Assembly (NCBI GenBank): GCA_949751835.1
Contig: CATKHK010000049.1
Span: forward strand, 248,001-312,000
Length of the DNA stretch: 64,000 nt
From: Blepharisma japonicum
Lineage: Eukaryota > Ciliophora > Heterotrichea > Heterotrichida > Blepharismidae
Reading direction: 5' to 3'
Made by a program: the position numbers and the translations under genes. The notes below the pieces were generated by a model, which ran no database searches, was not told the origin of the DNA, and saw only the letters and a list, made by a program, of their open reading frames with translations. Below, one piece after another: positions 1-64,000 of this stretch; position 1 is the first letter of the stretch, and each line of letters begins with the position of its first letter.

Positions 1-1542
1 TCATTTATTGTGCCTCAAGAAAGAAATTCTGATGATTATTTTTTTCCTAGCCCAGGATGTGAAAAAATTCCTACGGTCTATGAAAATTATGAACGTGAGT
101 TGGAACGACTAAGAAAGAAAATAAATATGCTTAAAAAAGAAAATAGCCTTTATTTTGAAAAAATTAGCGAATTAGAAAAAAAGTTGGCAAAAGCCAAAGA
201 AAAGCAACTTAAAGCTGAACAAAAAGCTCATGAATATTATGAGCATTATCATAAAAGTATGCTTTTAATAAACAAAGATGCTGAAGAAAGTAGGCTATTA
301 AAGCAGCAAAATGAGCATGCAACTTTACAAATTAATAAACTTACCCATGCTCTTCAAGACTTAGACCAAAGATATAAAGTTTTTATTGAAAATACTAAAA
401 ATATGAAAGAAAGCACTTGCATTGAATTTGATGAAATCTCAGAATCAAGTTTAGTAAGAGATACATCAAGCATCGTCACAGATGAGACACTAGGGGATAT
501 TAATATTACAACCATAACAAAATACATCTCAATAGACCAAGAAAAATTATTAAGCCAAAATTACTATACTTCTGAAATAAAAAGTGCTATCGAAGAAAAC
601 ACAGAACTCAGCAAAGATTTCGCCATTTTCCAGCTGAAAAACCAAGTTGTCCAAGCAAGCATGATAAACTCCAACATGACAAGATCAATTTATTCTTTGG
701 AATGGAAATTAGAATTAATTAAGCACAAGTATGAAGTAAAGAGGAATTTATGCAAACACCAGCAAGAGCAAATTAAAGGTCTTGAAGAAATGATTGATTA
801 CCTTCATGACTCATTTCTTCATATAGCCAAACTATCAGAGCCCGGAGAGCAAAATGCTTGCAAAACGTCTTTTAATACTGAAAATTTATTAGTCCCAAAG
901 CCGGTGATACTTAAACCTTTTACTCCAAGACCGTCAAAGAAATATCAGACTCCAAGAAATAAAAAAACATTTGCTGAACATTGTGAAAAGAGCTCGGAAT
1001 TATCAATTTGTTCATATATTGAAACTGAGTCCCAAGAGCCACTGAATTTGACAATGAAAAGCAAAGCATTAGAAACGAGTTTAGAGATGCAAAGACTTTA
1101 TAATACTGAATTAAAAAAGAGCAATGAATTAAATAAAAATCAAGCTATAATGTACCAAAATTTATTAAACGATTTTGAGCAAAAAATACTTTTAGCTCAG
1201 AAGAACGAAAGAGAAAGATGGAAACTGTTTTTCTCAGAGTTAAAAAATAACTGTGAAAAAGAGCTAGCTAGAAAGCAATCTGAGGTTATTAATTTAAATA
1301 AGCTACTTGGAGAATGGATTCATAAATTTATGGAACTGCAAGAGTCAATCCAATTAGATGAGAAGCCACTATCAAAAACAAGTTTTGCTGAAATCAAAAA
1401 TTTGGTAAGCCAAACACTAAATTTACCGATAGAAACACCAATGGGCTTAAAACGAATGTTTTATCATTGTCCTCTGAGACAGTCTTTATCAACCGGTGAA
1501 AATCCACATTTTAAGCCAACAGGCGATAAGAGCCCACTTTAA
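1..1542 (+). CDS. Coiled-coil protein, 5' partial
   Basis: The frame is open from base 1 and the first codons contain no ATG, so the gene begins upstream of the window. About 513 codons are present, ending in TAA. I do not recognise a family. Roughly residues 20-120 form a Glu/Lys/Leu heptad-rich coiled coil; a second coiled coil lies near residues 200-270 and a third near 350-460. They are separated by Ser/Thr-rich, Pro-containing linkers. There are no membrane segments or catalytic motifs. A structural role at the cytoskeleton, cortex or basal body would fit the composition, but this is inference only. The one internal ATG-rich stretch is too far in to be a convincing start. Confidence 0.8.
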   Translation, partial: SFIVPQERNSDDYFFPSPGCEKIPTVYENYERELERLRKKINMLKKENSLYFEKISELEKKLAKAKEKQLKAEQKAHEYYEHYHKSMLLINKDAEESRLLKQQNEHATLQINKLTHALQDLDQRYKVFIENTKNMKESTCIEFDEISESSLVRDTSSIVTDETLGDINITTITKYISIDQEKLLSQNYYTSEIKSAIEENTELSKDFAIFQLKNQVVQASMINSNMTRSIYSLEWKLELIKHKYEVKRNLCKHQQEQIKGLEEMIDYLHDSFLHIAKLSEPGEQNACKTSFNTENLLVPKPVILKPFTPRPSKKYQTPRNKKTFAEHCEKSSELSICSYIETESQEPLNLTMKSKALETSLEMQRLYNTELKKSNELNKNQAIMYQNLLNDFEQKILLAQKNERERWKLFFSELKNNCEKELARKQSEVINLNKLLGEWIHKFMELQESIQLDEKPLSKTSFAEIKNLVSQTLNLPIETPMGLKRMFYHCPLRQSLSTGENPHFKPTGDKSPL

Positions 1543-1658
1543 ATTTTGAGATTATAAAAAATTTTTAATAATTTCTAATTAATGCTTATATTCATTACCT
1601 TGTCAATATTATTTATCAATAAAATTATAGCTGAGTATAAATATAATTTAAATTGAAG

Positions 1659-3809
1659 ATGGAGGCAAAAAAACTTTCAGAATTTTTAGTAAAAGGATTT
1701 AATGAAAGCAATAAAATAGAACTGACATTTAGAGACATTGAGGCTATTGATAAAATCGATTCAAAATTTCATACAGTTTCTCAACTTGATTTATCATATA
1801 ATCAATTAATTACTTTAGAAGGAATAGATCAATTTATATGTCTAACCCATCTAAATCTTGCAAATAATTTGATTGAAGATTTTGAAGAGCTTGAAAAAAT
1901 TTTAAAAAGAGATAAACTTATGGTTCTCAGCATTAAAGGGAACCCTCTTGCAAGGCACCCAAATATTATTCCTTTAATTATCCAAAATTTTCCTAGAATT
2001 TGTGAAATTGATGGTGAAACTATAAATGAGGCCACAAAAAGAGATATAAAAGATGCTGAAGAAATTTCTAGACAGTTGATTCCTTATTTTTATGAAAATG
2101 AACAAATAATGATAAAATTGCATCAAAATCTAAGCTTTTTAAATCTTAAGCTAGAATTATTAGAATTTTGTGCTGAAAGGCTACCTCCAGATATATTACC
2201 ATCTAGTGAAGAAATAATGGGCTTTCATCATAGAGAAGTCAATAAATACCCAGAAATGCCAGAACTAGGGAATATAGATTATGACAAAAAAATAAGACCG
2301 TATATGCTGCTTGAATTTATGAGAAATATAAGAGAAAATTTCGATGAAATGACACAGGAATATGAAGAAGAAATTGTATGTAAAATTTATAGGTGAATTT
2401 ATTGCGAAATTATTCTTCATCTTCATAATAGAGGATCTCCTGATTTGCAGTGTTTCTTGCAAAGATATGAGCATGAAGGCTCTATAGATGCAATTACTTC
2501 TGATTTATTCTTTTTTTCACAATTAAGCTATTGTCCAGGGTCATTGATGCATTTTCCAGTATTTGGGTGTAATAATGAATATTTAAGGGCTTTATATTCA
2601 GTTCTTCACAAACAAGCAATAGCTCTTAAAGCGCTAATTATTGATAGGACTCAACTGTTATTATATGATACAAGAGAAATTTTACCTTCAGAAGTTGTTT
2701 TAAAATCAAATTCTGTTGTCATTCAGCCTTCATTTATATATGAAGAATCAGCAGACAGTATATTATCTCCACCTAATAAAGTATCATACCCTGAAAATCC
2801 TCACCATTTTGAAAAAGACTATTCAAGCCCTTCATTTCCTCAGAATTTTGTGTCGCCTACAGACAAACTTCAGCTTCAAACAGCTGATTTAGAATCAATA
2901 AAATCAGATTATTTATCACCAAAATTTCCTCATGAAAATATTTTAAAAGATAGGCTTGGGATTCCTAACTCAAATAAGTTTATTGAAGAGGAAGCAGAGC
3001 ACAAAGATATTGTTTCCAGGCTTGAATTTGACGGAGAAATGAGCGACATGAATTTTTCTATGTCAAGAGAAGAGCTAAGCCAAACAATTGAAGATTTGCT
3101 TAATGATGATAATCATGATGACCCTGCTGTGCAGTTTTATAATGATAGAAGAAAATGTGAAGTATTTTCGAATTGAAAAGATTTAATTTATAAAAGATTG
3201 AGGAAAGAAGAAAGGGCTGAATCGAAGTATAAGCTGACATTGGCGGAAAAAGCGTTTTTGATATTGAAAAACTTAAAAAATGCAAAAATTGCTGCTTTGG
3301 AGCAGCTTGAAGAAAATTCTGTTTTAAAGTACAATAGAGATTTAATGAAAAAAATTATTTCTATGTGAGGAGCACATAGTTTGGCAATGAAAACACATAG
3401 AGTGCAAGTTGCAGAGTTTTATAAAGCAAGAAATTTGAAACTTAAAGCTCTTAAAGGGTTTACTCTTTATAATGTAAGAAAGCAAGAGATGTATAAGAAA
3501 TCTGAAAACTTTTTAAAGGACTCTTTAAAAAGAAAAACTCTATTTGCATTGAAAAGTAAAAGCAATGCTCAATTAAAGTTAAGAGAAAATATTCGGAATA
3601 TGAGGTTGAAAAAAATGAAAGGGCTAATTAAAAAATTATTAAAAGGCTGGCTTCATTTGGTAAGACCGAGTGCAAAATATGTGAAACGGGAAGTATCGAT
3701 GAGATGTGAATCTGATGTTGACAAACTTATAAACAAAATCAATAAAACTGCAAAAGCATTTTCAAAGGACTTTAAACTTTTGAATAAAAAATCAAAACTT
3801 GTTAACTAA
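1659..3809 (+). CDS. Leucine-rich-repeat protein with basic C-terminus, 716 aa
   Basis: The start is the ATG at 1659; an in-frame TTG two codons earlier is not needed. TGA codons at 2394, 3174 and 3366 lie in one continuous frame and are read as Trp, joining what would otherwise be three fragments. Residues about 38-100 hold SDS22-type leucine-rich repeats (LDLSYNQL, LNLANNLI), followed by an LRR-cap-like segment (GNPLARHPNI, FPRICEIDG). The middle is Ser/Pro-rich and probably disordered. The last ~150 residues are very basic and helical with scattered Trp/Phe, loosely like centrin-binding Sfi1 repeats. SDS22-type LRR-cap proteins are common in axonemes and centrosomes, so a ciliary or basal-body role is possible. 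No closer family is recognised. Confidence 0.8.
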
Positions 3810-4067
3810 AACTTTAAATTAATTGAAAATTCAGCAATATTCGTAAAAAACTATCTTATGCTAATTGAAAATGCTATTTATCCTTGATATAGTGTGTGCT
3901 TTATCAAGCATAGATCATGATTTAAATTATTGGTGAATTTAATTACCTATTAAAAATTCTAACTGAAAATTATTTTTGGCATGATGAATCTTAAATGCTC
4001 CACAAATATTTATTATAAGCGCCTGTCTCCAAATATATAATGTTCGCCAAAATATGGACAATAAAAT

Positions 4068-5744
4068 ATGAAGTCCCTAGTCCTCATATGCATGCTCTTA
4101 GGAGTATTTGGGTCCTTAGAAACCAAAAATAAGCTTATAGAATGTGAAGCCTGTAGAGAAGTGTTCAGATATATCCAAAAATGGACACTTAATCCAGACA
4201 TATGAAGCTTCCCTATTGACGTCGCTGTTGAAATATGCACAAAGTTCGTAGGGTATACTGAGCCTGTCTGCCGTGGAGCAATTCAAGAAAACGTTCTTAT
4301 AGTATCAGAAAGCCTTGCAAGACATTATTTCGATCCAGATTTTGCTTGTTCTGCGATTGAACTTTGCGATTCTCCTAAATATGTAAGAGAAAATTTCACA
4401 GAATGGCAAAACAACGTCCTTGCTTCCAAACCATCAGCACCAGCTCCTACACCTTCTAATCAAGGAACTTTCAAGTTCGGCCACATGAGTGATTTACATA
4501 TTGATGTCTTTTACCAAGAAGGAGCCAATTCTAATTGTGGACTTCCATTATGCTGCAGAGAATGGAATGGACCAGGAACATCAGGGTCTTGGGGAGACTA
4601 CAACTGTGATATCCCAGTTAAAACTCTCGAAACTGCTATCAGCCAAATGAGCGACCAAGACTTAGACTTTGTGATAATCACTGGAGACTTGCCTCCTCAC
4701 GATGTCTGGAATCAGTCACAATCCTATAACTTGCAATACCAGTCCATTGTGGCCAACCTCTTCGAAAAATATTTCCCAACAACCCCAGTTTATTACATGT
4801 TCGGAAACCACGGCCCATTCCCAGTAAACGCTTTAGACCCTACAAATTCATCCTGGTTCTTAGACCCAGTCACTGAAATTTGGGGAAGCTGGCTTGATGC
4901 CCAAGCAATTGCAACCTTAAAAAGCAAATGGACTTATTCTATGGTCCACCCAGGCACCAACCTTAAGCTTATTGCACTTAATACCCAAGCTTGCAATAAC
5001 GGGAATTTCTATTTGTTTGTAAATGTAACTGATCCTTTGGGACAAATCGAATGGCTTGAAAACGAGCTGAGCCAAGCTGAGAAAAGTGGCCAAGTTGTGT
5101 ACTTTTATGCTCATATCCCAATTGCAAGTGGTGACTGTTTATATGCGTGGGCAGCCCATGTTAACACTTTGATTGACAGATATTCTAATATTATTGCTGG
5201 GCAGTTTTACGGGCATACTCATAATGATGAGTGGCATATTAATAGAGGAATAAAAACTAATGAACCACTCAGTGTTCAATGGGTAGCTCCAAGTGTGACG
5301 ACTTATCAAGGCTTAAATCCATCATTTAGGATATATGAAGCAGATACAGTTACTAAGCTGGTTACTGATGTCCATCAATATAGATTAGATTTAGCTGCTG
5401 CCAATCTCAACCCAACAGTCACCCCTACCTTTGAGCTTGCTTACTCATATCTTGACTTATATGGAGTTTCTGATTTAACTCCTCAAACTATGCTAGAATA
5501 TGCTAATTCTTTGGCTAGCAATGCTACTGGAGCTCAACAATGGTTGGATAATTATTATACAGGACGCAATCCTTCTTCAAGCTGTAATGCTGCTTGTAGA
5601 AATAACCTGGTCTGCGAGCTTGAGTGGGGAACAAGTGTACTGCAGGGAATTTGCAAGAACTCAACAGGATCAGGATTGTCTAATGAATTAGTCGAGGCAC
5701 TGTTTGGACCATGGGAATATAAAGTGGGCTCTAGCATAATCTAA
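4068..5744 (+). CDS. Acid sphingomyelinase-like phosphodiesterase (saposin B + metallophosphatase), 558 aa
   Basis: A secreted or lysosomal enzyme expected to hydrolyse sphingomyelin or a related phosphodiester. ATG 4068 opens a signal peptide (MKSLVLICMLLGVFGS). A saposin-B domain follows at about residues 22-110, with CEAC and later Cys pairs. One TGA at 4203 (Trp) lies in the saposin domain. The calcineurin-like phosphoesterase domain starts at MSDLHID (near residue 140), with metal-ligand motifs DLHID, GDLPPHD, FGNHG, YAHIP and GHTHND. The family usually has GNHE or GNHD at the third motif; here it is GNHG. The C-terminal region with paired Cys (CNAAC) matches the ASM C-terminal domain. 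The length is usual for ASM/SMPDL3 enzymes. The stop is TAA. Confidence 0.9.
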
Positions 5745-6863
5745 GAAAATTAGATATATAAACATATTAACTTATAAATTTAGCTTTTTTGAGCTTGGAG
5801 GAAACTCGATTCTGCTTTGCAAAGTGTGGAGAAAGCCACCAAAATCTCTTGAAGTGTTTATATTGCTCTTTTCAAAATGATTAAACTAAAAGTTACCTTA
5901 TGTTGCCCAATTAAGTCTTTGAGGTCTTTTGCTAAGTCTTATCAAAATTAGCTTCTAGCTTCAGGTTTTTCTTTGCCGACCGCTTTAAAACGTCTTTCGT
6001 AGCTCTTTACTTAAAATCTAGTGAGATTCTATTTCTATCTTTTATAGTAAATATGAAATTTCTAATTCATAATATTTATTGTTATAAATATTCAAATATT
6101 AATTGATATTTAATAAATTTCTTTTAGTTGCTTCAACTCAGCTTTGGATTGCACAAGCTCATATTTTACTTTCCCAATATCTCATGACATCTACTTTGCA
6201 GTTTTATTAATTTACTTTTTTTACTTTGAATGTAATATCTCACAGTGTCGATGTTTTGTTTATAGGCAAAGCCTTCGTCATTTTCATTCAATAGTGTTTA
6301 TGTTGAGTCATTATTTATTTACAATAATATTCTTGCATTGAGCTAAACAAATGGTTTGGCTAAGAAGTGTTAGGCTCCAATTCCATTATGATGCTAGAAT
6401 TTGTGTGCTTTAGGAAAAGAAGATGGGTTCACCCCTAGCTTTGCTCGCAACAACAAAATAAAAATCAGCTGCTTTTTGAGATTTTTGGATTAGATTCATG
6501 ATTTTCTTCGTCTAAGTCCCTGAAATCCATTTTGTCAAAAATTTTTAAATTGGAAATTGATATTTTCTTATAACTTCAGAATATAGTTTTTTAAGTAAAT
6601 TGCAATTTTATAGCCAATTATTCTATTTTCTTTTATGAAATAATTTAATATTCTTAAGAATTCTGCTATGAATATAGAGCCTTATTAAAAAAGAGTTCAG
6701 TGCTTTCATATAATATCTAATCAGCATGATTTCTAATTTAAATATAAGCAGAGCTTGAATATCATTTATTAATTTTAAGCTGGCATTTAAGGCTTAGGTT
6801 TTAAGTTCTTAAGCGAATTAATCAGTCAGACTCAAATTTTATTATAGCTTTAAAGGATTTAGC
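5745..6863. other. Gene-poor spacer with short degenerate open stretches
   Basis: No intact gene is supported. On the minus strand several short stretches are open when UGA is Trp: about 6435-6530 (31 codons from an ATG at 6530), about 6247-6285 (reading NTIEWKWRRL) and about 5769-5880. UAA/UAG stops and frame changes separate them. They may be relics of a decayed gene, or chance. Confidence 0.4.
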
Positions 6864-7151
6864 TTATTTACCAAGTCTTTGGAACTCCCAATCTCTATTA
6901 TCAAGTGGGCATACATGCCTAGTTTTTAACCAACGGGAAATGCAGTGAAAGTGAAAAGCATGATTACAAACTCCCCATGCCACATTACATTCTTCAGAGG
7001 TAGCTGATTGCTGATTAGCTTGACAATCAATGCAGGGGTCGCTGATATGAGTTCTACAAATTGCACAGTTTTCTACTTCGATGTCCCATGCCCACATCGC
7101 TACCGCGTTCCACTTCTTGACCTCAAATCTTCTTTGTGCAGATTCCACCAT
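6864..7151 (-). CDS. RBX1: RBX1/ROC1, RING-H2 subunit of cullin-RING ubiquitin ligases, 95 aa
   Basis: RBX1 binds the cullin C-terminus and recruits the E2 (or the NEDD8 E2) in SCF-type ligases in nucleus and cytoplasm. The protein is full length and nearly identical to the animal form through the RING-H2: [16 protein letters not shown] (the cullin-binding strand), then [46 protein letters not shown]. All Zn ligands, including the Asp in the last site, are present. Only the disordered N-terminus is short. All Trp codons are TGG, consistent with a highly conserved, well expressed gene. The stop is TAA. It is divergent from the kinesin gene to the right, with a 675-bp spacer. Confidence 0.97.
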
Positions 7152-7826
7152 ATTAGTATAGAATAGTAAATTTACTTTGTTTAAAACTTCCCCTGATTTA
7201 CAATAGAATAGAGATTCATTTAATAAAGTAGCATTCTTATGAAAATAAAGATTTTATTAGAAAACTATTTTACAATACATATATAAAGGGCTGAGAATAT
7301 AGAACTGTCTAAAACTGTTAATATAGATATAGATTATGGCACTGTAAATTTGTTATACAAAATTCGGAATTTATATTAGAAAGTTTAACAGATATAAACT
7401 TACTATTTAAGGTGTTACTTTAGAGAATTCAAGCTGTCTTTTGTATCAAGATATGATTTTATAAAAGAGTAAATTCTTGCTTCCATTTTAAATATTTTAA
7501 CTTGTTTTTATTGTCTCTAAATCTATCGATTTTGATTATGTAGCAAAGCACTCTACAAGCATATTTAATAATTAAATAAAATTATAAAGAGATATTCTAT
7601 GTATATTAGGAGCTTAAATTAGCATGATATTTGCATTGATGCTATAAAATCCTTATAGATTAAGTTAAAATGATTTTTATATGAATCTGCTACATTAATT
7701 AGTAATGAACATTTTCTAGCATTAATTTTATTAATATTTTCATATCTTTGACCATATATTAATTTTTTAAGCTCAATATTTTTCTCTTAAATATCCTTCC
7801 CTTTTATAGCGGGTTTGTGTTTTAAA
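7152..7826. promoter_or_regulatory. Divergent spacer between RBX1 and the kinesin gene
   Basis: This AT-rich spacer lies between two diverging starts and must hold both promoters; no specific motif is recognised. It also holds one tentative 50-codon minus-strand gene, listed separately. Confidence 0.4.
7318..7486 (-). CDS. Tentative 50-aa protein with a 16-nt intron
   Basis: ATG at 7486 opens 22 codons that reach TAA inside GTAACACCTTAAATAG (7403-7418). Removing these 16 nt restores an open frame of 28 more codons to TAA at 7318. No family is recognised. In AT-rich DNA with only two stop codons, a run this short can arise by chance, so this is a candidate only. Its interest is the 16-nt candidate intron, one base longer than every other intron found here. 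Confidence 0.25.
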
Positions 7827-9530
7827 ATGTATAAAAGAAAGCTCGATGATAGCAAAGAAGGCCATCCCAAAAGATTAAAGTCACTAGACCGTGACAGTAT
7901 TACAGATACCGAAGATGTAGTCCCAATTAAAGTTTTCTGCAGAATTCGTCCTGTATCATCTCAACCTTCCGATATCTATGAAATCACCTCATCTCATTCA
8001 CTCAAGATCAACCCTCCATCCCATGCCTCGGAAACTGCAATAGAGCAATTTGAATTTACATCAATCCTTGGGCCATGTACCACTCAAGAGCAAGTTGCAG
8101 CTACAATTTGTTACCCACTTATCAATGAATTTGTCGAAAAAGGGAAAAGTGCGCTTTTATTTTCTTATGGAATTACCAATGCAGGAAAAACTCATACTAT
8201 TATGGGGACATATGAAAATCCTGGGATAACTATCAGAGCTATAAAAGACTTAATTGATAGGAATTTAACCTTTAAAGTGCAGTTTTTCGAAATTTATAAT
8301 GATCGGGTTTATGATCTTTTACAAGAATATTCGAAAAAAGAACAAAGACAGTCTTTGAAAGTGAGGCAAGACAGTTCTAATGTAAAAATCATTGGAATCA
8401 GTGAAAAGCATATACAAACCTTTTCAGAAGCTATGGATTGTCTAAGATTAGGGCTAAATAATAGAAAGTTAGCGGAAACTGCGTGCAATCAAGTCTCTTC
8501 AAGAAGCCACTCAGTTTTTGTGATAATGCTTGAAGGAGAAAATGCTCCGAAATTTGCGATTGTGGATTTAGCTGGAGCAGAGCGCACCTTAAGAGCTAAT
8601 ACAGTTGGAGAAAGACTAAAAGAGGCCAGCTATATTAATAACTCTTTAAGTGTGCTTGGCCGATGCTTGGAAGCTATCAAAAACAATCAAAACAAAGGGA
8701 AAAAAGATATGATCCCTTTTAGAGACACTTTACTAACCAAGATATTTTCAGAATTCTTTGGAATGGGTGAAGATAAAAATATTTCATTAATTATCAATAT
8801 TAATCAATGCAAAGAAGATTTTGAAGAAACTCTTAGTGTTTTGAAATTTGGAGCTATAACAACTGGAATTAAGCCAATGAAATCTAAGCTTGGGCAGCAC
8901 CGAAATGTGCCTGGACAAGAAATCGCGAGGCTGCAAGAGCTAGAAGAACTTCTACGAGCCAAAGAAGAAGAGATTGAAGAGCTTAAAAGACAAGAAATGC
9001 TGAAAACACAAGAACAGCTTCAAGTAGTTAAACAAAGAGAACTGGAGCTTGAGTCTGAGCTCAGATCCAAAATCGCTCAAGAAGTCGAATCTATGTTAGC
9101 AAAACAATCAGACCTCTATAAAACTTCTAGAGACATGCTAATAAGAAACTATGATGAAATCATGAAAACAAAGGATGAAATATGAGCCTCCAAACTTTCA
9201 AAATTAAAGAAAAATATCAATTGTATTGACACATGCACATCCCCCTTAAAAGAAACCATCGTAGAAGTAACAGTCCCAAAAATTTTCCTCAACCCATTTG
9301 GCACAGAAGAAATCTCAATACAAACTGAAGACGCCCCACAGCCAATTGAAGAAAAACTTGGATCTGTCAAAGAAATCAAAGAAAATACCCAAAAAAATAA
9401 AGAGGACACAGAAAACAAAGAAAACGAGCAAGCTCCAAAGCCTCTCAAAATCAAACCTAAGCATAAAACCAATCTTTCTAGCCCAATTTCCAGGAGAACC
9501 AGAAAAGGCCTTCGGAAAAACGCCCATTAA
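7827..9530 (+). CDS. Kinesin motor protein, kinesin-6 (KIF20-like) type, 567 aa
   Basis: A microtubule motor ATPase. ATG 7827 starts MYKRKL; the motor domain begins at VKVFCRIRP (about residue 38) and ends near residue 360. The P-loop reads YGITNAGKTHT, with the T-N-x-GKT form typical of kinesin-6 (KIF20/MKLP2) instead of the usual AYGQTGSGKT. Switch I is NQVSSRSH, switch II is VDLAGAER, and the KEASYINNSLSVLGRC helix is present. A coiled coil follows (about residues 375-450), then a Lys/Pro-rich tail. One TGA (9183) is Trp, just after the coiled coil. Animal KIF20 proteins are longer and carry a large loop insert, absent here. The BBS1 gene starts 49 nt downstream on the same strand. The family call is secure; the subfamily rests on the P-loop only. 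Confidence 0.9.
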
Positions 9531-9579
9531 TAACCAACTTCTGCATAAGTTTAACTGTATTTTCATATTTTCTTAAAAA

Positions 9580-11259
9580 ATGGAACTATGGACTAACTCT
9601 TGACAAGACCCTGTGGCAGGCCTCAAAGCTACCTCAGCTTGTATGTGCTTAGGAGATTTAAAGTCAGACGGCGAGTACAATTTAGTTATCGCTGATTTAA
9701 AGAAAAAGCTCCGAGTTTACCGTGGGACTTCTATAGCGTGAGAAAGTTTGTTACTAGATGTCCCTTCTGCAGTGGCAATTTATTATTCAGAAATTGATGC
9801 TCCTCCTAATTTAGCAGTAGCATCTGGCTCTTTTATTTTTATTTACAAAAATTCAAGACCTTTCTTTAAGTTTACGTTGCCAAACCTTGAGCTTCCGCCT
9901 GATGAAGTTTCTATATGGGAAGCTTTAAAAGAAAGTAGAATGGATCCAACTGAAGCTATAGCGAGATTAGCTTCTTTAAGAGAATCTATGAGCTTGCTAA
10001 GTAATCGGTCTTTGGATTTGTTATCATATGACTCAGATGAAGAAAGATTGGAATTTATTGAAGCGACTAAGTCAACCCCATTGGTACAAAATACCTCAAT
10101 TACTGCATTGGGAGTGCTTAAATTAGACCAAGAACTAGAAAATGCAGTATCAGTGCTTGTTATTGGGACTGAGCACAAGTTTTTGTATGTTTTAGATAAA
10201 ACAGGCTCAGCTATTATTACGAAAGTTGTATTGCCAGACGTCCCTGCTTTTATATCGACTGCTGGACTTTTTAGTGGTGAGTATCGAATTCTTATAGCTT
10301 GTAGGGATTCTAACATATATACTGTGAAAAATGGGCAGCTGATGCCAAATATAATAGAGCTAGAAACCCACTCTGTAGGGCTTATCAATATTGACCGAAG
10401 CATTTTTGTGGGGTCTATTGACCAAAAAGTTCACTGCTACCACATAAAGGGGAGAAAGCTTTATACTCTGTATATGCCTGAACAAGTTTCCTGCATTGAA
10501 ATGCTAAAACTCACAAGAACTCGCGTATTCAAAGGCCTACTTGTAGCATTAGCTAATGGAGAAATAAGACTTTATAAAGATAAAGTTCTATTGCACTCTT
10601 TGAGTATTGGCGAAACTATATTAGGGATGGTTTTTGGGTCTTATGGAAGAGAAGAAGGATCATTGGTGCTTAATGTAAAAAGTGGAGGAATTGTTGTAAA
10701 ACTTATTGATAAAAAAGCAAATTTAGAAGGGAGAAATGAATTCATTGGACCTCCGCCAGAGCAAGAAATCCCATTAGCGATACCAGCTAAGTCCAAGCTG
10801 TATTTAGAGCAAGTTGATAGAGAAAAAGAAAGTGCTAGACAGATGTATGGAGGATTTTTACGAGATTTGACATCATTAAGGTTGAGGACTGCAAAAGCAT
10901 ATTTGCAGTTACAATATCAAGAGCCAACCAATCAGAGTATAGAGTCACAGCTGAGTATGAGTGCTTATGTTCAAGGATTAGGTCCACTTTTTACAATAAT
11001 TTTGGAAGTACAAAATCAGGGTAGGCAATCTTCTACAGATATTGTCGTTTCTTTTTCATATGATCCAAAACTTTTTCAAATTATTACGCCTCTTACTTAT
11101 TTCCCTTGCTTAGTCCCTACACTTAAGTATAGACAAGAAATAGCTGTTAGGAGTATTGAAGGAGCAAGTGAAAACATTAGGGTATTTTTACAAAATAAAG
11201 TTTCTTGCTTGCCTATTATATCTGCTTTTATTACGATTCCTGGCTGTGATTTAGTTTAA
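9580..11259 (+). CDS. BBS1: BBS1, Bardet-Biedl syndrome protein 1 (BBSome subunit), 559 aa
   Basis: A BBSome subunit that contacts ARL6 and membrane cargo during ciliary trafficking. The start is ATG 9580; TGA codons at 9601 and 9739 are Trp, and without this reading the N-terminal 56 residues would be lost. The N-terminus aligns with animal BBS1 by eye (ATSACMCLGDLKSDGEYNLV, then VYKN-like FIYKNSRPFFKF). The rest is a beta-propeller with LVIGTEHKFLYVLD, LIACRDSNIYTV, VGSIDQKVHCYHIKGRKLYT, LANGEIRLYKDK and GSYGREEGSLVLN blades, followed by the C-terminal GAE-like beta domain. The length matches the family. The stop is TAA. It is expected in a heavily ciliated cell. Confidence 0.93.
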
Positions 11260-12204
<945 letters not shown>

Positions 12205-12239
12205 ATTAAATAGATTGAGATAAGTATGGTATCAAATAA

Positions 12240-12737
12240 ATGGTAAAGAGCTATTCACGGTCACCAGCAGTCCCAGCTAAATCTTGTTCTACTAAAGGTA
12301 GTGACCTCCGCGTGCATTTCAAAAATACCTTTGAAGTTGCTGCAGCAATCAGAGGGATGCCTCTTAAAAAAGCCAAAGGATTCTTAGAAGATGTCATTGA
12401 ACAAAAACAAATTGTCCCATTTAGAAGGTATCATGGAGGTGTTGGAAGGCATGCACAAGCTAAGCAATGGGGATGCACACAAGGAAGATGGCCTGAAAAG
12501 TCTTGCAAAGTTGTTTTGGATTTGCTGAGAAACTTAGAAGCAAGCGCTGATAGCAAAGGATTGGATGTGGAAAACATGTCATTGTGGCACGTTCAAGTCA
12601 ACAGAGCACAAAAAGGAAGAAGAAAAACTTTCAGAGCACATGGTGGGATCAAGCCTTATTTGAGCTCAAACTGCCATATCGAAATCATTGCTACAGAGAA
12701 CCAAGAAAGCGTTCCTAAGGCAGCTTTGAAGGCATAA
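12240..12737 (+). CDS. RPL17: 60S ribosomal protein L17 (uL22), 165 aa
   Basis: A large-subunit protein lining the exit tunnel. It is full length from MVKSYSRSP; typical uL22 blocks are [40 protein letters not shown] and the beta-hairpin [20 protein letters not shown]. All Trp codons are TGG, unlike several neighbours. Only 18 nt separate its TAA from the next ATG. Confidence 0.97.
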
Positions 12738-12755
12738 TAAATAATCATTCGATAA

Positions 12756-13475
12756 ATGGAAACTCAGAAATTAAAATATTTTGGAAGAGAAATTCCAGTG
12801 TAATTTTTAAATAGACGACAAATCGACCATGAAAATGAGAAAGACAATAAGCAGCCAATCCTTTCAAAAATCACCGAAATTGTGGATCATAATCCACAGA
12901 GTGAGATTTCTATACAAGTAGACTCAATTGAATTCTCCAAACAAGAAATTAGAAAAGAAAATCCAAACGAAATTGCTGTTGAGAACTCTTCATTTCTTCA
13001 GGCAACAAGGTCGCATTCTTTAGGATTCCAAGTAACTTCTTTTCCTGTGAGAAAAATAAAACTGAAAAGAGGCAGCATTTCTACACATAAATCGCCGCCT
13101 GATTTTGACCGTGGACTTGCTATAAGACCAAATTCAACAGGATTTGAATTTGAGTCTCCATCGCAGCCGTACAAAACTTTAAACTATTTTAAGCATAACC
13201 CATGAGAAAACCTGAAATACAGAAAATTGAAGCCAGTAAAGGTGATTGATAAAGATACTATTTTGATAATTAAAGAAAAACAGGATATGTCCTATGCTTT
13301 GGATAATAGAAATACTCCATTAAAACTTCAAAGCCCTCCTCATAGTGTATATAAGAAATTAAAGCCGATTAATTCACAGAAGTATAAAAATATATTTAGC
13401 GCTCAAAATAGCCCAAAGAAAAAAATTCGTTTCAAGTCAAATAAAGACTTGGAGATCACGGGAATTAAAAAATAA
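12756..13475 (+). CDS. Unknown Ser/Pro-rich protein, 234 aa, one intron
   Basis: Exon 1 is 12756-12799 and exon 2 is 12815-13475, split by a 15-nt intron with a phase-2 junction (GT|A, Val). Without splicing, a TAA inside the intron would end the frame after 15 codons. A TGA at 13203 is Trp. No family is recognised. The protein is hydrophilic with many Lys, Ser and Pro and short basic patches (VRKIKLKRGSIST, SPKKKIRFKS), and is probably largely disordered; a regulatory or chromatin/cytoskeletal role is possible but unsupported. There are no membrane segments. It converges with the gene at 13571-13987. Confidence 0.75.
12800..12814 (+). other. 15-nt intron
   Basis: GTAATTTTTAAATAG; phase 2. 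Retained, it would give an in-frame TAA. Removal joins the ATG exon to the long open frame. Confidence 0.9.
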
Positions 13476-13570
13476 TTTCTAGTCATTAAATGAAATAATG
13501 ATAAAATTTTTTGCAATTAAAAAGGATTTTATAGTTAACTTTTATACAAGAATTATTAAATTTACAGTAT

Positions 13571-13987
13571 TTAAGATCGCTTTGGTGAGTTTGATCTAAA
13601 TAAAGAGCTTCCAGGAGGTAGTCTGTATATTTTTTACTTATAGAGCGTTCTAGTACACCCATCCTGCATATAAATCTGCATACAATTAGTGCATTCTAAG
13701 TGTTTAAATTTGCTGGCTATTACCTGCTCAGCGTTACAATAAGGACAATTCCCAGATCTTTTCATTTCGTTTCCTCCATTCAATTCTACGACTGTTTTCT
13801 GGTTTTCATTTTCAGTTGCTTCTTGGGTGCTTTCAAAATCTTGGTTTCTTTCTATATATTACCTGAAAGTCAGTGTATTTTTGGTGCTTAATGTCCTATT
13901 GGTATCTAAGAAAACCTTTTCTGTTGTTTCATAAATATTTTTCTTAGCTGGAGCTTTATTTCTCCCATTGCAGCATTGGCTTCCCAT
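13571..13987 (-). CDS. Small N-myristoylated-type zinc-binding protein, 128 aa, two introns
   Basis: Three exons: 13863-13987, 13638-13847 and 13571-13622. The start MGSQCCNG (ATG at 13987) has Gly2 followed by Cys-Cys, a typical N-myristoylation plus palmitoylation signal. Exon 2 carries two CxxC knuckles, NCPYCNAE and ECTNCMQ, about 20 residues apart, a likely zinc ribbon. A short tail, LPPGSSLFRSNSPKR, lies in the 52-nt last exon. Both introns are 15 nt; each contains an in-frame stop if retained. No family is recognised. Membrane-anchored zinc-ribbon proteins of this size are seen in ciliates and plants, so a signalling role is only a guess. It diverges from the Nudix gene with just 55 nt between the starts. 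Confidence 0.8.
13623..13637 (-). other. 15-nt intron
   Basis: Minus strand GTAAAAAATATACAG; phase 2 (AA|A, Lys). Retention gives TAA directly; removal adds 17 codons. Confidence 0.8.
13848..13862 (-). other. 15-nt intron
   Basis: Minus strand GTAATATATAGAAAG; phase 2 (AG|A, Arg). Retention gives an in-frame TAA. Confidence 0.85.
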
Positions 13988-14042
13988 TTTTCAATGGCTT
14001 TTGATAAAATAATTAATTGCATTATTTATAATCGAAATTATT

Positions 14043-14645
14043 ATGGAAATTCCTACAACTATTGACGAGAAATGCTTATACGAAGGGAAGTACATGCATT
14101 TTCACGAGAAAACTGTCGAAAAAGCTGATGGATCAAGAATTACATGGGAAATAATATCTAGACCACCTCATGGATCAGTGAAACAAGGAGTAGACATTAT
14201 CCCGAAGATACTGAAAGATGATGAATGGTTTTATATTTTGACATTGGAGTATAGATATCCTGTCGAAGGATATGTGCTGAGCTTTCCCGGTGGGACTTCA
14301 AATGATAACGAGCAAATAGAGCTTGGAGCTCTGAGAGAGCTTAAAGAAGAAACAGGGTTCTCTGCAAGCCTTGAAGACATAACTGGAGATTTTGCAAGGC
14401 CTCAAGTCTGAATTGATCCTTGGAAAAGCACTGAGAAAACAATGTACGTAGAAGTAACTGTAAATGGAGAGCTTGAAGAAAATAAAGACCCTCAACAAGA
14501 GCTGGACCTTTGCGAAGTAATTGATGTTGTATTTGCAAAAACTGACCAGCTTCTAGAAGAAATTAAAAAAATTCAAGAAGAGAGGCAGTGTATGGTGGAC
14601 TCAAGGCTGTATTCTTTCGCTTTAGGTCTCTCTTTGAATATCTAG
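14043..14645 (+). CDS. Nudix hydrolase, ADP-sugar pyrophosphatase (NUDT5) type, 200 aa
   Basis: Expected to cleave an ADP-sugar or similar nucleoside diphosphate to AMP plus sugar phosphate, with Mg2+. The Nudix box is perfect: G84-x5-E90-x7-R98-E99-L-x-E102-E103-x-G105-F. Upstream strands TWEIISRPPHGS and the segment LTLEYRYPVEGYVLSFPGG resemble the NUDT5/ADPR pyrophosphatase subgroup. TGA at 14409 is Trp in the stretch VWIDPWKSTE; a stop there would remove the last third of the fold. Length is usual. The stop is TAG. Confidence 0.88.
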
Positions 14646-14728
14646 ATTTGCAAAATTAATTATGTTGATAAGAAAAACTGAGTAATTATTATGCTGTTCG
14701 GAGTTGTATGGTATAATCTCATTTTCTC

Positions 14729-15079
14729 ATGGCAGAATTTTATTTTGACACAGAAGTATTTTTGAGAAGCCCAGAATGAACAATCCCATATATGAATCTC
14801 AAAAATAATGCAGAGAATTGTGTGAAAACAAGATGCAAGGACGGAGAATTAGAATGTGAAAAATCATGTAAAATCTCATTGGATACATTAGATGAAATTG
14901 TTAGAAGAAAACAAGAATTTTATGTCAAAAAAGGAGTTGAATACTGCAAGCATGATTGCTGGGATGCAAGTAATTTAACTGAATGTACACAGCGATGCAT
15001 AAAAGAATATAATACTTTATTTTCAGATTTTAGAGATACTTTGCTTGATAGATTGAACTCGACTAAATTAAAGGAATAG
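14729..15079 (+). CDS. Small CX3C protein, possibly mitochondrial intermembrane space, 116 aa
   Basis: ATG 14729 gives MAEFYFDTEVF; TGA at 14777 is Trp, and the frame continues to TAG. Cys motifs come in pairs: CVKTRC and CEKSC (residues about 29-49), then CKHDC and CTQRC (about 71-89), with charged helices between. Repeated CX3C pairs in a short helical protein resemble small Tim chaperones and FAM136A-like intermembrane-space proteins oxidised by Mia40. The spacing is not exactly that of small Tims, so the assignment is tentative. Confidence 0.65.
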
Positions 15080-15234
15080 GAATGAAATAGCAAAAAGCTT
15101 AAATTAATTTTTATCTCCTATTTTAATTTCTAAATTTTCTAAATATTTTCTATCAATTTCAATACTCAGGATTCAAGAATTTCAACTAATAAAACTTTAT
15201 ATAATTACTAGATTAAAAAGAATTAACCAAATAC

Positions 15235-16080
15235 TTATTTTATTGGATTCGCGACATTAAAAACTTTAGCGCCAGCACTATAATCTTTATTCGGATCTCT
15301 CTCACACTCTGGAGGGAACGATCTTCTCTTTTCTTCATAATACTGATCTCTCAAAGACCCTAAAGACAACGGATTATATGTCAAATACAAGTTTCTTCTA
15401 CAGAAATTACTCAAGTTAATATCACTTCTATGTGGAGTATAGCTATCAAAAATCACCAAATCTCCTGGCTGAGCATCAACAGGAGCCCAATTAAGCTTGG
15501 CTTCAATATCAGTCCTTATAGCCCCATCACTGTTTTGAGGCAAAATAACTCTGGGGATATGTCCTTGGGGAACAATATCAAGCCCACCTGATATTCTGGT
15601 ATTAGGGTCGATCGGCATGAGCACCGTCAATAACTTCGAAATCCCAAAACTAACAAAGGCTGGCTGGTCCTGATGTGCGTTAAAACCATTTCCCTTAGGA
15701 AATTTGAAATTGATTTTTTCTTTGTATATGACAGCTTGCTCAGAAAGCAAATCTGAACTTATATCAGTTATCAACCCCAAGGCGACTTCTTTAAGCTCAG
15801 GGAAATAAGGCAAAAAATTTTCAATGCGGCATAGAAGCCGAGATGTTTTGGCCTTGTCTTCTTCGAAATATTTCATTCACTTTCCTGGAGTCTCTGGGAG
15901 GTCTTCTAATTCTTTCGCCCAGCGTTGGAGATTATTGGTGATATTAGGGGGTAAAACTTGACGGGCAATAATGAACCCATTGGTGTTATATGAATCTACC
16001 TGTAAAGTTGTAAGATATTTTGGAGTATATGTGGAAGCCTTGACATGGATAGCCCTTTTTGTAATAATCCGAGAAACCAT
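15235..16080 (-). CDS. Phytanoyl-CoA dioxygenase (PhyH) family Fe(II)/2-oxoglutarate oxygenase, 281 aa
   Basis: A non-haem iron oxygenase that hydroxylates an unidentified substrate. A TGA at 15877 is Trp68 in the stretch PGKWMKYFEED. Iron ligands are visible: His136 and Asp138 in NAHQDQPAF and the distal His217 in SYTPHRS, with an Arg pair near 228 (CRRNLYLTYN) for 2-oxoglutarate. GDLVIFDSYTPH is the typical strand before the last His. The first 20 residues are basic and Ser/Thr-containing with no acids (MVSRIITKRAIHVKAST), possibly a mitochondrial presequence. It converges with the CX3C gene. Family certain, substrate unknown. Confidence 0.88.
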
Positions 16081-16354
16081 CAGGTTGTATTAATTATTAT
16101 CCATTAGAAAAAATGCGTGAATATTGCTTATATTGATGCTTCTTTTTGATTTAATAATTAAATGCATCAATTATATAATTCAGATATTATTTTATATTAC
16201 TCTGGAGATTTTATTTTGAACTAAAATCGCAATATCAGAACTAACATTAAAGCCATTTATTTTAAGATTATAATTTGATTATCTTTTTAATTAAATTAAA
16301 CCGATTAAACAATTCATATAAATTAATCTAATTTTATCGAACCCTAATTTAATG

Positions 16355-16927
16355 TTAAAACACCGTCAAGAGTGTAAAGCAAGCATACATAAGACAAACT
16401 GGGTACATAATCAGATACTTCTGATCCTTCATTTCAAGTAAACTCTCAAAGAACTTTGCAGCTGTAAAAGTGCTCCACCCTACACAAATTATTGCAAGCA
16501 TAGTCCCAAGTGGTCCATTAAGCTTGAAAAATACTCCGATTCCTGCTAGCAGCACAATAGGCAGTAAAGAATAGCCAAGAATGCTAACTGTTCTGTATAA
16601 GTCGATCTCCCTTTCTTGAGACATTAAATTAATGACTGCGTATATTCCAAATGATCCTAATAAGCCAAAACCATAAATATAGCCGAAATGGACTTTGCCT
16701 GCAAAAAGTAAGAGAGCGCCGAAAATCACGACAAAGAGGAGCGGGCCAGCCATGTCTGGGTCACTTAAAAGTCGTTCATCTACTGATGTAAAAGTTAGGA
16801 CACTGAAAGTTTTTTGTTTGATGTGTTCAGGGTTTATTCCTAAGTCTTCCAGGAGAGGAGGATCACTGTCGTCGTCAACCTCTGGCTTAAATCCGTAGTC
16901 TTCGAATGGGGAATTGCGAACGTACAT
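16355..16927 (-). CDS. Yip1 family membrane protein (YIPF5-like), 190 aa
   Basis: A Golgi/ER multi-pass protein that binds Rab GTPases. A short acidic N-terminus has PPLLEDLGINPEHIKQKT, the conserved YIPF5/Yip1 segment before the membrane domain. It is followed by DPDMAGPLLF and five hydrophobic segments, including FGYIYGFGLLG, LGYSLLPIVLLAG and YPVCLMYACFTLLTVF. All landmarks of Yip1p/YIPF5 are present; the cytosolic part is shorter than in animals. It fits functionally with Rab6 in the same window, though nothing suggests co-regulation. Confidence 0.92.
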   Translation of the reverse strand: MYVRNSPFEDYGFKPEVDDDSDPPLLEDLGINPEHIKQKTFSVLTFTSVDERLLSDPDMAGPLLFVVIFGALLLFAGKVHFGYIYGFGLLGSFGIYAVINLMSQEREIDLYRTVSILGYSLLPIVLLAGIGVFFKLNGPLGTMLAIICVGWSTFTAAKFFESLLEMKDQKYLIMYPVCLMYACFTLLTVF

Positions 16928-17208
16928 TTTTCCTGTTTGGATTTAATTATTATTATAAAATGCTCTCATAAGATTCAAGATGGTTTATTCTGCTATTAAG
17001 TTATAAAGGAATATAGATAGAGTAGTCTATTTGTATTTCTGGTAGAAATATTAAAATAAACTTTGCTTTTCCCTTTATTTTATTATTTCTCTTTAATCTA
17101 GTTTAATGTTAATAATTTTCTATTTGTAACTTTATTACTTAAAGAATTATTCCATGATATCTTATAGAAGATATAAGAAAATAATTAATGACAAATAGTT
17201 ATAAATTT

Positions 17209-18117
17209 TTAAAAATGAAATGTATTTATCCAGTCCAAAAATTTATGAGCATGGTGGAAATCAAAAAGCTCAATAAATCTTCTAGGATAAAGCTGCTGAT
17301 CTAGTTCACAACTAAGTAAAAAGAAACCGTATGGTCCTAAAAAATGCTCCCTTGGATTATTAATTCTTTCGATTTCACGAATGTTTCCAAGTGTTGATAC
17401 TCTTTCGATTAAGTTTTGAAGAGTTACTGCTTCTGGCTCCACTGCAAAAAACACTCCATAAGCCCTTCTCTCTATAAGAGTTCTATACATATTTGCTAAA
17501 TCTTCATGATGAATAAAGCACATATGAAAATTATCCTGATTGCCGCCAACTACAATTTTATTATTAGTTTTGCAAGCTCTAATTCATTGATCCACATAGC
17601 TTTTGCCATAAACCCAGCTAACTCTTAAAACTGCTCCATGAAGATTTCCAGAGCTGGCATTTATAACTTTTTTCTCCAAAACTAATTTTGAAGCTGAAAA
17701 TTCCCAGCAGTGAGAAGTTTCGTCATGGTCTTCATCAATAATTTCAGTCGTACTCCCAGAGATTCCAGTTCCTAAAGTGTAAACAAGGGTAATGGGCTTA
17801 GTCTCAGCTGTCTTTTTTGCTGCAAGTATCAAAGCATCTACTGTCAATTTTTCTGCTTCAGCTCCCTCATGGCTAAAAGACTGTTGAACACAGTGAATGA
17901 TAGCGTCATAGCCTACAGCTATTTCGGCAAGCTGGTGAACAGTATTGATATTAATATCAAAAAGAATGTAATGTGCTCTAGGATAATTTCTCTTTACTAT
18001 TTCTTGGCCTTTCTCTTCATTTCTAACCGTAAATGATATATCATGGCCATGGTAAGCCAAATTCTCTAAAACTGAGCTTCCAATAGATCCCGTGGCTCCT
18101 GTTAAAAAGACTCTCAT
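17209..18117 (-). CDS. NmrA-like atypical SDR, array copy A, 302 aa
   Basis: An NAD(P)-binding Rossmann enzyme of the extended/atypical SDR class. The start chosen is MRVFLTGATG (18117), as in the paralogues; an ATG 14 codons upstream is in frame but sits in the AT-rich leader. The GATGSIG loop (residues 7-13) is the TGxxGxxG-type dinucleotide motif; VYTLGTG and RVSWVYGKSYVDQ mark the catalytic region. The SDR YxxxK pair is not clear, as in NmrA-like sensors. TGA at 17584 encodes the Trp of DQWIRACK, which copies B, D and E write as TGG. It lies 10 kb from the other six copies. Substrate unknown. Confidence 0.88.
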
Positions 18118-18426
18118 TTTACTATTATAATTATTGGAGGATAAAATGGAACATTGCAATTTTAAAAGAATTTAAAATTTACTTTAATAATAAGAAACTT
18201 AAGATTATGTAAAGCAAAAATTAAAATATTGATAATTGTTTTCTCTATAACGCTAAGTCTTCTTACGCTGATGAAGAAAGGGTTTTGTAAATAGAATGCA
18301 TATAATATTGTAACTAATCTCCATCTAATTGTTTAATTTAGACAGTTAGTACTCTTAAATGTCGAAGTGAATTTTTTGAAAATTTGAGTTAACAAGTGAT
18401 TAAAGCAAAAAAATTAATTTATGCTT
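18118..18426. other. Spacer
   Basis: 309 bp between the start of SDR copy A and a decayed plus-strand gene. AT-rich; no gene seen. Confidence 0.35.
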
Positions 18427-18797
18427 ATGAAAAAATATTTCTCCTTTTGTTTATTGTATCATTCATACAAGCGTACTCTGTCCCACCTTCTAATAGTGAA
18501 GTAAAAGATTGCGAGTTTGATTTAGATTGCCCAATTTTTGATTGTTTAACATATTAGTGTGGCAAGCTTGTTGTGAAAACAATTGGTGAAAAGCCCAAGG
18601 AAATCTATGCTGTTGGAGGATGCTCAGGCCAACTATGTATCAGGATTTATGAAGATGGAATCACAACATGTGAGTGGAAATCTAAATATGGATGCCATAT
18701 GGAATATGGAAACTGTGACTTGATTGATGGAAAATGTCAAAATAGCCTGCTGTTGAGCTCAAGGCCTGTGTTAGCGATAGAAGCTAAGCCACAGTAA
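18427..18797 (+). pseudogene. Decayed secreted cysteine-rich protein
   Basis: One frame reads a hydrophobic signal-like segment (FLLLFIVSFIQAYSVPP), then a Cys-rich domain (DCEFDLDCP..., GGCSGQLCIRIYEDG, GCHMEYGNCDLIDGKC), ending in TAA. The only suitable ATG (18427, ATGAAAAAATAT) is one base out of frame with it, at a run of six A, and a TAG at 18555 interrupts the domain. No 15-nt GT-AG intron removes the TAG; the nearest fit is 14 nt and breaks the frame. Two independent lesions argue for a pseudogene. No family is recognised. Confidence 0.65.
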
Positions 18798-19259
18798 AAC
18801 CTCTCTTTATAAATCGGTCTTATCTATAACTTTAGTTTAGGGTAAATTAACTGTCTATATATAGAAATAGTGATAATCAATTAAGGCAAATGAAAAAAGG
18901 TGTACTATCAGATGTTTTATGAAGAACTGAATATATTGGTATTAAAGTAAATCAAAATGGGGAAAGTTTTGAAAGCATAGTCATTAGCAAATAAAATAAT
19001 TAGAGGCTTGATTCTTTTCAAGATTAATTAATATCAGCACTTTGTCGAAATAGTGAATTTGTCTATTTTTCTTGATGCATTCAATATCTTTTTTAAGCTT
19101 TTTTTAATAAAATCAATATAAATATTTATATTAAAACTGTATATGAAGATAGCATTATTAATTCCTGAAGTGTTTAACCATATCGTAATTAATTCATCAT
19201 AATAATAAAGAATTATTACGATTTATCGAAAATTAATTTAATGCAACTAAGAAATTCAA
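18798..19259. other. Spacer with a 33-codon open stretch
   Basis: AT-rich. A plus-strand ATG at 18890 opens 33 codons with one TGA (to TAA at 18991). There is no similarity I recognise; probably not a gene. Confidence 0.3.
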
Positions 19260-20876
19260 TTAAGATAAAATTTTATTGAGCGTAAATTCAGCACAGCAAT
19301 CTTGATGACTTGCAAATACCCCTTTAAGGCAAACTATACATAAATACCCACATTTTTTGCAATTATAATAAAAGCTTCCTCGTTTTCTTGTCGAAGCACC
19401 CCCACATTTTCCACATTTCACTGTTTTTTCGTTTAAAGATACTTGTGTACAATAATAATTTAAGTGCTCAGATTTGCTTACCTTGCATATCTTGCAGTAA
19501 TCCGTTGAGCATTCCCTACAGCTAAAACATTTTCCATTTTTTGGGATTCTGGCTCTTCCTCAACATCTAACATCAGGACAAAAAATTTCTGACTCATATA
19601 TAGCGATATCTTGCTCAATAACAAAACTATAGCAAGTATCACACATAAATGAGCCATATGCAGCCAATCTTTTTCTAGCACAATCTTCATGAATTCAATA
19701 TCCACAAGGGCACTTACTCTTAATTTTATTTTGATGTACATATATTTCATTGCAGCATTGATTGCATTGTGCATTCAAATTTAATGATATTGACTGATTT
19801 TCTATCATTAGAAAAATAATTTCAAGCTCTGTGGAATTTACAGAACCATTGCAGCACTTTGAGGTTAATAAATTTAAGAATTTTTTGTTAGAGACTCTTA
19901 CTTTGAATCTAATTTTAGAGTTTGATAAGATTGAAACATTAAATTTTTCACTTGAATATGATTTTGTATTTATCATTTCAGCTAAGCTTTGGGCATATGC
20001 ATATGGGTTATATTTCAAGGGTTTTATATTTTTATTATAAAACTCATATAATTCAATAAAATCTGGTCTTTCGTTTTCCTTCACTTTTAGCATTATTCTT
20101 AATAGAGATCTGATACTTTTGTATTTTACTTTGTGCAATCTAGCTTTTATCTTTAACTCAAGGTTCGAAAGGTTTATTAAATCCATTGGCTCTTTAAAAC
20201 TTTCCATAAAAAGAAAAGTAAGCCCAAGAGAGTACACATCTGATTTATAAACATTATGTTTAATTCTCCCTTTGATATTACGGCCTTGCTGAAAAGCAAT
20301 TCATGCTTCTCTAAGAATTGGACTCAAATATATAGGGGATCCAGAAATCGTCACTTCAGCGTTGACTTGATACTCAAAACCTTGTATAGAGCACCCAAAG
20401 TCTCCAATTTTCATAGATCCATCATCTGCTATAAAAATATTTTTAGGCTTTATATCTCTATGTGCGTAATTGGAAATTTCTAAATTTGTAAATGCCTCTA
20501 TAAGGTATTCAAATTGGGTTAATAGCTCAGTTTCAGATCATGGATTTCCAGTGTCTTTTCTTTTTAAGATTTCTTTTTCAAGATCGCCGCACTTAAAATA
20601 TTCTAATAGTATACAAAGGACAGGAGACTTGCATTTCAAATCTCAGTAGTAGCCATAAAATTTAGGAATTGAGGGATAATTTAATGCATACATCGCTGCT
20701 ACTTCTCTAAGCAATTTTGCACAATCTCGATTGCAAGGATATATTTTTTTAATAACAATTTGCTTTTCAGGCTTATTTCTAAATCTCCCAAGGCAAATTT
20801 CAACTTGCAAATCTATCTTGTAAAGTGTTTCCCCTGTAAACTCTATGCTGTCTTCGCTAACTTCTAAATTAGCCAT
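19260..20876 (-). CDS. Protein kinase fused to an RBR-like (RING-IBR-RING) zinc module, 538 aa
   Basis: The N-terminal kinase domain (about residues 15-290) has Lys in IVIKK (about 43), Glu58, HRD at 139-141 (AHRDIKPKNIF), DFG at 159-161, and SPIYLSP in place of APE. The Gly loop is poor. TGA codons encode Trp at 20643, 20538 and 20307, and again at the border of the zinc module (19695). From about residue 370 Cys/His clusters follow: CNQCC...CPCGYWIHEDC...CDTC (RING1-like), CPDVRC...CFSCRECSTDYCKIC...H...C (IBR-like) and C488GKC...C506KKC...C513IVC (RING2/Rcat-like). In RBR ligases the residue before the x4-C of Rcat is the catalytic Cys; here it is Ser501. The protein is thus a kinase with a probably non-catalytic RBR module. 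There is no intron. Confidence 0.85.
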
Positions 20877-20914
20877 AATAGTTTAAGAAATCTATAATAT
20901 TTAAAATTATTATC

Positions 20915-21380
20915 TTACTCGCTAGGCAACTCCACTGAAATTAGTCTTTCCCCACTTTCTTCTTTAAATTTAATCGCACTTCAGGCTGACTGGGTCTTCA
21001 CTATTACATTTAACTGGAATTTCCATTTTCTTTTGGACAATTAAGTGGTTAATTAAAAAATTTGGGTTACTCAAGGTGCTTAGGTCTTGCATTTCTTTTT
21101 TCATAAGAGACTTTATCCTATTTTTAATAGCACTGCCCAGAGGATCAGGTGATTGTGAGCTCTACATCTTAAAATGGGGTCTTGATGAAAAAATATATGT
21201 CATAAGGGTGAGCATTTGACAACTCCTTTATTAATTCATCCAAACTCCATATTCCACTCCATAACTTTTAGCTGCATGCTCCGATTAGATTTTACAACAG
21301 AAAGCACCTATTCAGCAGAAAACTCTCTTCAATTCTGCAAAAAATTTGGATTTATCAATACTATCAAGATTTCTTCGTAT
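20915..21380 (-). pseudogene. Decayed gene with several frameshifts
   Basis: Protein-like stretches appear in changing frames on the minus strand: RNLDSIDKSKFFAELKRVF, then DELIKELSNAHPYDIYFF, a TAA, DVELTIT, SPDPLGSAIKNRIK through NPNFLINHLIVQKKMEIPV, and finally FKEESGERLISVELPSE ending in TAA at 20915. At least three frame changes and one in-frame TAA separate them, and no 15- or 16-nt intron reconciles them. The origin is unknown. It lies directly upstream of the kinase-RBR start, so remnants overlap that promoter. Confidence 0.5.
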
Positions 21381-23667
21381 CAACGAAAGAGTTTAAGCTG
21401 ACTTTCTGATATATGTATACAATTGTTCCCAATTAATAAATTGAGGCTAAAGGATTAATATGAATCATTAGCATGAAGATGCTGAATTTCTGTCATGCAT
21501 TAAGATTACACCAATCTTTGCTAGCAATAAATCATTATTAGGCTGCTTTCTTATAGACTGCATCTTTTTTTATATAAATTTTTTATTTCAGCAATGTGTT
21601 TTTACGCAACTCTGGAATAAAATAGCCTGATTATTAAAGTCAATCAAGCAATTAAGCAATAAGTTATTAGCATTTCTTCTGCTTTGCTACTTTGGCTACT
21701 ACTTCTATTCTTTTTTTCTATTAGATGATAAAAAGACATCGTGAGTTTGCTTATTTGGGTTATTTACACCAGTTTTTATATTATTGGAATCAATTCAAAT
21801 AAGATTGACTACTTGCCTTTGGAAAATAGTAATTGACTGTTAATTTTCTGTTAAAATTTAAAAATGTTTATAAATAGGATAGTAAAAAGTTACTTATTAA
21901 AACTAAAAAATATAGAAATTTAGCTAAATAATTTTTAAATCAAATTATAATTTAATATGAACTGCAGTTAATAATAAAAGCAGTAGTATAAATGGTCAGG
22001 CAAAAAGAGCAGCCAGTTTGGAGAGTACATTCTAGAATCAATATGATAATTATCAATTAAAGGCACCAGTGTTCAAAAAAATTATTATAAGGAAAGCCAA
22101 GTAATTAAAAACAGTTTCAAAAGCATTGTTATTAATTGCCCTTATATTTTATTGGCTTTGACAAATGTGATAATGTGAAACTTTAAAAATTCCAGATTAA
22201 AATCAAATTGTAACTCATTTAAGTCCCTGAAATATAATGGTCGCGCATAAAAGCTTTTTATTGAATTATACATTACATTGATTTTTCTCTGCTCTGTCCC
22301 TAGCTTGGCTTACTTTTCGATACTATCGTTATAGAATAATTTCTCCAAGTAATCATTCTTCATGCTAATTGTAATATTTGTTTTTAGCAATCTCTAAATT
22401 ATATTTATTAGTTATAAAATAAATTTAAATATTTAATATATCAGATAGCAAGTTATTACAGATATTGGTAAATTTTTAATAAATTGGTCATCAATAATAT
22501 AAGCTTCGAGCCATAATACTCTCTTATGATAAGCCATCTCAACATATTGAGCTCATTCTTCATGCTACCATTAAGCCTTGATTATTATTGAGGATATTAT
22601 CTGGCTCAGGCTCAAAATATTCCAGTATCTCTATTCAGATATCATTTCTTTTTGTTATGTGCATCAATCTTCTCCTTTTCTATATTTAAATGGTATTTGT
22701 AGGAAATTGAAAATGTTTAATTCAAAGATTTAATTTTTTAATATTTTAAAGAATGACTTCTCTAAACATAATTGATTTGCATATTTAAACCTAACTTATC
22801 CATTTCTCTTTATTTTGATTTCGATTAGATTTCCTTTTATTAGTTCAATTTACGACTTACTTAAGTGATTTTTGGTCGAATTTATTTAGCTCTAGAAATT
22901 ATTAGGTCTTGATAAAATGGTTTCATATATTAATAATTGCTCAAATAATTACTACAAATGATGAAATAAACTGATCCATATGAGAAGATATAAAAGGCAT
23001 CAAAAGCAGTTATTAATTATAGATGTTTATTCAGCTTATCTATGTGATACCTAGTATACATTATCAGTCCTAAATTAGAAAAAATTAGCTTTTCTATTAA
23101 CAATTATAAATTAATGCTTGGATACGGATATTAAAATATTATGAGGAATACTTGGTTCTTACAATTTTACTAGGAAGCATAAAGATAATGAAGGTTGGAA
23201 TCTACTCAATTTGATAAATAAATCATTTGGAAATTAATAACATAGTTAATCCTAATTTAGGTTGCCTAGTTTTATTAAAAAAACGATGCTCGCCCTAAAT
23301 TAGAATTAAACTAGCTGTTTATAGTTTGCTAATGGACTATATTATAAATTTTAAAATTACTTATCTATCAGATTCATTAGATTTCAATCTTCATTCTCTT
23401 TATACTTCCTACAACCATTTTTTAAATTTCCTATTAAATTATTATTTAATTTTTGTTTTAGGTGCCTGTGCGATGTTTTTTATATTCCACAACCATATTC
23501 ACATTTTTATTCAACTAAATTTTGTTTTTATAATTCCTGATAGAAAATTGCAACTTTAACAATTATTATAATGCTAAGACCTATTAAAAATAAACTATAT
23601 CTAGATTCTCTTAAATAAATTTCTTTTAACATATAAGGTGAATAAAAGTTGAATAAAATTATTAAAT
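21381..23667. other. 2.3-kb gene-poor region
   Basis: Very AT-rich. Open stretches exist on both strands (for example 23332-23559 plus, a hydrophobic 75-codon run from ATG), but none has recognisable protein character. The decamer CTAATTTAGG near 23250 recurs inverted as CCTAAATTAG near 23295 and again near 23070. No tRNA or rRNA is seen. Confidence 0.35.
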
Positions 23668-26600
23668 ATGAGCTTTATTTCAAAAGAAAGACCTGTAGGT
23701 TTCATATCAAGTATTCTCGATACAAAAAGTGGAAGTCGTTATGAGGAAACAGTAAAGTCATTAATTAATTACTTGGTACATACTTTTCAGCCTTACTACA
23801 GTCCTAAAACATCATACAAAGTTCAAATAATGGTTGAAGTATTTTACAGTGTATTGCAAATTTTTCAAATAGTATCGATTTTCTGATATCCTGTAAAAAC
23901 TCCTCATGGATGGGATGAGAATTCATCAATTTGGAGAAATTTACGTTATTCAAATTATGATAATATATGCCAAGAAAATAACATTTACAAGATATGCTTT
24001 TATGCAGAAATTTTTGCAATATTTTTTGTTTTTTTTATCATCATGCTTGCATGAATAGCGAAAAATTATATATGAAAAATTTCAAAGCATTTGAATTATT
24101 TTTCTAAAGCAATTATAAATATATTTGCTACGACTGCTCTTATCCCAAGTTTGAAAATTTTGCTTATAATTTTTAAATATTCGGCGTTTGACAATTCAAA
24201 AGTCCAGGAGTACCTTGAAGAAAATAAAGATAAATATAATTTTGGCCCATTAGGATCAATTCTATGCCTATTTGGGATTGCTTTGCTACTTTTAATGGTT
24301 TTTTCATATGAATTGCTCACCGCTGACCTAAAGCATTTAAATACTAAAAAAAATATAAGAGCAAGATCAAATTCTTCATTAAATCTATTCTGGATTGGCT
24401 TTTGTTTAATTGAAGTTATAGTTTATGTTTTTTTAGATCGCAATCATGCTGCTTTATACATTATTTTTACGTTTATTTTAGCTGTTGTTTTACTGATAAA
24501 ATTTTCCATTTTTTTGCCTTATTATAACTTGACAGAAAATGCAATTCATGCTACTAAAATGACTGCAATAACAACTTGCTCACTTGCATTTTTGCTTGGA
24601 TATTGATATGATGATGTATATGAAATAAATTTGATTTCTGTATGTTTAACACCTTTTACAATAATATTAGTTATTTCCATATTGATAAAAAAAGAATGAT
24701 CATTTAAATTTATAAAGAATCCTATATCAAGTCAATACAAATTCGAGCACTCGATAAGGCATATATTGTCGAGCAAAATATGTGAAAATAAAGAAGAAAT
24801 GATCAAAATATTTTCAAAATATTCGAATAATGCATTATTAAGAAAAAATGGACTTTTTCTCATATGAGTAACTTATTTTTATATTGACATTATCAAAGAT
24901 AGAAGACTAGGAATGGTAAAGCTTGCTCAAATTAAAAATTTTCATCCAAATCTTGAAGCTTATATCCAAAAGTGAAGAATTTCAAAAGAATTTCATGAAA
25001 AAGGATTTGAAGCTTTAAAGGACATAGAATATTTACAATATTTGAGGAGGCTCAGCCAAGCTAAAAAAGAAGATAAGCAGCTTTGTAATTCTTTACTAGA
25101 CTTTTATGTTGAAATTACTAATAAAAATACACACATAAACAAGCTTCGACATTCAGTCAAAAAAATATGTAGTTTAATTAAGGAAACAAAAAAATTGTAT
25201 GGATTACTTACAATGAATAATAATAAGCATCCTGAGCCTTTTGATTTATATGCAAATTTATTAATTAACATTTTGAGAGAATCCAGTGAAGGGAACATCT
25301 TACTTAAAAAAAAACATAGCATTAAAGAGGATTTAATTGATGATCAAGGGCATTTAGAAGAATGCAGAGAAAATGTTGGGGTTATTTTTTTGTCTACAGA
25401 AGAAAATCTATTTGGAAAAATTGCTTTTATAAACTCAAAGGCTTCAGCGCATCTTAAAGTATCAGCACTTGAGACAATAGGCAAAAATTTCAATGATTTT
25501 ATTCCATCACCTTATTCTCTAAATCATAATGAAAAAATGAAGAATTTTCTGATACTTGACGATAGAACAGCAATCGAAAAGCCTCACTCTTTAATTTTAC
25601 AAGACAGCCTTGGGTATATTTTTGAATGCAATATTTTAGCTAAGCTGACAGCATTTAATGACAAAACTTATTTCTTTGTTTCCTTTTCGCCTATTTCTTC
25701 TAATAGGCAATCTATTTTAGTATCTAAAGAAGGTGAAATCTATAACCACTCAAGCCAATTATCGTCTTTATTAGGCTTCCCACAAGAAAGTATGGCCAGC
25801 ATGCATTTGCATGATATCATAAATGGGCTTGAGTTATCAAAGATGGAGTTATTTATTCCAGAAACCGTTCAGCACAACAATCTTGATTTAAAATTTGTTC
25901 ATATCATTAAAAAAGTTCAATTTACTGAAATTCACTTAATTTTAGTTATTTCAGATTTTAATGAACAAGAAATGTGGAAAAATAGAAAATCTGATGAGCA
26001 GTTAAATTTTAATAAAAACGACTCAGCAATTTGCTCAATTTCTTTAAGAAATTCATATGATTATAAAGAGCAAGATTTATTATTCAGTAAAAGCAGCTAT
26101 AAATCAGCTGAAGAAAAAATCCAAGCTTCTGTATCATTTAGTCAAATCAGTAAATCTTTTTCATTAGAGCGTAATCTTTATATAGAAATTGCATACCAAA
26201 AAAATAAAAATACACTTATTTCAATTCAAAGGTTCCAATGAAGCTTACTTTTAACTGTATTTATTATTTAGGTCTTAGCTTTAATTGCTACAAATATTGG
26301 AATTTTAATATACATCATTGAAAATGTTAACGATATAGACTTATCAGCAGTTTTTTCAAATTTAGGTAACATTGAATATGCCATGGCTTCATCTTCTAAC
26401 TTAGGTTATTTAATTAATTATGATATTTCAGAAGAAAAAAGCGCCCTTCTTAGTCGGGATTTGAGATTTTTAGACTGAACAAACAAGCAAATAATTTTAG
26501 CAAGAACTGAATTAATTGAAAAAATTCCCAAATGAACTTATTGCCACTGCTCTGATATTGCTACTAAAAACATTGTGCCAATATGAGAGTTTAATTCAGC

Positions 26601-27801
26601 AGAAACAATAAGAAAATTTAATTTATATGATGTTTTATCTATGTTTATTGATTATGTAAGATTTATTTAGGGACAAAAATTAATAGATGACGCAAAAAGA
26701 AATGAAACACATGAAAATGATTCTAAATGGCTAATAATAAATGGTGCTAGCTTTGCAATTAAATATGTTCATCAAGCATCAATAGATTTATTAGAGTGTG
26801 AAAAAAATTCAAAAAGTGACAAAAATTCAATTATTAATAGCTTATTTATTATTGGAATTTCTGTGTGCGGAATGTGCTTATTAATACTTATGCTTTTCGT
26901 GCATTTTTTAAGACTCGCATATGAAGGATTTTGATTAAATTTGAAAAAAGCAGTTAGTACTAATTTTAAATTTTTGGAAAATAGAATCACTGAAAGACTT
27001 TTAACTGTTCATGGCCAGGAATCTACACTATATACATCTTCTAATTATAAAACCCAAAAACTATCAAATTACCATATAAAAACTACACTTGCTAAAAGAA
27101 TTGTTTTTAGGCTAAGCTTGATTATAATTATTTCTTTATCCTTTTATATGACAATGATATTTGTTTTATACAAAGATTGTCAAGACTCTATGCTCGATAG
27201 GTCGAGATTATTGCAAAATTTTAAATTTCGAAGTATCTCAATATCAAGATTAACTCGCTATATTAAGGAAATAAACGATAATATGCTCGCAAAATATTTT
27301 CCAGAAACTTATGGCTTTGAAAACACTTATGTAGAATTTTATAAGATTATTGCTGACTATAATTCTCAATACTTAGATTTAATTTCTAGTAAGTGAGGAT
27401 ATTTATTATCAAATGAGATTAAAGCTAATCTTTTTGAGTCCTCAAATTATACTTCTGATGTAATGAAATATGGAATTATATCTGCTTCTTCGTCAGTATT
27501 GATTGATGCTATGCTTTTAACAAAAGATTATTCTGAATCTGAATATTCTAATTATTTTATAAATGTTCTGAGTGTAGTATCAAGTTTAATTACAAATTTT
27601 AATTCAGCAGACATAGTATCGAAAGCTTATATTGATGATCAGCTGAGTTTAATGTCATTACTTACTTTCATTTTTTCATTTATGTTGGCAGCTTTGAGTT
27701 TATTTTACTATTTACCTTATTTAAAAGAAGAAAAAAGTTTTGTTGAAGAGGCTTGCCTTTTACTAGAAATTGTTACGAACTCTAAAGAAAATATAAACTA
27801 A
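23668..27801 (+). CDS. Large multi-pass membrane protein with PAS-like domain, 1367 aa, two introns
   Basis: ATG 23668 to TAA 27801 is one frame after reading 13 TGA codons as Trp and removing two 15-nt phase-0 introns (26257-26271 and 26656-26670). The N-terminal ~350 residues contain about seven hydrophobic segments. A cytosolic region follows with coiled-coil character. Near residues 570-760 lies a PAS-like module: FINSKASAHLKVSALETIGK, then FNDFIPSPYSLNHNEKM, the N...IP-x-P-x...H arrangement of ciliate TmcB-like membrane PAS proteins. The C-terminal third has four more membrane segments, including one spanning the first splice junction. Such proteins are very abundant in ciliates with unknown function; signalling is likely but not shown. 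Frequent TGA use contrasts with the housekeeping genes. Confidence 0.85.
26257..26271 (+). other. 15-nt intron
   Basis: GTATTTATTATTTAG; phase 0, so its own acceptor TAG is an in-frame stop if retained. It interrupts a membrane segment. Confidence 0.9.
26656..26670 (+). other. 15-nt intron
   Basis: GTAAGATTTATTTAG; phase 0, acceptor TAG in frame. Confidence 0.9.
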
Positions 27802-28510
27802 GTCTTTTCAAATAAATTTATTATTTATTTTGATTGAAATCTAAAGTGGAAGTATATAAAAACAGTCAAAAAAGAGATTTAATTATAATATGCATAAATA
27901 TTGATGAATGAATATATTTTATAAAAATAATTTTCTTCGTTTATAATATTTATACCCATTTAGAAATATTGTAATATTTTTTATAAATGCACTTTACCTT
28001 ATGTATTTACCTAACTATCATAAATATTAAAGGTTAAGTAATTTATTAAGAGAAGAAACCATATATAAATATATTAAAATAAAGTTAACTTCAAGGAGGG
28101 CATATTCTGGTAATAAAAGGATAAATTTCAAAATTATAAGCAATCACAACCACTCAATATTTGAAAAATAAATTAAGAAATTTCTTAATTAGAAAACTAA
28201 CTTATTTTTATGATAAAATTCTTGTCTATTGCATGAGTTATAAATTATTCACTCTTCCGATTTCACAATTGCATTCAGTTGCTATCACTCTTGAAAGCAT
28301 ACTCAGAGTAAGCGATTCTGATACATCTAAATAAAAAACTCATATTCTTATCCATTTGAGATTCTATAAATATTAGCCAAATTTCACCGTGGTTAAAGAA
28401 TGAGATTGTTTAGAATATAAAACAAATTCGAGAAGGGAAGTAAAAATGCTATAATTCGAATTATCAGGTTAAAAATAAATAAATAAATAAATACCTAATT
28501 ATTATAAATA
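27802..28510. other. Spacer
   Basis: 709 bp of AT-rich DNA between the membrane protein and SDR copy B. A 36-codon minus-strand open stretch (28245-28355) is not convincing. Confidence 0.35.
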
Positions 28511-29407
28511 TTAAAAGTTAAAAGAATTTATCCAATCCATAAATCTATGAGCATGGTGGAAATCATAAAGTTCAATACATCTTTTAGGGAAGAATTGCTG
28601 ATCCAATGCATGGGATAGTAAGAAGTACCCATATGGCCCTGCGCAGTGCTCCCATGGATTATCAATCCTTTCTACTTCTTGAATTCCTCCAAGTACTCTC
28701 ATTCTTTCAATCAAACTTTTCAGAGTTACAGCTTCTGGTTCTGCTGCAAAAAAAAGTCCACAAGCCCTATTCTCTACAAGAGTTCTGTACATATTAGCTA
28801 AATCTTCATGATGAATTAGAGATATATGATAATTATCTTGACTTCCGCCCACAACAACCTTATTATTTGCTTTGCAAGTCCTAATCCATTGATCTACAGT
28901 GCTTTTACCATAAACCCAACTTACTCTTATAGCAGCTGCATGAATATTTTCAGAGTTGGCATTAATAATTTTTTTCTCTCTTGGCACAGATAGCTCCCAA
29001 CAATAGCTAGGATCATCATGGTCTTCATCAATAATTCCATTAGTATTTGAGCTTATATCTATTCCTGAAGTGTAAACAATAGAGACAGGCTTAGTTTCAG
29101 CAGTTTTTCTTGCTGCCTGTATAAAAGCATCTATTGTCATGTTTTCTGCCATGGCTCCTTCTTCAGTAAAAGGCAGCCAAGCACAGTGAATGAGAGAATC
29201 ATAGCCTACAGCAATTTCAGCAAGCTGATGAGCAGAATTGGCGTTAATATCAAAAAATATAGAATGGGCTCTATCTCCTTTACTTGCTATAATTTGTCTC
29301 TTCTCTTCACTTCTAACTGTACAAGTGACCTCGTGTCCATGAGAAAGGAGAGTTTGTAGAACTGAGCTTCCAATTGATCCAGTGGCTCCAGTTAAAAATA
29401 CCCTCAT
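28511..29407 (-). CDS. NmrA-like atypical SDR, copy B, 298 aa
   Basis: Intact. The dinucleotide motif is TGATGSIG after MRVFL; then FDINANSAHQLAEIAVGYDS, IVYTSGIDISSNT, RVSWVYGKSTVDQWIRTCK (Trp by TGG), HHEDLANMYRTLVE, and a C-terminal FFPKRCIELYDFHHAH block found in every copy. It differs from the others by a short deletion near CWELSVPREKKIINANSEN. The start codon matches the paralogues. Reaction unknown. Confidence 0.9.
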   Translation of the reverse strand: MRVFLTGATGSIGSSVLQTLLSHGHEVTCTVRSEEKRQIIASKGDRAHSIFFDINANSAHQLAEIAVGYDSLIHCAWLPFTEEGAMAENMTIDAFIQAARKTAETKPVSIVYTSGIDISSNTNGIIDEDHDDPSYCWELSVPREKKIINANSENIHAAAIRVSWVYGKSTVDQWIRTCKANNKVVVGGSQDNYHISLIHHEDLANMYRTLVENRACGLFFAAEPEAVTLKSLIERMRVLGGIQEVERIDNPWEHCAGPYGYFLLSHALDQQFFPKRCIELYDFHHAHRFMDWINSFNF

Positions 29408-29775
29408 TTATAGTAAAAATTTTGAAAATAATTTTGTAACAGATATATGCAAAGCTTCAAAATTTGAGCCTACAAATAAGAATAAATTCGAAATTTCAGA
29501 GAATAGCTATCAATTTCAAATTTTTTATCAGATTTTTAGAAATAAATTATGCAATAGAAGTCTAAAGTAATTTAGAATTTTTGCCTTTGGTTAAAATTAT
29601 ATATTCTCTTAATGACAGAGAAATTATCTCTTAAGAATTATAATAATGAAAAATATTATTCTTCTATTTTAAAAATTGCTCCTTTTATAAATTTATCTTA
29701 TTTATCAATAAGCTGCAAATACAGAATAGAAAAGCTGCAAATAAAATGAGTCATTAGCTTATTATCGTTAATTGA
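29408..29775. other. Spacer between copies B and C
   Basis: 368 bp of AT-rich DNA holding the copy B promoter (minus strand). No gene is seen. Confidence 0.35.
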
Positions 29776-30680
29776 TTAGAAAGTAAATGAACTTACCCAG
29801 TCAAGGATTTTATGAGCATGGTGAAAATCATAAAGGTCGATAAATCTTTTAGGATGAATTTGTTGATCCAAGGTCTGACTGAGCAAAAAGAATCCGTATG
29901 GTCCCGAAAAATGAGCCCATGCATTATCAACTCTTTCTATTTCACGAATGTTTCCAGCTGCTGCTACTCTTTCAATCAAGCTTTGGAGAGGCGTAGATTC
30001 TGGTTCCACAGCAAAAAACATCCCATAAGCTCTTTGCTCTATAAGAATTCTATACATATATTAGCTAAATCTTCATGATGAATAAAAGAAATAAAAGGGT
30101 TATTTTGACTAGCAACCACAATCTTATTTTGAGATTTACAAGCTCGAATTCAGTGGTCCACAGAGCTTTTTCCATAAACCCAACTTACTCTAAGGGAAAC
30201 TCCATGAAGATTTTCTGTGCTCGCATTAATAACTTTTTTTTCTCTTAATACTCTTGCCACTGAAAACTCCCAGCTATGGGAAGTATCATCATGGTCCTCA
30301 TCAACAACGTTAGTTGTATTTCCTATTACCCCAATTCCTGAGGTATATACAAGGGTGACAGGCTTAATTTCAGCTGTTTTTTTGGCTGCCTGTATAAGAG
30401 AGTCAATTGAAATTTCTTCTGCTATAGAACCCTCTTTAGTGAATGGTTGTTGAACACATTCAATAATTGCATCATAGCCTGCTGCAAGTTCGGCGAGCTG
30501 GTGAGCAGTGCTGGCATTAATATCAAATACAATGTAATGCGCTCTATCACCTTTGCTTGCAATTGTTTGCCCCTTTTCTTCATTCCTTACAGTGCAAGTG
30601 ACATCATGGCCATGAGAAAGTAAATTTTCAAGAACTGAACTTCCAATTGACCCAGTGGCTCCTGCTAAAAATACTTTCAT
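29776..30680 (-). pseudogene. NmrA-like SDR, copy C, frameshifted
   Basis: The reading frame from MKVFLAGATG (30680) runs through the Trp TGA at 30150 to HHEDLAN, where two extra bases (ATAT ATG instead of AT ATG, near 30058-30062) break it. The C-terminal 93 codons (YRILIEQRAYGMFFAVEPE... to TAA 29776) are open in another frame. All other residues look conserved, so the lesion is recent or an assembly error at a dinucleotide repeat. Confidence 0.75.
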
Positions 30681-31555
30681 TTTATTATTATAATCGTTGG
30701 ATAATGGCGTAAAATTTTTGTATGTTAAGACATCTAAATTTTTCCTAGGTAAAGAATTTTTAATAAACAATAAAGAATATATGAAAATTTTAGTATAATT
30801 CTATATTTGGTACACTAAAGAGTCTTAGTTGCAAAATAATTGAATTCATTTCTGCACCTTTGCTAAACATAACGGAAGCTAAAATTTTTACTACACCATA
30901 TTTTTTCTCCAAAAAGTTAAGGATAAATAAAAATAATAAAGGTTATTCTTACTAAGCAATTTAAGAGATATTGCAAAAAGATTATGAGAAGAAAAAATCA
31001 TTTCGAAAAAATAAGAAAAGAATATTTATGTGATTTATTGATAAAAATAAATCAGAATATAAAAATGAATATGGAAAATAAGATAAACTAATTATAATTT
31101 AAAAATTTTTATTTGAAACTATTATTTCTTAGAAAAATTTTAAATTCCAAATGAAGGTAGGTAAATTAATGGTTAAGATAAGAAGGCCTGTATTAGCAAA
31201 TAATGAAATCAGTCTCTAAGTAAGCAAAAAAGATTAAGAGAAAATAATAGTCAAATTTGGTTTAGCTTCTAAATAATCAATTGCATCTTTGTTAAAAGGT
31301 TTAAAAATTCATAACTATCAAGATAAGGGATAAGCTTGAGAAATAAAAAGAAATGAATAAGGTTATGCTAAAAATTGTTATATCATTATTTAGATAGCTT
31401 ATAAAATTAGCAAAAGATTAAAATTTTTGAATTTATTCAGCCTTTATTACTTGAGCATTTATGAATTGAGTAAAAAATCAAAAGCAAATTTTTTTAGGTA
31501 AATAAGCAAAACGCTGAAAAACGTAAGAGCAAATTTTTTTATATTTATGAATAAA
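30681..31555. other. Spacer between copies C and D
   Basis: 875 bp, strongly A-rich on the plus strand; no gene, RNA or repeat recognised. Confidence 0.35.
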
Positions 31556-32446
31556 TTAGAAAGTAAACGAGTTTATCCAATCAGAAATTTTATGAGCAAA
31601 GTGAAAGTCGTAAAGCTCAATAAATCTCTTTGGATAAAACTGTTGGTCTATTGTATGGCCAAACAAAAAGAATCCATAAGGTCCTGAAAGATGTGCCCTT
31701 AGGTTATCTACTCTTTCTACCTCTTGAATATTTCCAGCTGCTGCTACTTTTGTGATCATGTCCTGAAGAGTAAGAGACTCTGGCTCTACAGCAAAAAACA
31801 ATCCATAAGCCCTTTTTTCTATAAGAGTTCTATACATATTAGCTAAATCTTCATGATGAATAAAAGGCATATGAGGATTGCTTTGTCCTGCAACTAAAAT
31901 TTTGTTTTCTGACTTACAAGCTCTAATCCATTTATCTACAGAACTCTTCCCATATACCCAGCTGACTCTAAGAGCAACTCCATGGAGGTTTTCAGTGCTT
32001 GCATTTATAACTTTTCGTTCTCTTAGGCCTCTTGCAACTGAAAAAGGAAAGCTTCGAGAAGTATCATCATGGTCTTCATCAATTATTTCAGTGGTATTGC
32101 CATTTAATCCGAAATCAGAAGTATAAACAAGAGTGATCGGCTTTGTTTCAGCAGTTTTTTTGGCTGCTCGTATCAACGCATCAATTGTTATATCCTCTGC
32201 TTCAGGAGACCTCTGATGCACACAATGGATGATTGCATCATGGCCTGCAGCGACATCTCCAAGTTGGTGAGCATTGTTTGTATCAATATCAAAGAGAACA
32301 TAGTGAGCTTTATCACTTTTGCTAGCTATTATTTGACCTTTTTCTTCACTTCTAACTGTGCAAGTTATCTCGTGGCCATGAGATAGTAAATTATTCAAAA
32401 CTGAGCTTCCTATCGACCCAGTAGCTCCAGTTAAAAAGACTCTCAT
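31556..32446 (-). CDS. NmrA-like atypical SDR, copy D, 296 aa
   Basis: Intact from MRVFLTGATGSIG to TAA 31556. It has a two-residue shorter mid region than copy B (CVHQRSPEAEDITIDALI). The conserved Trp of DKWIRACK is TGG. It is closest to copy E, with most differences conservative. Rossmann fold, NAD(P) binding expected; substrate unknown. Confidence 0.9.
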   Translation of the reverse strand: MRVFLTGATGSIGSSVLNNLLSHGHEITCTVRSEEKGQIIASKSDKAHYVLFDIDTNNAHQLGDVAAGHDAIIHCVHQRSPEAEDITIDALIRAAKKTAETKPITLVYTSDFGLNGNTTEIIDEDHDDTSRSFPFSVARGLRERKVINASTENLHGVALRVSWVYGKSSVDKWIRACKSENKILVAGQSNPHMPFIHHEDLANMYRTLIEKRAYGLFFAVEPESLTLQDMITKVAAAGNIQEVERVDNLRAHLSGPYGFFLFGHTIDQQFYPKRFIELYDFHFAHKISDWINSFTF

Positions 32447-33551
32447 TTTTTATATAATAATTCGAATCTGTAGTAAACTTAAAAAAACAAAGCATAATTT
32501 TATTTCGCAACCTAATTAATTTCGATATTTAAATTGCGTAACATTTAGAGTTTGGTCCTTTCTTTAGTAAGAATAAAATACATCTAATAATTTATATACA
32601 AATCAAGTCTAAAGCTGATATTAAAGAGCTTTACCTACTACAAAATCAAATATAATTGTATTACACACTGATAATGAAATAGAAATTTTTGTAAATCTAA
32701 ATGAAATGCAAATTCTTGAAATTGAAAAAAGTGAGGCTATTTAATTATATAGAAATTTATTGATTCGAGATACCAACTAATATTTTGACAATTTTTTATT
32801 ATTTAAACAATTTATGAGATTAATAATGATTATACAAAGCAAATGGTTTATTGTAAAACGATTTTTTCAGGAAAATGAATTTTCTTGAAAATAATCTAAA
32901 AATAGAATGAAATATAGTATGAAAAATAAGACAGGCTATTATAATTTCAAGTTTATTTACAATTATATTGCTATACTAGTTTTAAAAATATAGCATATAG
33001 GTAGACAAATATTAGCCATAACTAAGAGGGTTTACATTAAGTAATAAAGAGATAATTTTAAAATCTGAAAACAAAATTAAGACGATTATCAGATTTTGCT
33101 TGAGTTTCAGTAATCCTATGCTATCAAAATATTTATAGTCCACTCTAGGACTATTTAAAGTTTTGATGTAAAAAAATGACTTCACAAGTTAAGTTTCATG
33201 CTATCCACATATGAAAGCCATCTAGACTTGGCAGAAGCCTTCAATAGTGTATGAAATAGATTATATGAAATTATAGAATTCACAACTTAAGAAAAATAAG
33301 AAATTATTAAGCAATAAAGAGATAGAGACAGCAGCATATCCAAAATTGTTTTATCATTATTTCTTTCTTATAGAATTAAAAAAATATATTTCAAATTTTT
33401 AGTTTGTGGTTGTAAGCAAATTTTACAATAAAATTTTAATGATTCCATTAAAATTTTTATTAATATATAATATTTTATGATAGTAAATAAAAATTTATAT
33501 TAGAAGTAAATAATAAAAAGCAAGTGCAAATTCGTTAATAATTATGAATTA
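32447..33551. other. Spacer between copies D and E
   Basis: 1.1 kb of AT-rich DNA. No protein-like open frame, tRNA or array repeat is seen. Confidence 0.35.
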
Positions 33552-34442
33552 TTAGAAAGTGAATGAGCTTATCCAATCAGAAATGCTATGAGTAAAGTGA
33601 AAGTCGTAAAGCTCAATAAATCTCTTTGGATAAAAATGTTGATTTACTGTATGACTAAATAAAAAGAATCCATAAGGTCCTGAAATATGCTCCTTTAGGT
33701 TGTCTACTCTCTCTACTTCTTGAACATTTCCAGCTGCTGCTACTTTTGCAATCATATCCTCAAGAGTAAGGCACTCTGGTTCTACAGCAAAAAACAATCC
33801 ATAAGCCCTTTTTTCTATAAGAGTTCTATACATATTAGCTAAATCCTCAATGTGGATAAAAGGTATATGAGGATTGTTTTGGCCTACAACTAATATTTTA
33901 TTTTCTGACTTACAAGCTCTAATCCATTTATCTACAGAACTCTTCCCATAGGTCCAGCAGATTCTAATAGCAACTCCATGGAGGTTTTCAGTGCTTGCAT
34001 TTATAATTTTTCGTTCTCTTAAACGTCTTTCAACTGAAAACGGAAAGCTATGAGAAGTATCATCATGGTCTTCATCAATCATTTCAGTGGTATTACCATT
34101 TAAGCCGAAATCGGAAGTGAAAACAAGAGTTATTGGCTTTGTTTCAGCAGTTTTTTTGGCTGCTCGTATAAAAGCGTCTACTGTTATATCCTCTGCTTCA
34201 GAAGACCTCTGACGTAGACAATGAATGATTGCATCATAGCCTGCAGCAATGTCTTCTAACTGATGAGCATTGCTTGCATTAACATCGAATAGGACATAGT
34301 GAGCTTTGTCACTTTTACTAGCTATAGCTTGTCCTTTTTCTTCGCTTCTAACTGTGCAAGTTATCTCGTGGCCATGAGATAGTAAATTATTCAAAACTGA
34401 GCTCCCTATTGTCCCAGTAGCTCCAGTTAAAAAGATTTTCAT
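33552..34442 (-). CDS. NmrA-like atypical SDR, copy E, 296 aa
   Basis: Intact, from MKIFLTGATGTIG. It is the same length as D and nearly the same sequence. Differences include RICWTYGK for RVSWVYGK and FIHIEDLANM for FIHHEDLANM; the latter changes a His conserved in the intact copies A, B, D and G. TGG encodes the DKWIRACK Trp. Probably functional, but substitutions at conserved positions suggest relaxed constraint. Confidence 0.88.
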   Translation of the reverse strand: MKIFLTGATGTIGSSVLNNLLSHGHEITCTVRSEEKGQAIASKSDKAHYVLFDVNASNAHQLEDIAAGYDAIIHCLRQRSSEAEDITVDAFIRAAKKTAETKPITLVFTSDFGLNGNTTEMIDEDHDDTSHSFPFSVERRLRERKIINASTENLHGVAIRICWTYGKSSVDKWIRACKSENKILVVGQNNPHIPFIHIEDLANMYRTLIEKRAYGLFFAVEPECLTLEDMIAKVAAAGNVQEVERVDNLKEHISGPYGFFLFSHTVNQHFYPKRFIELYDFHFTHSISDWISSFTF

Positions 34443-34712
34443 TTTTAATAATTATCTCGACACATGCCATTTAGGTTAAAAATAAATACCAAATTTTGTC
34501 ATAATTTTATTTTAAGAGCCTAATTTTTAATTTAAAGCTAGCAAACATTTGATCCTTTGTTCGTAAGGAAAAATAGATATTATACTTAATTGTGATAAAC
34601 TCTGATAAGCTCGCAAAATAGTTCAAAGTAGACTTATTTAACATGTATAAGAACAATTTATGTAGAAAAGCTACTGAAATAGACATTAGAAAGAGAAATA
34701 AAAATTCTTAAG

Positions 34713-35618
34713 TTAAAATGGAAAAGAGTTTAGCCAATCCAAAAATTTATGAGCATAGTGGAAATCATAAAGTTCTATAAATCTTTTAGGGCGAAACTGT
34801 AAATTATATGGGTGGTAAAGCAAAAAATATTCATATGGTCCAGAAATATGCTCCCAAGGATTATCAACTCTTTGTACATCATTAATGTTTCCAATTGTAG
34901 CAAGTCTCTCAATTATATCATCAAGAGCTACAGATTCTGACTCTACTCCAAAAAAATAGTCCCATATGATTTTTTTTCAATAGCAATTCTATGCATTTCA
35001 GCGAAATCTTCATGATCGATAAAAGAAATATAAGAATTACCTTGATTGGCAACCAGAATTTTGTTTTCTGTTTTGCAAGCCCTTATTCATTGATCTACAG
35101 AACTCTTTCCATAAACAGCGCCAACTCTTATAATAACTCCATGAAGATTTGCAGTGCTTGCATTTATAACTTTATTCTCAATGATTTTCTTACCTGCTAA
35201 AATTTCTAAGCAGTGAGAAGTGTCGTCATGATCCTCATCAATAATTCCAGAGGTATAGCCGTTTATTAAAATTCCTGAAGTGCATAGAAGAGTAATTGGC
35301 TTTTCTTCAGCTGTTTTTTTTAGCTGCATGCATTAGAGCATCAATTGTTATTTCTTCAGCTTGTGAGCCTTCTTGATTGAATTCTTGCCTAGTACAGTGG
35401 ATTATTGCATCGTGGCCAACAGCAATTTCAGCTAGCTGATGAGCAGTGCTGATATTAATATCAAAAACGATAAAATGCGCTCTGTCACTTTTTCTCTCTA
35501 TTTCTTGCCCTTTCTCTTCATTTCTAACAGTGAATGTTATATCATGACCGTGGTTAAGCAAATTTTCTAAAACTGAGCTACCAACTGAGCCAGTGGCTCC
35601 TGTTAAAAATACTCTCAT
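34713..35618 (-). pseudogene. NmrA-like SDR, copy F, two frameshifts
   Basis: It starts as MRVFLTGATGSVG at 35618. A run of eight A (near 35318-35325), one more than the frame allows, shifts the frame after MHAAKK. The second frame continues through a Trp TGA at 35087 (DQWIRACK) to YGTIF, where a T run (near 34960) shifts it again; the C-terminus (FGVESESVALDD... to TAA 34713) is in a third frame. Sequence is more diverged than in the intact copies, so genuine decay is likely even though both lesions are in homopolymers. Confidence 0.8.
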
Positions 35619-36004
35619 TTTTATTATTAAAATTATTGGTTTGAATATGATTTATAGGCCTTATATTTTTATCCTAGAAACTTAAATCTCTATCTAAGAA
35701 ATATAAAAAGCAATATTTAAGTTAAATGAAATTCTGTTTAAATTTTATTTTGCATCTATAGAATAATTCATATGAGTTATACGTGGATTTTTACAAAAAA
35801 TTGTGTTTATTATTCTTAAAAATCTTCTCCAAAATAATCTGTATAGGGATTGATTTTTGAAAATTTATAAATAGACCTCATTATTACTAATTTTATATCA
35901 TTTTTTAATTAATAGCGAATTAAAAAGATATAAATAAGTAAAATTTTCTTATTAATTAGAAGAAAATTTTATTTTTAGTTCATTTCTAAAACAATAAATA
36001 ATAT
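35619..36004. other. Spacer between copies F and G
   Basis: 386 bp of AT-rich DNA with the presumed promoter of copy F. Nothing else is seen. Confidence 0.35.
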
Positions 36005-36895
36005 TTAAAATGTAAAAGAAGCTATATAATCTGAAATCTTATGAGCATGATGAAAATCATAAAGCTCAATAAACCTTTTAGGATAAAGCTGCTGATCTAT
36101 TGTATGGCCAAACAAAAAGAATCAATATGGCCCTGAAAGATGCTCCTGTACATTATCCACTCTTTCTACTTCTTGAATATTTCCAACAGTAGCTACTCTT
36201 TCAATCAAATTTTCAAGAGTTAAAGATTCTGGCTCCACTGCAAAAAACAATCCATAAGCCCTTCTTTCAATAAGAATTCTATACATATCAGCTAAATCTT
36301 CATGATGAATAAAAGGAATATGAGGATTTTTTTTGCTAGCAACCAAAATCTTATTTTCTGATTTGCAAGCTCTAATTCAGTGATCTACAGAGCATTTCCC
36401 ATAAACCCAGCTAACTCTTAATACAACTCCATGAAGGTTTTCTGTGCTTGCGTTTATAACCTTTTTTTCTCTTAATCTTCTCGCAACTGAAAGAGGGACG
36501 CTATGAGAAGTATCATCATGGTCTTCGTCAATAATTTCAGTTGTATCACCATTTAATCCTGTATCTGAAGTATAAACAAGGGTGATTGGTTTAATTTGAG
36601 CTGTTTTTTTGGCTGCTTGTATCAACGCATCAATTGTTATTTCTTCTGCTTCAGGAGATCACTGATAAACACAGTGGATAATTGCATCATATCCCATAGC
36701 AACTTCTCCAAGCTGATGAGCATTTGTATCAGTAATATCAAATAGAATGTAGTGAGCTCTATCGCCTTTGCTTGCTATTATCTGGCCTTTCTCTTCGTTT
36801 CTTGCAGTGCAAGTAACATCATGACCATGAGAAAGCAAATTTTCCAAAACTGAGCTTCCAACTGCCCCAGTAGCTCCTGTCAAGAAGACTCTCAT
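36005..36895 (-). CDS. NmrA-like atypical SDR, copy G, 296 aa
   Basis: Intact only when UGA is Trp: TGA codons at 36659 (YQWSPEAEE), 36377 (DHWIRACK) and 36122 (GPYWFFLFG). In other copies the last position is Gly/Glu (GPYGFF), so this Trp is a substitution, while DHWIRACK is the conserved Trp. MRVFLTGATGAVG start; C-terminus LYPKRFIELYDFHHAHKISDY. First gene of the array in transcription order. Confidence 0.88.
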
Positions 36896-37418
36896 TTTAT
36901 TATAACTGTTGGAGAGAAATACACAAAAATGTTCAAAACTTAGATCTATGAGAATTATTTAAATCAATTAAAAGCTTGATAAAATTATTGCCACTGGATA
37001 TTTTCTTGTATCACCTACATCCAGAATTATGGAGTTAAGAAGAGCTTATTAAAAGAGCAAAAATAATTTCTGAATTTCAATTAATGTAGCATTAAAACAA
37101 AATAAGTTTACAAAACTTTATCACATCTTAAATAGCTTCGAAAATAATATGTATTTCTATCATAAACACATTATTTTTTATCTCAGCACGCTGCTGATGA
37201 AATACAAGCAATTATTATTGCAAATATATAGAAGTTGCAGTCTATTACCTGTAAAATCAAGAGGATGTTTGAATAATAAGCATTCAGATGCTTATTAATA
37301 ATTTACGAGTCTGATCAACTCTTACATAAGTCTATAATTAAATTAAGCAAATGCCGGTGTAAAATATAAAAATTATATATTTAAATAGATATTACGAAAT
37401 TATTATCAAAAAACAAAA
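36896..37418. other. Spacer
   Basis: 523 bp of AT-rich DNA marking the right edge of the SDR array; no gene seen. Confidence 0.35.
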
Positions 37419-38804
37419 TTAAAACTTTTTTTCCTTTTCCAAAGCTATTCTCCACGACTCTGAAAACTCATCGACTCTACTTACAAACTCTTGATGAAAC
37501 CCCTGCTCTGAAGTCTGAGGAATCGTTATTTTTGGCACTTTATCAGATTTTCCAGATGATTTCCCATCCGACAAAGTCTGCTCATTTGTTGGAATGTCTT
37601 CATCACTATTTAGCCCTAATGACCCTTGACTATCTTGCTTGTTTAATTTTAATTTCGGGATTGATGGTCCAAGTGAGTTATTTCTTGATTTCCTTGATGC
37701 AGTTGTATCCAAATTAGTTTCTTCTGTCATTTGCTTAGCTAAGCTTTTCTTTAGCTGGACATCAGTTTCATAAATATCTTCAACTGGGATTCCTCTTTTT
37801 TTAATAGCACATAGCAGTTTTTTCATGCTTTTTTCTCTGGATCTATAGCTATGAATTGTTTTTTTGGCAGCTTTTAATTCGTCACAGTATTTATTTCTGT
37901 CTTCTATTAACAACTGCCAAGACCGTTGATCAGGATTTAATTGATTTTCATAAATTCTTTTGGAGTTTTCAGCTCTATCTTGATAGTCTTTTATATCTAT
38001 CTTTAATTCTTCGATATATTTAGATAGTTTTTCATTTTTACGCGCTTCTTTTTTAAATTTCAAAACTATTTCTTTTTTGTCTTCAATTTCCTTTGAAAGT
38101 GTCTGCATAATTGTTTTATTTTCATTAGATAATCGAAAAATATCATTACTTGAAGAGCTATTTAATAAATCTTCATATGCTCGTTTAATCCTACTCAGAA
38201 GCCTACCAAAACATTTATCTCTGTCTATAATAAGCTGAAATACATCTCCGTAAATACTAATTCTTGTTTTTTCATTGCTTTTATCCACATTTAATGATAA
38301 TTGTTCATTTAAATATATTTCAAGCTTATGAGCTTCCTGCATTCTTGGGGAGTCTTCACTCAGTATCCCATTTGAAAAAGAATGAAATGATGAATTTTTT
38401 GATTTTTTAGAAGTTTCATTCACTCCTATAGTTCTTGACTCAGACAATCCCATATCACAAAAACTTGTTTGTTTTAAATGCAAAGACAGGTTCCTAAACG
38501 AAGCATTTGGAGATATATTTGCACTCAGCGGAAAGCATGATTCTGATGTGTATTTGCTTTTACTAGGAGATTGGGAAGGGGAGACCTTTTCGCTTTTCAT
38601 TTTGAGGTGCTTTACAGTTTTTGATTGGATTAAAGTTCTGATTTTATTAGGGTGAAGCTTTTTGTTTTCAGGTTTTGGGAGAGGTTTGACTAAAAATGAA
38701 GATGAAAGCTGTGAATTTCTTATCTTGGTTGGTGTAGATTTTTGGCTTAGTGAATGTCTTGTGAGGGGTGTGGGATCAGGCATTGTGGATGATTTTTTGG
38801 ACAT
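37419..38804 (-). CDS. Coiled-coil protein with basic Ser-rich N-terminus, 461 aa
   Basis: There is no TGA in frame; it runs from ATG 38804 to TAA. Residues 1-150 are Lys/Ser/Pro-rich and probably disordered (for example SPSQSPSKSKYTSES). A helical central region (about 160-340) has heptads, with LFRLI-like hydrophobics and charged spacers (EIEDKKEIVLKFKKEARKNE), and ends with the motif AIKKRGIPVEDIYETDV. The tail is Ser/Thr-rich. No family is recognised with certainty; such proteins in ciliates are often cytoskeletal. Confidence 0.8.
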   Translation of the reverse strand: MSKKSSTMPDPTPLTRHSLSQKSTPTKIRNSQLSSSFLVKPLPKPENKKLHPNKIRTLIQSKTVKHLKMKSEKVSPSQSPSKSKYTSESCFPLSANISPNASFRNLSLHLKQTSFCDMGLSESRTIGVNETSKKSKNSSFHSFSNGILSEDSPRMQEAHKLEIYLNEQLSLNVDKSNEKTRISIYGDVFQLIIDRDKCFGRLLSRIKRAYEDLLNSSSSNDIFRLSNENKTIMQTLSKEIEDKKEIVLKFKKEARKNEKLSKYIEELKIDIKDYQDRAENSKRIYENQLNPDQRSWQLLIEDRNKYCDELKAAKKTIHSYRSREKSMKKLLCAIKKRGIPVEDIYETDVQLKKSLAKQMTEETNLDTTASRKSRNNSLGPSIPKLKLNKQDSQGSLGLNSDEDIPTNEQTLSDGKSSGKSDKVPKITIPQTSEQGFHQEFVSRVDEFSESWRIALEKEKKF

Positions 38805-39026
38805 TCTTAGTTTGGTAAGTACAAATAATCATGGATGAATGAAAACCCAATTTTAAAATCCCTAAAATTATTTTATGAAATTTGAGAAATAAAAGGGCGT
38901 GAAGAATCGTTATTATACAGATTATTATTTGTTAAACATTAAATATAATTAAAAATTTATCTCCTCTGCCATTAAATTAAGCTAACTTCATTTTTTTAAA
39001 ATACATCATTTTTAATCAAAATTGTT

Positions 39027-39941
39027 TTATACAAAGGTACTGATTTGAGATGGCTTGCTTTTAGAATCTTTTTGCATAAGATAAACTTTTAATCCAGCTG
39101 CAATATCTCTTTTCATCAACCTATTGTGCCTTGTTGTCATTGTAATAGGAAGTTTTAGTGGATTAGACTTTGGTGTCATCATTGACTGCCCAAATGAAGC
39201 AAAATTCATTTTTGAAGTCGAGCTTTTTGAAGTTTGCTCATTTCTAATGCTCACTGCGGGGCTTATACTTTGTGATTCCATTCTCTGCATCTTTCTTACA
39301 TTCCTTCTTTCATTTACCATTGATTTAAATCTTTCTCTTCTTTCTTTCAACTCATTCAAGCTTTTATATATATTATTCACCAAAGGGTGCCTCAAATCCA
39401 AATATTTTTTGGCTAACTCATAGCCTTTTTCCATATTTTCATAAGCTTGATTGATGTCATACATAAACTCAAACTCAATTCCGGCATTATAATACGCAGC
39501 TACAATTTTTGTAATTTGGCTACTATTTAGCTCATTTTCATCTATTTGAGTAAATAGGCTCAATGCATGTTTAACATGCTTAAGCGCGGGTGCATGTTTT
39601 CCTAATTGTGAGTTTATTGCACATAAGTTAAGCTGTGTAGATGCAAGATCAAAAGGATTAGACAAAGTCTGATATTCAAGTTTGGCTGCTTGATTTAAAT
39701 ATAATAATGCTACATTTGGTTGATTCATTCGTTTGTAATAGCATGCGAGATTATTAAAAGTCAAAGCCATCAGCATTAATCGATTTTTAAATTGTTCTGG
39801 GACACTTTCAAATAAAATTCTTTCAGCGCTTTGAAGATCTGATAATGCAATTTGTGGGTTATTTAGATTATCTAGGGCATGCTTGTTTAAAGATAAAATA
39901 CTTTCTTCTGTTATAAAAGCTTCATCTGAATATAAATCCAT
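39027..39941 (-). CDS. TPR-repeat protein, 304 aa
   Basis: A scaffold of tetratricopeptide repeats, probably for protein-protein binding. Repeats are readable at about residues 15-190: TFNNLACYYKRMNQPNVALLYLNQAAK, ASTQLNLCAINSQLGKHAPALKHVKHAL, then a longer-spaced repeat with AYYNAGIEFEF and NQAYENMEKGYELAKK. The C-terminal ~110 residues are basic, Met/Ser/Arg-rich and disordered. The repeat spacing resembles TPR proteins of ciliary transport, but no specific member is recognised. No UGA codons. Confidence 0.85.
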   Translation of the reverse strand: MDLYSDEAFITEESILSLNKHALDNLNNPQIALSDLQSAERILFESVPEQFKNRLMLMALTFNNLACYYKRMNQPNVALLYLNQAAKLEYQTLSNPFDLASTQLNLCAINSQLGKHAPALKHVKHALSLFTQIDENELNSSQITKIVAAYYNAGIEFEFMYDINQAYENMEKGYELAKKYLDLRHPLVNNIYKSLNELKERRERFKSMVNERRNVRKMQRMESQSISPAVSIRNEQTSKSSTSKMNFASFGQSMMTPKSNPLKLPITMTTRHNRLMKRDIAAGLKVYLMQKDSKSKPSQISTFV

Positions 39942-40148
39942 TTTAATCGAGACTTACATGTTGCAGGAGAAAAAAAGGCAAAATTCAAAATAATTCGAAG
40001 AGACAAATTATTTTATGGCTGAAAAGAATAGAAAACATAAGAAAAAATATTTAAAAAATTATGAAAAAATAAATTAACTAAAAATATTCAAATTGGATAT
40101 TCGTTTATATCATTTAATAATAGTGTCGAATTCCCGCCTATAATTATT

Positions 40149-40490
40149 ATGGTAAAGCTCCCTGCAATCCTTCTTACAGTCTCAACTATTGGACTTCTCA
40201 TAAATCAGTATTCCAAATTCCCTCTGTTCTACAACAACCCAATTTCAACACTTCTCATCCCAAGCTTTGTCATGATTATCATTCTTATCATTACAAGAGT
40301 CAAAGAAAATAAACCAAAAATTCGTGTAGCCAATCCTATTCCTAGTCATCAATATGAAGAGCAAGGCAGACAATATACCGAATCTAAATTAAAAGAACTT
40401 ATCGAAAGCCCTGAATATAAACGACTGGCTGAAGAAAAGAAATTGCCAACACCAACACGATTAAATTTTACAGGTTCTAATGTAAGATAA
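40149..40490 (+). CDS. Small membrane protein, 113 aa
   Basis: Two hydrophobic segments (about residues 3-20 and 34-50: PSFVMIIILIITRV) are followed by a charged cytosolic tail (QYTESKLKELIESPEYKRLAEEK). There is no recognised family. It ends 11 nt before the end of the convergent ubiquitin-L40 gene, so the 3' ends must overlap. No UGA. Confidence 0.75.
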   Translation: MVKLPAILLTVSTIGLLINQYSKFPLFYNNPISTLLIPSFVMIIILIITRVKENKPKIRVANPIPSHQYEEQGRQYTESKLKELIESPEYKRLAEEKKLPTPTRLNFTGSNVR

Positions 40491-40501
40491 AGAAGTAAAT
40501 T

Positions 40502-40954
<453 letters not shown>

Positions 40955-41002
40955 TTAATAGATCTGCATAGAGAAATTTTGAGGATAATAAATTAATAAA
41001 AA

Positions 41003-42514
41003 CTACATAACTACACACATTTCACAAGCTACATTTTTGGATTCATCAAAAGAAATTTGTGGGGACATTGAATGGCTTCTTGTAGAATAATGCTTTGAAT
41101 CTTGTTCAAGCCTTTTCAAAATTCTGTTCCTAAACTCTGCTTTTTTGATTTTTATTTCTTTTTCAAGAACATCATGTGTGATTGGATGTTTAGTAAACAT
41201 TGATAATACTAAATTTTCATATTCATCATACCCAGCATCAATAAATTGTTGATAAAGGTTTTCAAGGCCTAAATCTTCAAGCCATTCTCTCAGTGTTGGC
41301 TGCATAAATAACCCAGCTGTTGCATTACTGGGGGCTACACAGCACTTAAGAAAACCTTGTTTTCCATTCCATGCAGAGCTTGAATTTTTTTTAACTGCCC
41401 GTTTTTGAATCAATCCTGCTTCTTCTTCTAATTTCATAATAATTCTTTTCCTATGCCCAGCTTTTGAAATTCCGATTGATGCAAGATGCTGCTCTGTAAT
41501 TGGCATTGGGGTTAACATCTGTGCAGACATAGACTGGACATCGTCATATCCAGCATCTACCATGACTTCATAAAATTCTGATAGTCCAAGCTTATCAAGT
41601 CAATCAAAAATCGGTTTTAGTTCATATTCTCCATTGATTTGGGTGCTTTTTATGCTACTTTGGCCTGTGGTATCCCTATTAGAAACCCTCATAACTTCTT
41701 GAAATTTCTCTTTTCCAAAAGTATCAAACCCTTGAGGATTCGCAAAAAGCATTCGTTCATGGTCTCCTAACTCAGAAAAATCATACGAAATAACATCACT
41801 TATAGGGCTTAATGTCCCAGCTACGCTTGGGCTAAGGAAAACGCTACTCATTTCAGCACTTTGCTCTTCTTCAACTATATCTTTTTCAAATTTCCCTGAC
41901 AAGATTTCTATCATTTTTTCATTTTTTGTTAAATCAAAAGCACTTTTGCCTTGTTTATCCCGAATTTCTGGATCTGCTCCATCAGTAATCATAAGTTTTA
42001 CACATTCCGTATGTCCACAGTCAACTGCATAATGCAAAGGAGTCCTTCCAAACTACTTATGAATTACCATATAATTTGCCAAATTAGGATTTGCGTTATG
42101 TTCTAGTAGAAGTTTAATCATTTTTATGTCTCCACGGAAAGCAGCATGATGGAGAGGGCTATCACCGTCATTTTGCTGATAATTTGTGTCAGCTCCATAA
42201 GAAATTAATAATTCTGCCATTTGATACTGAGAATTGTCTGCTGCTTGATGTAAAGGAGTTTCGCCTAGATTATTTGGAATATTAGGGTTAGCTCCTTGCA
42301 ATAGTAAATATTTAGACGCTTCAAAATGCCCACATATCACAGTTCGGTATAGAGGAGCCCATCCAAGCTAATTTAAAATTACTCCTGCGTCTCTTTCATC
42401 TATTTTGTCAGGTTGTGCTTCATATGCAGATTTGATAGAATTTAAATCACCCATTCTGCATGCTCTATGAAGATCCATTGTCTCTGTTTCAAGGCTTTTC
42501 TCAAATTTACTCAT
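41003..42514 (-). CDS. Ankyrin-repeat protein with two SAM domains and CaaX end, 493 aa, two introns
   Basis: Three exons: 42383-42514, 42068-42367 and 41003-42052. Five ankyrin repeats run from about residue 15 to 190 (GWAPLYRTVICGHFEASKYLL, GETPLHQAADNS, GDSPLHHAAFRGD, GRTPLHYAVDCGH); both introns fall inside repeats. Two SAM domains follow (IFDWLDKLGLSEFYEVMVDAGYD, with its Trp by TGA at 41597, and LREWLEDLGLENLYQQFIDAGYD). The last four residues are CVVM before TAG, a CaaX prenylation motif for farnesyl transfer. The result is a membrane-anchored scaffold; partners are unknown. The tandem SAM spacing is about 125 residues. Confidence 0.9.
42053..42067 (-). other. 15-nt intron
   Basis: Minus strand GTAATTCATAAGTAG; phase 0, acceptor TAG is an in-frame stop. 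Splicing restores an ankyrin repeat (NYM|FGRTPLHYA). Confidence 0.95.
42368..42382 (-). other. 15-nt intron
   Basis: Minus strand GTAATTTTAAATTAG; phase 0, acceptor TAG in frame. It joins DAG|LGWAPLY. Confidence 0.95.
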
Positions 42515-42636
42515 TTTAAAATATAACGAGATATATGAAATTGAATGAAAAAGGTATAAAAATAGTTAAAATCCTAATCTAAGCCTTATATGAAAATCAC
42601 TTAAACACAAAATAAAGGGCAAAAGATCTTTATAAA

Positions 42637-43065
42637 TTAGATGATGCCTATCTTGTTTGCGATATCAAGTCCTTCATATTCAGGTGATACTTTGATGAAA
42701 GCTTTCTTCTTTCCATCTGGCCTGATTAAGGTGTTGACTTTTGCAACTTTGATGTTATAAAGCTTCTCTGCAGCGTCCTTGATTTGTTTTTTGTTAGCCA
42801 TTGGGTGAGCGAGGAAAACCAAGGTGTTGTGATCTTCAATTGTCTTTAAAGCCTTTTCAGTGGCGAGAGGCATAGTGATGGTGGAAAACTTGTCAAGTCT
42901 GGTTTTGCCTGGAAGACTCTTGCGAGCGTACTTAGGAGTTCTTGCTACTATTTTGGTATCTGGTCTTCTGAACCTCACGCTTGTCACTCTTTTGTGCTTC
43001 TGCTCTTTTTCTCCTTTGCGAACTGCTTTAGCAGTCTTCTTGGCCTCACCTTTTTTGCCTGCCAT
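42637..43065 (-). CDS. RPL23A: 60S ribosomal protein L23a (uL23), 142 aa
   Basis: A basic N-terminal extension typical of the eukaryotic protein is followed by the uL23 core: [90 protein letters not shown]. It is full length and ends in TAA. It sits at the exit tunnel and SRP site. No UGA codons. Confidence 0.97.
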
Positions 43066-43658
43066 TTATGGATTCTAATCCATTTCAAAAGAAATACCAT
43101 TACAACTTAGTTAGCACAATTAATAGAAAATCTCTGATGTAGTAAAATAAGTCTTAATAGTTTAAATACAATTATAAAGATAAAAATTTTATAGAGGATT
43201 TTCAGATACAATGATTAAACGATATGTTTTATGAAATAGCTACTGTGCAATTTTGCGGAATAAAGGATTAATAAAAAGATTTAGGTATTTTTTGCACTTA
43301 AAAAGGAATAAATAAAATATGAAGTTCTCCTTAACGGATTGGGCTTGACTCTTTATTAAAATTCCAGTTGATTATTTGACTAATTAAGCGAAAATCTGTG
43401 ATTATAAAAGCCACTTTATTGTCCACTTTGGCAGAATAATTCAAATGAAATTATAAAAGAATTTAAGCTTGAAATTGTTGAGAATTTAAATTGTTATTTT
43501 CTATCAAAATTGAAAAGTAAACTAAAACCCCTCAAATATTTGTAATAAATAAGTATTATAATCATCTTCATTTCAGTTTTTATTTTTAAAATAAATTCTC
43601 ACTATTTTAAAGATTAAAATTAATTGTTAATATTTAAATTTGCCATTTTAAACCGAAG
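43066..43658. other. Spacer, divergent
   Basis: 593 bp of AT-rich DNA between the L23a start and a plus-strand small ORF; contains the L23a promoter. No gene recognised. Confidence 0.4.
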
Positions 43659-43868
43659 ATGAACTATCCAAGTCCACTTTCTTCCAGAAAGGCGATGAAC
43701 TCTCGTAGAATGCCTCTATCACCTCTACCTCAAGGCTTTTCTCCAATAGTGAAGCTGAAGTCTGTAGATTTTGAAAAAGAAAACTTATATCCCTCTACCC
43801 CAAATACATCATCTACATTTGAATCTCCACACTCCGAAATGGATTCTCCTTTTTTTACTCTTCGCTAA
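43659..43868 (+). CDS. Small Ser/Pro-rich protein or first part of a broken gene, 69 aa
   Basis: ATG 43659 gives a Ser/Pro-rich sequence (SPLSSRKAMNSRRMPLSPLP, then FEKENLYPSTPNTSSTFESP) that looks like a cell-cycle-type disordered region with many S/TP sites, ending in TAA right after a run of T. The frame one base over continues open to 43971 and, past one TAA, to 44301. It may be the 5' part of a frameshifted gene. No family. Confidence 0.5.
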   Translation: MNYPSPLSSRKAMNSRRMPLSPLPQGFSPIVKLKSVDFEKENLYPSTPNTSSTFESPHSEMDSPFFTLR

Positions 43869-43971
43869 AATCAAGAAGCAGTATTGCTTTGTAAATTTAA
43901 AATTTAGTTTCAAAGATTATTTAAGTATTTGGACTCTTTGTGTAAATTGAAAAACAAATTTTCATAAATAA

Positions 43972-44301
43972 TTCTTTCAAGCCGATATTCATAATCCATG
44001 AAATTATTACGAAATAAAATCAGAAGAATCGGCTAATCTTTTAAGTGACTTACTGCAAGACTTGTGGCCACCACTCTACCAGCCTTCTAACTGTGAGCTA
44101 AAACCCTTCGAGGAAATCTTTATCAATTTTATATATAAAATGCAATGTGCGTGGGCTCTCTTTCCTCCTCCCTCAAGTGAGTCACCACCAGGACTTTTCA
44201 ACAGTATTATCTATTTATATACTGGGATAACCTTTATCTGCCTACCCTTTTTAGACGTTCCTCTTAAGCTAGAGTATCTTTTCTTCCTCAATGAAATATA
44301 A
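43972..44301 (+). pseudogene. Open protein-like stretch without a start, possibly the 3' part of a broken gene
   Basis: 109 codons are open from 43972 (just after a TAA) to TAA 44301, with one TGA Trp. The text is protein-like (ADIHNPWNYYEIKSEESANL, LLQDLWPPLYQPSN, FALFPPPSSESPPG-like). The only ATG lies at 44140, halfway. No 15-nt intron links it to 43659, and no family is recognised. Confidence 0.4.
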
Positions 44302-45805
44302 GTTAAGTTTTAATAGATTTGCTTTTAAATTATACATAATTGCAAAAAATAATTTCTTTTATTAAATTTATCATAGAACTAACTTGTAGAGAAATTTTGA
44401 AGAGTAAGAAGTTATTAGAGGATTCTTTGATTTTCTAAATATAATGATTTATTAATAAAAATTGAATAAAGTTATTGAATGAATAAAAAACTCAAAAATC
44501 AAGAAAATATTATATTTTACAAAGTAAACATAGCTGCACTATATGAATTTTATCGTGGTGCTTTAAAAAAAGATTTATAAACTCTTTAACTGTTAAATTC
44601 TTTAATTAAAAATTTAGGAAAAATAAAAAGAGCTGACCTTATAAAATAAGATTTTAGAGTTCATAGCAAGTAAATTTATTTTGCTAAGATAACTATAATG
44701 GATTTAAATTTATTTTTATTAAAGCTTTAAAAGTCTAAATTAAATAAAAAGGATAAAAAACAGTAAAATATATTTACTTTCTTGAGATTAATAGAACTAA
44801 TGAAATTAGATGAGTTTTGTATTTATGATAGAGGCGCCTAATATTTTACCAATTTTAATAATATATCTAATGAAAAATTAAAACTTGTGTACTGGCCAAA
44901 TATTATTCTAATTTTTTATAGAATGTGAAATCACTTGACTAGAGAAGAACTTTTTAGCTCAGTAATTTTGCATATTTGCTATATATTTTATTAATAAACT
45001 TTATCAGCGATTAAAATAAGCTTATCCTTCTCAATTTGTTAGATAGGTGAAAAATGTATAACTAGATAAAGGTCAATGGATTCAGGCACAAAATTGCTTA
45101 TCATTATATGTTCTTTATAAATAAATTGGAAAATGCTAGTCCAATTATAATTTAGATAAATATAAAATACATTTCTAGGAGATATTATGTCACTTATGTC
45201 AATTCAAATTTATAAAGTATTAGTTCCCATAGAATTTTATTTATGCTATTAAAACCTAAATTTTAGATTTAGCTAATATATTTAGCTTTAAAATTAAATT
45301 TATAAGGAAAAATGGGTTTATATCAATAAATATAAATTAATTTTTTAAAATATCCAAATGGAAGGACTTGCATATTGAGAGAAGATAAATATAGCTATAA
45401 TACTTTAGTCCCTGCCTTTTTAAATTCAATTTTTTAGTCTTTTATTGTAAATATAATTAATCAAATCTGAAGCTATTTCTAAGAGAATATGATATCATAT
45501 ACAAAACTATAGATGAATTTTGAGTGATAAAAGTTAAATTTATCAAAACTAATCGGCTGACTCTAGTGGCTGCTTAAATTAATTTATAAAAAATAAATTT
45601 CTATTATCCAAAATTATTCTTAATAATACTTTTCCTAATAATAATTTTAATTGAAAATGGCTCAATAATTAATCTGGAATCGATTTTTAAGTAATTATGC
45701 TTTAAAAATTTTTTTAGTTGAAGATTATTTTAAGTCCGACTTTTAGCCCTTTATATATTATTGCACATAATTTGAGTATGCTTACTATTAGATTATGTTA
45801 AAGCT
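44302..45805. other. 1.5-kb gene-poor spacer
   Basis: Strongly AT-rich. I see no protein-like frame, tRNA or repeat. Confidence 0.35.
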
Positions 45806-46255
45806 TTAGGCTTTTAAGTTTAAATTTGCTCGTAAAGGTGGTAAAATAGCATGATTTACCGAATAAGGACCTTTGGGTACCTCATAAACCTTTGTTGTTT
45901 CTTGCCTGAACAGAAAAGTTAGCTAAATATAAGTTACTTTTAATTCTGCAAAAATATGAACTTTTTCAAAGAGCTGTCCTGCGTGCTTTTTCTTATGATA
46001 AGATAATTGACTTCCTTGCCTATATCTCTTTGTACACCCAGGAAATTTGCAGACATAAGGTTTCTCTCCGGTATGGCAATAGGCATGATCTCTTAATGCT
46101 TGAGCAGAAGAGAGCTTTTTCTGGCAAGTCCTGCATGTAAATCGCACTTTGTGGTGATTTATTGATATGTGACGCCTTAAGTTGTATTGATTAGTATAAG
46201 TTTGCTTGCAATTGCGGTAGCTGCATCTATAGCTTTTCATTTTTATTAATCCCAT
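45806..46255 (-). CDS. C2H2 zinc-finger protein, 144 aa, one intron
   Basis: A likely DNA-binding protein. Three classical fingers: YRCSYRNCKQTYTNQYNLRRHISINH, FTCRTCQKKLSSAQALRDHAYCH, and YVCKFPGCTKRYRQGSQLSYHKKKH, with the TGEKPY linker between the last two. Exons are 45938-46255 and 45806-45922. The 15-nt intron's TAG would otherwise end the protein five residues after AELK; splicing adds 39 codons (LTFLFRQETTKVYEVPKG...), then TAA. ATG 46255 or the in-frame ATG 46240 may be used. Confidence 0.88.
45923..45937 (-). other. 15-nt intron
   Basis: Minus strand GTAACTTATATTTAG; phase 0, acceptor TAG in frame. Coding density continues beyond it. Confidence 0.85.
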
Positions 46256-47198
46256 TATTTTCCATTAAGAAATCGATAATAATTAGCGAAATATTAATAA
46301 AAATGTTAACAATTACTGTATTAATCTTTTGAATTACTTTAATTTATTTTTAAAAGGCATTTGAAAGAAATTCTTCACTTTTAACTGTAATTTATTTAAT
46401 TTAATAATTACAGAAAAAATCAAAATTTAATAATGGTGGAGCGGATAATATAAAACTTGTATAAGCAATTAGCTATAGAGCTTATAGATTCTTCAATACT
46501 TAAATTTATCACTTTCAATAAGCATCTTCTGGTTAAATTTATCTTTGGCACAAAAAAAAGATTTTATTAAACCGCTAATTTCATCGGTTTCGAATGGATG
46601 CTATATATTATAATTTACTCAAAAATATAGATTTATTCACACAAAAAATTGCTAAATCTAATAATTTAATTCATTTTATTTATCTTCTTTGGCTTTCGTC
46701 TTTGCTTGATCTATGTTTGCTTAATTTTCTTATAATTTGAAATTATTACTTATTCGAGAATTAGAGTCTAGAAAACAGCAGACTTAAAATATTTATAATT
46801 TACTGAAATAAACAAATTAATTTGCGATTAATTAATTTAGAATAATCACTTATTATCGCTTAGAAAATAATATATAAAACTTTCATATTCATAGCATTCT
46901 CAATAAATGGATTTTTAGGAATAATAAGAAATTTGCTTATAAAATTAAGATACACATTAATATATATTATGGATAATTACGAACCCATATTTAATAAATA
47001 TTCTGCACAAAGCTGCTAATTTTTACAAATTTTTAAAATATACAAATTTTGCATTTACATAACTGCAATATTAAGATTCAAACTTTACGTAAAAAATAGT
47101 TATTAGAGTTCTTTATTTGTATTTACATAAGGGGATAGCTCATGAATAACTTTTATATTATATATATAAATATTATAATAAATTAAACATATTTTTTT
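46256..47198. other. Spacer, divergent
   Basis: 943 bp of very AT-rich DNA between the zinc-finger gene and the RING-H2 gene, which diverge from it. Both promoters are presumed here; no motif or gene is recognised. Confidence 0.35.
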
Positions 47199-48356
47199 AT
47201 GAACTCAATACACTTACTATTCTGGCTTATTCTTGATGTAGTTATAAGCTGCCAAACCAGTTGTTCAGCTTGTATAGCGTTTGGGATAAATTGATATGCG
47301 TAATTTTTATTTAGTGATAGTTGTACTGAAACGACCTGTTCCAAAGACTCAAATTCATGCTCTAACCTTTGCCTTAACTGTGAAAACGAACCTAGTTTGT
47401 CATATTGCTACAAATATCAAGGAAACTACCCTCAATGCACCTCTACAAGTGTATTTTTAAATTAGCCCAGCTGCGGGCCAGCAACTGTACTATCAAGCCA
47501 TGATGGCTTTATCCAGATTTCTGATCCATTTCCAACAAGCTCTATGTGTATATGAATTCTTGACTTCACTAAGCAAAAATCCTCTCAAGCTAGCATTGCT
47601 TTATCATTTTCAATTTTTCACGAATCACAATCAGGATCGTTAAAGATATTATATTACTCTCTTGCCCAAAATTCTGGCCTATTTAAAAATAATGGAGACA
47701 GTTCTGGAACGGAAGTTGTTATAAATAATTTATCAAGCGGAGATGCTTTTAGCATCGAAGATGGAAATTATTTTATTATCGGCTACTTTACTGGAGATAA
47801 ATATAAAACTTATTCAGGAATGTCTTTCAGCTGAAGTCTAAGTGGGAGTGATTCCGATGAATCTTCTTCACATGGGATGGTGACAACCATAATAATTTCG
47901 TCTATCTCAGCTCTTTGCTTCTTCTGCTGCTGTTTTTGTGCATATAAAATCAGATCAAGTATAAGACGAGTAAGAGTTCGAAACCTAGCTACAGTAAACG
48001 CTGAAAGGGCTCGACAATATGAAATTTTAATTCATAATCACTCCGTGTCAATAATTTCTGATGATCTATTAGAGCTCCACTTACCTAAAATAGTTTTCGA
48101 TAAATCTCAAGATGACTGGGAAGCAAAAACCTGTTGCATTTGCTTTGAAGAGTATTTCTTATATAGCTTTTCAGAAGGAAGTGAGGTAAGAAAATTAATT
48201 TGCAAACATATTTATCATTCTAAATGTATAGAAGAATGGTTCAAAGAGTCAATCGATATACCAAAGTGCCCAGTTTGCAAGGCAAATCCGTTTAATGGAA
48301 TCAGTGATAATTCTGATTTATTACTAAGTCCTCAGTCTCCATTGCTGGTAGAATAA
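47199..48356 (+). CDS. Transmembrane RING-H2 protein with CUB-like ectodomain, 375 aa, two introns
   Basis: A putative membrane E3 ubiquitin ligase. Exons: 47199-47299, 47315-47450 and 47466-48356. A signal peptide (LLFWLILDVVIS) is followed by a Cys-rich segment of about 60 residues (SCTETTCSKDSNSCSNLCLNC), then a CUB-like domain (GFIQISDPFPTSSMCIWILDF ... GNYFIIGYFTG). A single membrane helix at about 212-235 contains a CCCFC stretch. The cytosolic RING-H2 reads CCICFEEY-x13-LICKHIYHSKCIEEW-x8-CPVC. TGA codons are Trp at 47291, 47551 and 47831. The C2-domain gene starts only 14 nt after its TAA. Confidence 0.88.
47300..47314 (+). other. 15-nt intron
   Basis: GTAATTTTTATTTAG; phase 2 (GC|T). 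Retention gives TAA. Confidence 0.92.
47451..47465 (+). other. 15-nt intron
   Basis: GTATTTTTAAATTAG; phase 0, acceptor TAG in frame. Confidence 0.92.
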
Positions 48357-48370
48357 ATATAAATTTTAAA

Positions 48371-49072
48371 ATGGCAGTACCTGGTCAGTTGATTGTTCAC
48401 CCTGTTTGCGCTGAGTTATATAGAGATGTAGAAGCTTTTGGAAGAATGGACCCGTATTGTGTTGTTACTGTTGGATCCAATCAAGAAAGAACTGCTATTG
48501 CAGAGAACGCCGGAAAGTATCCTAATTGGTCAAACCACCTGACATTCCAAATCTTCAACGAAGAAAGCATCAGAGTCCAAGTTTGGGACAGAAGACATAT
48601 GGTTGGTGACGAAGAAATCGGATCTGCTGAAGTTATAATTCTTAATGCAAGACAAATGGGCCAAGTTGAAGAGTCTGTTGAATTGTTTCACCACGGCCGC
48701 GGGGTTGGAAAAGTGAGACTTTCAATAAGATTCCAGCCTCAATATGCTCAGCCAATGTATCCTCCTCAAGGACAGCCATATGGATACCCTCAAGAAGTTA
48801 TAATTGAAGGTGGACATCATCACCATCATCCTCATCACCCTCAAGAGGTAATTATCGAGAGTCAAGGATACGGACAACCACCACGTGAAATCATTATTGA
48901 AGAAGGAAGACATCACCATCATCATAACAAGGAATATATAATTGAAGGAGGATACCCACAACCTGGATTTCCACCTCAGCCAGGCTATCCTCCACAGCAA
49001 GGTTATCCTCCACAGCCAGGCTATCCTCCGTATGGTGGCTATCCTCCTCAGGGTGGCTATCCTCCTTATTAA
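48371..49072 (+). CDS. C2-domain protein with repeated EVIIE and PPGY-rich tail, 233 aa
   Basis: One C2 domain (about residues 1-125: LIVHPVCAELYRDVEAFGRMDPYCVVTV, then IRVQVWDRRHMVGDEEIGSAEV) is expected to bind membrane, perhaps with Ca2+ through the Asp of MDPY and WDRR. Four repeats of E-[VIY]-I-I-E follow (EVIIEGG, EVIIESQ, EIIIEEG, EYIIEGG), separated by His clusters (HHHHHPHH, HHHHH). The last ~45 residues are PQPGYPPQ/GGYPPQ repeats ending PPY. The tail is low complexity and may drive self-association. Similar C2-PPGY proteins are frequent in protists and plants (SRC2-like). No UGA. Confidence 0.88.
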   Translation: MAVPGQLIVHPVCAELYRDVEAFGRMDPYCVVTVGSNQERTAIAENAGKYPNWSNHLTFQIFNEESIRVQVWDRRHMVGDEEIGSAEVIILNARQMGQVEESVELFHHGRGVGKVRLSIRFQPQYAQPMYPPQGQPYGYPQEVIIEGGHHHHHPHHPQEVIIESQGYGQPPREIIIEEGRHHHHHNKEYIIEGGYPQPGFPPQPGYPPQQGYPPQPGYPPYGGYPPQGGYPPY

Positions 49073-49573
49073 AATTAATATTTGAGGTACATTTTTTCTT
49101 GAGTTAAAAAATAACAAATTAGGGAGATATCGAAAAGTCTATATCTATGATTAAGAAATTTGAGCATTATTATGAGAATTTTTGCATGATTGATTTTGTT
49201 GAAAATATTTTTAGGTTAAGGAATAAAGATGATAGATTCTGAATATTTATTATTTATAATAGGGACTGAATAATTACAGTTAGATACCAACAAAAATGAA
49301 GCATAATCCAGCCGTTAATCTAATTTTATATAATACCTTATCCAAATATGATTTTTAAAATTTTTTCTAAAAATTATTATATGAATATTTGCTTGGATTT
49401 TTTGCTCAATAGCAAAGCCATTTATTGGAATTAAATATCAGAAATGGTTTTTTAGCTTAAAATAATATTAAATCATAAAAAATAAGAATATAATTTTCTT
49501 AAATGAAAATTCGCTATTACCATCTCAATAAAAGCCCTTATTTCATAGCACTTTCTATTCTAAATATATTAAA
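49073..49573. promoter_or_regulatory. Spacer upstream of RPN2
   Basis: 501 bp of AT-rich DNA between same-strand genes; presumed RPN2 promoter. Nothing specific recognised. Confidence 0.4.
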
Positions 49574-52366
49574 ATGGCAGTGGTACTGTCCTCAGCTAAG
49601 AGCTTGATTTCTCTATTCAAAGATGAAGACCCAGCAATGAAAGCGTTTGCGCTCCAAAAATTGTCAGACGTAGCCCAATATTTTTGGCACGAAATTGCTA
49701 ACCAGCTTCAAGAGATCCACAGGCTAGCATTAGACCCATCTTATCCTCATCATGAGCTGGCGGCTTACTTAGCAGCTCAAATCCACTATCATTTAGAAAA
49801 TTATACAGAAGCCCTTCAATTGGCCTTGGAATCCGGCCATTATTTCAACATATCATCCAAAACAGATTTCACTCAGACACTAGTCTCTCGATGCATCGAT
49901 CAATATGTTGAGATCCAAGTAAAAAATTACGAAGCCAAAAACCCTGAAGATCGAGTCCCAGTCAACGAGAAGATGGAGTTTGTCGTCGAACAGATGTTTG
50001 ACAGATGCTTCCTTGATGGAGAATTCAAGCAAGCAATTGGCATTGCAATTGAAGCCAGAAGACTGGACAAGCTTGAAATTGCTATTGTTAAATCCAACAA
50101 TATAAAGGCGCTGCTGCAGTATACATATGGGATCGTCAAAGATATTATTATCCCTAGAGAATTCAGAAAAGACATTGTAGGCTGCTTGGTAAAATTGCAT
50201 ATGTCTTTGGCTGATTTAGATTATGGAGCAATTACTGAATGCAAATTTTTCTTAAATGACTCACAAGCAGTCAGTGATATGCTTACTAATCTGATAGAAA
50301 ACGAGCCTTTGTTAGCTTTACAACTGAGTTTTGATTTGGTAGAAAACCAAAATCAGCTATTTCTCAATGAAATTTCTAAATGCTTATCACAGACTCAGCC
50401 AAGAGACCAATCAGCAACAGCAATGAGAGATAGAGTGATTTTAGTATTAACAGGAAGGTCAACGATTGATATCAATTTAGATTTCTTGAAAACTAAAAAC
50501 AATTCAGACAAACTTATCATCAATAAAGTCAAAACAATCGTCGAATTCAAAAACTCGGTTACCCACGGTGCTGCAATTTTCGCAAATGCTTTTATGCACG
50601 CTGGGACCTCTGACGACAGCTTTTTAAGAGACAATTTAACCTGGGTTGCTAAAGCTACAAATTGGTCAAAATTCAGTGCGGCTGCTTCTTTAGGTGTCAT
50701 TCATCGTGGCAATATTTCAAAAGCCCTAGAAATTCTTAAGCCTTATTTGCCAACTGATGGTAGAGCTTCAACTGGAAGCCAATACTCAGAAGGAGGAGCG
50801 CTGTACGCAATGGGACTTATTCATGCCAATTACGCGTTGCCTGAAGCTGTGAATTTTATATTGAATTCTTTGTCAGGAAACTCTAGAAATGAAGTAATTC
50901 AGCATGGAGCCTGTTTAGGCCTTGGCTTGACTACAATGGCAACTCATGATATGACGATGTTTGAGCACCTAAAAAATGTTCTTTATACAGATTCAGCCAA
51001 TTCAGGTGAAGCAGCTGCTTATGCAATGGGTCTCGTCATGCTTGGCTCTGCTAGTGAAGCTGCTATTAGTGATATGCTTGCATATGCCCACGAAACTCAG
51101 CATGAAAAAATCATCAGAGCGCTAGGAATTGGCCTTTCATTAGTAATGTACAGACGTGAAGAAGAAGCTGACACCTTAATCGCCCAACTGCTTACTGATA
51201 AAGATCCTATTTTAAGATATGGTGCTGCCTATACCATGGCTACTGCATACGTAGGCACCTCAAACGCAAAAATCATTAAAAAGCTTCTCCATATTGCTGT
51301 TAGTGACGTAGATTACGATGTCAGAAAAGCTGCAGTCACTGCAATTGGATTTGTACTCCATAGAATGCCTGAACAAGTACCAAAAGTTGTAGCACTTTTG
51401 TCTGAAAGCTATAACCCATACGTCAGACAAGGATCTGCAATTGCAATTGGGATTGCATGTGCAGGAAATCCTATCCCTGAAGCATTAAATATCTTGGAAA
51501 CTTTGACCACAGACAGTGTTAACTTTGTGAGGCAATCTGCATTTATTGCTATGGCTATGGTTTATATGCAGCAGACTAAAACAACTGCGAATAAAGTTGA
51601 TAAATTCAGAGAAAAAATTGATAAAATAATCAATGAAAAGCATCAGGATGTTTTGACTAAGATGGGAGCCATTGTGGCACTTGGAATACTAGATGCTGGA
51701 GGGAGAAATATGACAATTGCATTGGACTCGAAATCGGGGAATAATAGAGCTGCTGCAACTGCAGGGTTGGTGCTATCACTTCAGTTTTGGTATTGGTTTC
51801 CAATGCTCCATATGTTTTGTCTGTCATTTAGCCCTTCAGGATTAATTGGAGTGAATTCAGACCTTCAAGTCCCAAATACTTTTACAGTAAAAAGCAAAGC
51901 AAAGCCTTCTCAATTCGGCTATCCGCCAAAGACAGAAGTTCCTTCCAATGAAAAAGCTGGAAAAATTGCATCAGCGGTCTTATCAACCACTAATAAAGTT
52001 AAAGCAAGAGCAGCTGCAAAAAGAGGAGAAAAATCAATGGATATTGTAGAACCGAAGCCTGAAGAAGAGAAAAAGGAGGAAGAAGTGAAAAAGGAAGAGC
52101 CAGTGGTTATAGAGCCAGAAGAAGAAATTTTGACAAATCCAAGCAGAGTGTTGCCAAGCCAAGAAGGCGTAATTGAATTTTTGGAGGATAGTAGATATCT
52201 GCCAGTCATCAGAGATCGAAAGTGCGGGATCATTATGATTAGGGAAAATAAGCAGTATGTTCAAGAGGAAAAAGCAAGTGTAGCTCTGGATACGACGAAT
52301 ATGGAGACTGAAGCTATGCCTGAAGAGTTTGTTTTTGACCCTGAAATCCAGAAAGACCATCATTAA
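49574..52366 (+). CDS. PSMD1: 26S proteasome regulatory subunit RPN2/PSMD1, 930 aa
   Basis: The scaffold of the 19S base that binds RPN1/RPN13 and the ATPase ring. The N-terminal helical region begins SAKSLISLFKDEDPAMKAFALQKL, typical of RPN2. The toroid of PC repeats spans about residues 400-740 (GGALYAMGLIHANY, GACLGLGLTTMATH, AAAYAMGLVMLGS, RALGIGLSLVMYRREEEAD, GAAYTMATAYVGTS, AAVTAIGFVLHRMPEQVPKVV, GSAIAIGIACAGN). GAIVALGILDAGGRNM and FWYWFPMLHMFCLSFSPSG follow. An acidic Lys/Glu linker and the C-terminal VLPSQEGVIEFLEDSRYLPV block complete it. No UGA in 930 codons although it has several Trp. Confidence 0.97.
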   Translation: MAVVLSSAKSLISLFKDEDPAMKAFALQKLSDVAQYFWHEIANQLQEIHRLALDPSYPHHELAAYLAAQIHYHLENYTEALQLALESGHYFNISSKTDFTQTLVSRCIDQYVEIQVKNYEAKNPEDRVPVNEKMEFVVEQMFDRCFLDGEFKQAIGIAIEARRLDKLEIAIVKSNNIKALLQYTYGIVKDIIIPREFRKDIVGCLVKLHMSLADLDYGAITECKFFLNDSQAVSDMLTNLIENEPLLALQLSFDLVENQNQLFLNEISKCLSQTQPRDQSATAMRDRVILVLTGRSTIDINLDFLKTKNNSDKLIINKVKTIVEFKNSVTHGAAIFANAFMHAGTSDDSFLRDNLTWVAKATNWSKFSAAASLGVIHRGNISKALEILKPYLPTDGRASTGSQYSEGGALYAMGLIHANYALPEAVNFILNSLSGNSRNEVIQHGACLGLGLTTMATHDMTMFEHLKNVLYTDSANSGEAAAYAMGLVMLGSASEAAISDMLAYAHETQHEKIIRALGIGLSLVMYRREEEADTLIAQLLTDKDPILRYGAAYTMATAYVGTSNAKIIKKLLHIAVSDVDYDVRKAAVTAIGFVLHRMPEQVPKVVALLSESYNPYVRQGSAIAIGIACAGNPIPEALNILETLTTDSVNFVRQSAFIAMAMVYMQQTKTTANKVDKFREKIDKIINEKHQDVLTKMGAIVALGILDAGGRNMTIALDSKSGNNRAAATAGLVLSLQFWYWFPMLHMFCLSFSPSGLIGVNSDLQVPNTFTVKSKAKPSQFGYPPKTEVPSNEKAGKIASAVLSTTNKVKARAAAKRGEKSMDIVEPKPEEEKKEEEVKKEEPVVIEPEEEILTNPSRVLPSQEGVIEFLEDSRYLPVIRDRKCGIIMIRENKQYVQEEKASVALDTTNMETEAMPEEFVFDPEIQKDHH

Positions 52367-52611
52367 GATAATTTAGTTAGCAGAATCTAATTTATGGGAT
52401 TTCCTATAAAAAGAAAATTTATATCAAAAATTAGCATTGTTTCAATTTTTCGTCGAAGATATGTGCTGCCTTGATAAGCAATAGTAAACTAGTATTGGCT
52501 TCTATTAAGTACATAATTTTTATAAATTAGATTTATTATTATTTTAATTAAAATGGGGGCTTCAAATTATTACTAAAATATCCAAAGATTTATTACAAAA
52601 ATAATAACTCA

Positions 52612-53823
52612 ATGTCTAAATTTCTTGATATCTGCCCCACTCACAAAGAGAACTATATTTCTTGTGGGCCATGCTTAGAAACAGCCTCTTCTGTCTGATT
52701 ATTTGAGCAGGACAACCAAAAACTCAAAAAGGACCTTCGCCATATAAAAACAATTACTTGCAGCCTAGAAGAAAAACTTAATAGCCTTGAGTCAAATTAC
52801 TCAGAATTAATCAAAAATTCTTCAAAGCCAGACTCAAAAATCCCAATGTCCATAATTTTTAAGGAGTCATTAAAAGATTACCTTCTCAACCTACAAATTC
52901 CCACAAATTTTTTTTCTATTATAAAAGACCATGAGTTTTCAGTTGCTTTTTTGCTTCAAACCAAAGTTCTTGAAAGCGAAAAAAAATGTGAATGTGGGAA
53001 AGAAATGGTCCTTATTCTTGACCAAATTAAAAATGAGTATATTTTTACCTGTGAGTGTAGTAAAAATAAAGGGTTGCTTCAAGGAAGCATTTGGGAAGAT
53101 ACATCTTTAAGCCAAGATAAAATTTTGATGTATTTATTTTTATGGGCTATGAATCTTGGTGACAAAGAAATCTCCCAGCTGCTTGATATTAATAATGTTG
53201 CGCAGATGGAAATTGATGATAAATTAAAGAAAATCGTTTCGGAGCATTTTCTAAGAACGCTTCCGAAGTTTAGGGGGATCGTGGAAATTGATGAGTCTTG
53301 CTTTAGAAATGGACATGGCCCTCTTGGATTTGGACAAACTACTCCTGAAAAATGGGTATTTGGGTTGTATGAAAGAGAATCCAAAAGGGTTTATATGGAA
53401 CTAGTTCCTAAAAGAACTGCTGCATATTTACTACCTATAATTAAAAAGCGATGCGAAATCGGCACCACAATAATTTCAGATCAGTGGGCTGCTTATAACA
53501 AACTCCCAGAAATTGGATTTCCTCACTATACTGTTGACCATTCAAGGTTCTTTGTAAACCCTCACAATAGAGAAATCCATACCCAGCATATCGAAATTTC
53601 CTGGTGTTGGGCAAAGTACAACATTAAGCGCAAATCAAGAAAAATGAACAACCTTCAAGAGAGTCTCAACGTATTTTGTTGGAAAAGACAGTATAGAAAT
53701 TATAATAAAATCATTGAGGTTGGAGATATAATGAAAGCATTATTTGAGCTAATAAAGGAGTATCAACAAAATATGAAGATGAAGAAAATTCCGGAGAAAG
53801 AAGTTGAGGCGATAATTCTCTAG
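52612..53823 (+). CDS. IS1595/Merlin-like DDE transposase gene, 403 aa
   Basis: The protein has the ISXO2/IS1595-type DDE domain: VEIDESCF (Asp227), TTIISDQWAAY (Asp290) and HTQHIEISW (Glu328), with WVFGLYER and FVNPHNREIHTQ between them. An N-terminal C/H cluster (CPTH-x8-CGPC) and a zinc-ribbon-like KCECGKE...FTCECSKN precede it. ATG 52612; a TGA at 52696 is Trp. All three acidic residues are present. No terminal inverted repeats are visible in the short flanks (245 bp left, 49 bp right), and the frame is intact next to RPN2, so it looks like a resident gene, not a mobile copy. Transposase genes in ciliate macronuclei are often domesticated for DNA elimination; that role is inference here. 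Confidence 0.85.
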
Positions 53824-53872
53824 TAAATAATATTTATAATTCAGAAATTGTTAAGGTTTAGATGAAAAATGT

Positions 53873-54613
53873 TTAAATAAAGGAGTTTTTGATAGCTTTA
53901 AGAGAATACCATACCATCAGATAGGAGCTTAAGGCTTGGAGGGCAAGGAATTCGCTTGGATAATTCGAATCTGAAGAGGATTGGCTTATGGCTAATAAAG
54001 TATAGCCAACCGTTGAAAGTATTAAGCCATGCTTCATATAAATAACAATGTTATTGGATGAAATCCCTTTTTTAAAGCCTGAAACAGTAAGATAATTATC
54101 AAGAAAGTATATTAAAGGTGTCTGCATCATAAATAAAATTCCTATAAAAAGGCTCCTTGCTAGCGAGTACTGTGAAAGATTATAGAAATTTAAAATATAT
54201 TGTATTGCATTGATTAATAGGCTTGATTTCCAAAATGCCTCATTTAAATAAGTCATAATTCTGATTTCGTTATTCAAGATCGCGCTTTTTGTCATTGATT
54301 TTGGCAAAATTATGTAAACCGAAAAAATAGCTATAAATTCAATGCTTATAGTGTGCCAAAGCGAGTCTTCTGGGACTTTAGATACATAGCACAATAAAGC
54401 AAGTTCACTAATAGAGAGAAAATATACAGTTAAAAATTTTCTTATTGAATTTGAATTCGGATATAGGAATGTAAAAGCTGACAAATGATAGAATAGATGT
54501 CCTGGATAAATTCATTCAACTGGAAGTGAGCTTAACTTCTCAGGAGCCATAAACAGCATCAAAAATACAAGTAAAACTATAATATAAACCTTTAGCTTTT
54601 CTTTGCCTTTCAT
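53873..54613 (-). CDS. Multi-pass membrane protein, 246 aa
   Basis: ATG 54613 (MKGKEKLKVYIIVLLVFLML) to TAA; one TGA Trp (54512) lies in the luminal segment PVEWIYPGHLFYH. About six or seven hydrophobic segments are spread over the length, with a His-containing YHLSAFTFLYP and MKHGLILSTVGYTLLAIS. It has the general layout of TLC- or TMEM-type proteins, but no family signature is certain. It converges with the transposase gene, 49 nt apart. Confidence 0.75.
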
Positions 54614-54668
54614 CTTGCAATTTTATAGTTGTTTAAAATTTTATAAATAATTAATATTTCAGTTATAA

Positions 54669-56669
54669 CTATATCTCCTTAGGAATTTCTAGTGAATATA
54701 GCGCATCTTGCCAAAAAGTACTTGCACTTTCATAATACTTCTTCTGATTTCTTGCAATCTCTGTTATTGTTTCGACCAAATGCACCCTTCTATTTTCATC
54801 CAAGCTTGCATTTTCTTTTTCCAAATTTTCTTCGATTTGTGAAATATTTTTGTTGATCCTGTCCAAGTTGTCCTGAGTCTTTTGAATTTCACTTAAATAT
54901 CGAGCTGCAGTGTCTTCATCTGAGCTTGATTTGTGCTTAGAAAGTTTTCTTGATATTAGAGTTTCTTGCTGAGAATATTCATCAAGTGTGCCTTTATATG
55001 AGTTTATTGCCTGTTTTAAGCCTTCTAGCCTTAAAAATTCTTCATGAAATTCTAGGGAAAGTTTATTCAAGTCATTTATGTTGGCATGAGCAATAGTTTT
55101 ATACCTTCTGATTAGGTCATTGAAATCAGGAAGGTCAGGGATCATAAATGACTCAAAAGATTTTAAAGAGTCAAATTGTCTCTGTGTCCAATTTGAAAAG
55201 GAGGCTGATAATGATTGGATTGGGGCTTCGATTTTGAGCACTTTATCTTCTATATTTGACATTTCTTTACTAAATGGCATGATTTTTTGTGAAAGCATAA
55301 TTTGGAGCTTGTTTTGAACTATTGAGACAACTTGGTCATAAGCATCTTCTAAACTCTTGAATTCGAGACTTTCGTGGCTTTCTTCTGCTTTTTGCTTCTC
55401 CCTTTCAAATTTCTCATTAGGAGTTTGAGTAAATACCTTAAAAGCAGTTGAAGATCCTAAGATAGGGTGCTTGGCAATAATGTTCAAATACTTCTCCATT
55501 TGGGATCTTCTTTCTTCCAAAAATTTCTCTGTCATATTTTTTATGTACGCTTTTTCAGGTCTCGGTGGTATAATAAACCCTTTATATTTTTCTATTAGCA
55601 AACTATGCATCCAATCTAAATCATTAAACCTTCTCTTCACTGAGTAAATTTTGCCATTTGCCCTTGTGGTCACAGTATATACATAATAAGAAGTGCTTCC
55701 AAACCATCCACTAGAGATAAGTGTTGGGTTTTCTACTGTAATGTCTGGATCTTTTGAATTCGAAGAATTCCCGCTCCCTTCTTCATCAATTCTGCCTAGA
55801 GGAGACACATAAAGTTTAGGGATAGATGGCATTTTAATAGGAATTTTATTTACATTTGAAGGTATTCGGGAAGCATTTGGGTCTGGAATAGGCGATGGAT
55901 TTGGGGTTGTCAAGGATCTAGCATGCATATATTTTTCATTATTATTCGGAATTTCCAAGCTTATCTGCAAAGGAATTTCAGTAGGATTTTCTAATGATTT
56001 CCTTCTATTTTTTTCAAGATTATTTGCGAGTTCTTCATCAGCTGCGATTTTCTTTGAGTTTTCAGGTCTCATCTGTAAAAAATTTTGCTTTTTTTCAATC
56101 ATTGCATTGCTTTCTCCTGCAGAAATATCATTAATTTTGATTTTTTCTTCCTCTAAATAATTTTTTTCGATAATTCTTCTTTCTTTTGCTTCTTCCATTT
56201 TAGGAAGCATTTCGTTGATTTTGCTATCAGATGATGCCCGATCTGCACTTTTTACTTTTTGGTCGCCTTCTGATGAAGTTCCTGATTTATTTTCTTCAGA
56301 TTCAGGCTTATCAGGCAATTTTTGAGCTGCTTGTAAAGATTCTCTCCGCTTTCTGGCAAGGATGTTTTGTTCTTTCATATAATTCTCTTTTACTATAGGT
56401 AAACCTTGTTTTTTTGCGCTACAAAGTCGCATTGCAGCCATAAAATTCCAAAATTTTATTGAGGAACGCCTTTCACTAACTAATTCTCAGATCTTTGTGA
56501 GATCTGAATCGTCTATTTTTAAAAGCCGGAAAAATGAAGCTGCTGCTTGGCCATTGAGTTCTCTATCAAAGATTGGGCAGAATTGATCAGAAGTAAGGTT
56601 TTCGAATTCAGCTGAGTAATATCTTTGTTCTCTATCACTGAAACTTAGTTGCGATATTGGGATTTCCAT
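54669..56669 (-). CDS. EH-PX sorting nexin, SNX8/Mvp1-like, 666 aa
   Basis: A TGA at 56487 is Trp in the segment LTKIWELVSE, inside an EH-like domain (residues about 25-85: GQAAASFFRLLKIDDSDL, FWNFMAAMRLCSAKK). A long charged, disordered linker follows (about 90-290). The PX domain (about 305-415) has RRFNDLDWMHSLL and PPRP, the phosphoinositide-binding features. The rest (about 430-660) is helical and BAR-like with ERRSQMEKYLN and long amphipathic helices. EH-PX-BAR order matches Mvp1/SNX8, which act in endosome-to-Golgi retrieval; EH in place of the usual short N-terminus is informative. Starts ATG 56669; stop TAG. Confidence 0.88.
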
Positions 56670-57156
56670 GATTGATTTTATGATTCACTTTTAGAGAATT
56701 ATGAATTTTAATATCGAGAATTAAAAACAATTGTTTTTTCTAAAATTATATCACAAGAATCAGAAATAATTGCAAATTTTAACTAGTTTAATTTTTTGTA
56801 TATTTTTTATAACATTCGAAGAAAGCGAAAGTATTTAATTATAGAAAGTTAGAATAAATTGCAGCATTAGATATATGATCGAGAAGTGAGTACTAGAAAT
56901 CATAAGGAAATTAATTTAAATCTTTCTGCCTTTATAGACTTGTAGCAAGAGTAGTTCCAATTTGAACTGATTATGGCTGAAGAATATATTTCATGTAATG
57001 AATTCAGGATTGGCATTTTACACTTCTGAATGAAGATGCCGCAATATTTAGTATATAGCTGATTAATGATTATGTCATTAAAAACTGTATTAAATATTAG
57101 CCTATGATTAATTAAACTTATAAAAATCCCAGAAGTATTTTATTAAATTATGTATT
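56670..57156. other. Spacer
   Basis: 487 bp of AT-rich DNA holding the SNX promoter. No gene seen. Confidence 0.35.
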
Positions 57157-57969
57157 TTAATTTTGCTCTGCGATTTGTTCATAAATTATATCAGGTGCTC
57201 CAGAATTTTGATCTCCCATATCACCATTAAGAGGTAAGTTCATTGCATTCAAGTGGTTTTCTTGCATTCGTGCATTATCTTGGTCTCTATAGTTGCTTTC
57301 AATATTAGCTTGGCCATTAATTCTCTCATTTACTATTCTTTTTTCACATTTAGTTGCACAGATAAAAACCCAAAATACAAAAGATATGGTCAAGACATAT
57401 AATAAATTAAATAAATCCAGCTGTGGCCCAGCTAATGCACAAGTATTGGTTTGAGACGTATTATTTTGATGAGTATCACAATCATCATCAAATCGAACCA
57501 TTGATGTTCCAGCCATCACAATAAATCCAAGAATTCCACAAAGTGCTAAAAAAATAGAAAAAAGGACTCTCAAGCACAAAAAGTTTTTATTGCAATATAC
57601 TACAGAAAGTGTAAAAGCAATAAAAGATCCGATAAATACAATTTCAACTGCGCTAAATACAGTAAAACTGACCCCGCCTCCTGATAAATTTGTAAACATT
57701 TCGCATCCTGCATAGTTATCCCTTGTTCTGTTATTAAGTTCGCTACTTTCACATCAATAGTTTGAAAGCTCTGCATATGATTGTTCTGAATAATCGCCAT
57801 TACTGTGAGAATAGAGTTTAAAAAGTGATCCTTTTCATTCTTGATAACCCTCTTGCTTATATCAGTCTTGTGTGCTAATTGCTGCAATTTTTAGAGGAAT
57901 AACTGTAAAATATAGGCAAATGAACGTAATATATAATACCTTTCATCGGGACTTTGAGAGTTCTTGCAT
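57157..57969 (-). CDS. Four-TM membrane protein, tandem paralogue 1, 270 aa
   Basis: ATG 57969 begins MQELSKSRW; five TGA codons before residue 80 are Trp, and at DWYKQ the TGA matches paralogue 2. TM1 lies near residues 14-30, then an ~60-residue loop with Cys, TM2 after NLSGGGVSFTVFSAVEIVF, TM3 (LFSIFLALCGILGFIVMAG), a second loop with CDTH...CALAGPQ, TM4 (LFNLLYVLTISFVFWVF), and a hydrophilic tail. Four TMs with two Cys-bearing loops resemble tetraspan proteins in topology, but no family motif is certain. Confidence 0.8.
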
Positions 57970-58424
57970 TCAGTTAAGTTTTATAATATTTATTATCCTT
58001 TTTTAATAATTTTGTATATGTCTTACATTTTTTGGGTAATTGTAGATATAAGAATTGTAAATAAAATTTTAATTCTTGAACTCCTTGTTTTGGAGGTAAG
58101 ATCAAGCTTTATTGAGATATCAGATCTAATAAAATCTGGAAACAATCTTGTGTTTATAATATAACTTCTACCATCAGTTCATACTTAGTCATATCCATTA
58201 TATATATTAAAGAACCTTCTATAAAGATTAATTGGTGAAACTGATTCTGGATCAATTTTAATAAATGATTTATTACCAAAGCAATAGTTTTGGGTTAGCT
58301 AGCAATAAATTTAAAAAGAGAGAAATCGATTTAGATTAAAGATTTTTAATGATATATCTTCTTTTCTATGCCGATTCAATTAAATAATGCATCATGAAGA
58401 ATTAATTCTTATTATATAAGAAAT
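57970..58424. other. Spacer between paralogues
   Basis: 455 bp of AT-rich DNA; presumed promoter of paralogue 1. Nothing else seen. Confidence 0.35.
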
Positions 58425-59261
58425 TTAAACATTCTTATAAGGAATCCCTACAGCAATACCATCATAAGGCTGGGGAGGACCTACTACAGCCAAAGGAAAA
58501 ACTTGAGTGGGTGGCTGGACTTGATCTTGATGTGTTTGAACATTTGCTGTCATAAATACGTTGGCATTTTGAGCCTGAGAAACTTTCTTGTCACCACTTT
58601 GTAACACACAGAGATAAATCCAAACTGATAAATTGAGTGTAAAAATATATAAGAGATTGAATAAATCAAATTTTGGTCCAGTTAGAGCACAAGAGCTAGC
58701 TTGGCTTGATAAATTTCCTGACGTTTCGTCACAAGCATCTGAAAATGTGATCATTGCAGTTCCTGCCATAACAACAAATGCCAGAAAACCTGCAATTAGC
58801 GATAAAATTGAGAATAATATTACGGGACATGAATATTTTTTATTCACACACGTTGCGGGAATCGAAAATCCAATCATTGCTACTACAAAAACAATTTCTA
58901 AGCAACTAAATACAATAAATGTAACGCCTCCTCCATTCAAGTTTTGAAATGTCGTACAAGCCACAGTAGAGTCATATTTATCATCACAATTATTGTAATA
59001 ACTACTGTAGCAGTAATTACTTCCGCAATAGTGATTTGAGAGTCATGCATAAGATTTTTCTTCTATTCCACCTCCAGAAGAATAAATCTCAAGAAGAGAG
59101 CCTTTCCATTTAACTGGGCCAGAACCTTGCTTGTATCAATCTTTGACATTCATAACTGCAATCTTGCAAGCAATAAGGGCTAGATAAAGGAAAATCAAAA
59201 TCAAATGAAATGCAAGCCTGGCTGATTTGCTAGACTTTTGTGGTTGGTTAAAATTTTGCAT
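58425..59261 (-). CDS. Four-TM membrane protein, tandem paralogue 2, 278 aa
   Basis: ATG 59261 (MQNFNQPQKSSKSARLAF) to TAA. TGA codons encode Trp in VKDWYKQG and SYAWLSNHY. The first loop has a Cys-rich stretch (YCGSNYCYSSYYNNC) absent from paralogue 1, then NLNGGGVTFIVFSCLEIVFVV, three more TMs, and a shorter tail ending in IPYKNV. Identity with paralogue 1 is strongest at the GGGV...EIVF, GTAM/GTSM and GPKFDLFNLLY blocks. Tandem duplication is clear; function unknown. Confidence 0.85.
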
Positions 59262-60887
59262 TAACTAATTAATAGCATTTTTGAATTTTTATTAAAGAAT
59301 AATTAATAAAGCATGCATTTAAACAGGTTTTATATAGGTGGACAGAGCTAAAGTTTGTGCAGTTGAGCTTGTTAAATTTAATTTCAACAGAACAATATTA
59401 ATAAATGGAGTTTCAAAATTTATATCGTTAAAGAAGCATGATTTGGGAAAAGAAAATTTGAGAATCATTTATACCACAATTCTGACAAAAGCATAATAGT
59501 CCTTCTGCTCTAAACAGAAATATTTATGAAAAAATCATAATTTCTATTCTATCAGATTCGATAAGCCATATTTTACTGCTATGATATATTGAAAAGTTTA
59601 ATTTTTAATTTACATCTTTTTAAATTATATCTATTTATAAGCACATTCTTATTTATATATAAGATAAAGTATAGAAATAATATGAAATGCAGGACTTCAT
59701 ATTTCATGCTTTAATATCAAGTAATAAATATGTATGCGCAGTACTTATAAATAACTTCACATTTATTAATTATAATAAATCCTTCAATCTTTATAAAATC
59801 AAAATAATTTAGCTCTTATCTATTTATTTTAGCATTTAATTAAATTTACTTACTTAATTATTTATTGCTCTCGCTGTGACATAATTGAATCACATGATTC
59901 AACCCAAGTTCTCTCTCTCCTCTGCAACTAAGACTCTATACCGCTTAAAATCTAAATAATTGGAATTCTAGATATGCGTTAGGTTTTTTTATCCAGATGG
60001 TAAAGATTTATTGGGAGGAAACTGAACGCGATAGCAATAAGTCGATAAAACGGAGAAATTCTCAGTAAAAAATTATTCAAAAGAAAACCATTTATTATTA
60101 TGATTTTGGAATGAAACATCTTTTAAGCTCTTGCTTTATAAATACAAAAATATTTATTTGCGTTTCAATATTGAATATTTGATTTATTATAAATATAAAA
60201 ATTATTTATATTTGCCTATGAAATTTTAAACTTTACTATAAAGGCTCACAAATACATTTCTTCAAAGTTTATAAATACGCTGTCACTTTCAAGAGAAAAT
60301 TTGAGTAGTTGGCTTGACTTTAACTTTTAAATTTTTTCACTATGATACTATTCTTATATTGGGTCTTTTGTTTTTTTTAGTTATAAACATTTTTCTGCGA
60401 AAAGGAGGATTCAAAGTGATTAAAATATATGCTAAATTTTTATAGAACTTAGATTGTTGCTGCATCTGGTTTTGCAATTTAACTGACATAATTTTCCCCC
60501 ATTTAAACTAAATTATTAAAAGGCATGAAATATCTATAGATCAATCATTTGATCCCAGAAATATAGCTATATATATCAGAATTGATAAATAATCAGTTTT
60601 GTAAGCTTTAATAAAAATTTAATTTGGCCTTTAGGCCATTAAAAAAAATTCTAATTCTGATGATTACTTGGAGACTTAGCAATGATTTCTGTATTATAAT
60701 TTTGTTTACTTAGATTTAAGGAACCTTAATCATCAAGGGCTTTTATTTATCATAATACAATTTAAAAAAAAAGGAAAATAAAATAAATTTAAATGCTATT
60801 TTCTTAGAGTACTGATAGTTCTTTGTACGAAATAACTAGATTTTTAAAAGTAGCACATTATTTATAATTTATTTAATAATCATTATC
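59262..60887. other. 1.6-kb gene-poor spacer with a GC-richer island
   Basis: Mostly AT. Bases about 59870-60070 are visibly richer in G and C and contain a near-palindrome (TTGAATCACATGATTCAA) and a short hairpin (GAGAAATTCTC). A GGCC-TTTA-GGCC hairpin lies near 60628. No coding potential; a non-coding RNA is possible but unsupported. Confidence 0.35.
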
Positions 60888-62660
60888 TTACAGCCGAATC
60901 ATTAATTTATTATTCAAATCAAATTTATAATATCCATCATCATTCTTGCATCCAATATATATGGCTCCTTTGTTGTATGAATAATAAACCTGAGAAGGGC
61001 TGCTGTCTCTAATTCTTGATTCTGCGATTTGTTTCCATGCATCAATGTTTTGAATTTCACTTTCATAGATCAACCCTCCACATTCAATCAAATAAATTCT
61101 TTCTCCGTTTATCAAAATTTTTCTTTTATTCTCTGCAAATTTAAAATAAATCTTTGCAAATGTATTACCATCTATAGAATAGCGCAAAAGATTTTTATTT
61201 TTCTTCCCCGAAACCAAAATATCCCTATCAAAAACAATTGAGTGACAGCCATAGTCAGGCTGCAACATTGGATTTAATTTAATTCAGCACTCTCTGTCCA
61301 AGTCAAACTTTTCTGATAAATTTAAGTAGCAGTTATTATCGATTCCTCCAAAACAATAAACATTTCTGTCATAATAAATGGCTGATGAGCAGAAGCACGA
61401 TGATCCAGATGGCAATACTCGAATCTTATATTTTCTATCAATTATTAGAGCGATACCTGAAGGAGGATTATTACCAAAACAGAATAATTTTCCTTCTGGA
61501 AGCTGTGTTATGCATGTATATACATTTAAGGCCTCTGGAATATCCAAGGCTTTAATACATTCAGTCTCACATTCAGTATTATAGATATATAAATTTGCTG
61601 TGTCATTAAAATTTTTAAGAAGATAAAGGGATGTGCTTTGGTTATAAGAATTAATGTAGTCTTCATAAATATTGCTGAGCAATAGGTCAGAGCTAAGGGT
61701 ATCTCTTAACTCGTTTTCATATCTTGAGCAAGTTCTTCTGAAATCATCCTCTGTGTATGGATCACTTTTTTTCCTTAAAATTTCAAGTGTTTTAACTTTT
61801 AATTTATGAGGTATTAGTATCTTTTTTTCAATATTTAAATTGAATTGATTTTGAGATTGAATTGCCTCACTTAGTTTTTTATTTATAGTTTCAGATATGC
61901 AGGATAATTGAGAGTTTAGCAAATTTACTTGATTTTCACAAGCCATTTTTACCTCTTTATTTAAATCTTCAAATTTTCTTTTATCCTTTTCGAATTTACT
62001 TATCAATGCAGAAATAGAATCATTTATTATCTCCTTCTGGCTCTTATCTGACTTTATAATTTCTTCATGCTCTTGCAAAGTTTTTTCTATTTTAGCTAGT
62101 CTCTTATCTAGAAATGCTTCAAATTTGTCTTTAATGAAACAATCAATCTTTTTTTCAATTTCTTCGCTCAGCCCATAAAATAGCTTTATGTTATTATATG
62201 AATCTGAGCTATTTAAAAGCAGAGTTTTAGCTTCTTCAATAGCTTTTTCTGGATTTAAAGCTAATAGCTTTAGAATTTGATCTTGTTCCTGCTTTGATAC
62301 TTTTTGTGTTTTTAAGACCTTTTCCATATAATTACTAATCTCTTCTGAGTCGAAATCCAATTTTCTAAGACTTTCTTCAAAGCTATTTTTAGAATTCCTT
62401 ATAGCCTTATGAAAGGAAGCAATAATTTTACTTTTTAATTTGTTCTTTTTAGACTTTTCTTTTGCAAGAAACTGAAGCAGTGCTTCTTTTGTTCCTTCCG
62501 GAGGCTTTAAGAAAATAGATTTAAAAGTATGATCTCTATTAGATGAATCACAGTGCTCCATTCAGTGTGATTTGCAAGAGTAAGTCTCAGGAGAGGTGCA
62601 TTGGCATATATATTCTATTTTAAGTATGCATCCTGGCTTGAAGCATTGCTCAAATTCCAT
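60888..62660 (-). CDS. Zinc-finger, coiled-coil and kelch-like protein, 590 aa
   Basis: ATG 62660 is followed by a Cys/His cluster (FKPGC, ICQCTSPETYSCKSHWMEHC, then H), similar to B-box/C2H2-like fingers at the start of many ciliate proteins. Its Trp is TGA at 62562. A long coiled coil runs about residues 50-270. The C-terminal half (about 300-590) has kelch-like blades with paired hydrophobics and Gly (LFCFGNNPP, AIYYDRNVYCFGGIDN, GAIYIGCKNDDG). A second TGA Trp (61284) sits between blades. The layout resembles TRIM-like/kelch proteins but no RING is present; a substrate-adaptor or cytoskeletal role is possible. Confidence 0.8.
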
Positions 62661-62954
62661 AATTATATTAAAAAATGAAATCTGATTGTCCAAAAAGAAA
62701 TAAAGAGTAGCTCAAACTGAAAAATATTAAGCAACAAATTTGAAATTAACTTAATCCTATAAATAGAATTTTTGATAAGTTTTTAAAATCCATTTTTAGA
62801 ATGGTCATATTGATAAAATATATTAATTTCATATTAAAGTATCATAATTATTGTTCTTTTCAAAGAGTTTAAATTTTATAATTTGACTCTGAATAGGAAT
62901 TATGAAATGCCTAATTTTCATATTAAAACCATCTGAGATAAATCTAAATATAAA

Positions 62955-63491
62955 ATGTCGTCTTTACTTGAAGCCGTAGCTTTGTTTCTTGAAAACTATT
63001 CGACATTTTCTAGCTGTCCCAAAGAAAATTTGAAACTTTTCTTTGAGCAAGCAAAAATCCCATCCATTTCCATGTGCAATTACTTAGGACATTTAAACCT
63101 GTATATGCATTGTCCAGAACATTGCTATGTCATGGCTTTAATATATGTTGAAAGACTTATATTGAATTTCAAAAAAAAAATTTTTGATAACATTTCGCTG
63201 CATAAACTATTTTTAATCAGCTTATCTATCGCAGTGAAATTCAGCGAAGATAAATATTGCACAAATTCTTATTACGCAAAAGTCGGAGGAATTCCTATTA
63301 AAGATTTTAATAATCTTGAACAGAATTTCTTGATGCTACTCGACTTTAATTTGTATATATCCAATGAAAATTATGAGAATTTCATTGACACAATTACATC
63401 AACGACCCATTCCAAAAATCAGAAAAATTACACAATAACAGAAAATGCTCATATCATTCATGAGTTAGTGGTTAATTGTGCTCCAGCGTAA
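62955..63491 (+). CDS. PHO80-like (P/U-type) cyclin, 178 aa
   Basis: A cyclin-box protein expected to bind a CDK. The features are the PHO80 subgroup: YLGHLNLYMHCPEHCYVMALIYVERL, a basic helix with LHKLFLISLSIAVKFSEDKYCTNSYYAKVGGI, then LEQNFLMLLDFNLYI. The length is typical for single-box P-type cyclins. A short tail follows; the stop is TAA. No UGA. Confidence 0.92.
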   Translation: MSSLLEAVALFLENYSTFSSCPKENLKLFFEQAKIPSISMCNYLGHLNLYMHCPEHCYVMALIYVERLILNFKKKIFDNISLHKLFLISLSIAVKFSEDKYCTNSYYAKVGGIPIKDFNNLEQNFLMLLDFNLYISNENYENFIDTITSTTHSKNQKNYTITENAHIIHELVVNCAPA

Positions 63492-63911
63492 ATATTATTC
63501 ATTAATATTGCTTTTCGAATTTTTTTTACAATATAAATTTATAATAATCAATTTTAACTTCCTTACGTAAAGGGACTTTATATCATAAAATATGAAGGCT
63601 TAAGCTGAAAAAATTATTAATTCTTTGAAAAAGCTAAAATAAAGAAATCAATCGGATCAAGCTTAAAGTGATTTGTCCATTTTCTGTAGAGAGCTCTTAA
63701 ACGATATAGGCATTACATTAAAAGTCAAAAATCAAAGTATGATACATTACCTTTTAAGTAAAAAATGATAACTGTTTATCGTATATCTTTGTGACACCAA
63801 ATAAAATATCATTTCCTGCTTATATTGCTATTTTTCAGTATCTTCTAAACCAATAATAATTTTAGCAATTTATAAAGCTCATGGGATAAGATTTTAACTT
63901 CGTCATTAAAT
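63492..63911. promoter_or_regulatory. Spacer
   Basis: 420 bp of AT-rich DNA between same-strand genes. No gene recognised. Confidence 0.35.
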
Positions 63912-64000
63912 ATGGGCTGTTGTGACTCACAACCTGAAATTCCTCCGATTCCAAAAAATAACAAAGCTGCAAATAAAACTGCATTAAGTAGGAAAACAAG
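63912..64000 (+). CDS. Start of an N-myristoylated-type protein, 3' partial
   Basis: ATG 63912 opens MGCCDSQPEIPPIP and the frame is open to the window end (29 codons). Gly2 with Cys3-Cys4 is a strong myristoylation plus palmitoylation signal, as in the gene at 13571-13987. The rest is outside the window. Confidence 0.55.
   Translation, partial: MGCCDSQPEIPPIPKNNKAANKTALSRKT

What the first reader, a model, noticed from the sequence alone, without database searches (positions are those of the whole stretch)
19260..20876. Protein kinase fused to an RBR module with Ser at the catalytic Cys site
A kinase with HRD and DFG is followed by RING1-, IBR- and Rcat-like clusters in one frame. The residue four before the C506 ligand, the catalytic Cys in RBR ligases, is Ser501. 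A kinase could thus use a pseudo-RBR for ubiquitin or substrate binding.
Basis: partly seen in the sequence, partly recalled or inferred. Interest (0 to 1): 0.7.

Follow-up and report, generated by a model that had tools for sequence, protein, structure and literature searches.

The report
Kinase with a disabled ubiquitin-ligase tail
A ciliate gene joins an apparently active protein kinase to a tail built like the end of an RBR ubiquitin ligase, but the tail's active-site cysteine is a serine in both copies of the gene, so the tail probably binds or regulates something and no longer passes on ubiquitin.

Summary
On the minus strand, 19260-20876 reads as one 538-residue frame if TGA is Trp: a kinase with its catalytic residues, then three zinc clusters. 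Ser501 lies on the catalytic-Cys column of the last one (Rcat); the +2 histidine is Tyr503. The one full-length paralogue found (51%) has the same S-F-Y-Y. No orthologue was reachable.

Two corrections. Profile comparison supports IBR and Rcat but not RING1; related kinases carry a finger in the same place, mostly followed by a RING-like finger. Both linkers are shorter than in 13 canonical RBRs of the genome. So it is better read as a zinc-tailed kinase with an IBR-pseudo-Rcat pair than as a whole RBR with one change.

The inactive Rcat is the best-conserved segment between the two copies: 68%, against 59% kinase and 44% IBR. This suggests a kept non-catalytic role; which one is inferred. Ser here has a precedent, Arabidopsis ARI12 (PMC4503874). 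No kinase-RBR fusion appeared in the literature listings I saw. Both structure predictions were unusable. Verdict: real, new variant of a known kind, moderate interest.

The parts
19260..20876 (-). whole gene, 538 aa with TGA=Trp, ATG start, TAA stop
20022..20834 (-). protein kinase domain, residues about 15-285 (K43, E58, HRD D141, N146, DFG D159; no Gly-rich loop motif; APE Glu replaced by Ile187)
   Evidence: Pfam Pkinase 2.9e-21; residues; coordinates; missing motifs read by eye
19767..20021 (-). linker, residues 286-370, 35% identical between the two copies
19632..19766 (-). zinc finger 1, residues 371-415, CxxC..CxC....HxxC..CxxC; not shown to be an RBR RING1; a finger sits at the same place in related kinases
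19449..19580 (-). IBR (BRcat) domain, residues 433-476
   Evidence: hhalign to canonical IBR 92.8%; Pfam IBR 1.3e-4 in the paralogue's tail
19293..19415 (-). Rcat-like domain, residues 488-528, without the catalytic Cys and the +2 His
   Evidence: hhalign to canonical Rcat 87.1%, to canonical IBR 8.0%
19374..19376 (-). Ser501 (AGC) on the catalytic-Cys column; Tyr503 (19368-19370) on the +2 His column

Best explanation
It is a Ser/Thr-type kinase of a ciliate whose C-terminal zinc tail comes from the ubiquitin-ligase toolkit but cannot run the RBR thioester step. Shown by sequence: kinase catalytic residues kept; a finger, an IBR and an Rcat-like domain follow in one frame; nucleophile and +2 His both replaced; the same replacements in the paralogue; Rcat the most conserved segment of the pair. 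Inferred: the IBR-pseudo-Rcat pair is kept as a binding surface (ubiquitin, an E2~ubiquitin, or a ubiquitylated substrate) that directs or gates the attached kinase. In most of the related kinases examined the same place is held by a RING-like finger, so the family may couple phosphorylation to ubiquitin in more than one way.
For: One open frame. Kinase residues present. IBR+Rcat pair 95.5% by profile comparison; 0 of 300 Cys/His-keeping shuffles as good. Catalytic column: 42 Cys, 2 Ser (this gene and its paralogue), 1 Lys, 1 Gln, 12 gaps among 58 aligned rows. Invariant R-x-R-G-S-F-Y-Y-x-C in both copies. Rcat 28 of 41 identical, against IBR 19 of 43 and finger 1 20 of 47; without shared Cys/His, Rcat 19 of 32 against finger 1+IBR 23 of 74, Fisher p 0.009. 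Both copies stay open, while a third copy on contig C4 lacks a counterpart for about 1.4 kb of the gene and has TAG and TAA in the rest.
Against: No binding data of any kind. Only two sequences carry the whole architecture, so conservation rests on one pair, and I chose the segment boundaries after seeing the sequence. Rcat alone matches only moderately beyond its Cys/His pattern (4 of 300 shuffles reach it), and an HMM of the 13 canonical RBRs finds the paralogue at 2.9e-4 but this gene only at E 1.4. The canonical set was chosen with a pattern that demands the catalytic Cys, so it cannot represent Cys-less Rcats. Structure models are unusable. The kinase lacks the glycine-rich loop motif and the APE glutamate, so its activity is likely but not certain.
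Confidence: 0.5

Rival explanations
1. The zinc tail is only a structural or autoinhibitory appendage of the kinase, without any tie to ubiquitin; IBR-type fingers are simply the zinc scaffold that this kinase superfamily uses.
For: Zinc tails occur in two separate kinase clades of the genome, without an Rcat-like domain in the others looked at; finger 1 and the linkers do not fit a working RBR.
Against: The two last domains match IBR and Rcat in the right order, each better than it matches the other; Rcat is conserved beyond its zinc ligands.
Confidence: 0.3
2. The third module was never catalytic: it is a second IBR, so Ser501 is not a replaced cysteine.
For: IBR and RING2/Rcat share one fold (PMC11354881, passages); the Rcat-alone match is reached by 4 of 300 shuffles.
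Against: It matches canonical Rcat at 87.1%, canonical IBR at 8.0% and the IBR-like tails of four other kinases at 2.3%; the CxxC first pair and the Gly before position 501 are as in Rcat.
Confidence: 0.15
3. It is a working ligase that uses Ser501 to carry ubiquitin as an oxyester, as considered for ARI12.
For: ARI12 has Ser at this place and was reported monoubiquitylated in vitro; HHARI with Ser there is said to form an ester but to build chains less well (PMC4503874, passages). Loss of the +2 His is not decisive: 11 of 42 Cys-bearing rows have another residue there and 1 more is cut off.
Against: No RBR-type RING1 seen; RING1-IBR linker 17 and 12 residues against 38-39 in 13 canonical RBRs; +2 His replaced by Tyr in both copies.
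Confidence: 0.05

Closest known systems
Arabidopsis ARIADNE12 (ARI12), PMC4503874 (abstract and passages seen)
   Same: natural Ser at the catalytic-Cys position of the Rcat/RING2 domain
   Different: described there as an RBR-family E3, with no mention of a kinase domain in the passages seen; reported monoubiquitylated in vitro
Canonical RBR E3 ligases (HHARI, HOIP, parkin; recalled) and 13 RBRs of the same genome
   Same: IBR followed by an Rcat-like domain with the usual zinc-ligand pattern
   Different: catalytic Cys and +2 His absent, finger 1 not RING1-like, both linkers shortened, kinase in front
Zinc-tailed kinases of the same genome (L011, L012, L014, L018, L049 three genes, L050, L052; and L067, L079, L080, L082, L083)
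   Same: kinase followed by one or more RING- or IBR-type fingers; the first nine form the sister clade in the kinase tree
   Different: no Rcat-like domain seen by eye; of the first nine, seven show a RING-like last finger, one a partial one, one none in its frame; the second group ends in RING and/or IBR-like fingers
PINK1 and parkin (recalled; regulation of parkin by PINK1 also in passages of PMC3940038)
   Same: a kinase and an RBR working together
   Different: separate proteins there, one chain here; kinship to PINK1 was not tested

Membership tests
RBR E3 ubiquitin ligase | RING1 of RBR type that binds E2~Ub | tested here: inconclusive
   hhalign to 13 canonical RING1s 12.3%; ligand spacing differs; binding not testable
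RBR E3 ubiquitin ligase | IBR/BRcat domain | tested here: met
   92.8% to canonical IBR, though 1 of 60 Cys/His-keeping shuffles scored as high; Pfam IBR 1.3e-4 in the paralogue's tail, none in this protein
RBR E3 ubiquitin ligase | Rcat domain framework | tested here: met
   87.1% to canonical Rcat, 8.0% to canonical IBR; 4 of 300 shuffles reach it
RBR E3 ubiquitin ligase | catalytic Cys in Rcat | tested here: not met
   Ser501 in this gene and the same Ser in the paralogue
RBR E3 ubiquitin ligase | His two residues after the catalytic Cys | tested here: not met
   Tyr in both copies; but only 30 of 42 Cys-bearing rows have His there
RBR E3 ubiquitin ligase | RING1-IBR and IBR-Rcat linkers of usual length | tested here: not met
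   17 and 11 residues (paralogue 12 and 11) against 38-39 and 17-28 in 13 canonical RBRs
RBR E3 ubiquitin ligase | ubiquitin thioester and transfer | not testable with these tools
   needs biochemistry
Eukaryotic protein kinase | Pkinase domain with Lys, HRD and DFG residues | tested here: met
   Pfam 2.9e-21; residues
Eukaryotic protein kinase | glycine-rich loop and APE Glu | tested here: not met
   not seen in the sequence; Pfam match starts at profile position 22

The most novel reading that the evidence does not exclude
A kinase and its ligase-derived regulator in one chain: Ser501, inside a basic R-x-R-G-S-F context, is phosphorylated by the protein's own kinase, and this switches the pseudo-active site between binding ubiquitin and releasing the kinase, a cis version of the kinase-RBR pairs known in trans.
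Probability: 0.08. Interest if true: 0.75.

Novelty: new variant of a known kind. Interest (0 to 1): 0.4.

Why it matters
If the tail binds ubiquitin or a ubiquitin-carrying enzyme, it would be a direct physical link between phosphorylation and ubiquitin signalling in one protein, and a case in which an RBR active site was given up while its domain stayed under selection. The genome offers related kinases with RING-like or IBR-like tails, a natural series in which to ask what such tails do. As it stands the find is a domain architecture with a plausible use, not a demonstrated mechanism.

Tried and rejected
Standard and TAA/TAG=Gln codes left stops in frame; TGA=Trp opens it. A hidden 15-base intron inside the IBR (coding position 1396) was considered and rejected: it ends in GAG, and its removal would leave one residue between C464 and H471. 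A search of solved structures with the tail profile gave 6 hits at E up to 10, none an RBR; the best were two HERC2 ZZ-domain chains at 0.0069 and 0.013. The search for related loci with the tail in viral contigs and with the whole pair in prokaryote genome contigs found no relative; neither collection is a fair place to look for a ciliate protein. Structure prediction of residues 357-538 and 433-538, each from one sequence, gave mean pLDDT 32.5 and 45.0; no fold search was run on them. A whole-genome census of kinase+IBR genes was not made: after refusals I fetched 7 further regions and asked for no more, so counts of such fusions are lower bounds. One search read the minus-strand loci in the wrong direction; one search repeats it. 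In some searches the kinase count printed 0, I believe because the output pipe was cut; one search repeats it (47 kinase frames). Profile comparison of the post-kinase tails with those of nine related kinases gave only 12.8%, though with finger 1 in register; that the fingers are the same rests on position, on the tree and on tblastn matches that run past the kinase to residues 404-455, and is weak.

Full report
What is there. The gene lies on the minus strand, 19260-20876, and is open over 538 codons only if TGA is read as Trp; five TGA codons are used and the stop is TAA. The genome is 45.2 Mb in 224 contigs, and many of its kinase matches also run through TGA; the listed matches to three copies of CCCTAACA lie at contig ends. 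PMC9942806 (passages, section 5) gives UGA=Trp, a 41 Mb genome, 15-16 bp introns and the same telomere repeat for Blepharisma stoltei. So this is most likely a Blepharisma-like heterotrich ciliate; no tool named the species.

Kinase. Pfam finds Pkinase at 2.9e-21, and the best-scoring solved structures are NEK7 kinases. Lys43, Glu58, Asp141, Asn146 and Asp159 are present. No glycine-rich loop motif is seen, and the APE glutamate is Ile187 (by eye). I judge it probably active.

Tail. Three zinc clusters follow. I compared this gene and its paralogue, as a two-row profile, with canonical RBRs of the same genome: from the 30 IBR loci L019-L048, 24 cores fitted a pattern that includes the catalytic Cys, and 13 remained after removing near copies. 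The IBR+Rcat pair scores 95.5%, IBR to IBR 92.8%, third module to Rcat 87.1% and to IBR 8.0%, finger 1 to RING1 12.3%. Shuffling columns while keeping shared Cys/His: pair 0 of 300 as good, Rcat alone 4 of 300; an earlier smaller run gave Rcat 0 of 60, IBR 1 of 60, whole tail 0 of 40. A profile HMM of the 13 finds the paralogue at 2.9e-4 but this gene only at E 1.4. Pfam gives IBR 1.3e-4 and IBR_1 0.013 for the paralogue's tail and nothing relevant for this one; as a whole protein the paralogue's IBR is under the Pfam cut-off (20.0 of 24.3 bits), in the genome search over it (25.2). The assignment of this gene therefore leans on its paralogue.

Active site. In the profile alignment Ser501 sits on the catalytic Cys. 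Of 58 rows (57 distinct frames found at E below 1e-3, the paralogue among them, plus this gene) the column holds Cys in 42, Ser in 2, Lys in 1, Gln in 1 and a gap in 12; 11 of the 12 are pieces that end before or at the column, and L045 has the domain without the residue. The rows include overlapping fetches and tandem copies, so they are not independent, and the model was built from Cys-bearing RBRs. A strict pattern over 706 frames gave 24 rows, 22 Cys and 2 Ser. The +2 position is Tyr in both Ser rows; in the 42 Cys rows it is His in 30, another residue in 11 and cut off in 1, so loss of that His alone does not prove inactivity. PMC11354881 (passages) describes the Cys-His-Glu/Gln triad.

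Shape. RING1-to-IBR spacing is 38-39 residues in all 13 canonical RBRs but 17 here and 12 in the paralogue; IBR-to-Rcat is 17-28 against 11 and 11. Together with the poor RING1 match, the usual way of presenting E2~ubiquitin seems missing. PMC5462532 (passages) says RBR RING1s have up to four residues between the seventh and eighth ligands and canonical RINGs exactly two; finger 1 has two.

Relatives. Among 80 scored matches over the whole genome only one further full-length copy was found (L010, 51%). The paralogue's tail alone finds only these two genes at E up to 10 (3 candidates scored). In a tree of 43 kinase domains the two pair at 100/100 and are sister to nine kinases with zinc-tail frames (clade of eleven 99/96); a separate clade of eight (100/96) also has Cys-rich tails, clear in five (L067, L079, L080, L082, L083) and slight in L060, L063, L064. 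Of the nine, a first finger at the place of finger 1 is followed by a RING-like finger in seven by eye, a partial one in one, none in one. Three of the nine were scanned with Pfam: RING-type hits 0.0049 to 0.025, under cut-off. In the second clade L067 and L079 have RING plus IBR-like, L080 and L083 IBR-like, L082 RING (by eye); Pfam gives IBR only for L080 (0.0031, under cut-off). As a group these four IBR-like tails match canonical IBR at 89.2%. Kinase-IBR fusion thus seems to have arisen at least twice here; this depends on the unrooted tree and on a sample of kinases picked by similarity to this one.

Selection. Between the two copies, identity is 59% in the kinase, 35% in the linker, 43% in finger 1, 44% in IBR and 68% in Rcat; dN 0.19 for Rcat against 0.29 for the kinase, with dS 1.4 to 3.5, so ratios are rough. 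Without shared Cys/His, Rcat 19 of 32 exceeds finger 1+IBR 23 of 74 (p 0.009) and is no higher than the kinase (155 of 265, p 1.0). One pair of sequences and boundaries set by me: suggestive. A third copy on contig C4 lies in a segmental duplication of window 18427-21134 (78-87% identity in the matched parts); window 19057-20432, about 1.4 kb, has no match there, where about 0.3 kb lies between the flanks, and its remaining kinase piece holds TAG and TAA.

Literature. Listings (titles and starts of abstracts) for RBR or IBR with kinase domain in ciliates, protists, Dictyostelium or as fusion (1 of 1; 39: 1 of 1; 40: 20 of 29; 66: 20 of 64; 67: 3 of 3; 74: 1 of 1) and for Stentor/Blepharisma kinomes (20 of 52; 20 of 83) showed no kinase-RBR fusion. 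Term searches inside PMC2904391, PMC1420674 and PMC4177888 gave no such passage. The library lacks most subscription papers, so this does not prove novelty. Ser at the catalytic position is known from ARI12 (PMC4503874, passages).

Mechanism. Shown: architecture, residues, conservation. Inferred: that the tail binds ubiquitin, a charged E2 or a tagged substrate and steers the kinase. I put 0.5 on this, 0.3 on a purely structural or autoinhibitory tail, 0.15 on a never-catalytic second IBR, 0.05 on a Ser-oxyester ligase.

Noticed in passing
window 18427-21134 and L066 (G000:C4:597254-599154): Segmental duplication: the C4 copy keeps an open Myb-like neighbour (332 aa, Myb by eye) but a decayed kinase gene, while the window keeps the kinase gene and, by eye, a shortened copy of the Myb-like end upstream.
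   Followed up: partly
L067, L079, L080, L082, L083: A second clade of kinases with C-terminal RING and/or IBR-like fingers, one of them on the window's own contig (C49:215910-217265).
   Followed up: partly
G000 contigs C125, C73, C41: Tandem runs of canonical RBR genes with Cys in place and, by eye, hydrophobic C-termini.
   Followed up: no
L073, L077, L045: RBR-like frames without a kinase match that also lack the catalytic Cys (Lys, Gln, and a gap at the column).
   Followed up: no
L071, L072: Two similar large frames with many RING-like clusters before an RBR.
   Followed up: no
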